Shown here piece by piece: positions 1 to 34,817 of a DNA stretch of 34,817 nt. The stretch is from an uncultured Saprospiraceae bacterium (GTDB lineage Bacteria > Bacteroidota > Bacteroidia > Chitinophagales > Saprospiraceae). The position numbers and the translations under genes were made by a program. The stretch is taken from assembly GCA_937967625.1 (NCBI GenBank), contig CALCJP010000125.1:1-34817 (forward strand). Direction: 5' to 3'. How positions within the stretch are numbered: position 1 is the first letter of the stretch; each line of letters begins with the position of its first letter. The notes beneath the pieces were generated by a model that was not told the DNA's origin, searched no databases, and saw only the letters and a program-made list of their open reading frames with translations.

Positions 1-39
1 TGAGAGTAAAAAAGATAATGAATTTTAAATGAACCCGCT

Positions 40-116
40 GGAGCCAGTCTCCAGACTGGCTCCCAACATCCCTGCGTCTCCCGACGCCATCCATTTATTT
101 TCGTCGGGTGACGAAA
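40..116. repeat. Cluster of three short tetraloop palindromes
   Basis: Three perfect inverted repeats lie in 77 bases: 40-63 (10-bp arms, 4-base loop), 74-87 (5-bp arms, 4-base loop) and 99-116 (7-bp arms, 4-base loop). On the minus strand the first two share the core GTC-KGGA-GAC. They sit just downstream of the lipoprotein gene that ends at 170 on the minus strand. None has a U-tract, so they look like REP-type palindromes rather than one classical terminator. A similar palindrome lies at 16191-16208. Confidence 0.6.
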
Positions 117-169
117 GGATAGGTGAGTTCAGCCTGAAGACTAAACCCAGCAGCGTTTCTTTAAATTTC

Positions 170-733
170 TTAGCGCACGTAAGCCCGAATATTCCAATTA
201 ATCCCCGGCGTATCACCAGTAAACTCACGGAACGTTTCCCAAGTATTAGTATCAGAACTAAAGAACATATCTCCCCCACTTCTGGCAGGTCCGAAATCGC
301 AACCAATGGTTTGGAGTTGACGATTGATTTCTACTTCGAAGCCGATCCAAAGGTCGTTGCCATCAATTTCGATAGGAGCAGAAACGGAGATGGTATTCCA
401 TCCATTGGGAGTAAGGATTGACGAAACATCTTGCGTGTGCAAGACACTACCCGGGTTCGTCTGCGTCCCTTCTGACCAGATCTTCAACTTACAGCTACTT
501 GGCAAATCAGTGATGTGAATCTCAACTTCGTCCAATTGCTGTCCGCTAAATTCGGAAGTTAAACCTCTTGCAAAACGAACGGCGGTGATATAAGTCATTG
601 GGTCGAGAAGTGGTGCGGTGTTGTTTTCACCATCAAGGTGAAGGTCTGCATCGATGATGTCATCTGGCTCGTCTTGGCAAGAGTAAGTGAATAACAACAT
701 CAAGCAAAAAGGAAGGAGAAGTAACTTTTTCAT
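170..733 (-). CDS. Small secreted lipoprotein, T9SS-protein-like beta domain
   Basis: A 187-residue protein of unknown function. The N-terminus (MKKLLLLPFCLMLLFTYSC) is a lipoprotein signal peptide with a lipobox ending in Cys, so it should be lipid-anchored. An acidic linker (CQDEPDD...) follows the Cys. The remaining ~140 residues look like a beta-sandwich module of the kind seen in secreted Bacteroidota proteases and adhesins: ...VRFARGLTSEFSGQQLDEVEIHI..., ...LWIGFEVE..., ...GCDFGPARSGGDMFF..., and a closing NWNIRAYVR. This matches a recurrent module that ends in 'NWNIRAYV'. I infer a surface-exposed accessory domain protein without a catalytic site. It appears to be a single-gene unit. 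Confidence 0.8.
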   Translation of the reverse strand: MKKLLLLPFCLMLLFTYSCQDEPDDIIDADLHLDGENNTAPLLDPMTYITAVRFARGLTSEFSGQQLDEVEIHITDLPSSCKLKIWSEGTQTNPGSVLHTQDVSSILTPNGWNTISVSAPIEIDGNDLWIGFEVEINRQLQTIGCDFGPARSGGDMFFSSDTNTWETFREFTGDTPGINWNIRAYVR

Positions 734-850
734 AATTTTTATTTTTTCCGTAAGGGTAATTTCAATAATAAGACAAAGTTTTCGATGAGTGCCCTAAAAC
801 AGCACATCTATTTTCGCTGTAAAAATAAGGTTTCCTTTTCAATCCACGTA

Positions 851-1017
851 TATAAGTGACTGTCCAAAATAAATGATAATAAATTTGAATCCCTTTTTCC
901 CTCACTCTTCGTTAGGTTTTATTCCCATAGCTAAGGCTATGAGAAGAAAATCTGCCTCAATTGAGAAAAAAATGAATTTCAACTTTGTCTATCATTTATT
1001 CTGACCAGTCACTTATA
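851..1017. mobile_element. MITE-like imperfect palindrome, copy 1
   Basis: This 167-base non-coding element folds back on itself along its whole length. The outer arms start TATAAGTGACTG and end CAGTCACTTATA, followed inward by near-complementary AAATAAATGATA-type sequence. The centre is a short hairpin with CATAGC and GCTATG arms around TAAG. A second copy with the same architecture and almost the same length lies at 28785-28949, sharing terminal TAAGTG/CACTTA, a central CTAAGG and a TGCCTC block. It has no transposase. A non-autonomous miniature transposon is the best guess, but no target duplication was established. Confidence 0.6.
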
Positions 1018-1105
1018 AAAGATTAATGTTTTCTAAATATAGAAGGCGAGAGATCGAGATTTTGGGAGGTCGAGAATTCGAGAATTTAAAATCGAAGCTC
1101 CAGAT

Positions 1106-1155
1106 TCATTCAATTCACTCATTCACTCATTCACTCATTCAAGCATTCTCTCATT
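1106..1155. repeat. 8-base microsatellite (CATTCACT-type)
   Basis: A short tandem array of the unit CATTCACT, with degenerate flanking copies (CATTCAAT, CATTCAAG, CATTCTCT). It lies between genes and far from any start codon, so a phase-variation role is not evident. Confidence 0.7.
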
Positions 1156-1277
1156 AAAAAAACAGAGGCACCCACTTTCGTGAAATGCCCCTGAATATGT
1201 TCTTGAAGCGTTTTGCGATTTAGAAATTAACTACTCCAAGGTGTTGTACCAAACTTAAGATATTGTTCTTCTAATTT

Positions 1278-1301
1278 TTCCCTTCGACTTCGCTCAGGGA
1301 A
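1278..1301. terminator. Hairpin near the 3' end of the adhesin gene
   Basis: TTCCCT (1278-1283) pairs with AGGGAA (1296-1301) around CTTCGACTTCGCTC-type sequence. It lies just past the minus-strand stop codon at 1311-1313. The long T-run (1304-1312) follows the hairpin on the plus strand, which is the wrong side for the minus-strand gene, so a terminator role is uncertain. The word CCTTCGACTTCGCTCAGG resembles a palindrome that is common in environmental bacterial genomes. Confidence 0.4.
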
Positions 1302-1310
1302 CGTTTTTTT

Positions 1311-4300
1311 TTACTTAATCAATGTTGTTTCTCCTTTAAGTGAATCCGTTGAGCCATCTTCAAATTCTACTTCCAAATACCAAACATAGACGCCTGGATC
1401 CATTGACTTGCCTCTGAATTGCCCATCCCATCCAGTATAAGGATCGTTTATTTCAAACTCTTCAGATACATAAAGCAACTCGCCCCAACGGTCGAAGATT
1501 TTCATCTCTTTTACGATGGTTCCTTCTTTTCCATGCACGAGGAGCAAATCATTTGAGCCATCCTGATTTGGCGAAAAGCCAGTAGGAACCAAAACCGGAA
1601 AGTCTTTCTCAATGAATAGGTTGATGATGTCTGTGCTTTGGCAGCCCTTTTCGTCAGTAATAGTCAATTTATAAGAAGACTGCGCCTTTGGCGTTGCCAG
1701 TGGGTCAAGACAATCTGTGCAGCTCAACATCTCCAAATGCGTTGACTCCCAAACGAAATCAGTGATTGGAAAAGTCGATTCAATCTTTGGTGAAATCTGA
1801 ACAGTTGCGCCATATTCAACCAAAGTATCTTTTCCTAAATCCAAATCAATTGGCGCTACTTCATCGACTACCAAAACATCTGATTCGAAAATACAATCAT
1901 TCAAATCTTTGATAACGATGTAGTAATTGCCCTCGTGAAGGTTTGAGATTTGCTCTCTGTCGCCACGGCTTTCTCCGTTAAGGAAAAATTCATAAGGAGC
2001 AGTTCCGCCAGTTGGTTCGATTAAGATTTCACCGTCTTTTCTTCCTGAACAGGTGATTGGAAATGGCTCAGATAATGCTTCCAATTTCTCTGGCTGATCG
2101 ACTACAATAGTTTTACTGTATGCGCAACCATTGCCGTCCTGTGCGTTAACTTCATAGCTGCCGGCAGGAAGAAATTCCAAAACGGTTTCGTTATCGAAAT
2201 TGCCTACTTGGCTATTCCACGAAAGTGAATAGTTGCCTACCCCACCTCGTAGCTCAGTTTCAATTTTTCCATCGCGTTTGCCAAAGCAAGTGACATGGGT
2301 GATTTCCTCGAAAGAGGAAATAGCGTCCGGCTGCGTAATTTCAGCTTCTGCTTCCGCCATGCAATTGTTGGTATCCATCACTCTAAATGAATAAACACCC
2401 GCTGGCTGCTCGGTGAATTGGTCGCCTCCGAATCCCTGACCTAAGTCGAAATTCAAAGCGCCAACACCACCTGCACCATTTACTTTGATAGCGCCGTTTT
2501 CTCCGAAGCATTTTGCGTTTTCGACCTCAAAATCAATTATGATTTCTTCCGGAGATTCAATTTTAAGTGGCGTATCAAATTGGCAATTATTGCCATCAAT
2601 TACGGTTATCATATAGTCACCGCCTGCAAGATCTGCTCTCACTAAGTCGGTGTTTCCATCTTCCCATTGTACTTTATAAGAAGGTGCGCCTCCAGTGATT
2701 TGAATCGTTGCTTCTCCATCATTTGTGTTGAAGCAAGAAGTTGGAGCCGTTGCAATATCAACTTTGATTTCAGGTTGATTCTCAATTTTTACATCTTCAA
2801 TCACTTCACATCCGTCAGCGTCAATCACCGAAACGCGATAGTCACCCGGCGTCAAATCATTCAAATCAGCGTCGCTTGCGCCATGCTCCCATTTGAAGTC
2901 AAAAGTACCTGAGCCACCTCTTGCGCTAATCATGGCGCGTCCATTATCGCCGTTGAAACAAGATGGCATTTCAGTGGAAACGGTCAACTCAATTGGGTCA
3001 TTTTCATTGATTGTTTCTTGCAAAGTCAGTTCGCAGCCATTGGCGTCGATGACTTTCACTTCTACCAAACCGCCACTGAGATTGTCGATAGAGCTGCCCG
3101 TCGAGCCATCCATCCATTCGTAGCGATAAGGAGCCGTTCCATCTTGAACAAAAAGTTGGGCGTTGCCATCGGCAGCACCGCTACAGCTTACATGATCGAC
3201 ATCAAGTGTAGCAGTTAAAGCATCCGGTTGCGTCAGTTCAACAGAGGTATTCGCAACGCAACCGTTGTTGTCAGTTACAGTTACCGTAATAGTGCCCGCA
3301 CCCAATTGAGAGATGCGACTTCCGTCGAATCCGTTCTCCCATTTGTAAGTATAAGGTGCAGTGCCTCCAATTGCATCCGCGATGGCAACCCCATCTAAGT
3401 TACCAAAACAAGTAATGAGTCTTTCGGCTTGTGCAGACAACTCTAATTGTTGAGGTTGAGTTATTGAAAATGGAAAATTTGTAATACAGCCATTTTCGTC
3501 TTCTATCACTGCCGTGAAATCTCCCGCAGCTAAGTTTTCGAAAACGCCTGTTTGATTGGTTTGCCCGTCAAGGGTAAATTCATAGTTTGATGCCTGACCG
3601 GAAGCAGTTAATTGAACTGCTCCCGTGGTTTCGCCAAAGCATTTAATAGTTTTTGTTTCTGTGAAGTTAACTGTCGGCGGCGTACAATTTTCTGCCGAAC
3701 ATCTGGCACGCCCAACCTCACCGGGACATGACTCAACTCCTCTGATTTCAAAAGTTACCGAAGTGCCAGGAGCTAAGTTTTCAACATTAAAATCTGTTTC
3801 TGAAGCGTCTAAATGTTCCCAATCAGCGCCATCAATTCTATATTCTAAATAGTTTATGTTACCAGGATTGTTCCAGCCAAACAGAACAGAACTTCCTGTT
3901 CTGTCAATACAAGTTACTGTTGGTGCAGGCGTCACTGCCATGACTTCAACCGCCACGTCTTCATTGACCAAACATCCATAGGAATCCATCACCTCCACTT
4001 CATAAGTCGCGTCAGCTTGGGGCATTACCTCTGTAGTTGGGCAATCCGTACAGCTTAAATTGTCAGTACCAGACCAAGTGTATTGGTACTCCATGCTTTG
4101 ACGGAAAGATATCGACCAGCTATTCAAAACACCCGTTGAGCCAATTTCATCATCGCGCAACATTAGTTTCCAAACGCCATTGGTTGGGCTATCATTTGCA
4201 AACAAATCACTCCATTCGCCTTCCGGCAAATATTCACCCGTGAACGGCGCACTGGCAGAGGGGGAAGAAATAGGGTTTAAGGCGTTTGGTGTAAAACAAG

Positions 4301-5819
4301 TCTGTGTGTAATTGTTTCCTCCTGCGCCATTGTCAGAAGTCAGTAGGATGAAATTGCCATCTGGAGTCACCAAATAAGCATCGATGTCTTCTGGATTGTT
4401 GTGTTGAATGTCAATACAAACCGACTCAATCAAACCCTCTTTTAGCGTAGGCGGGAAAATATTATTTACCGTAAGGTCACTGCTCACGGTGGTGTTAGAA
4501 GGAGTAATTGCCACCAATCGATCAGACTCAAAAGAAGCCGCTACTGGCGAAAGATTCGTCAATTCGCCATCAAGATTTACAGTTTCTCCTTTGCAAATAG
4601 TAGTCGGAGTCAATTGAGGAGGCGTCAATAAATTATCTTTAATAAATACCTCAACCGTATCTTTCGAACACATGTCCTTTTGGATTTCAATCAACACATT
4701 CTCAACTGGTTCGATGATGTTATCTTCCAACGCTTTGATAGTGATTTTTCCAGTCAACTGACCTGCAGGTATTGTCAACTGACCTGGCAAACGCTCGTAG
4801 TCGTCGCCATTAGTTGCCGTTCCAAAAAGGTTGTAATTGATAGTGTAATCAGTGGAAGATGGCTTCGTTAATTCGAAATTCACAAATCCTTCAGTACATC
4901 CTTCAGTAATCGCTCCGTCAGGATTGTAAGTATCAGAAGAAATGCTCACCTCACGAGTTCCAAAACTTTTCGCTTCTAAAAACACCCCCGAATCGTATCC
5001 CTCATCCGTTACGTCAGCAATTGCTAATTTGATGGTGTATTCCTGACAAGGCACTACCACTGCTTCCGCAGTAAACACCTTCGTGAATCCATCAAAAACA
5101 GGTTGATTTTGGGAGCTTTGATTATCGTTGAAAAAGTTATTGAAGTTTAATGAGCCGTTGGTTCCGTCGCAATATGCTCCATCTCCCCAAACTCCCATTT
5201 GTCCATTATTTACAAAATTGATAGATACCGGAAAGTTTGTGCCTGGTATCAAGGCAATATTTTTCCCATCGTTTTCGAAGCCGCCATTGATTCCCGGTCC
5301 GCTGATAAAAAATCCGAAAACATCATTGAATTCACTGCAAACAAACTGTGGATACTCCTCACTCGCGAAGACATATCTAAACTGCAAGGTGTCTGATGAA
5401 GGAATAAAAGTGATGGTGTATTTTGCTACATTACGAAGTGGTTCACCATTTGCAATTTTTGCAAGATCCACTTCGACGGTATTGTTGCCGTCAAGGTCAT
5501 TGTTGTCTTGAGCGCCGTCTTCTCCATTGCCTACTACTTTAGCGGCAACTCCGGTGGTCAATAAAATACCTCTATCGATACCGACGGCTTGTGCGCCGTT
5601 GTCAAAATAGCCAACTGCATTGGCACTACCACTATATTGTATATTGGTTACTTGCACACCTTCTCCAAGGAAGATATTCGAGATGAGATTCTCTGGTGTG
5701 TACGGGAGGACGTCGCCTCCGGTCGCCTCCATCGTCTGGGAATTCATTTCCGAAAGGAAAAAGAAAAATACCCCGATCAATAGAACAGCAACCTTTTGGT
5801 TGAAAAGGTGAATGTTCAT
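1311..5819 (-). CDS. Giant T9SS adhesin with SprB repeats and gliding-type C-terminus
   Basis: A 1502-residue secreted surface protein. After a signal peptide (ending near LSEMNSQ) come a choice-of-anchor-L module (about 30-290, with ASEEYPQFVCSEFNDVFGFFISGPG), a Calx-beta domain (about 290-395, GTATNGDDYERLPGQLTIPAG), a proprotein-convertase P-like domain (about 450-572, IDIQHNNPEDIDAYLVTPDG), a PKD-like and FnIII-like stretch, and eight SprB-type repeats (about 720-1330). Each repeat starts CFG/CSG/CFN..DG and continues GG..PY.Y.W..G. The last ~90 residues (VPTGFSPNQDGSNDLLL...IFDRWGELLY...GWDG...DPGVYVWYLEV) are the gliding-motility-associated C-terminal, type B T9SS signal. SprB of Flavobacterium is the mobile adhesin of gliding, so a related surface or adhesion role is inferred. 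Two CGAAAG hairpin repeats lie in the coding sequence, at 2302-2321 and in the signal peptide at 5745-5757. Confidence 0.92.
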   Translation of the reverse strand: MNIHLFNQKVAVLLIGVFFFFLSEMNSQTMEATGGDVLPYTPENLISNIFLGEGVQVTNIQYSGSANAVGYFDNGAQAVGIDRGILLTTGVAAKVVGNGEDGAQDNNDLDGNNTVEVDLAKIANGEPLRNVAKYTITFIPSSDTLQFRYVFASEEYPQFVCSEFNDVFGFFISGPGINGGFENDGKNIALIPGTNFPVSINFVNNGQMGVWGDGAYCDGTNGSLNFNNFFNDNQSSQNQPVFDGFTKVFTAEAVVVPCQEYTIKLAIADVTDEGYDSGVFLEAKSFGTREVSISSDTYNPDGAITEGCTEGFVNFELTKPSSTDYTINYNLFGTATNGDDYERLPGQLTIPAGQLTGKITIKALEDNIIEPVENVLIEIQKDMCSKDTVEVFIKDNLLTPPQLTPTTICKGETVNLDGELTNLSPVAASFESDRLVAITPSNTTVSSDLTVNNIFPPTLKEGLIESVCIDIQHNNPEDIDAYLVTPDGNFILLTSDNGAGGNNYTQTCFTPNALNPISSPSASAPFTGEYLPEGEWSDLFANDSPTNGVWKLMLRDDEIGSTGVLNSWSISFRQSMEYQYTWSGTDNLSCTDCPTTEVMPQADATYEVEVMDSYGCLVNEDVAVEVMAVTPAPTVTCIDRTGSSVLFGWNNPGNINYLEYRIDGADWEHLDASETDFNVENLAPGTSVTFEIRGVESCPGEVGRARCSAENCTPPTVNFTETKTIKCFGETTGAVQLTASGQASNYEFTLDGQTNQTGVFENLAAGDFTAVIEDENGCITNFPFSITQPQQLELSAQAERLITCFGNLDGVAIADAIGGTAPYTYKWENGFDGSRISQLGAGTITVTVTDNNGCVANTSVELTQPDALTATLDVDHVSCSGAADGNAQLFVQDGTAPYRYEWMDGSTGSSIDNLSGGLVEVKVIDANGCELTLQETINENDPIELTVSTEMPSCFNGDNGRAMISARGGSGTFDFKWEHGASDADLNDLTPGDYRVSVIDADGCEVIEDVKIENQPEIKVDIATAPTSCFNTNDGEATIQITGGAPSYKVQWEDGNTDLVRADLAGGDYMITVIDGNNCQFDTPLKIESPEEIIIDFEVENAKCFGENGAIKVNGAGGVGALNFDLGQGFGGDQFTEQPAGVYSFRVMDTNNCMAEAEAEITQPDAISSFEEITHVTCFGKRDGKIETELRGGVGNYSLSWNSQVGNFDNETVLEFLPAGSYEVNAQDGNGCAYSKTIVVDQPEKLEALSEPFPITCSGRKDGEILIEPTGGTAPYEFFLNGESRGDREQISNLHEGNYYIVIKDLNDCIFESDVLVVDEVAPIDLDLGKDTLVEYGATVQISPKIESTFPITDFVWESTHLEMLSCTDCLDPLATPKAQSSYKLTITDEKGCQSTDIINLFIEKDFPVLVPTGFSPNQDGSNDLLLVHGKEGTIVKEMKIFDRWGELLYVSEEFEINDPYTGWDGQFRGKSMDPGVYVWYLEVEFEDGSTDSLKGETTLIK

Positions 5820-6248
5820 TACTTGTAAGTTTTTGGCGAATAACCGAGGGGATGGAATTCTGAAAAATGGTCTCGGTGCTTTACAGCACAGAAGATGTGT
5901 TTTGGTAAAAAATCTAACTTGGGAGGAAGAGAAAACCCGTGGTAATACAGGTTGAAAAGGGAGGAAAAAATTACTTGTTGTTTCTTAGTTTACAAATTTG
6001 TATCATTTTAGCCTTGAAGGCAATTTGCTCAACAATAAATACCCATTTATCAGATGGATTCAGCAAAAAGTACCCATTTGTTTTAGGTAGCTAAGTGATA
6101 GGTTTACTACACTTCATTTTAAAAAACTCACGAATAGAATCATTGAAAGCAGTGTATTTAGCCTAAGCGAAGTTTAGAAATATTTCTCTCTTGTCTGTTC
6201 AAAAAGTAGGTTTATCTAAAAAACCAATTATCTAAAAGAATCAATTAC

Positions 6249-6256
6249 TAATTTTG
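6249..6256 (+). promoter_or_regulatory. Candidate -7 box for sppA
   Basis: TAATTTTG matches the Bacteroidota -7 consensus TAnnTTTG. It lies 89 bases before the sppA start codon. I see no clear TTTG -33 box at the usual distance. Its last bases overlap a CGAAAGC hairpin-repeat copy (about 6250-6263). Confidence 0.4.
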
Positions 6257-6280
6257 CGAAAGCATAATTAAACCTAATTT

Positions 6281-6324
6281 TATCCCTTTCGGGAAAATGA
6301 TCCTGATTTTTTCCGAAAGGGATA
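6281..6324. repeat. Inverted pair of CGAAAG repeats in the sppA leader
   Basis: TATCCCTTTCGGGAAAA (6281-6297) is complementary to sequence ending CCGAAAGGGATA at 6324. The stem is about 17 bp with one G.T wobble, and the loop is about 9-10 bases. It lies just upstream of the sppA start codon (6345) and downstream of the candidate promoter, so it would be transcribed into the mRNA leader. It could act on mRNA stability or translation, or simply be a pair of repeat copies. Confidence 0.7.
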
Positions 6325-6344
6325 ACTTTTTTAAAAACATAACA

Positions 6345-8111
6345 ATGAGTCAGTTTATTAAATTCGTTTTTGCTTCCTGTCTTGGTATCGTTCTTTTCAC
6401 GATTGCCGTGATTGGTGTTTTTACCTTGATAGGAGTTGCCAGTGGCGGAGACAGCGCCCCTTCGATCAAACCAAATTCCGTACTTGAACTCAATTTTGAT
6501 GCGGTCATTCCTGAGCTTACCGACAATCTCGAAAAAGACCCTTTTGACCTGGAGCAAAAGAAAATCATTGGTCTGCAAGACATCGTAAAAACTATCAAAG
6601 CAGCCAAAGACGATAATAATATCAAAGGCATCTTACTTTACCCCAAAGGCGACATGGGTGGTTTGGCTTCCACCGAGTCGGTAAGAAATGCAATCAAGGA
6701 ATTTAGAGAGGAGGGTAAGTTTGTGGTATCGTATGCGACCATGTATTCGCAAAGCAATTACTACTTAGCCAGCACAGCAGATGAGATTTTCATCCACCCA
6801 ATGGGGTTTGTGGATTTTAGAGGTTTTGCGGCGACGATTCCTTTCTTCAAAGAGATGCTTGATGACATCGGGGTGAAGTTCGACGTGTTTTATGCAGGTG
6901 ATTTTAAAAGTGCCACTGAGCCAGTCCGCCGTACCGAAATCAGCGAACCAAACAGATTGCAAACGAGAGCATATTTGACGGAAGTCTATGATAATTTCGT
7001 GGGAAACATTCAAGAATCACGCGACATCTCCAGAGAACTTATCGTTTCGACTGCCAACAACCTTTCCCTCAAAAACGCTGAAAAAGCAATCGAACTTGGC
7101 TTCGCAGACAAAATCGCTTACCGAGATGAGGTCATCGCTTCGCTCCAAGATAGATTAGGTTTGGATGACGACGAGGACATCAAAACGGTTTCATTAGGAA
7201 GCTATTTCGCGAGCATTGATGATGACTCAAATTACAGTGCCAAAGAAAAAGTAGCCGTAATTTATGCAGAAGGAACCATCGTAGGCGGCAAAGGCGAACC
7301 CGGCGAAACCGGCGACGCACGCTATGTCCCCATCATCGAAAAATTAAGAAACGATGACAAAGTAAAAGCCATCGTGTTGCGTGTCAACTCTGGAGGCGGA
7401 AGTGCATTAGCTTCTGAAAATATGTGGCGCGAACTTAAACTGACTCAAGCAGCCGGTAAGAAAATCGTGGTGAGCATGGGTGATTATGCCGCTTCTGGAG
7501 GTTACTATATCGCTTGCGCAGCCGATTCAATTTTTGCAGAACCGCAAACGATTACAGGTTCGATTGGTGTGTTTAGCATGATTCCGATTGTCAAAAACTT
7601 GATGAATGATAAACTGGGAATTCGTTTTGATACCGTCTCTACAGCTCGCTATGCAGGTGGATTCAACCCAGCACTTGGCTTGAGCGAAGCGGAGGGAAAT
7701 TTCTTCCAAGGCTCCGTAGATGAACTCTATGAGCGATTTTTGAAACGCGTGGGAGACGCCAGAGGAATGACTCGCGACGAGGCACATGCCGTTGCGCAAG
7801 GAAGGGTTTGGACAGGCAAAAAAGCGTTGCAATTGGGCTTAGTAGATAAATTAGGCGGCTTAGATGACGCCATCAATTCAGTAGCGGGCTTGGCTGGTTT
7901 GGAGTCTTACCGCGTGGTGAATTATCCAAAACCAAAAGATCAGATTCAACAAATCGTTGAGCAAATCACCGGAAAAGATAAAGATGATGACCCTATCATC
8001 AAGGCTTTCGCCAAAGAGCTAAAAGCATTCGGAATTCCTTATGATGACATTAAGATGATGCAGGAGGCGAGACAGCCGCAGTTTTTATTGCCGTTTCGGT
8101 TTCACTTTTAG
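6345..8111 (+). CDS. sppA: Signal peptide peptidase SppA, 67-kDa type
   Basis: A 588-residue inner-membrane serine protease of the S49 family, which clears cleaved signal peptides from the membrane. One N-terminal membrane segment (FASCLGIVLFTIAVIGVFTLIGVAS) is followed by two tandem S49-like domains, as in the long E. coli-type enzyme. The Lys/Ser dyad is visible: Lys188 in FYAGDFKSATEPVRR of the first half, and Ser384 in DYAASGGYYIACAA of the second. The ITGSIGVF motif of the family follows. I chose ATG 6345 (MSQFIKF) because the upstream in-frame ATG at 6297 lies inside the leader hairpin and would put a polar extension before the membrane anchor. It stands alone, and a strong terminator follows at 8353-8400. 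Confidence 0.93.
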   Translation: MSQFIKFVFASCLGIVLFTIAVIGVFTLIGVASGGDSAPSIKPNSVLELNFDAVIPELTDNLEKDPFDLEQKKIIGLQDIVKTIKAAKDDNNIKGILLYPKGDMGGLASTESVRNAIKEFREEGKFVVSYATMYSQSNYYLASTADEIFIHPMGFVDFRGFAATIPFFKEMLDDIGVKFDVFYAGDFKSATEPVRRTEISEPNRLQTRAYLTEVYDNFVGNIQESRDISRELIVSTANNLSLKNAEKAIELGFADKIAYRDEVIASLQDRLGLDDDEDIKTVSLGSYFASIDDDSNYSAKEKVAVIYAEGTIVGGKGEPGETGDARYVPIIEKLRNDDKVKAIVLRVNSGGGSALASENMWRELKLTQAAGKKIVVSMGDYAASGGYYIACAADSIFAEPQTITGSIGVFSMIPIVKNLMNDKLGIRFDTVSTARYAGGFNPALGLSEAEGNFFQGSVDELYERFLKRVGDARGMTRDEAHAVAQGRVWTGKKALQLGLVDKLGGLDDAINSVAGLAGLESYRVVNYPKPKDQIQQIVEQITGKDKDDDPIIKAFAKELKAFGIPYDDIKMMQEARQPQFLLPFRFHF

Positions 8112-8147
8112 GTGAGACTCGCTCCGCCCCCTAAAGGCAGGGGTGAT

Positions 8148-8331
8148 TGGTTCTAAATTTTGACCAAATATTTTTTTCCATCATGATAGATTTAAGATTA
8201 CATGATCTAAGATTTTTGATTTTCGAACAGAGCGCCAATCATAAATCATTTGATCATAAATCTTAAATCCGTCAATCTTGGTTTCTTTCAAAATTTTATT
8301 TTGGAAGAATTCCAAAATTCATTAGAACCAA
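8148..8331. repeat. Long imperfect inverted repeat
   Basis: The ends carry TTGGTTCTAA (left) and TTAGAACCAA (right). Inside, the two halves carry related words: GATTTAAGATTACATGATC on the left and, on the opposite strand of the right half, GATTTAAGATTTATGATC. The whole block could form a weak long stem. It is AT-rich, so part of the similarity may be low complexity. Confidence 0.45.
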
Positions 8332-8352
8332 ATATTATTCGCCGTCAGAATT

Positions 8353-8400
8353 CAAAAGGGGTAAAAAAAAGCTTTGCTTTTTTTTTACCCCTTTTGTTTT
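8353..8400 (+). terminator. Strong intrinsic terminator of sppA
   Basis: CAAAAGGGGT plus an A-run and GC (8353-8372) pairs with GC, a T-run, ACCCCTTTTG (8376-8396). The arms are about 20 bp with one bulge and a 3-base loop, followed by TTTTT. The near-symmetry means it could also stop the convergent minus-strand transcript. Confidence 0.85.
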
Positions 8401-8440
8401 TATTCACTTTCGTAAAATGAAACAACTGCAACCTCCTATC

Positions 8441-8537
8441 CTCCGTCCAGCGAAGCTGCCGTCCTCCGTCATCCGTCATCCGTCCAGCAAAGCGGCCGTC
8501 ATCCGTCCAGCGAAGCGGCCGTCTTCCGTCATCCGTT
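8441..8537. repeat. 23-bp tandem repeats overlapping the end of the xth gene
   Basis: Three 23-base units occur at 8441-8463, 8478-8500 and 8501-8523. Each has a 7-base NTCCGTC module plus a 16-base CAGCGAAGCGGCCGTC-type module. Extra single 7-base modules occur at 8464-8470, 8471-8477, 8524-8530 and, degenerate, 8531-8537. The array runs into the last codons of the exonuclease gene, whose stop codon lies at 8529-8531. Confidence 0.85.
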
Positions 8538-9296
8538 GGCCATATCAAGTTCGAGCCAAACTCCACAATGGTCAGAATGAACGGCTTCATTATGATGCCC
8601 AGCGTCTTTTATTTTATCTTTTAAATTATCTGTAACGGATTGATAATCAATTCTCCAACCTTTGTTTTTGCCTCTTGAGCCAAAACGATAACTCCACCAA
8701 GAGTACTCTTGTTTTTCGGGGTGAGCGGTACGGAAGGAGTCTGTGAATCCACTTTCAAACCACTTGGTCATCCAAGCCCGTTCGTCAGGGAGGAAGCCGG
8801 AATTTTTACTTTTTGGATTGTGAATGTCGATTTCTGTGTGGGCGATATTGTAATCTCCGACGATGATCATATTGGGTCTCGTTTTGCGGAGTTCATGTGC
8901 CCAATTGAAGAAGTGATCGAGAAATCGATATTTGGCTTCTTGACGCGCTTCGCCTGAGGTGCCGGAGGGGAAGTAACAATTCAAAATCGTTAAGTCGCCA
9001 AAGTCGGTTCGGATGACTCGTCCTTCTTTATCAAACTCTTCGTTGTCGCAACCTGTTGAGACCAGGTCAGGTGCTGTTTTGGAATAGGTAGCGACGCCGC
9101 TATACCCTTTTTTCTCAGCAGAGAACCAGTTGGTTTGATAGCCAAGCGCCTCGAATTCTGAATTGTCAATTTGGTCGGGTTGTGCTTTGGTTTCTTGAAA
9201 GCAGACGACGTCGTAGTCATGCTCTTTGAGAAAGCCAATTAGGTCTTTTTTGAGGGCAGCTCTGATTCCGTTTAGGTTGTAAGAAAGGATTCGCAT
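8529..9296 (-). CDS. xth: Exodeoxyribonuclease III / AP endonuclease
   Basis: A 255-residue Mg-dependent nuclease of the EEP superfamily, acting in base-excision repair (3'-5' exonuclease and AP-site incision). The family motifs appear in order: YNLNGIRAA at the N-terminus, CFQETKAQ (metal-binding Glu), GDYNIAHTEIDIHNPKSKNSGF (catalytic Asp/Asn), WWSYRFGSRGKNKGWRIDY, and the C-terminal HSDHCGVWLELD with the catalytic Asp-His. The length is normal. The last residues (MANG) and the TGA stop run into the tandem repeat, so the extreme C-terminus seems to have been reshaped by the repeat, past the conserved fold. The gene is divergent from the sensor kinase gene (99-base gap). Confidence 0.95.
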   Translation of the reverse strand: MRILSYNLNGIRAALKKDLIGFLKEHDYDVVCFQETKAQPDQIDNSEFEALGYQTNWFSAEKKGYSGVATYSKTAPDLVSTGCDNEEFDKEGRVIRTDFGDLTILNCYFPSGTSGEARQEAKYRFLDHFFNWAHELRKTRPNMIIVGDYNIAHTEIDIHNPKSKNSGFLPDERAWMTKWFESGFTDSFRTAHPEKQEYSWWSYRFGSRGKNKGWRIDYQSVTDNLKDKIKDAGHHNEAVHSDHCGVWLELDMANG

Positions 9297-9395
9297 AATG
9301 TGATTTTTTGATTGAGGCGCGAATGTACAAAGTGAATAGAATATTTGGCATTAACACCTAACTTGCTTTTTTGCGTAATTTTATCCTTTCGGAAA

Positions 9396-12386
9396 ATGCT
9401 TTACCATTTAAAAATATCTACGTCTCGGTTTTTCATTCGACGAAAGTCGGTTTGGATAGGTATTTTTATGCTTACCGCAAATGCGCTATTGGGGCAAGAT
9501 CCCACCTTTATCAATTATTCGGTTGGTGATGGATTGCCTTCCAACTCTACCTACGGAGCCATCCAAGATCAGGAGGGATTTATCTGGATTTACACAGAAA
9601 AAGGCATTTCTAAATTTGATGGCTATGAATTCAAAAACTTCACGGTGGCAGATGGATTGCCTACCAACGATGTGTATAACCTGTCGAAAGATAGTAATGG
9701 TAGAATTTGGATTCATTGTTTCAGTGAGAAGTTATGCTTCATAAAAAATGACACTATTACTTGCGTTCACTCGGAAGCCTCACGCCCGCTCTATGTGAAA
9801 GGAATCAGGGAAGATGAGGAGGGAATTTGGTTTAACTCTGAAGGCGAAATTATAAAGGTGGAAAACGATAGTTTGAAGCCATTGAACAAGACGATTACTG
9901 ATTCAATAGCTTTGCTCGATCACCCTAAAAAACGGATTTCATGGTATTCCAGAAATGAGGGAATTTTATTTGAATTTGAGAAAACAGGAATTACCAATGG
10001 CTATTTCATTGATAATCACTCAAAATTAAGTCAGCTTCCTCAGCCCTTGATGGAAAGATTGAAAGGACTAAAATTTCCAGTCGGTGAGATTTACAAAACT
10101 GATAAGTTTCTGATTTTCAATTATTTAAATCTAATCTGTTGGTCTTTTGAAAAGGAAGAACTCATTGAGATCGATCCTGAAGAAATATTTGGTTGCAGCG
10201 GACACACGCATTCACTGCTTGAGATTGGAGATGGAAAAATAAGTATTAGTACTTACAAGGGGTTAGCGGAATTCGACGAGGATTTAAAAATTCAGGATAT
10301 TCATAATCCTAATTCATTAAATGCAACTACGGTACTTGGGAAAATCATAAAAGACAATGAAAGAAATATCTGGGTTCCGACCAGAAATGAGGGCGTTTAT
10401 TTTCTTCCCTCCATGGCAAGGAACACGGCTACTTTTGTTTCTGATTTTGGAAAAAAGGAAAAGGTTTTAAGTATTGCAGGAAAAGGAGACCAGGTGTATT
10501 GGGGCACCAAAATTGGCAAACTTTATACGCTCGAGAACAACAAGGTGATTGATAAAAATCTCCCCTACTCTCTTTCCTTCCAAATCAAAGGTCTTGCGAT
10601 TGATAATAAGGACAATCTCATCCTTGGTGGCAACTACGAAATCATGAGTCTTAATCTAAATGAAAACTTGCCTCTGGAGGAATTAGTCAATCTCTCCACT
10701 TTAAAAAGAGCGGTTTGGGATGAGAGTTCGGAGTCTTTTCTCCTGGGGAATATGAATGGCGCATTTCGATTAAGAATTGAAGAAGACACTTTTAATTTAG
10801 AAAGGCTTTTTAAAAATTTTAGGGTGGAGGCGATTGCCGGTCGTAGAAATGAAGTTTGGGCAGGGGGTCCATTTGGACTAATCCACTACCAAAATGATTC
10901 GATAAATCTCCTGTATGAGCAAAACCCCGAAGTGAAAAATCATGTTCATGATCTTCAATTTGATTCTCAAAATAGGTTGTGGGTGGCTGCCGATAGGCTC
11001 GGAATCTATGTAATTGAAAATGAAGAAATCACCTCGATTGAGCAATTTGAGGGAATCATCGTGTCGCAGATGCACGTTGAGGGAGATTCGATTTTGTGGG
11101 CAGCGACCAATGTGGGTTTAAAAAAATTAAGGATTAGGTATCCTCTTTCCAAAAGTTTTATTGAAAAGTCCTTTACAGATAAAACCGGATTGGCTTCCAA
11201 GGAAGTCAATGCCGTTTGGGCAAATGACAACTATGTATTTGCAGGCACCAACGAAGGGCTTACTCGAATCGCAAAAAACGCTGCATTTAGCAACGCCCTG
11301 CCTCCTAAATTGATGGTCAAAGAGGTTCGAATCAATGGAAAACCAACCCCATTTGCCGAAAGGCTAAAGTTAAATCATGACCAAAATGAGTTGGAGATTG
11401 ATTTCGTGGCGCTCTCTTACAAGAGTTTGAGAGACATCACTTATCTGTATAAATTAGACAACCAAGATTCGGACTGGCAAACGACTTTTATTCCGAAAGT
11501 TAGGTACCCGAATCTGAGACCGGGCAAGCATTTGTTTCATCTGAAAGCCAAAGATTTTGAGGGAAGGGAAAGTGTATTGAAAGAGGAAATGGTGGTTTTC
11601 GTGCGAAGACCTTGGTGGCAAAACAGGTATTTTTATGCCCTATGTTTTTTGGTAGCAATTAGCCTGATTTATCTACTCCTAAAATTTAGAGTAGGACAAA
11701 TCAAAAGAAAAGAAGCAGAAAAAACGGCAACTCAAAAAAAGCTGGCAGAAATCGAATTGAAGGCTTTGCGCTCTCAGATGAATCCGCATTTTGTTTTTAA
11801 TTCGCTGGGAGCCATTCAATATTATATCCGAGAAAACAACACACGAGACGCGAATAACTATCTATCAAAATTCGCCTCTTTGATGCGTAAGTTTTTGGAT
11901 TCTTCACGCAAAAAATATGTTCCTATATCAAAAGAGATAGAGTTGATCCGACTTTACGTCGAAATGGAGCAGATTCGATTTGAGAATCGTTTTAGTGTAG
12001 AATTTAAAATTGACAATATCATAGAGCCTAATGCAACTTTGTTGCCCTCGATGCTAATCCAACCTTTTGTAGAAAATGCCATTAATCATGGTTTATTCAA
12101 CAAAAAAGGGAAGGGCAAACTGGTTTTTCAGATAGAGGAATTGGAAACGGAAGAAAAAATAAGAATCGTCATCATGGATGATGGTATCGGCAGAAAAGAG
12201 GCGGCAAAGATTAAAGAAGGCTCCATCAATAGTCGCGAATCGCACAGTGGAAAAATAGTGGCAGAGCGGATAAATACACTCAACAAAGTGGATGACTATA
12301 AAATTGAAATTTCGATTAAAGACGTTTTTCCCGAAAGGGAGGAAACCGGTACGATGGTGACGATTGATGTCCCCATTATTAATTAA
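9396..12386 (+). CDS. Sensor histidine kinase, reg_prop / Y_Y_Y / LytS-type
   Basis: A 996-residue membrane sensor. A signal or anchor segment (about residues 15-35) is followed by a periplasmic two-component-regulator propeller (FINYSVGDGLPSNSTYGAIQDQEGFIWIYTEKGISKFDGYEFKNF and later blades), then a Y_Y_Y domain (about 640-735, ending LRPGKHLFHLKAKDFEG). A membrane span follows at about 745-765 (FYALCFLVAISLIYLLLKF), then a His_kinase (LytS/YehU-type) domain with phospho-acceptor His798 in SQMNPHFVFNSLGAIQYYI, and an ATPase part (FVENAINHGL, MDDGIGR). ATG 9396 was chosen because it gives a sensible N-terminus. The longer frame upstream begins only with TTG. The start codon itself lies inside a CTTTCGGAAAATG repeat (9386-9398), and further CGAAAG hairpins lie in the gene at 9434-9450, 11350-11364 and 12329-12340. 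The partner regulator is directly downstream. Confidence 0.92.
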   Translation: MLYHLKISTSRFFIRRKSVWIGIFMLTANALLGQDPTFINYSVGDGLPSNSTYGAIQDQEGFIWIYTEKGISKFDGYEFKNFTVADGLPTNDVYNLSKDSNGRIWIHCFSEKLCFIKNDTITCVHSEASRPLYVKGIREDEEGIWFNSEGEIIKVENDSLKPLNKTITDSIALLDHPKKRISWYSRNEGILFEFEKTGITNGYFIDNHSKLSQLPQPLMERLKGLKFPVGEIYKTDKFLIFNYLNLICWSFEKEELIEIDPEEIFGCSGHTHSLLEIGDGKISISTYKGLAEFDEDLKIQDIHNPNSLNATTVLGKIIKDNERNIWVPTRNEGVYFLPSMARNTATFVSDFGKKEKVLSIAGKGDQVYWGTKIGKLYTLENNKVIDKNLPYSLSFQIKGLAIDNKDNLILGGNYEIMSLNLNENLPLEELVNLSTLKRAVWDESSESFLLGNMNGAFRLRIEEDTFNLERLFKNFRVEAIAGRRNEVWAGGPFGLIHYQNDSINLLYEQNPEVKNHVHDLQFDSQNRLWVAADRLGIYVIENEEITSIEQFEGIIVSQMHVEGDSILWAATNVGLKKLRIRYPLSKSFIEKSFTDKTGLASKEVNAVWANDNYVFAGTNEGLTRIAKNAAFSNALPPKLMVKEVRINGKPTPFAERLKLNHDQNELEIDFVALSYKSLRDITYLYKLDNQDSDWQTTFIPKVRYPNLRPGKHLFHLKAKDFEGRESVLKEEMVVFVRRPWWQNRYFYALCFLVAISLIYLLLKFRVGQIKRKEAEKTATQKKLAEIELKALRSQMNPHFVFNSLGAIQYYIRENNTRDANNYLSKFASLMRKFLDSSRKKYVPISKEIELIRLYVEMEQIRFENRFSVEFKIDNIIEPNATLLPSMLIQPFVENAINHGLFNKKGKGKLVFQIEELETEEKIRIVIMDDGIGRKEAAKIKEGSINSRESHSGKIVAERINTLNKVDDYKIEISIKDVFPEREETGTMVTIDVPIIN

Positions 12387-12388
12387 AA

Positions 12389-12428
12389 TTTGCCTTTCGG
12401 CAAATGAGTTCATTTGCCGAAAGGCAAA
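12389..12428. repeat. Perfect inverted pair of CTTTCGGCAAATG repeats
   Basis: The arms are 19 bp and perfectly complementary (12389-12407 and 12410-12428), with a 2-base spacer. They lie 2 bases after the kinase stop codon and 88 bases before the regulator gene. On the plus strand the hairpin is followed by A/G-rich sequence without a U-tract. On the minus strand a short U-tract follows. It may attenuate kinase-to-regulator read-through, but it is not a textbook plus-strand terminator. Confidence 0.85.
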
Positions 12429-12515
12429 AAAGAAAAGAGCCAAACCAAGGGGTAACGAATTATTGATTGCCCCGAATTTTGAAAAAAACACACACCCAAT
12501 CTAATCAAAACAATT

Positions 12516-13259
12516 ATGATAAAAACAATTCTAATAGACGACGAACCTAAAGCGATTAAACTATTGAAAAGTCTCTTGGAAGAGATTTTTCCAAATATTG
12601 ATATTATTGACACCTGCACTTCTCCTGATGATGCTTTCATTTCTATCATCAAAAACCGACCGGAGCTTATTTTTTTAGACATCGCGATGCCCAAGCAAAG
12701 CGGTTTTGACTTGTTGAAACGACTACCGAATCTAAATTTTGAAATCATCTTTGTCACTGCCTTTGATGAATATGCGCTGGAAGCGGTAAAATTCAGTGCC
12801 ATTGGCTATGTGGTGAAACCAATCAATGATGAGGAATTAATCGCAGCAGTCAAAAATGCAGAACAACGAATCTCAGAAAAGCAAGAAAGCGAAAGAAACA
12901 AACAACTGCTCGCAACCATCCTCAACCCAGGCAATGCTCAAAATCGAATTGGAATTCCAACCTCATCCGGCATTGAGTTTATTCCAACGATTCAGATTTT
13001 GAGGTGCGAAGGTGTGGATGGCTGCACTAAGGTCATCGTCACAGATCGAAAAAACATCATCAGCTCTTACAATGTCGGCGAATTCAAAAAAATGTTGGAA
13101 GACTATGGTTTCTATGCCGTCCATAAATCTCACCTTATCAATACTGCCCACATTTCATCCTATGACAGAGAGGGGTTTCTAAAAATGGCGAATGGAGACA
13201 TCATCCCGGTGGCGAGGAGGAAAAGAGCGGAGTTTTTGGAGAAAGTGAAGCGGTTTTGA
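12516..13259 (+). CDS. LytTR-family response regulator
   Basis: A 247-residue regulator. The N-terminal receiver domain (1-~120) has the acidic pair (LIDDEP), phospho-acceptor Asp55 in LIFLDIAMPKQSGFDLL, the Thr of FVTAFDEYA, and the conserved Lys of YVVKPIN. The C-terminal LytTR DNA-binding domain (about 145-245) shows ILRCEGVDGCTKVIVTDRKN, the typical FYAVHKSHLINTAHI and a final GDIIPVARRKRAEFLE. LytTR regulators bind direct repeats upstream of their targets. The gene follows the LytS-type kinase, so the two form a cognate pair, probably in one transcription unit despite the hairpin between them. Confidence 0.95.
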   Translation: MIKTILIDDEPKAIKLLKSLLEEIFPNIDIIDTCTSPDDAFISIIKNRPELIFLDIAMPKQSGFDLLKRLPNLNFEIIFVTAFDEYALEAVKFSAIGYVVKPINDEELIAAVKNAEQRISEKQESERNKQLLATILNPGNAQNRIGIPTSSGIEFIPTIQILRCEGVDGCTKVIVTDRKNIISSYNVGEFKKMLEDYGFYAVHKSHLINTAHISSYDREGFLKMANGDIIPVARRKRAEFLEKVKRF

Positions 13260-13649
13260 AATTGTGGAGCCTTCTGCCTTGAGAGAGGAAATCACTATAT
13301 TTTTACCAAAGCATTCCATTTTTTAGCCTCAGAGGGGCGATCATATTTTTTTAATATTGTCGCCCCGCTGGGGCTTTTGCGATAATCAATTTGATTTACT
13401 AAAAATATTTTCGCTCCGCTGGAGCTTTTCCCAAATGATTGTTTGCTATGATTTTTTGGAGTAGAAGGTATAAACTTGAAGGGACCACGCCTCAAAGAAG
13501 TCAATCCCTCGCTAAGTTGTCGCCATCCATAACGATTTGTCCATTTTAATATATGGGTCTCTTCATTTATGTTTTGTTTCTTTGTAACAGATCGGCTGGG
13601 TGTTTATGCTCATAGGTTGGTCAGTTTTTCAATTTTAATCAAAACAAAC
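13260..13649. other. Intergenic region with AGCCCC-type palindromes
   Basis: A 390-base gap without a credible gene. It carries the palindrome cluster at 13325-13425 and, near its right end, the promoter area of the metalloprotease gene, where I could not fix a clear TAnnTTTG box. Confidence 0.6.
13325..13425. repeat. Three AGCCCC/GGGGCGA palindromes
   Basis: AGCCTCAGAGGGGCGA (13325-13340, plus orientation), CGCCCCGCTGGGGCT (13361-13375) and CGCTCCGCTGGAGCT (13412-13426), the last two in minus orientation. All have 5-base arms around a 3-base loop and a trailing CGA-type tail. Base pairs differ between copies but pairing is kept (CCCC/GGGG against CTCC/GGAG). The same family recurs at 27490-27573. 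Confidence 0.7.
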
Positions 13650-16031
13650 ATGAAAAAGATTTACCTCTCTCTAATTTTTGCAATCGTTTCGATTTCGCTT
13701 TTTGCCCAAGAGGCAGATAAAAAAGACGAAAAGAAAAAGAAGAAAACCTACGCCGAAGTCATCACCCAAAAAGCGGTGAGTTCCAAAGGATTGTTCACGA
13801 CCCACCTCGTGGATGGAAAAAACTATTTCGAAATTCCTGATTCCATCTTAGGTAAGGAAATATTGATAGTCACGCGGATTTCGGGCTTCGTGAAGAACCT
13901 GAATTTTGGAGGCGCAGGCATCAAGTCGCGCCCGCAGCAAGTGATACGGTGGGAGAAGATGGGTGAAAAAATCATCCTACGTTCGGTCTCTTACAATAGC
14001 GTCGCGAGCTTCGAAGACCCCATTTCTAAATCGGTGAAAAACAACAACTTCGAACCCGTCATCATGGTCTTCGATGTCGCGACGACGGGCAAAGGAACGA
14101 CGGTAATTCAAATCGATCCACTATTCAATACAGACATCCCGATGTTGGGCGCGATGAGCGAAAAACAACGAAAAGACTTTGAGGTGAAAGGCTTGGACTC
14201 CAAACGAAGTTTCGTCACTTCCATGAAGAGTTATCCAAAAAATGTAGAAATCCGCCACGTACTCACCTACACCGGTGGCGACAAACTGCCCGACAACAAA
14301 GTCACCGGAACCCTCTCTGTGGAGATGAACCAATCTTTTATTACCCTTCCGGAAAATCCCATGCAACCGCGCTACTATGACGACCGCGTCGGGTACTTCT
14401 CGCTTTCGCAAACCAACTACAGTTTAAACACCCAACGCACTGAAAATCAACGCTTTATCACCCGTTGGAGACTCGAACCAAAAGACGAAGCAGCCTATGC
14501 GAGAGGCGAATTGGTCGAACCAAAAAAACCAATCATTTACTACATCGACCCCGCCACTCCAAAAAAATGGGTGCCTTACATCAAGCAAGGCGTCGATGAT
14601 TGGCAATCAGCATTTGAGAAAGCAGGTTTTAAAAATGCCATCTATGGACTCGAAGCGCCAAGCAAGGAAGAAGACCCCGATTGGTCGCCGGAAGACACGC
14701 GCTACTCGGTCATCAGATATGTCTCTACCGACATCCAAAACGCGATGGGACCTCACGTGCATGACCCTCGCACGGGAGAGATTCTGGAGTCCGACATCAT
14801 TTGGTATCACAACGTCATGCGGCTGTTGCGCAACTGGTATTTTATCCAAACCGCAGCCATCAATCCAGAAGCAAGAGGCGTCAATTTCAAAGATGAAGTG
14901 ATGGGGCAATTGATTCGATTTGTGTCTGCCCATGAGGTGGGACATACTTTAGGTTTGCCTCATAATATGGGTTCGAGTGTCGCCTACCCGGTCGATTCGT
15001 TGCGGTCGCCGAGCTTTAGCAAACGGATGGGGACGGCACCTTCCATCATGGACTATGCGCGATTCAACTACGTGGCGCAGCCAGAAGATGGCGACGTCGG
15101 GTTGATGCCCGGCATTGGTCCCTATGATGTTTGGTCGATTATCTATGGCTATAAATTAATTCCGGAAGCCAATACCGCTGACGCAGAACGCCCCACTTTG
15201 AATAGTTGGGTCAAAGAGCGCTCCGGCGATCCCCTCTACCGATATGGCAGGCAGCGAGGCATTCCGCTCGACCCCACTTCACAAACCGAAGACCTGGGCG
15301 ACGACTCCATGTATGCCAGCGAATTGGGCATCAAAAACCTCCGACGAATCGTCCCGATGATTGGCGAATGGACATTTGAAGAAGGCGAAGACTTCGACCA
15401 AACGAAAGATTTATACCAGCAGGTATTCAATCAATTGCGACGCTATAATGGACACGTGATTGCCAATATCGGTGGCGTGGTCGAGATCAGCAAAACCCAT
15501 GATCAGCAGGAAGCCGTCTATAATCATGTGCCGAAAGGCAAACAAAAACGCGCTATGTCTTTCCTCCAAAATCACTTATTCACCACGCCCACTTGGCTTT
15601 TGAATGAATCGCTTTCGCGAAAATTTGAGCCAAACGGCGTCGTCAAACGAATGAGCGATTTACAATCCAACGGACTCAATCTGCTCTTCAACAAAGATCG
15701 CCTCAACAGCATGAGCGAAAATGAATCCCTTAACGGAAAATCAGCATACACGGTGTTTGAACTCTTTGAAGATACTCGAACCGCCATCTTCGCCACTGGC
15801 AAAGCCAAAGATGTCTATGGCAGAAACCTCCAACGCTTATTTATAGAAAAAATGGAAGCCATCCTCAAAATGGAAGAACCCGACGCCGAGGTGAGCGACA
15901 TGAAAGCAGCTGCACGCGCTACCCTATTTTCATTAAAAAAATCTTTGAAATCGAAGAAGAAGTTTTCGAGCATGGAGCAAATGCATCTGACAGATTTGAA
16001 AATTCGAATCAAGGCGATGTTGAAAAAATAA
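13650..16031 (+). CDS. Zinc-dependent metalloprotease, DUF5117/DUF5118 type
   Basis: A 793-residue secreted zincin. The signal peptide MKKIYLSLIFAIVSISLFAQ is followed by a lysine/glutamate-rich linker (KKDEKKKKK), then DUF5118-like and DUF5117-like regions (about residues 35-280, with FEIPDSILGKEILIVTRISG), then the Met-zincin catalytic region. The zinc site is HEVGHTLGLPHN, with His428, Glu429, His432 and His438, and a downstream PSIMDYARFNY supplies the Met-turn. ATG 13650 was chosen because it gives a clean signal peptide. The longer frame upstream lacks one. The substrate is unknown; the family is found widely in Bacteroidota. The gene is monocistronic, with a strong hairpin after it at 16109-16151. 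CGAAAG/CTTTCG repeat copies occur in frame at 15529-15540 and 15612-15624. Confidence 0.92.
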   Translation: MKKIYLSLIFAIVSISLFAQEADKKDEKKKKKTYAEVITQKAVSSKGLFTTHLVDGKNYFEIPDSILGKEILIVTRISGFVKNLNFGGAGIKSRPQQVIRWEKMGEKIILRSVSYNSVASFEDPISKSVKNNNFEPVIMVFDVATTGKGTTVIQIDPLFNTDIPMLGAMSEKQRKDFEVKGLDSKRSFVTSMKSYPKNVEIRHVLTYTGGDKLPDNKVTGTLSVEMNQSFITLPENPMQPRYYDDRVGYFSLSQTNYSLNTQRTENQRFITRWRLEPKDEAAYARGELVEPKKPIIYYIDPATPKKWVPYIKQGVDDWQSAFEKAGFKNAIYGLEAPSKEEDPDWSPEDTRYSVIRYVSTDIQNAMGPHVHDPRTGEILESDIIWYHNVMRLLRNWYFIQTAAINPEARGVNFKDEVMGQLIRFVSAHEVGHTLGLPHNMGSSVAYPVDSLRSPSFSKRMGTAPSIMDYARFNYVAQPEDGDVGLMPGIGPYDVWSIIYGYKLIPEANTADAERPTLNSWVKERSGDPLYRYGRQRGIPLDPTSQTEDLGDDSMYASELGIKNLRRIVPMIGEWTFEEGEDFDQTKDLYQQVFNQLRRYNGHVIANIGGVVEISKTHDQQEAVYNHVPKGKQKRAMSFLQNHLFTTPTWLLNESLSRKFEPNGVVKRMSDLQSNGLNLLFNKDRLNSMSENESLNGKSAYTVFELFEDTRTAIFATGKAKDVYGRNLQRLFIEKMEAILKMEEPDAEVSDMKAAARATLFSLKKSLKSKKKFSSMEQMHLTDLKIRIKAMLKK

Positions 16032-16108
16032 GACTTCAATTGATGATTTTTTATATCCAAAACAAGAGTATAAAAGATTATAACATGATGGTCGATTGTT
16101 ATGTTTAC

Positions 16109-16151
16109 ATATTCACAGTTGCCTGTAAATCAGGTGACTGTGAATATTTTG
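16109..16151 (+). terminator. Terminator of the metalloprotease gene
   Basis: ATATTCACAGT (16109-16119) pairs with ACTGTGAATAT (16137-16147). The stem continues inward through a tandem T.G/G.T step into CCTG (16122-16125) and CAGG (16131-16134), closing on a TAAAT loop. A TTTT run follows. Confidence 0.85.
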
Positions 16152-16190
16152 GGTGTATTTCATTTTTTCGCGATTTGCAATTATCGCCGG

Positions 16191-16208
16191 GACGATTCCT
16201 GAATCGTC
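16191..16208. repeat. REP-like palindrome
   Basis: GACGATT (16191-16197) and AATCGTC (16202-16208) flank a CCTG loop. It has the same design (7-bp arms, 4-base loop, no U-tract) as the palindromes at 40-116. Confidence 0.6.
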
Positions 16209-16361
16209 ACTACAATTAGGCGAAAATTTAAAATGAACTACAAGGGGTGCATTTTAAATTTTCACGCCTTTCGGCAAATAATCCAATTTAGCGAAGACCT
16301 GTCCCGAATTTATTTCGTTATTTTTTTTTAGTACATCAATTCCCTCCCTCAAATAGGTTCC

Positions 16362-16369
16362 TATATTTG
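16362..16369 (+). promoter_or_regulatory. Candidate -7 box for the K/A-rich protein gene
   Basis: TATATTTG fits TAnnTTTG and would give a leader of roughly 85 bases before the start codon at 16462. No clear -33 TTTG was found. Confidence 0.4.
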
Positions 16370-16461
16370 CGCTTCCTTATCGATGAAGCTGTTTAAAAAA
16401 TAGGTTTTAAACTACACTTCAAAAAGCAAAATCATTTATTTACTAAATAATATTAAAATAT

Positions 16462-16731
16462 ATGGATTTAATAGAAGAATTAGAGAAACGTGTAAAAGCC
16501 GAAAAAGAAATTCTTAAAGAATTGAAAGAGAAATTAAAAAGAGCCAAAAGAGATGAAAAATCAAGAGCCGCAAGAAAAAAAAGAAAGGCTGTAAAAGCAG
16601 TAAAAGCTGAAAAATCGAAGAAAGAAAAGTCCGAAAAAATAAAAGCAGCCAAAGCAAAACAGAACGCGATTAAAGCAAAAAAAAGGGCTAAAGCTAAAAA
16701 GAAGGCAATGAAGGAAAACAAGAATTTGTGA
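16462..16731 (+). CDS. Lysine/alanine-rich histone H1-like basic protein
   Basis: An 89-residue, extremely basic protein. Residues 1-30 (MDLIEELEKRVKAEKEILKELKEKLKRAKR) form a heptad-like helix that could make a coiled coil. Residues 30-89 are almost only Lys, Ala, Arg, Glu and Ser, with AVKA, KAAKAK and KAKKRAKAKKKA blocks. This resembles bacterial histone H1-like proteins that bind DNA through a lysine-rich tail, but low-complexity similarity is weak evidence. It has no signal peptide or enzyme motif. It is preceded by a TATATTTG box, which supports a real gene. A nucleoid-binding role is my inference; an RNA- or ribosome-binding role is equally possible. Confidence 0.7.
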   Translation: MDLIEELEKRVKAEKEILKELKEKLKRAKRDEKSRAARKKRKAVKAVKAEKSKKEKSEKIKAAKAKQNAIKAKKRAKAKKKAMKENKNL

Positions 16732-16768
16732 TTTAACCATCACTAATTTCAGTCGAAAAGTTAGGATA

Positions 16769-16784
16769 TTTCACGAAAGTGAAA
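16769..16784. repeat. CACGAAAGTG hairpin repeat copy
   Basis: TTTCACGAAAGTGAAA is a perfect 6-bp stem with a GAAA loop, one of five copies with CAC/GTG arms in the window (others at 20593, 24049, 24664 and 26194). It lies just upstream of the promoter box of the cyclophilin gene, so it could be an operator-like site. Confidence 0.8.
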
Positions 16785-16799
16785 AATCAAACCTCTTTG

Positions 16800-16807
16800 T
16801 ATATTTG
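16800..16807 (+). promoter_or_regulatory. Candidate -7 box for the cyclophilin gene
   Basis: TATATTTG fits TAnnTTTG and lies 30 bases before the ATG at 16837, a normal distance for a short leader. The CACGAAAGTG hairpin occupies the region where a -33 box would be expected. Confidence 0.5.
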
Positions 16808-16836
16808 CCCTCTTTTTCAAAAAACAACTTACGATT

Positions 16837-17268
16837 ATGCACGCAGAAATTCACACCGCTAAAGGAATAATGAAAGTAGAGTTTTATGAAGATGACGCGC
16901 CCAATACGGTAGCCAACTTCGTCAAGTTAGCCAAAGAAGGTTTTTATGATGGATTGAATTTTCATCGGGTGATTCCAAACTTTGTGATTCAGGGAGGTTG
17001 TCCATCCAAAACCGGTACAGGTGGCCCTGGCTATCAAATTGATTGTGAGTTGGATGGCGAAAATCAGTTTCATGACAGAGGCGTCTTGTCTATGGCGCAT
17101 GCTGGACGAAACACTGGTGGGTCGCAGTTTTTCATTTGCCACAGTCGAGACAATACTTCTCACTTAGATAGAAATCATACTTGCTTCGGTCGTGTTTTTG
17201 ACGGACTGGAAGTGATTGATCAAATCACGGGGGGTGATGACATTGAGAAGGTTTTGATATTGGAGTGA
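16837..17268 (+). CDS. Cyclophilin-type peptidyl-prolyl cis-trans isomerase
   Basis: A 143-residue minimal cyclophilin that speeds proline isomerisation in protein folding. The family motifs are intact: FHRVIPNFVIQGG (with the catalytic Arg), GTGGPGYQIDCEL, VLSMAHAGRNTGGSQFFI and HLDRNHTCFGRVFDGLEVID. It has no signal peptide, so it is probably cytoplasmic. At 143 residues it is shorter than many bacterial members (about 160-190), but the core is complete. The gene is convergent with the leucine-rich gene, with a long hairpin between them (17280-17322). Confidence 0.95.
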   Translation: MHAEIHTAKGIMKVEFYEDDAPNTVANFVKLAKEGFYDGLNFHRVIPNFVIQGGCPSKTGTGGPGYQIDCELDGENQFHDRGVLSMAHAGRNTGGSQFFICHSRDNTSHLDRNHTCFGRVFDGLEVIDQITGGDDIEKVLILE

Positions 17269-17279
17269 TGTGAGTTGCG

Positions 17280-17322
17280 AGTTACGGGTTGCGAGTTTTT
17301 TTTCAACTCGCAACCCGTAACT
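17280..17322. terminator. Hairpin between convergent genes
   Basis: AGTTACGGGTTGCGAGTT (17280-17297) is perfectly complementary to 17305-17322, an 18-bp stem with a T-rich loop. It lies between the cyclophilin stop and the minus-strand stop at 17343, so it probably ends both transcripts, although no U-tract follows the stem on either strand. Confidence 0.65.
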
Positions 17323-17342
17323 TGAAACTCGAAAGAAGAACA

Positions 17343-19685
17343 TCAATAGGTTTTCAAAAACCTTCCTGAAAAAATAGTGCTACCAGAAATCAACTGAATG
17401 AAATAAGTGCCTTTCGGCAAATGCCCCACTTGGATTCGATCATATTTGTTGACCCGACGCTCTATTTGCAAAGTTCCTTTACTATCAAAAATTCGCATTT
17501 CTAATTGGTTGCCGATAGGTTCATAAAATTGAATCTCCCCAACTGCTGGATTGGGAAAAATGACAATGTCTTCCTCATCCACAAACACCCCGTCCAGTCT
17601 TGTAAATTCACATCTATCCATCACCTGCTCCTCTGTCTGACACCCCACTTCTGAATCATCGCCAAAATAGCGCCCCTCTCCCAATTCGAGATATGCACAA
17701 ACATTGGACAAAGAGCAAGCAGATAGTTTTGGGTTTTCCGAAAATTTCACGGAAGTGACAGTAGATAAATCGGCAGATTTAATACCCTCAATGCTTTCCA
17801 AGTTTTCATTGTCGTAGATTTCAAGACGCCCTCCGATTGATTTCAAATTGGGAAACTCTGGAACTGACTCCATCGCATGACTTCTAAAAATTTTAAACAA
17901 ATTTCCGACCTCTTCTAAATTGGAAAGCCCTGACATATCCGATAAATTTTCATTGATAGTGCAAGAAATTGAGTTGCTCACTTCTTTAATATTTTGAAGC
18001 CCTGTGATTCGCTTTAAGGAAGGATTGGCATGTAAAGTTAAGGTGCTCATCTGAGTTAGATTCGGAAATCCATTTAGGTCTTCCAATGATTCACAACGGT
18101 CAATTTCAAGTTCGCCCAGATGCTCCAAACTTTCGAAATGAGATAAATCAATCAATTGGTCATTATTGCCTAAATCAAGTGTGCTTCTCACATATTTTAG
18201 ATTCTCCAATCCTCTAAAATCTGTATTGGGATTGTTCACCAATCGCAACCTGCCATGTATCGAATCGAAATGTGAAAGTTGATAAAAATCCGTCATGCCG
18301 GTTGCCCCAATATTGAGATGGGAACCCAGATCTTCTATTTGCTGAAGAAAAGGAATAGAGTCCAATTTTGGACTCCCAAAAACAGAAAAACTAAAATCTA
18401 TTTTCTTCAAGTTATCAAACCCATCCACCACCTCCAGAGAGGGGTTATCAATTATTTCAATCCAATCAACTTTTGTAAGCAGCGGGAACCCTTTGGTACT
18501 TCTCAGACTATCATTATTTCTAATCAAGAGGTTGCCTTCCATCTGTGTGAGTGAATCAAAACCAGACATGTCCCTAATATTCTGGTTCTCAATTACTTGT
18601 ATCGCATCAGCAAATTTCAAATTAGACAGACCGTTCAAATTCAGTAAACGGTCGCACCCCAAAATTCGCATTCTCGTGTGGATAGAATCCAGACTTTCCA
18701 ACCCTTCGAGAGATTCAAGTAATTTGCCTTTGATGAAGAAATTATCACTTCCTTCGAAATTTTCGAGTCCTTTCAAATTTTGGAAAGTAATGTTATCCAA
18801 GTCGAAGGTTCGACCCACTTTTTTCAATTTATTGAGTGCAGACAAATCAGCTACTTTTGGGGTGGCACCAAGAATAAAATCATCCTCAACATACTCCAGA
18901 TTAGAAAGTCCGTCCAGGTTTTCCAGCCCATACAAATCGACTATTTCCAAATCCATGATTGAATCGAATTGCTGCAAAAAATCCAGATTTTGAATCAAAT
19001 AATTTTGATGAATTTGGAATCTATCTATCGCAATTAAATTGTGGAGCACATCAAACGATCTCAATGAGTCCACTTCAAGAATCGCAATTAATTCTTTAAC
19101 TTCTTGAAGGCTTTTGAGAGAATCTATATTGGATAGTTTCGGTAGGACAGACAAAAGCAAACCACCATTGACTTTCGTCAAATTTTGTAACCCATCCAGA
19201 TTTTGCAATTGAAAACAGCTATCTATAATCAGTCGATCAAGCTCACGAATGTTATTTAGACCATTTAAAGAATTAAGCTCAGGAAGATAGTTGAGTGTCA
19301 AGTTTCGAGTTATGGTATCCAAACCTCGAAGGGCTTCAATGCTTTTTAGTTTTTCACTTTGTATGATGGATAGCGAACCGACTTTTTTCAAATTTTCAAA
19401 ACCAGCCAGTGATTCCAATTGATCATTATATCTAATGATAAGACCACTACGAATCTCCTTTAAATTAGACAAGGGCGTCAAATCAACAATTGGATCATTC
19501 CCTGCCTTATCTCCCTCAATAAATAGCAGAACCTGATTAGGCAAAATCTCGCAATTCGGATATTGATTCCCGAAATTAGTGACATCACTTTGCGATAGTA
19601 GATAGGTTCTCTCGGTAGGGCATTGACCCGCAGCTGAAGAAAATAGAAAGAGCGCAAACGCAATAGTAGAGAGAAGGAATTTCAT
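17343..19685 (-). CDS. Leucine-rich/receptor-L-like T9SS surface protein
   Basis: A 780-residue secreted protein. The signal peptide MKFLLSTIAFALFLFSSAAGQ is followed by about 25 irregular leucine-rich units of roughly 22-28 residues (e.g. LNSLNGLNNIRELDRLIIDSCFQLQNLDGLQNLTKVNGGLLL). These resemble receptor L-domain repeats and should form a solenoid for binding. A short Cys-containing cap follows (SACSLSNVCAYLELGEGRYFGDDSEVGC), then a type A T9SS sorting domain in the last ~75 residues (VIFPNPAVGEIQFYEPIGNQ...HLPKGTYFIQLISGSTIFSGRFLKTY). The ligand is unknown; a polysaccharide or protein binding role at the cell surface is inferred. A CTTTCGGCAAATG repeat (17411-17423) encodes the GHLPKG part of the sorting domain. 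Confidence 0.88.
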   Translation of the reverse strand: MKFLLSTIAFALFLFSSAAGQCPTERTYLLSQSDVTNFGNQYPNCEILPNQVLLFIEGDKAGNDPIVDLTPLSNLKEIRSGLIIRYNDQLESLAGFENLKKVGSLSIIQSEKLKSIEALRGLDTITRNLTLNYLPELNSLNGLNNIRELDRLIIDSCFQLQNLDGLQNLTKVNGGLLLSVLPKLSNIDSLKSLQEVKELIAILEVDSLRSFDVLHNLIAIDRFQIHQNYLIQNLDFLQQFDSIMDLEIVDLYGLENLDGLSNLEYVEDDFILGATPKVADLSALNKLKKVGRTFDLDNITFQNLKGLENFEGSDNFFIKGKLLESLEGLESLDSIHTRMRILGCDRLLNLNGLSNLKFADAIQVIENQNIRDMSGFDSLTQMEGNLLIRNNDSLRSTKGFPLLTKVDWIEIIDNPSLEVVDGFDNLKKIDFSFSVFGSPKLDSIPFLQQIEDLGSHLNIGATGMTDFYQLSHFDSIHGRLRLVNNPNTDFRGLENLKYVRSTLDLGNNDQLIDLSHFESLEHLGELEIDRCESLEDLNGFPNLTQMSTLTLHANPSLKRITGLQNIKEVSNSISCTINENLSDMSGLSNLEEVGNLFKIFRSHAMESVPEFPNLKSIGGRLEIYDNENLESIEGIKSADLSTVTSVKFSENPKLSACSLSNVCAYLELGEGRYFGDDSEVGCQTEEQVMDRCEFTRLDGVFVDEEDIVIFPNPAVGEIQFYEPIGNQLEMRIFDSKGTLQIERRVNKYDRIQVGHLPKGTYFIQLISGSTIFSGRFLKTY

Positions 19686-20058
19686 GCTTTTTTATTTTAA
19701 AGATACGAAAAGTAAAAATACCAACTAATCCATATTGGTCAGTAGGACATCAATTTTCATTTCTCATGACTTTTTGTTGCTGCCCCTCTCCTATCTCCCA
19801 AGATTCGCAGATACCCCAATATCCAATTTTATAAACTTACGCTTTCGCGAAATGGGGCTGAGGTCAGTAGTTGTATCTGATGGATTGAATTCAAAATGAG
19901 GATTTGCGAAAAGCAGGGCGTCTGAAATAATTTAAGAATATGCTTTCATGAAGCCTTTCGGCAAATAACCTTATTTAGCGAAAGCGAAAATTAACCTAAA
20001 AACATAACCCAATTTCATTCGTTCTTTCAGCGCATTCACAAACACAAAATAACTTTCC
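19686..20058. promoter_or_regulatory. Divergent intergenic region, leucine-rich protein / TlpA-like
   Basis: A 373-base region between divergent genes, expected to hold both promoters. No gene and no clear TAnnTTTG box was found. It has three CTTTCG/CGAAAG repeat copies: 19842-19854, 19955-19967 and 19973-19986. The last two form an inverted arrangement also seen at 16266-16296. Confidence 0.5.
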
Positions 20059-20574
20059 ATGTCTTTACGCCACTATTTCTACCTTCTTTGTTTTTTACCG
20101 CTTTCGCTAAATGCACAAGACGTCCCACCCATCGAAGGCGTCATCATCGAAAAAGAAGTGGTCAAAGAATTCGCCCCCGATTTCGAAATGACCATGGCAG
20201 ATGGCACCAAAAAGAAGCTCAGTGATTTTCAAGGAGACGTAGTGTATCTTAGTTTTTGGGCGAGTTGGTGCAAGCCTTGCATCAGTGGCTTCAATAAATA
20301 TCGCCCCATGCGAGACGACCTGGAAAAATTAGGTGTCATCATGCTCAATGTCTCCATTGACAAATCTCCAGAAAAATGGAAAGGCGCCATCGCGGAACAT
20401 CAACCTACCGGCATTCATGCCATCGTTTCGCAAGATGTGGTGCGAGATTCGTATCAATTGTACTCGGTTCCGCTTTATGAGATAGTTGGGAAGCGCGGGC
20501 GGTTTAAGTATTTGTCAGAAGATCCGAATCGTAATATTTTGGATAATTTTCGTGGGTTTTTATTGGAGGAGTAA
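20059..20574 (+). CDS. TlpA/AhpC-TSA-like exported thioredoxin
   Basis: A 171-residue thiol-disulfide oxidoreductase. A signal peptide (MSLRHYFYLLCFLPLSLNAQ) precedes a thioredoxin fold: FAPDFEMTMADGTKKKLSDFQGDVVYLSFWASWCKPCISGF, with the active-site pair Cys71 and Cys74 (WCKPC). The cis-Pro region is VPLYEIVGKRGRF. Such proteins reduce disulfides of periplasmic or outer-membrane partners such as c-type cytochrome apoproteins; the partner here is unknown. The signal peptide's LSLNA is encoded by a CTTTCGCTAAATG repeat at 20101-20113. The gene is followed at 20593-20639 by two hairpin-repeat copies. Confidence 0.9.
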   Translation: MSLRHYFYLLCFLPLSLNAQDVPPIEGVIIEKEVVKEFAPDFEMTMADGTKKKLSDFQGDVVYLSFWASWCKPCISGFNKYRPMRDDLEKLGVIMLNVSIDKSPEKWKGAIAEHQPTGIHAIVSQDVVRDSYQLYSVPLYEIVGKRGRFKYLSEDPNRNILDNFRGFLLEE

Positions 20575-20592
20575 TCCCTATCTGTTAAATGT

Positions 20593-20639
20593 TTTCACGA
20601 AAGTGAAACCTATCTAATCTGGCATATTTGCCGAAAGGC
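20593..20639. repeat. Two CGAAAG hairpins between TlpA-like and dehydrogenase genes
   Basis: TTTCACGAAAGTGAAA (20593-20608, perfect 6-bp stem) and ATTTGCCGAAAGGC (about 20626-20639, GCC/GGC stem) lie 16 bases apart, in the same orientation. They fall between the end of the thioredoxin gene (20574) and the next start (20755), in the putative leader or promoter of the dehydrogenase gene. Confidence 0.75.
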
Positions 20640-20754
20640 GATAGATTCTTTTGTGCGCTTTCTTATTAAGGTTTTCCCAATTCCTTAATTTAATCGCTTT
20701 AGCGGATTTATTTCCGTAGGTTCCGCAAATTGTTGTTGTTAAAAAAAAGAATCT

Positions 20755-21891
20755 ATGGTATTACTCAAAGTAGGCGTTTTCGGAACCTCAAAAAAGAAGC
20801 AAGAGCGTCGCGTGCCCATTCATCCCGATCAGTTAGAATGGATTGATGAAGAAATCCGAAAGAACCTCTTCTTTGAGAAAGGATATGGAGTGCCGTATGG
20901 CATGAGCGATGAGCAATTGGGGAGCCTCAGTGGTGGAGTGATGAGTCGTGCAGATTTGTTTGAAAAATCAGAGGTGGTGTTATTGGCAAAGCCGATTCAG
21001 GCGGATTTTGATGAGATGAAAAATGGTACGGTGCATTGGGGATGGCCACATTGTGTGCAACAACAAAAAATCACTCAAACTGCGATAGATAGTCGGTTGA
21101 CTTTGATTGCATGGGAGGCGATGCATAGTTGGTCCAAACGAGGAGATTGGCAGATGCACGTGTTTCATAAAAACAATGAAATCGCTGGGTACGCTGGGGT
21201 TCATCATGCGATGAATTTGGCAGGCATCGACGGAAACTATGGCTCCAATCGTAAAGCAGTCGTGCTTAGTTTTGGTTCGGTGAGTCGAGGAGCGATTCGG
21301 GCGTTGCAGGCGAGAGGAGTTCAAGACATTTCAGTTTACACACAAAGAGATTATTTTTTAGTGGCAGACCAGATGGCGGGTGTCAATTATTCGCAATTTG
21401 AAGCGGATGAAAACGGCAGCTTGATTTCCGTACACCCAGATGGAACATCACTGCCTTTCGCAGAGGAATTGAAAGACGCGGACATCATCGTCAACGGTAT
21501 TTTGCAGGACACTGACAAGCCGCTGATGTTTGTAGAAAAACATCAAAATCATTTGCTAAAAAAGGGGTGTCTGATTGTGGATGTCAGTTGCGATGAAGGA
21601 ATGGGCTTTTCATTTGCCAAACCGACTTCTTTTGATGCGCCCATATTTAAGGTCGGAACTCTCCGATATTATGCAGTCGATCACACGCCTTCCTATCTCT
21701 GGGATTGTGCTTCTTGGGAAATCTCCATTGGTGTGATTTCATATTTGTCTGTGGTCATGAGTGGCTCCGATGCTTGGGAAAAAAGCGAAACTATCAGGCG
21801 AGCCATTGAGATCAATGACGGCGTCATCATGAATCCTAAAATATTATCTTTCCAAAACAGAGCGGAAGCCTATCCGCATTTGGTGAGTTGA
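20755..21891 (+). CDS. Alanine dehydrogenase/PNT-family dehydrogenase, carboxyethylornithine synthase-like
   Basis: A 378-residue NAD(P)-dependent oxidoreductase. The N-terminal part has the AlaDh/PNT substrate-domain pattern: KVGVFGTSKKKQERRVPIHPDQL, then MSRADLFEKSEVVLLAKP. The central part is a Rossmann nucleotide-binding region (VVLSFGSVSRGAIRALQARGVQDISVYTQRD). Features such as HNEIAGYAG-like 'NNEIAGYAGVHHAMNLAGI' and 'WGWPHCVQQ' point to the N5-(carboxyethyl)ornithine synthase branch rather than true alanine dehydrogenase. That enzyme reductively joins pyruvate to an amino-acid side chain. The exact substrate cannot be read from the sequence; saccharopine-dehydrogenase-like activity is the alternative. 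The gene stands alone between repeat-rich spacers. Confidence 0.8.
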   Translation: MVLLKVGVFGTSKKKQERRVPIHPDQLEWIDEEIRKNLFFEKGYGVPYGMSDEQLGSLSGGVMSRADLFEKSEVVLLAKPIQADFDEMKNGTVHWGWPHCVQQQKITQTAIDSRLTLIAWEAMHSWSKRGDWQMHVFHKNNEIAGYAGVHHAMNLAGIDGNYGSNRKAVVLSFGSVSRGAIRALQARGVQDISVYTQRDYFLVADQMAGVNYSQFEADENGSLISVHPDGTSLPFAEELKDADIIVNGILQDTDKPLMFVEKHQNHLLKKGCLIVDVSCDEGMGFSFAKPTSFDAPIFKVGTLRYYAVDHTPSYLWDCASWEISIGVISYLSVVMSGSDAWEKSETIRRAIEINDGVIMNPKILSFQNRAEAYPHLVS

Positions 21892-21992
21892 TGTGTTTAC
21901 TAAATTTAACCAAAAAAATTAGAACTTCTTGAACAAAATAATGCTTCTTTGGTTAGAGCGTCAAACGCAAAATTTCAAAGATTAAGTCAAAA

Positions 21993-22841
21993 ATGAAGTA
22001 CAGGCTATTAATTACTTTCCTATTTTTTATAACCATTTTTTCTTCCGGTTTTTCTCAAAATACACCTGCACCAGAAGATTTTTCACCCAAAAATTACAAG
22101 CTAAAAGCATCTGGAGAATTGGGTTTCCTTTCTGTTTTGGCACATAGAGTCCAATTCAGCAACAACGGCACCTACTTTGACTATCGAGAAGATGGAGGTC
22201 AAGATGTTTTGTTTGCATTTAGTCGGCTTTCGCTTGAGTTTGAGTGGAAAAAGAAAAATAGTTTCTTCCTGCTTTATCAGCCTCTCAAAATTGAATCTCA
22301 GGTACTATTAGAAGATGATTTGGTGGTAGATGACCTAACTTTTGCAGCAGGATCCAATGTCAAACTATTGTACGGATTTCCGTTCTACCGCGCGAGTTAT
22401 CTACGTGAATTACTATCTAACAACGAAAAATACAAGTTCGGAATCGGTCTTTCTTTACAACTTCGAAATGCCACCATTGCCTTTGAGTCAGGAGATGGTA
22501 GCCAATTCCGAACCAATCGCGATGTGGGCCCAGTTCCAGCCTTAAAAGTCAGAGGGCGTGTTCAACTCAACGAACGGGCTTTCGCCGAATTGGAAGCAGA
22601 CGGAATCTATGCGCCCGTCAGCTATTTGAATGGAAGTGACAATGAAGTCGTGGGTGCCATTTTGGATGCCAGTCTTCGTGCAGGCTATCAAATTAGCGAA
22701 CCAGTCACTGCATTTTTAAATCTGCGCTATTTAGGTGGCGGAGCAGTTGGCACTTCTGAACCAGATGGACCCGGAGATGGCTTTGTCCGAAATTGGCTCA
22801 ACTTCATGACTGTATCAACTGGTTTCATTCATAAATGGTGA
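21993..22841 (+). CDS. Outer-membrane beta-barrel-like protein
   Basis: A 282-residue protein with a signal peptide (MKYRLLITFLFFITIFSSGFSQ). The body has alternating hydrophobic/polar strands typical of a small transmembrane barrel: LSLEFEWKKKNSFFLLYQPLKIESQ, KYKFGIGLSLQLRNATIAFES, ALKVRGRVQLNERAFAELEADGIY, AILDASLRAGYQISEPVTAFLNLRYLGGGA, and a final WLNFMTVSTGFIHKW ending in an aromatic residue. The C-terminal aromatic and strand pattern suggest an outer-membrane location. No known family was recognised; it could be a porin-like or structural barrel. It follows the dehydrogenase gene by 101 bases on the same strand. Confidence 0.7.
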   Translation: MKYRLLITFLFFITIFSSGFSQNTPAPEDFSPKNYKLKASGELGFLSVLAHRVQFSNNGTYFDYREDGGQDVLFAFSRLSLEFEWKKKNSFFLLYQPLKIESQVLLEDDLVVDDLTFAAGSNVKLLYGFPFYRASYLRELLSNNEKYKFGIGLSLQLRNATIAFESGDGSQFRTNRDVGPVPALKVRGRVQLNERAFAELEADGIYAPVSYLNGSDNEVVGAILDASLRAGYQISEPVTAFLNLRYLGGGAVGTSEPDGPGDGFVRNWLNFMTVSTGFIHKW

Positions 22842-23009
22842 AAATTAATTCTAAAAACTTTTCCTACTCAGACAACCCATTCTCACTTCTCTGCATAATT
22901 ACAGAAGAAAAGAGAATCTAAGACATAGACCTTACCAGTTTTGGTTTCAATAAATTAAACAGAGCAATTCTGTAACACAACAATTATTTCTAATCAAAAA
23001 ATTAAATTA

Positions 23010-23966
23010 ATGACTAATTTTAAATTATTCTTTTATGGTTTCTTAGTGAGCGGTATGTTTTTCCTAACCTCTTGCGGAGACGACATTGACCCAGTAGATC
23101 CAGTTCCAGAAATCAAAGACATCGTAGGCACAGCAGTTGACACCGACGACCTAAGCATTTTAGTGGATGCGTTGACTCAGGCAGATTTGGTCTCAGCATT
23201 GCAGGGAGATGGTCCTTTCACCGTTTTCGCACCAAACAACGATGCCTTCCAAGCGCTTTTGGATTCTAATCCAGATTGGAACTCATTGAGCGATATTGAC
23301 AATGCGACCTTAGCGAATGTTTTGAAATTTCATGTCATCAATGGCAATGTCAAAGCAGCAGGCTTGACGGATTCTTATGTACCGACTTTAGCAGAAGGTC
23401 CGAATATGGAATCCATCGACTTGAAAATTGATGTAACAGGTGGCGTTCAATTCAACAGCTCTGCCAACCCATTGACCACCGATGTCGAAACTACTAACGG
23501 TACGGTTCATATCATCGACCGAGTGATGTTGCCTCCAAGTGTCGTTGACATCGCACTGAATAATCCAAATTTCACCACCTTGGTGGCAGCACTAACTCGT
23601 GATGATTTGACTTTGGATTATGTGGCGTTTTTATCAGGAGCCGGTCCATTTACAGTTTTTGCGCCTACTAATGATGCATTCCAAGCATTGCTTGATTCTA
23701 ATGCAGATTGGAACGGTTTGGAAGACATTCCAGTTGGGACGTTGCAAGCAGTTTTGGATTACCACGTAGTCGGAGCCAATGTGCAATCAGATGAATTGAC
23801 AGATGACCAAGTCGTGATGACAGTTGGAGGTGCTAACTTAACTGTGGATCTTTCTGCTGGCGCGAAATTGGAAACTACAAGTGGACAATCTGTTGACATC
23901 ATCATCACAGATGTGCAGGGAGCAAACGGAGTGGTTCATGCAGTGAATCAGGTTTTGGTTCCGTAA
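23010..23966 (+). CDS. Fasciclin (FAS1) two-domain lipoprotein
   Basis: A 318-residue lipoprotein. The lipobox is FLTSC (MTNFKLFFYGFLVSGMFFLTSCGDD), so it is anchored to a membrane. Two FAS1 domains follow (about 35-165 and 168-318), each with the hallmark FTVFAPnNDAFQALLDSNxDWN and the closing H-box (NGTVHIIDRVMLPP; NGVVHAVNQVLVP). FAS1 domains mediate adhesion to carbohydrates or proteins. The two domains are similar at the protein level, e.g. GPFTVFAPNNDAFQALLDSN against GPFTVFAPTNDAFQALLDSN, while codons differ, so the duplication is not recent. A clear terminator follows at 23996-24036. Confidence 0.93.
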   Translation: MTNFKLFFYGFLVSGMFFLTSCGDDIDPVDPVPEIKDIVGTAVDTDDLSILVDALTQADLVSALQGDGPFTVFAPNNDAFQALLDSNPDWNSLSDIDNATLANVLKFHVINGNVKAAGLTDSYVPTLAEGPNMESIDLKIDVTGGVQFNSSANPLTTDVETTNGTVHIIDRVMLPPSVVDIALNNPNFTTLVAALTRDDLTLDYVAFLSGAGPFTVFAPTNDAFQALLDSNADWNGLEDIPVGTLQAVLDYHVVGANVQSDELTDDQVVMTVGGANLTVDLSAGAKLETTSGQSVDIIITDVQGANGVVHAVNQVLVP

Positions 23967-23995
23967 ACACAAACTTCGAAGTTGTTTTTAAATAC

Positions 23996-24036
23996 AAAAA
24001 TGAGTTATCGACCTTGGTTGATAACTCATTTTTTTT
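23996..24036 (+). terminator. Intrinsic terminator of the fasciclin gene
   Basis: AAAAATGAGTTATC (23996-24009) pairs perfectly with GATAACTCATTTTT (24020-24033), with a 10-base loop and a T-run to 24036. Confidence 0.9.
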
Positions 24037-24048
24037 GATGTTTCGATA

Positions 24049-24103
24049 TTTCACGAAAGTGCTCTTAAAATCACTCTTTTATTACGGCCGCTTTCGCGGA
24101 ATG
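24049..24103. repeat. Composite hairpin-repeat block, left of the unknown secreted gene
   Basis: TTTCACGAAAGTG (24049-24061) and, after a 29-base spacer, CTTTCGCGGAATG (24091-24103). The same two parts in the same order and similar spacing occur at 24664-24715, on the other side of the minus-strand gene 24119-24601. Confidence 0.75.
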
Positions 24104-24118
24104 TCGTTCCAAATCACA

Positions 24119-24601
24119 CTAAGAAACCCCCAACAAAAAGAAAGTCCCTTCCACTTTATAGGTCGTCATGCCAGTAGGAATCGGCTCAGAAGGATCGACT
24201 TTCTGTCGCACTAAGCGATAGACGCCTTGATAAGTTTTGCCGTCAGGCATAGTCAATTCCGACTGCATTCCAGCGACTGAATCATTGATCGTAAAAATGA
24301 GCATGAACCCAGAAATGCCCAATTCAGGGCGCTTCAAAAACACGGCTGCTTGAATACAATCCGTCATCCCCAACGAACGAATCGGAGCATTCAAAACGGG
24401 TTCCACCTCCGGTTTTGAGGGAGCGGGTGTTGCGTTTCTGGACTTGGCGGTATATTCACTTGGAAGTGGCGGATTGGTATGTTTTCCATCATCGGTTCCA
24501 TCAGAAACCATGATCATCAATTCCTCTTCGTCGGTTTTAAATTGAGCATTGAGCGCCGTGAAAGCGAATGTGGTTAGACAAATTGCGAGTATAAATCTCA
24601 T
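24119..24601 (-). CDS. Secreted protein of unknown function
   Basis: A 160-residue protein I do not recognise. It has a signal peptide (MRFILAICLTTFAFTALNAQ), an acidic and proline-rich low-complexity stretch (residues ~21-75, ...KTDEEELMIMVSDGTDDGKHTNPPLPSEYT...PAPSKPEVEPV), and a C-terminal part with beta character (AAVFLKRPELGISGFMLIFTINDSVAGMQSELTMPDGKTYQGVYRLVRQKVDP...GMTTYKVEGTFFLLG). One Cys (DCIQAAVFLK). A periplasmic or secreted location follows from the signal peptide. Two similar composite repeat blocks flank the gene at 24049-24103 and 24664-24715. It could be a lineage-specific protein. Confidence 0.7.
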   Translation of the reverse strand: MRFILAICLTTFAFTALNAQFKTDEEELMIMVSDGTDDGKHTNPPLPSEYTAKSRNATPAPSKPEVEPVLNAPIRSLGMTDCIQAAVFLKRPELGISGFMLIFTINDSVAGMQSELTMPDGKTYQGVYRLVRQKVDPSEPIPTGMTTYKVEGTFFLLGVS

Positions 24602-24663
24602 ATTTTATGCTATTTTTCTTTAAAACGTGGAGGGGTTTGGAAATGTTGAATTGGGGTAAGGTT

Positions 24664-24748
24664 AATTTCACGAAAGTGAAATTTCATCTCTTATTTTCGC
24701 CGCTTTCGCGGAATATCATTTCAAAACTAATCTTCCTTTCGGAAAATA
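24664..24748. repeat. Composite hairpin-repeat block, right of the unknown secreted gene
   Basis: AATTTCACGAAAGTGAAATT (24664-24683, perfect 8-bp stem around GAAA), then CTTTCGCGGAAT (24703-24714) and CTTTCGGAAAATA (24736-24748). The last copy ends two bases before the stop codon of the GPH symporter gene (24750). Confidence 0.75.
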
Positions 24749-24749
24749 A

Positions 24750-26156
24750 TCACTTCCGAGCCTCCAGTTGCGCTCGAATTTCATTCGCTCTGTCTTCCGA
24801 CAAATCATATCCCCACATCACCCAAATGGCGAGTAAGGTGCCTGCTATTGGCAAGAAGGAGTAAAACATACGCAAACCTGTGAGCGCTCCTTCAGGCTGT
24901 TCTGCGACACCCTGAGTAAAGCCAACATAAGCCATAATCGACCCACTCAGCAACCCAGCAAATGCAGTTCCGAATTTGACCATCCACCAGTAAATCGCTC
25001 CGAAGATTCCTTCTCGACGCTTCCCCGTATTGAGTTCATCCAAGTCAATCACATCAGCAGTCATAGACATCATCAAGGTGAACAACCCGCCAATTCCAAA
25101 AGAGAAAAATGGAAGTGCGAATAAGAACAAATACGGTTTGCCCGGCACAAAAAGGAACCAGAAAAGAATGTATCCTATAATTGAGATCGCTTGCGAAATC
25201 AGGAAGGTTCTCTTCTTCCCAATTCTTTTTGACATTGCCGTAACGATTGGAATCACAATGAAAGTCGTACCTAAAGCGCCCAAACATCCATGCAAAGTTG
25301 GCCAAATTCCAGCCGCTCCTGCATCTCCACTAAACAAATAATAGACTATGATAAAAAACGAAAATGAGGCAATTGTATTAAATGAATTGAAGACCAAAAA
25401 AGTAGCCACACATAGCCTACGGAAAGGCACATTTTTAGTCGCTTCTCTAAACCCATCAAAGATTTCTGAAAAGCTACTGGACAAATTGCTGAGCGTTAGC
25501 GGCTCATAACTGGTTTCATTTTCAGTTGATTCACTTTTTAGAAATAATGCTGGAACCATCGCCATCAACATACAAGCGCCACCCACCCAAATCGACAATT
25601 CGCGAACACCGGCAGCGGAGGTTTCAAACCATGCCGGATCGTACAAAATCACCCAAAACCAAGGTGCAATCACCCATGCCCATTGACCAATCCACTGCGC
25701 AACTGCCATGATGTTGGTGCGCTCATGAAAGTCATTGCTCATCTCATAACCCATCGCCACGTAAGGCACACTAAAAATCGTCAATCCTAAATAGAAAATG
25801 ATAGACCACCCTAAAAAGTACCAAAAATTATAGTCCACGCTATTCTCTGCATAGAGCTGCCACATGAAAAAATAAGAGAGTCCCATGATAATTGCTCCAA
25901 TAAAAACGTACTGCCGACGTCGTCCATATTTGGAGCGCGTATTGTCAGAAATGAAACCCATCAGCGGGTCAGTAATGGCATCAAACAATCGAGGCAAAAA
26001 CATCAATATCCCCCACAGAAAAGGTGGGAATCCTAAGCCTTCGACCAAGACAACCATGAAAATTCCTAATGCGGCGGGAAACATTTGATTGGCGAGCATT
26101 CCCATTCCGAATGCTACTTTTTGCCCGAAAGGGACTTGCTTTGTTGGTGTACTCAT
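24750..26156 (-). CDS. GPH-family sugar/cation symporter (MFS)
   Basis: A 468-residue inner-membrane transporter with about 12 hydrophobic spans. The N-terminal signature PRLFDAITDPLMGFISDNTRSKYGRRRQYVFIGAI, with its D(x)3DP and SxxGRRR features, is typical of the glycoside-pentoside-hexuronide:cation symporter family (MelB-like), and the FTLMMSMTADVIDLDELNTGKRREGIFGAIYWWMVKFG block of the second half agrees. It should import a sugar or uronide with Na+ or H+; the substrate is not evident. The gene is divergent from the secreted esterase gene with only 90 bases between starts, which suggests shared regulation and a possible glycan-uptake function. Identical 20-base hairpins lie at both ends of the gene (24664-24683 and 26194-26213). 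Confidence 0.9.
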   Translation of the reverse strand: MSTPTKQVPFGQKVAFGMGMLANQMFPAALGIFMVVLVEGLGFPPFLWGILMFLPRLFDAITDPLMGFISDNTRSKYGRRRQYVFIGAIIMGLSYFFMWQLYAENSVDYNFWYFLGWSIIFYLGLTIFSVPYVAMGYEMSNDFHERTNIMAVAQWIGQWAWVIAPWFWVILYDPAWFETSAAGVRELSIWVGGACMLMAMVPALFLKSESTENETSYEPLTLSNLSSSFSEIFDGFREATKNVPFRRLCVATFLVFNSFNTIASFSFFIIVYYLFSGDAGAAGIWPTLHGCLGALGTTFIVIPIVTAMSKRIGKKRTFLISQAISIIGYILFWFLFVPGKPYLFLFALPFFSFGIGGLFTLMMSMTADVIDLDELNTGKRREGIFGAIYWWMVKFGTAFAGLLSGSIMAYVGFTQGVAEQPEGALTGLRMFYSFLPIAGTLLAIWVMWGYDLSEDRANEIRAQLEARK

Positions 26157-26193
26157 TTTCTCAATTTCTATTTAGCGAACGTGCAAGATAGGG

Positions 26194-26213
26194 AATTTCA
26201 CGAAAGTGAAATT
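26194..26213. repeat. CACGAAAGTG hairpin in a divergent promoter region
   Basis: AATTTCACGAAAGTGAAATT, a perfect 8-bp stem with GAAA loop, lies in the 90-base gap between the divergent symporter and esterase genes. It is identical to the site at 24664-24683. Its position would suit an operator for both genes, but the motif is common elsewhere in the window. Confidence 0.75.
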
Positions 26214-26246
26214 TGTCTTACTTTTAGCCAGCAAAAACAGATTAAA

Positions 26247-27407
26247 ATGCAAGTTCGATTCAAATTATTTTTCACCTTTCTAATTTCAAGTTGCACACTT
26301 TTAGCGCAACAAACCCTCGAAAAGTCATTGCAGCATGACGGGCTGACTCGCGAGTACACGGTTTATATACCTGCAAGTTATGATGGCACTACTGCCGTTC
26401 CGCTGTTATTCAATTTTCATGGCTTCGGCATGTCTGCCAAAGACATGTTTTTTCTCGGAGACATGCGTCCGATTGCCGACACTGCCAATTTTATTTTGGT
26501 CTATCCGCAAGGCTCCAATGATGACGATGGCAGCCCTCATTGGAATGTCGAAGGACCCAATTCCAAAAGCGACGCAGATGATTTAGGATTCACAAAAGCC
26601 ATGCTTGATGAACTGATTGCCGACTACAATATCGACCAAAAACGGGTCTATGCTTGCGGCTATTCCAATGGCGGATTTTTCAGTTTTGATTTGGCTTGCA
26701 AAATGAGTGATCGGTTTGCTGCCATAGGTTCGGTGGCTGGCACCATGCTTTTGGATAGTTACAATAATTGCAACGCGAATCACCCCACTGCCGTGATTAC
26801 CATACATGGCACCGACGATGGCGTGGTGTCTTATGGTGGCTTTCCGGGTTGGAGTTATTCAATGGATCAGGTCAATGATTTTTGGATTAATCAAAACAAC
26901 ACCTCCCCCACTCCCACGGTCGTCCAAATGCCCGATCTCAACTCCGCCGATGGCAGCACCGTCGAGTATTTTTCATGGAAAGATGGCGACGCCTGCACCT
27001 CCGTGGAGCACTATAAAGTCAATGGTGGCGACCACACCTGGCCCGATGTCAACGGCACGCCTTCCAAAACCAATGTGGATGTCAGCGCCAGCCATTTGAT
27101 TTGGGAATTTGTTTCAAAGCACAATATCGAAGGGCTGATTAGTTGTGGTTCTTCTTCCGTTCGCCCTTTCGGGCAAATGAGCGAAATCCAAGTTTTCCCC
27201 AATCCAACTGCTGGTATTTTAAATTTGAAATCTTTGCCTGCTGAGGCATACTTGACCCTTTCCTCCCTTTCGGGAAATGTCCTGCTTTCGCAAAATGCGG
27301 CAGGTGATCAACTTGACTTACGTCACAAGCATTTGCCGAAAGGCATGTATTTATTGGAGATTTCGACGAAAGTCGGAAGGGAAGTTTTTAAGATAATGGT
27401 CGAATAA
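26247..27407 (+). CDS. Secreted PHB-depolymerase/feruloyl-esterase-type hydrolase with T9SS domain
   Basis: A 386-residue secreted alpha/beta-hydrolase of the PHB depolymerase (LpqC-like) esterase family. After the signal peptide (MQVRFKLFFTFLISSCTLLAQ) come REYTVYIPASYDGTTAVPLLFNFHGFG (oxyanion region), the nucleophile elbow CGYSNGGFFSFDLACKM, VITIHGTDDGVVSYGG (catalytic Asp region) and KVNGGDHTWPD (catalytic His). The last ~70 residues (IQVFPNPTAGILNLKSLPAEAYLTLSSLSGN...LPKGMYLLEIS) are a type A T9SS sorting signal. ATG 26247 was chosen because it gives a signal peptide. Substrates could be polyesters or feruloyl/acetyl esters on plant polysaccharides. Five CTTTCG/CGAAAG repeat copies lie in its C-terminal 220 bases (27163-27377). 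Confidence 0.9.
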   Translation: MQVRFKLFFTFLISSCTLLAQQTLEKSLQHDGLTREYTVYIPASYDGTTAVPLLFNFHGFGMSAKDMFFLGDMRPIADTANFILVYPQGSNDDDGSPHWNVEGPNSKSDADDLGFTKAMLDELIADYNIDQKRVYACGYSNGGFFSFDLACKMSDRFAAIGSVAGTMLLDSYNNCNANHPTAVITIHGTDDGVVSYGGFPGWSYSMDQVNDFWINQNNTSPTPTVVQMPDLNSADGSTVEYFSWKDGDACTSVEHYKVNGGDHTWPDVNGTPSKTNVDVSASHLIWEFVSKHNIEGLISCGSSSVRPFGQMSEIQVFPNPTAGILNLKSLPAEAYLTLSSLSGNVLLSQNAAGDQLDLRHKHLPKGMYLLEISTKVGREVFKIMVE

Positions 27408-27411
27408 TATC

Positions 27412-27491
27412 CGATAGAAAAGAAAGAAATAGCTTTGGCAAATTTGGGTTATTGATCCGGAGGATGTGATAGTACTCGATAGAAAAGAAAG
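27412..27491. repeat. 15-base direct repeat pair
   Basis: CGATAGAAAAGAAAG occurs at 27412-27426 and again at 27477-27491, in direct orientation 65 bases apart. The second copy runs straight into the AGCCCC palindrome element. It might mark a target or insertion boundary. Confidence 0.65.
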
Positions 27492-27573
27492 CCCCGAAGG
27501 GGCGTTAGCACTAACCGAGGGCAGAGCCCTCGGCAAAAATGAACGCATTTGTTAGCCCTGAATGGGCGAAAGC
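27490..27573. repeat. Composite AGCCC-type palindrome element
   Basis: Two same-orientation units, AGCCCCGAAGGGGCGTTAGC (27490-27509) and AGCCCTGAATGGGCGAAAGC (27554-27573), bracket two further hairpins. These are CCGAGGGC/GCCCTCGG with an AGA loop (27515-27533) and AAATG/CATTT with an AACG loop (27537-27550). Four hairpins in 84 bases resemble a widespread dispersed palindromic element of environmental Bacteroidota. A related cluster lies at 13325-13425. It lies between the convergent esterase and pgsA genes. Confidence 0.75.
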
Positions 27574-27589
27574 AAAAACAACAAATATT

Positions 27590-28126
27590 CTAATACCGCT
27601 TCTTGCTCTCCCTGACCACTTTCACAAACGAAGTCGTGTAATGCACCATCGAGACTAAACAAAATACAACCCCAATCAATAAAAAATAATACCCCAACAG
27701 ATGCCCCCAAATGACGCCAAACATACCTGCGAAAAAAGCGGTAGTTTTCCATTTGCCGACTTTGCTGGAAGAAATGACCATGCCCTCAGAGGCAGTAAAA
27801 ATCCGAATCCCCATCACCCAAAAATCACGATTGAGAATCACCAACAACATCCAAATCGGCATATCGCCCGCAATAGCAAAAACTGTGAGAAAGGTATTCG
27901 TAAAAATCTTATCTGCCGTAAAATCAATCGATGCGCCCAATTCAGAAACCGAATTGAGCTTCCGAGCCAAATAGCCATCCAAAAAATCACTCAACCCGGC
28001 AAACGCCACGATTGCTAACAAAACCGGCACTTTATAGGGAAATTCGTAGAGATAGAGTATCGACAACGGAGCCATCAAAATTCTGGAAAAACTCGCCGCA
28101 TGAGGAACCGTTAGCTTGAATGCCAT
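27590..28126 (-). CDS. pgsA: CDP-diacylglycerol-glycerol-3-phosphate phosphatidyltransferase
   Basis: A 178-residue integral membrane enzyme that makes phosphatidylglycerol phosphate from CDP-diacylglycerol and glycerol-3-phosphate. The CDP-alcohol phosphotransferase motif D-x2-D-G-x2-A-R-x8-G-x3-D-x3-D is complete (DFLDGYLARKLNSVSELGASIDFTADK). Several hydrophobic spans (FPYKVPVLLAIVAFAGL, IWMLLVIL, FFAGMFGVIWGHLLGYYFLLIGVVFCLVSM) are as expected. The motif alone could also fit another CDP-alcohol enzyme, but the upstream pgpA gene (46-base gap, same strand), which performs the next step, supports PgsA. Confidence 0.88.
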   Translation of the reverse strand: MAFKLTVPHAASFSRILMAPLSILYLYEFPYKVPVLLAIVAFAGLSDFLDGYLARKLNSVSELGASIDFTADKIFTNTFLTVFAIAGDMPIWMLLVILNRDFWVMGIRIFTASEGMVISSSKVGKWKTTAFFAGMFGVIWGHLLGYYFLLIGVVFCLVSMVHYTTSFVKVVRESKKRY

Positions 28127-28172
28127 AGTATGTGGTTGATCTTATTTAGGGGCGCAAAGAAAAGGCGATTTT

Positions 28173-28604
28173 TTAGTTGTACCAAATAAAACATTGAATG
28201 AGCAGATTTGAGTAAATACCCGCCAAAACATCGTCAGCCATAACCCCTAAGCCGCCTTGCAGTCGTTCGGCTCTATTGATATAAAGTATTTTCGAAATAT
28301 CGAAAATTCGAAACAGAACCAGTGCCGCCAAAAAGTAGCGCCAATCAAAAGGCACAAAAAGGAGCGCAATCCACATGCCGACCAATTCATCTATCACAAT
28401 GCAACTGGCGTCTTTTTCAAATTCTTTTTCCAAATGATTGGCAGATTGAATACCCAAAAAGAAAAGAACGATAATCACAATTAGGGAAAGCCAAATCGGC
28501 ATCTTCAAAAAATAGAACAACAAACACGCCACCACACTCGCCACCGTGCCGGGAGCAAATTTTGAAAATCCTAATCCGAAAAAGGTACCAAAAAGTTGGT
28601 GCAT
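28173..28604 (-). CDS. pgpA: Phosphatidylglycerophosphatase A
   Basis: A 143-residue membrane phosphatase of the PgpA family, which removes the phosphate from phosphatidylglycerol phosphate. The family landmarks are FFGLGFSKFAPGTVASVVA, CIVIDELVGMWIAL and LVLFRIFDISKILYINRAERLQGGLGVMADDVLAGIYSNL. The segment SKILYINRAERL replaces the commoner KPxPI..xE form, but the flanking acidic and glycine residues are intact. It leads the pgpA-pgsA unit, so two consecutive steps of phosphatidylglycerol synthesis are encoded together. Confidence 0.9.
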   Translation of the reverse strand: MHQLFGTFFGLGFSKFAPGTVASVVACLLFYFLKMPIWLSLIVIIVLFFLGIQSANHLEKEFEKDASCIVIDELVGMWIALLFVPFDWRYFLAALVLFRIFDISKILYINRAERLQGGLGVMADDVLAGIYSNLLIQCFIWYN

Positions 28605-28784
28605 GGGTAATTCGTGAACGAAGATGAGATTTATTAAAATCTATCCAAACATTTTCAAAGCGGAAAGGTAAGTACCACAGCTTAAATAATCGACACATTT
28701 GTGACAAACATAATTTTCCGCCACACTGAACCAGAGGCGGAGATCATCCATTCATTGGGGAAAGTATAAAATTGAATACCAACC

Positions 28785-28949
28785 TAAGTGCTTGGACAAA
28801 AATAACCATAAGTAAATACTCACTTCTTTTTGTCCTGCTCTTTGTTATTTTTTAGTTCCGTATCTAAGGATATGCAAAGAAAAAATGCCTCGATCAGTAC
28901 AAAAATAAGCAAGCATTTATTCTATGTTTACTTTTGTCCATGCACTTAC
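28785..28949. mobile_element. MITE-like imperfect palindrome, copy 2
   Basis: The arms start TAAGTGCTTGGACAAAAATA and end TTTTGTCCATGCACTTA, and the centre is TATCTAAGGATATG. Length, centre and ends match the element at 851-1017, though the sequence has diverged. It lies upstream of the sulfatase gene and may carry its promoter or simply be an old insertion. Confidence 0.6.
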
Positions 28950-29039
28950 CTTAAATATAATCGACGTGCAACCTTTACCTTTAAACCGAATCTACCTATA
29001 CGACTCCACTACCAAAAGCAACAAAATCAAAAGTCAATC

Positions 29040-30647
29040 ATGAAAAAAACATTAACCTTTCTCCTCCTCTCCCTTTTCGTCCTTTCGGAAAATGCTCTTG
29101 CACAAGATCACCCCAACATCCTATTAGTCATCGCAGATGATTTGGGAGTCGATCACAGCAATGGCTATCACGAACCAGAAATACGACCTACTACGCCAAC
29201 CTTGGATAGTTTACGGTCAATTGGAATTACCTTCGAAAATGCCTTTGCAGCGCCTGTTTGCTCACCCACACGGGCAGCCATCATGAGTGGTAAATACGGA
29301 ATCGCCAATGGCGTCACTCGCCTGATGGTCAATTTTGACACTACTAACACCTCTATTTTTAAAGAATTAGCCACTCAAACCAATGAGGCTTATGCCGACG
29401 CAGTGATTGGAAAATGGCACCTTTCTTCCCGACCGATTGACAATAATCACCCTGCCCATCATGGAATCGATTATTTCATGGGCCCAATGGGCGGAGCCGT
29501 TCCAGATTACTTTTCATGGAACAAAGTTGAAAATGGCGTTTCATCAAGAGAGGACACTTATGCCACTACTGCTTTCACCAATGCCTCGATTGATTGGGTG
29601 AATAACCAAACCAAGCCTTGGTTTTTATGGCAAGGGCATGTTGCACCTCATACTCCCTTTCATGTGCCTCCAGCAGGAACCTATTCCATTGATGACACTA
29701 ACACAGACCTTGGGCAATTTATTGCCATGATTGAGTCCCTTGATTTTGAGTTGAATCGCTTTTTGAATTCATTGTCGGCAGCAGAGCGAGACAACACCGT
29801 AGTCATCTACATTGGTGACAATGGCACTTCCAATGAGGTGCTAAGAGACTACCCCAACAGACAAGGAAAAGGTTCTCTATATCAAGGCGGCATTCGAGTG
29901 CCTTTTATCGTTGCGGGCAAGGGCGTTTCCCGAAAGGGAGAAAGAGAGTCAGCCCTCGTGCATGTCTTAGATATTTATGCAACTATTTTAGAATTGGCAG
30001 GTGCTGATTTGCCAGGAGGCATTTATAATAGTCTGAGCTTCAAGCACTTGCTAACAGGCGAATCCGGAGCAAAGAGAAGTTATAACTATTCGGAAGTGGG
30101 AGGCAACTTCGGTACGCAGGGCTACACCATTCGCGATGATCAATACAAAATTATCAAATTTGATAGTGGAACAGAAGAGATGTATGATTTGCTCAATGAC
30201 TCCTTGGAACTCAATAATTTATTGCCCAATTTAACGCCTGATCAGCAAGCCATCAAAGCTGATTTGGAATCGGAAGCGCAAACCATCAGAACTAATTTTT
30301 GGACCTGCCGCGACCATATTCAAAATGGAGATGAGGAAGGAATCGACTGTGGAGGGAGCTTTTGTTCGCCATGTAGTAGTGGGACTAATGAGGAATCAAC
30401 CCTTGCTTTTTCAATTTTCCCTAACCCAGCGGATGGAGCAATCGCGCTTCAATTATCTACACCAGCTTCCCAAAATACACTGATTGAAATTTTCTCCCTT
30501 TCGGGAAATATCATCCATTCGACGAAAGTCGAAAAAGGGCAAACAGTTATAAACCTTAGCACCGATACTTTCAGCAAAGGCATGTACTTAGTGCAGTTAA
30601 AAACTGATAGTCAAGTAATTACGAAAAAGATATTTATCAATAAGTAA
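29040..30647 (+). CDS. Secreted sulfatase with T9SS sorting domain
   Basis: A 535-residue type I sulfatase. A signal peptide (MKKTLTFLLLSLFVLSENALAQ) precedes the sulfatase domain: NILLVIADDLG (metal-binding Asp pair), the formylglycine site at Cys74 in CSPTRAAIMSGKYG, GKWHL, and IGDNGTSNE (metal site). Residues ~415-430 hold a Cys-rich linker (CRDHIQNGDEEGIDCGGSFCSPC) of a type common in secreted Bacteroidota proteins, and the end is a type A T9SS domain (FSIFPNPADGAIALQLSTPA...FSKGMYLVQLKTDSQVITKKIFINK). ATG 29040 was chosen because it gives the signal peptide. Its substrate, a sulfated glycan or aryl ester, is unknown. The activating maturase is not in the window. CTTTCG/CGAAAG repeats lie at 29082-29094, 29926-29939, 30498-30510 and 30516-30533. 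Confidence 0.92.
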   Translation: MKKTLTFLLLSLFVLSENALAQDHPNILLVIADDLGVDHSNGYHEPEIRPTTPTLDSLRSIGITFENAFAAPVCSPTRAAIMSGKYGIANGVTRLMVNFDTTNTSIFKELATQTNEAYADAVIGKWHLSSRPIDNNHPAHHGIDYFMGPMGGAVPDYFSWNKVENGVSSREDTYATTAFTNASIDWVNNQTKPWFLWQGHVAPHTPFHVPPAGTYSIDDTNTDLGQFIAMIESLDFELNRFLNSLSAAERDNTVVIYIGDNGTSNEVLRDYPNRQGKGSLYQGGIRVPFIVAGKGVSRKGERESALVHVLDIYATILELAGADLPGGIYNSLSFKHLLTGESGAKRSYNYSEVGGNFGTQGYTIRDDQYKIIKFDSGTEEMYDLLNDSLELNNLLPNLTPDQQAIKADLESEAQTIRTNFWTCRDHIQNGDEEGIDCGGSFCSPCSSGTNEESTLAFSIFPNPADGAIALQLSTPASQNTLIEIFSLSGNIIHSTKVEKGQTVINLSTDTFSKGMYLVQLKTDSQVITKKIFINK

Positions 30648-30656
30648 TTTTTTTTT

Positions 30657-30711
30657 ACCACAAAAGAAGGCACAAAAGTTTTTGAAATCTTTTTGTGCCT
30701 TCTTTTGTGGT
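30657..30711. repeat. Long perfect hairpin after the sulfatase gene
   Basis: ACCACAAAAGAAGGCACAAAA (30657-30677) is perfectly complementary to 30691-30711, with a 13-base loop. A T-run lies before the stem, not after it, so a textbook terminator is not shown. A similar CACAAAAG word appears widely in Bacteroidota genomes. It could still block read-through into the malic enzyme gene. Confidence 0.65.
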
Positions 30712-30764
30712 TAAAATTCCTCCTTTGAAAGTAATACCTTCGCGCCCCTAAAAACCTAACAAGG

Positions 30765-33050
30765 ATGAGTAAAAAAAGTCTAAAGAAAGCTGCACTCGAA
30801 TACCACCAAAAAGGAAGACCTGGCAAAATTGAAGTCATTCCGACAAAAGAAACTGCCACTCAGAGGGACTTGTCTTTGGCCTATTCACCTGGCGTTGCAG
30901 AGCCCTGTTTAGAAATCGAAAAAAAACCTGAAACCGTTTACGACTATACTGCAAAGGGCAACCTCGTAGCTGTCATCAGCAATGGAACGGCAGTGCTTGG
31001 ATTGGGAGATTTAGGACCAGCAGCAAGCAAACCGGTGATGGAAGGAAAAGGGCTGCTTTTCAAAATCTATGCAGACATTGATTGTTTTGATTTAGAATTA
31101 GACACGAAAGATGTTGACGAATTTGTCAGAACTGTAAAGATTTTGGAGCCTACTTTTGGTGGCGTAAATTTGGAAGACATCTCGGCCCCAAACGCTTTCG
31201 AAATCGAAGAGCGTCTTAAAAAAGAACTCAACATCCCCGTCATGCATGATGATCAGCATGGCACTGCAATCATCTCCGGAGCAGCCCTACTCAACGCCTT
31301 AGACATTGTTGGAAAAGACATTTCAAAAGTAAAAATTGTGATCAATGGCGCCGGTGCTTCTGCAATCTCTTGCACACGGATTTATATTTCGTTAGGCGCG
31401 AAGCGTGAGAATATTTTCATGTTTGACAGTAAAGGATTGATCCATCCAGATCGGGACAACCTGACTGGCAAAAAACCTGAATTCGTCAATGGAGCAGTAC
31501 CTGCTTCCACTTCCCTTTCAGAAATATTGAACGGCGCAGACGTATTCATTGGGCTTTCGCGAGGCAACATTTTAAATAAAGACATGATAAAGCCCATGTC
31601 ACCTAATCCGATCATCTTTGCGATGGCAAATCCGACGCCTGAGATTGCTTACGAAGACGCAAAGGAAGCTCGTCCTGATTGCATCATGGCAACCGGGCGC
31701 TCTGATTATCCTAATCAGGTCAATAATGTGCTGGGGTTTCCATTCATTTTTAGAGGGGCGCTTGATGTGCGTGCCACGGAAATCAATGAAGCGATGAAGT
31801 TAGGCGCCGTTAGGGCTTTGGCAGATTTGGCAAAAAAACCAGTTCCCGAAATCGTCAACATGGCTTACAATAATGTCCAGATGACTTTTGGGAAGGATTA
31901 CATCATACCCAAACCGGTTGATCCAAGATTGATTTCGATTGTGGCTCCGGCAGTTGCCAAAGCAGCTATGGAGTCAGGAGTCGCAAAGCAACCCATCAAA
32001 AACTGGGAACAATATGAAATCGAACTACAAAAGCGTCTCGGCAACGATCACTCCCTCTCCAAAATCATCCAATCAAAAGCCAAGCAAGATTTAAAGAAAA
32101 TTGTTTTCGCTGACGCTGAAAATATACCTATCCTCCGCGCTGCACTTGAGGTCGTAGAAGACGGAATTGCAAAACCGATCTTGTTGGGAAACATCCATGC
32201 TATAAAAAAGCTGATGGAGGAAAACAATATTGATTTGCCTCAGGTACCCATCATCGATCCTAAGACCCATGTTGATACCAAAGCCGCCCAAACCTTCGAG
32301 GATTATGTTGAGCGATTCTATCAAAAAAGGAAACGTAAAGGTTTACTGAAAGCCGAAGCACGTCACTATATGTCTACCCGAAGCAGCTACGGCGCCATGA
32401 TGGTTGAAACGGGGGCCGCCGATGCGATGATTGGTGGACAAAGTCGCAAATTTGCAGATACGCTCAAACCTGTTCTTCAAATTGTTGGAATAAGAGAAGG
32501 CGTAGAAAAAGTCGCAAGTGTTCACATTGCCATGACTAAAAATGGTCCTCTATTTTTAGCAGATACAGCCATCAATCATTTTTTGAATGCCGAGGATATT
32601 GCCAATATCACGGAGCTGGTAGCAGAGAAAGTTCGCCAATTCAACATCGAACCTAAGATAGCTTTAGTCACTTACTCCAACTTTGGCTCAGTGCCAAAAG
32701 GAAAGTCAGGTATCCTCATGCGAACCGCCACCAAAATCATCCATGAACGTCATCCTGATTGGATCGTTGATGGTGAAATGCAAGCCCATTTTGCACTTAA
32801 CCCCGAACTATTGGAACAATATTACCCATTCTCCAAATTGACTGGACATCGCACCAATACCTTGATTTTCCCAAGTCTCTCCTCGGCCAACCTTGCCTAC
32901 AATCTCCTCAGTAGCGTAGGCGAACTTGACATTATTGGACCTATAATTTTAGGACTAAAAAGACCGGTGCACATTCTTCAGCCCGGAGCTACGGTCAGAC
33001 AGATTGTGGATATGGTGGGAATTGCAGCTATTGATGCGCAGTCAATCTAA
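30765..33050 (+). CDS. maeB: NADP-dependent malic enzyme with phosphotransacetylase-like domain
   Basis: A 761-residue enzyme that decarboxylates malate to pyruvate and CO2 with NAD(P)+. The N-terminal malic domain holds [15 protein letters not shown] (catalytic Tyr), [17 protein letters not shown] (metal-binding acidic residues) and [11 protein letters not shown]. The NAD-binding domain starts near residue 192 ([33 protein letters not shown]). From about residue 425 follows a phosphotransacetylase-type domain ([32 protein letters not shown]...[23 protein letters not shown]). In E. coli MaeB this domain is regulatory and binds acetyl-CoA rather than being an active transacetylase. The length matches the fused form exactly. 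The gene is convergent with the hydrolase at 33112, with a perfect inverted repeat between them. Confidence 0.96.
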
Positions 33051-33061
33051 ATTTCTTTTCT

Positions 33062-33095
33062 CGCTTTCGCGAAATGACCTCATTTCGCGAAAGCG
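33062..33095. repeat. Perfect inverted pair of CTTTCGCGAAATG repeats
   Basis: Arms of 16 bases (33062-33077 and 33080-33095) with a 2-base spacer lie in the 61-base gap between convergent genes. The position suits a bidirectional terminator, but neither strand has a proper U-tract after the stem. Confidence 0.85.
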
Positions 33096-33111
33096 GGAAA
33101 AATCAAGAACC

Positions 33112-34817
33112 CTAAGGACGAATCACATCCTCCTCACTCAAATCACCGCCCGCCTTCACACTCGAACTTCCATGGACTCGAATCTCTGATTTGATAAAAT
33201 CTTCCTCATTTGCTTTGAAGATATTGGGGACATATTTCTGCGGATTTCTATCAATGTAAGGAAACCAAGTCGAGTGAATCTGAATCATAATTTGATGTCC
33301 TTTTTTGAAGGTATGCAATATGTCTTGCAGGGGCACTTTCACCTTCGTTGGCACATTTGGCTCAAACGGTTTGGGAAACTCATAGCTATCCCGAAACCGC
33401 CCACGAAAGACCTCATGCCGCACCAATTGCTGATAAGAACCCATTTGAATATTTTTCGGATTGTGGTCGTAATTCGGATGATCTGGGGGATAGACATCAA
33501 TCAATTTCACCACAAAATCAGCATCCGTTCCTGACATCGAAACCACTAAGTCAGCCAATATTTCGCCTGCGATGGTCACCTCCTCTTCCAGCACCTCAGT
33601 TTTAAAAGTCACCACATCGGGTCGATAAGAAGCATGGCGCTGATCATCGGTGATGAACATGCGTGGCGTGAAAGTTAGCCCCTCCGTTGTGGAGCGATAT
33701 GGCACCGGTTTGTTAGGGTCGCTTGTATATTCAAACTTGGCAGTTTTGTCCGTTGGTTCATTGAGCGAAAGCTCGCCATTTTTACCAAAGTAGAAGGTGG
33801 TCGGCTTGATTTCTTCTGGGGGCCAGTTTGCAAATTCCTTCCATTCCTTCGTACCCGTGTCAAACATATATGCTTCTGGTAAATTTGGATTGGCACCTTT
33901 TTTCAAGTGATGCTGAAAGAACTTCAACTCTATTTCTTTTTGGAAAAAAGTAGAAATACTATCGCCGTAATAAATATGATTGACGGTTTGTTGTCCTCGC
34001 TCGCGAGCCCATCCGCCGTGTGTCCACGGACCCATGACGATGGTGTTCTTTGCTTTTCGATTTTTGGTTTCGATGTTTTTGTAAATCTCCAAAGGTCCGT
34101 ACAAATCCTCGGCATCATACCAACCTCCGACTGTCAGTACTGCAGGTTTTATTTTTTTGAGGTGAGGCAAAATCGAGCGCTTTTGCCAAAACTCATCGTA
34201 GTTTGGATGCTCGACGATTTGCTTCCAAAAAAAATTATCATGGTGGAACTTCTCCGTCGCATTTTTGAGTGGCCCTAATTCGAGATTGTAGGAATAGCCA
34301 TCCGCTACTTTTTCACCAAAAACACGCATCATTTTATCAACATACCACGGCTCTTTGGTGAGCGTATCTTTTTGATAACCAAACACCGCAAACGCCGGCA
34401 AATAGCTCTGCAAAAACGCTCCATGATGATGAAAGTCATCAAAAAAGAAATCGGCAATCGGTGCCTGTGGCGAAGATGCTTTAAGCGCAGGGTGCGCATC
34501 TACGGTCGCCATCGCCGCATAATGCCCTGGATAGGAGATGCCATAGATTCCTGCTTTTTTATTATTGTTTGGAATGTTTTTGACCAACCAATCGATGGTG
34601 TCCCATGTGTCAGAACTTTCGTCGGTTTCGTTTTTGCGTTTCTTTTTATTGCCAGGGATATTTGGGCGCATATTGTCAAAAGTGCCACCCGAAAGGTAGC
34701 GCCCACGCACGTCCTGATAGACCAAAATGTAGCCATCTCTTATCAAAAAACTGGAAGGCGCATTGACTTTGAAATTATCATTTCGAGAAGCATTGTAGCA
34801 AGTTCGATTGATTAAAA
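33112..34817 (-). CDS. CocE/NonD-family hydrolase, 5' end outside window
   Basis: Partial: the reading frame continues through the right edge with an upstream NRTCYNASRND-type stretch, so the true start lies beyond 34817. At least 568 residues are present. It is an X-Pro dipeptidyl-peptidase/cocaine-esterase-type alpha/beta-hydrolase. Visible are ILVYQDVRGRYLSGG, the nucleophile elbow GIYGISYPGHYAAM (Ser), and GPWTHGGWARERGQ (His region), followed by the C-terminal jelly-roll typical of the family (ADLVVSMSGTDADFVVKLIDVYPPD, ending with HQIMIQIHSTWFPYIDRNPQ). It may cleave ester or amide bonds of peptides or acyl compounds. Its substrate and any signal peptide cannot be judged without the missing start. 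A CTTTCGCTCAATG repeat-like site (33763-33774 core) encodes part of GELSLNE. Confidence 0.88.
   Translation of the reverse strand, partial: LINRTCYNASRNDNFKVNAPSSFLIRDGYILVYQDVRGRYLSGGTFDNMRPNIPGNKKKRKNETDESSDTWDTIDWLVKNIPNNNKKAGIYGISYPGHYAAMATVDAHPALKASSPQAPIADFFFDDFHHHGAFLQSYLPAFAVFGYQKDTLTKEPWYVDKMMRVFGEKVADGYSYNLELGPLKNATEKFHHDNFFWKQIVEHPNYDEFWQKRSILPHLKKIKPAVLTVGGWYDAEDLYGPLEIYKNIETKNRKAKNTIVMGPWTHGGWARERGQQTVNHIYYGDSISTFFQKEIELKFFQHHLKKGANPNLPEAYMFDTGTKEWKEFANWPPEEIKPTTFYFGKNGELSLNEPTDKTAKFEYTSDPNKPVPYRSTTEGLTFTPRMFITDDQRHASYRPDVVTFKTEVLEEEVTIAGEILADLVVSMSGTDADFVVKLIDVYPPDHPNYDHNPKNIQMGSYQQLVRHEVFRGRFRDSYEFPKPFEPNVPTKVKVPLQDILHTFKKGHQIMIQIHSTWFPYIDRNPQKYVPNIFKANEEDFIKSEIRVHGSSSVKAGGDLSEEDVIRP

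Follow-up and report, generated by a model that had tools for sequence, protein, structure and literature searches.

A DNA motif with paired variable positions recurs throughout the genome of an uncultured Saprospiraceae bacterium and supplies the repeated words of its T9SS sorting domains

The window analysed here, a stretch of 34,817 nucleotides on contig CALCJP010000125.1 of an uncultured Saprospiraceae bacterium, contains three genes whose products all score above the curated cut-off for the T9SS sorting-domain profile (TIGR04183/PF18962; 3/3):

17343..19685, minus strand: leucine-rich/receptor-L-domain (LRR) protein with a T9SS type A sorting domain (PF18962, TIGR04183)
26244..27407, plus strand: PHA-depolymerase-type esterase, T9SS type A sorting domain at residues 317-386 (PF18962, TIGR04183)
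29040..30647, plus strand: sulfatase, T9SS type A sorting domain at residues 459-533 (PF18962, TIGR04183)

Short repeated words had been noted at eight places in these genes, clustered in the sorting-domain coding sequence. Each of the eight carries the hexamer CGAAAG or its complement CTTTCG, the starts given in the original prediction being right within a few bases, and the encoded peptides are PFGQ, LSGN, LSQN, LPKG and STKV, as it had stated. Together, positions 27163-27407 and 30400-30647 hold 7 core hexamers against a simulated mean of 0.39 and maximum of 2 (200 Markov runs). The copies in and around the three genes are as follows:

17409..17422, minus strand: copy ATTTGCCGAAAGGC, HLPKG, LRR protein sorting domain
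26195..26208, plus strand: copy with an 8-bp stem, ahead of the likely esterase start
27164..27177, minus strand: copy TTTGCCCGAAAGGG, PFGQ, esterase just before the sorting domain
27265..27278, minus strand: copy ATTTCCCGAAAGGG, SLSGN at a conserved G, esterase sorting domain
27283..27296, minus strand: copy ATTTTGCGAAAGCA, LSQN, esterase
27315..27328, minus strand: weaker esterase copy with loop GTAA, absent from the original prediction
27331..27344, plus strand: copy ATTTGCCGAAAGGC, HLPKG at a conserved G, esterase sorting domain
27361..27374, plus strand: copy TTTCGACGAAAGTC, STKV at a non-conserved position, esterase
29080..29093, minus strand: copy in the sulfatase signal-peptide codons, common to genus relative G001
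29925..29938, plus strand: copy GTTTCCCGAAAGGG, SRKG, inside the sulfatase
30496..30509, minus strand: copy ATTTCCCGAAAGGG, SLSGN, sulfatase sorting domain
30517..30530, plus strand: copy ATTCGACGAAAGTC, STKV, sulfatase

The words shared by the sorting domains are copies of one DNA motif found genome-wide, with the consensus ATTT-NN-C-GNAA-G-N'N'-(A-rich). Its primary sequence is variable: the loop base differs between copies, and so do the two stem positions, which nevertheless pair; 16/16 stem dinucleotides are found in paired form. Because NN and N'N' differ between copies yet remain largely complementary, each copy can fold, judging from its base complementarity, as a DNA mini-hairpin with a stem of at least 2-3 bp, a GNAA loop and a T-tract before it. 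The inner pair is Watson-Crick at 369/378 CGAAAG sites with TTT upstream, and at 156/198, 40/108 and 23/107 of those with two, one and no upstream T, respectively; other C....G cores after TTT are paired at 368/1316, a background of 28%. Such near-perfect inner pairs are in keeping with a mutational by-product, in which stable GNAA-loop hairpins finish their own stems by intrastrand template switching, however CGAAAG sites without the T-tract show no excess of pairing over background and the words are conserved between species (see below), making this origin improbable.

GNAA loops are members of the GNRA class, and an RNA-level signal in the form of a GNRA-tetraloop hairpin in transcripts is a further alternative. 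On the GAAA strand, outer pairs of the G-T/T-G type are less depleted (47 vs 74 expected) than A-C/C-A (11 vs 55 expected), which is in its favour. A signal in RNA is nonetheless unlikely, since coding copies divide into 162 GAAA-sense and 170 antisense, GNGA loops, also of the GNRA class, are not enriched (paired at 3/6, few sites) whereas the GACA loop is (paired at 10/12), and nothing in the window matches Rfam at the gathering score.

In 323.6 kb of the genome there are 502 motif sites, roughly one per kb, present on both strands and in all reading frames, and CCCTTTCGGG occurs 494 times in the genome against once for its reversed control. Within the window, 57 motif-like sites compare with a mean of 3.4 and a maximum of 14 in the chance baseline, obtained by simulating the window 200 times under a second-order Markov model. 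The two orientations are balanced (252 vs 250; 21 stretches of 8-35 kb, chi2 6.0, 21 df). Chi- and KOPS-type sites are polar, and this absence of orientation bias argues against a motif of that kind. About two thirds of copies lie within called genes, in all frames; the non-coding share of 34% is somewhat too high, as the simple ORF caller missed the esterase and its copies were counted as non-coding. With genes chosen by hand, the window has 36 copies in about 29 kb of genic sequence and 21 in 5.5 kb of intergenic sequence, and its conserved genes, the sulfatase among them, carry 10 copies in 14.3 kb compared with 25 in 15.5 kb of other genes (p = 0.027). The motif is densest where constraint is weak, in non-coding DNA and in domains that tolerate it, among them the T9SS sorting domain.

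Intergenic density is 3.3-4.9 sites per kb with little dependence on gene orientation. The 30 '-+' motif pairs spaced 20-30 bp apart occur in all gene contexts ('-+', 7; '--', 7; '++', 6; '+-', 6; inside an ORF, 3; undetermined, 1), which rejects a transcription terminator; terminator-like sites in positions 26000-31000 were also at chance (6 vs 6.0). Divergent pairs with cores exactly 24 bp apart number 22 in the 323.6 kb, three of them intergenic in the window:

12392..12425, unstranded: intergenic divergent pair, cores 24 bp apart
19953..19986, unstranded: intergenic divergent pair, cores 24 bp apart, stem bases differing (GC and AG)
33062..33095, unstranded: intergenic divergent pair, cores 24 bp apart

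These pairs could point to a dimeric binding protein, an observation that counts against a role of the motif in DNA uptake. At exactly this spacing, 100 kb of genome G031 yielded one pair, and small samples from seven other genomes, 16-61 kb in size, yielded none.

The clustering in sorting domains is real: in 70 domains, chiefly the best-scoring of 144 TIGR04183 matches in the genome, 55 sites fall in 15.5 kb, whereas the adjoining upstream 60.2 kb coding for those proteins have 56 (3.55 vs 0.93 sites per kb, Fisher p = 9e-12). HLPKG and SLSGN are the motif read at two conserved glycines of the domain, so that its frames suit the domain's own consensus, and the residue before Leu is His in 9/11 motif domains vs 2/58 others. 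LPKG is spelled TTGCCGAAAGGC in 13/13 cases in this genome and in 1/4 in sister genomes, a bias that sets synonymous variation at the motif apart from that in neighbouring codons. Copies would pile up in sorting domains where these frames give HLPKG or SLSGN, which the domain accepts.

The original prediction had offered either this tolerance or an exchange of segments between sorting domains; in the latter case the words could be remnants of exchanged short DNA stretches. Identical words in different proteins would fit exchange, as would a sorting domain in genome G003 holding both sulfatase words inside a 158-nt alignment (75% identical), and identity is mildly higher 3-5 codons downstream of the LPKG word. 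However, in 11 domains picked because the motif covers the conserved LPKG glycine, similarity of the DNA is uneven along the domain: identity is 0.88-1.00 in the motif codons, a value that is high through selection of the domains, and only 0.41 and 0.39 one codon outside, giving no sign of longer-segment exchange. At the conserved Tyr codon identity is 0.94 in motif domains and 0.73 in domains of the same genome without the motif, and over the three codons after it 0.57-0.66 and 0.34-0.48, respectively. In blastn of motif-carrying domains against one another, most significant matches span 19-44 nt centred on the motif, with near-full-length matches only among a few paralogues, and the position of STKV within the domain differs between esterase and sulfatase. 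As the same words also occur genome-wide, outside sorting domains and between genes, exchange is very hard to credit; the tolerance reading is supported, and what had been overlooked is the spread through the genome, on both strands and in all frames, and the pairing of the variable positions.

Counted across 248 genomes of the family, the motif is in at least fourfold excess in 17. High genomes include G000, G031, G158, G229, G159, G033, G165, G065, G103, G193, G109, G198, G254, G185 and G115, and low ones G001, G003, G004, G006, G036 and G011, with sharp differences between close relatives, as in G000 (11.9-fold) and its genus mates G001, G003 and G004 (1.8-2.0-fold). The same architecture with other preferred bases is found in G031, G159, G165, G103, G109, G185 (6 sites) and G115 (12 sites); on the stretches of these seven genomes that were checked, two of them with few sites, the inner pair is 83-100% paired where base composition would predict 36-72%. 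The favoured bases of stem and loop form dialects, differing in G031, G159, G103, G109 and G115, and G034 has C at -3. In 80 loci of named genomes, each of about 7 kb and not long enough to give a clear signal, the count was 81 sites, with controls averaging 49.6. Relationships were taken from a quick rpoB tree (30 genomes), malic enzyme being unsuitable as a species-tree marker (23/30 genomes, several match kinds). On it the distribution is patchy, with 6 parsimony changes, at least 4 of which are forced by starred branches, yet high and low genomes cluster more than shuffled labels (8/500 shuffles as low), so that simple descent explains some of the distribution.

When species of genus g27 (80% DNA identity) are compared, 31/44 words are kept vs 34/125 for permuted words, each site being set against up to two genomes. 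The inner pair is almost invariant within this genus, and no convincing compensatory double change was found there, the two flagged cases lying in one repeat-like sequence pair. Eleven unique ortholog comparisons, including the sulfatase, gave two shared copies (sppA in G003 and the sulfatase signal peptide in G001) and no indel at the other 9/9; in these few orthologues, copies arose through substitutions in place. These gap-free alignments bear on a mobile or REP-like element spread via insertion, with a hairpin for an HUH/Y1 transposase. REP copies arise by insertion, lie mostly between genes and are associated with a Y1 transposase. In its anatomy the motif resembles REP/RAYT elements, being a short hairpin whose 5' side bears a brief conserved sequence. 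This genome has four matches to Y1_Tnp (PF01797). Across 33 genomes, however, presence and absence of Y1_Tnp do not support a link, the enriched G033, G159, G165, G254 and G115 having none and several unenriched genomes having it. With unshared coding copies apparently gained by substitution, and most copies inside called genes, a REP-like origin is highly improbable.

Our preferred reading, to which we give a probability of about 0.45, is that the motif marks DNA for uptake or self-recognition, has spread through biased transformation and is recognised in part by its hairpin fold. Fragments bearing more copies, or better ones, would be favoured for uptake or processing in natural transformation, recombination would then distribute copies through the genome by molecular drive, and the paired positions would be read on the folded, single-stranded GAAA strand of incoming or processed DNA. 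In its fullest form, which we put forward as a doubtful possibility, this would be a structure-coded identity tag, with a GNAA loop, a fixed closing C-G, any paired stem and a T-tract, read on the folded single strand, spread by biased transformation in several Saprospiraceae lineages and strong enough to rewrite protein residues. ComEC was detected in 28/30 genomes, whether enriched or not, the exceptions being G254 (enriched) and G004, where it was missed; its distribution is uninformative. A density near one copy per kb without strand preference, depletion in constrained coding DNA and dialects are traits that the motif shares with uptake sequences; a single fixed primary sequence is one that it lacks. 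To our knowledge, known uptake sequences are fixed, and none is known to us that has base pairing inside one copy. Three further observations weigh against this reading: A-G, T-T and A-A mismatches show no depletion at the outer pair, genus g27 gave no convincing compensatory change, and high and low genomes are partly grouped by descent.

The main alternative is that the motif, scattered over the chromosome, is bound in its folded hairpin form, cruciform or single-stranded, by a protein of the nucleoid, of replication or of repair and has no part in uptake. Scatter across the genome, the paired stem, the recurrent 24-bp divergent pairs and the conservation of words between species could all be explained by such a site. 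In contrast to polar sites, however, the motif has no orientation bias, the 24-bp pair is rare in the other genomes sampled, and the patchy presence among close relatives is more easily squared with a signal that can be dispensed with than with a core function of the chromosome; a binding site of this kind therefore seems rather unlikely.

Among known systems, the DNA uptake sequences (DUS) of Neisseriaceae resemble the motif in that they reach thousands of copies per genome, form dialects within one family, are not obvious in some members and constrain encoded amino acids (PMC3630211). The words 'hairpin' and 'single-stranded' are absent from the text of that paper (PMC3630211). A DUS is a fixed short word, whereas the Saprospiraceae motif has two free paired stem positions and a variable loop base. 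The uptake signal sequences (USS) of Pasteurellaceae number about 1,465-2,206 per genome, with a core and AT-tracts, and are scarce in constrained coding sequence (PMC7811141); coding DNA makes up 84-89% of their sequence but holds 47-70% of copies, and inverted pairs occur (PMC2346458). Like these sequences (PMC7811141, PMC2346458), our motif has AT-rich flanks, forms inverted pairs and avoids coding DNA under constraint, however the USS core is fixed, without an internal paired variable stem. The USS is recognised as double-stranded DNA. HIP1 of cyanobacteria is likewise a very abundant short symmetric motif, high in most cyanobacteria with exceptions (PMC4390886). HIP1 is a perfect 8-bp palindrome with associated methyltransferases, in contrast to a loop, T-tract and variable paired bases. 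Within Bacteroidota, Riemerella columbina favours its own DNA, and for Riemerella and Flavobacterium nothing beyond candidate k-mers is listed (PMC7965970). No account of such a motif was found in the open-access library that was searched, judged by title or start of abstract.

Whatever the function, annotation calls for caution here: peptides that secreted proteins of the genome have in common, such as HLPKG and SLSGN, are dictated by a DNA motif and are, alone, no evidence of exchange or of selection at the protein level. If the uptake reading is true, we know of no signal of the uptake type established earlier in Bacteroidota; in this one, pairing inside the motif would be kept in place of sequence, pointing to single-strand recognition, and the high and low genomes found side by side in one genus would provide natural contrasts in the hunt for its receptor.

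The core CGAAAG, or its complement CTTTCG, was found at all eight places where the original prediction had located a repeat. This is the most over-represented hexamer in the window by Markov z-score, and the strongest octamers by the same measure, GCGAAAGC, ACGAAAGT, and CCGAAAGG, consist of the core with complementary flanks. Across the whole source genome (278 contigs, 3.08 Mb, 64% complete), CCCTTTCGGG occurs in 494 copies, compared with one for the reversed control. Judged from one protein of the window, the nearest record with a name belongs to an uncultured Saprospiraceae bacterium (94% identity).

A stem-loop scan of 323.6 kb, comprising the window and 20 further stretches with loops of 3 to 6 nt scored, placed the GAAA loop far ahead of all others, with 279 stems of 4 bp or longer where 28.5 were expected, followed by GTAA (38 against 9.8), GACA (32 against 8.5), and GGAA (40 against 14.9). 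The flanks of 579 CGAAAG cores pair at 75%, 65%, and 54% at distances 1, 2, and 3 (28%, 29%, and 36% expected), and beyond them the left side carries a T-tract and the right side a tail rich in A, giving the consensus ATTT-NN-C-GNAA-G-N'N'-AAA. In 447 kb, the inner pair behind TTT is Watson-Crick in 369/378 GAAA, 41/46 GGAA, 33/35 GTAA, 20/23 GCAA, and 10/12 GACA sites, while GNGA and GNTA loops in this position, with few sites each, show no enrichment. Inner pairing drops to 156/198 with two T, 40/108 with one, and 23/107 with none, and other C....G cores behind TTT form the pair in only 368 of 1316 cases; the covariation is therefore a property of the composite motif and not of stable hairpins in general. 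The counts show that the base pairing of the stem is real, and some single-stranded state may make use of it. DNA energy parameters give -4.5 to -5.8 kcal/mol for hairpins of 6 to 8 bp on either strand (six typed examples). Outer-pair mismatches read on the GAAA strand are depleted less for G-T/T-G (47 against 74 expected) than for A-C/C-A (11 against 55), a weak hint that this is the folding strand, weak because A-G, T-T, and A-A mismatches are likewise not depleted.

Motif-like sites, defined by a formed inner pair and at least two T in the tract, number 502 in the 323.6 kb, with 332 coding and 170 non-coding when genes are taken as simple long ORFs (86% of sequence), a caller that overlooked the esterase and so somewhat overstates the non-coding share. 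With hand-chosen genes in the window, 36 of 57 copies are genic and 21 lie in the 5.5 kb between genes. Orientation is balanced (252 and 250) and free of local bias; coding copies have GAAA in sense 162 times and in antisense 170 times, occupy all six classes of frame and orientation, and are spread nearly evenly along genes (46/332 in the last tenth, 26-37 in each other tenth). Copies are scarcer in the conserved genes of the window than in its other genes, 10 in 14.3 kb versus 25 in 15.5 kb (p = 0.027) with the sulfatase counted as conserved, or 6 in 12.7 kb versus 29 in 17.1 kb with it counted as unconserved. Divergent neighbors with cores spaced exactly 24 bp apart occur 22 times in the 323.6 kb, their members often differing in stem bases, and once in 100 kb of a family genome of another genus (G031); small samples of seven other genomes held none. 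Intergenic examples in the source genome are at L016:1374 and L025:7084. Other repeats and hairpins observed are as follows.

Repeats and hairpins observed alongside the motif (window coordinates unless stated)
28781-28958: intergenic element of ~170 bp upstream of the sulfatase, with many copies in G004, a relative from the same genus (identity as high as 96%), and further matches in the genus relatives G001 and G003, partly on both strands; the repeat is dispersed and in part inverted
8443-8537: short intergenic stretch with at least 7 matching places in G001 (76-92% identity); the translated ORF over it (8345-8590) holds repeated TDDG-like peptides, and the stretch is therefore repetitive DNA
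27491-27503: GCCCCGAAGGGGC, a palindrome with a triloop, lying between the esterase and the gene that follows; stems are not in excess around the CGAAG triloop over 323.6 kb of the source genome, making this a feature distinct from the motif
G031 stretch L053, 9147-9220 and 5447-5511: dozens of matches in the congeners G158 and G229; dispersed repeats of that genus

The source genome has 144 matches to the T9SS sorting domain TIGR04183 at E <= 0.001, and the 70 analyzed here, the best-scoring together with others lying on fetched stretches, hold 55 sites in 15.5 kb, compared with 56 in 60.2 kb of upstream sequence from the same proteins. The 30 top-scoring domains of G001 and G003 hold 3 sites in 6.6 kb versus 4 in 24.6 kb upstream (p = 0.17). 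In 11 source-genome domains the motif lies over the conserved glycine of L-P-x-G-x-Y and is read in frame as CAT-TTG-CCG-AAA-GGC; His precedes Leu in 9 of these 11, versus 2/58 source-genome domains lacking the motif and 3/30 sister domains, and the site-picking rule ignored the C and A of CAT. LPKG is encoded by TTGCCGAAAGGC in 13/13 cases here versus 1/4 in the sisters, and LSGN by CTTTCGGGAAAT in 8/10. The original prediction had proposed that such shared words reflect exchange of segments between sorting domains, or tolerance of the motif there. Comparison of DNA identity at the motif with that of its flanks, the check suggested there, showed the shared words to be the motif itself: among the 11 domains identity is 0.88-1.00 in the motif codons, a value forced by selection of the set, and drops to 0.41 and 0.39 in the codons immediately flanking it, leaving no sign of exchange of longer segments. 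The Tyr codon has an identity of 0.94 (0.73 in domains without the motif) and the three codons after it 0.57-0.66 (0.34-0.48). One result leans the other way, as the last 158 nt of the sulfatase match a sorting domain of G003 at 75% identity with both words present; this match is whole-domain relatedness and shows that neither sulfatase site originated in this species. We put at about 0.97 the probability that the words represent instances of a hairpin motif spread genome-wide, as opposed to products of exchange.

Where sites are not shared with genus relatives, codon alignments are gap-free and the differences are substitutions; sites are shared in 2 of 11 unique comparisons. Amino-acid identity to these relatives drops to 39/68 in motif codons, from 7660/10468 in the other codons of those alignments (one gene counted three times). 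When G031 was compared with its congeners, which share 80% DNA identity with it, 31/44 comparisons retained the word TT...CG.AAG, versus 34/125 for 29 permuted words. The gap-free differences and this retention indicate that the motif arises by point changes and is afterwards maintained by selection or drive.

A count of TTTNNCGNAAG across 248 genomes of the family, set against a backward control, gave an excess of at least 4-fold in 17; the remainder mostly had ratios near 1, with some of 2 to 4.

Family genomes with at least 4-fold excess, grouped
G000 (source genome)
G031, G158, G229
G033, G159
G065, G165
G103, G193
G109, G198, G254
G185
G115, G204
G205

This count underestimates dialects, as G034 has a ratio near 1 yet contains paired TTC-GG-CGAAAG-CC sites. 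Base pairing was confirmed in stretches of seven enriched genomes, thinly sampled in G185 (6 sites) and G115 (12 sites), with different preferred bases: G031 uses GCAA (43/108) and GAAA (37/108) loops about equally, and G115 has a GG..CC stem in 7/12 sites. A quick rpoB tree covering 30 genomes shows the high and low ones interleaved, with six parsimony changes, at least four forced by starred branches, although the labels are more clustered than shuffled ones; the source genome is high, and the three other members of its genus in the tree are low (1.8-2.0-fold).

ComEC was found in 28 of the 30 genomes tested and fails to distinguish the high ones from the low, and for this reason an uptake function is something we can only infer. 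Uptake sequences are the nearest functional class for this Saprospiraceae motif: the traits reported for DUS or USS include dialects, flanks rich in A and T, copies in inverted pairs, an excess outside coding sequence, and scarcity in coding DNA under constraint (PMC2346458, PMC3630211, PMC7811141), and Riemerella columbina is a reported Bacteroidota case of self-DNA preference (PMC7965970). The motif may itself be an uptake sequence, a candidate role to which we give slightly less than even odds.
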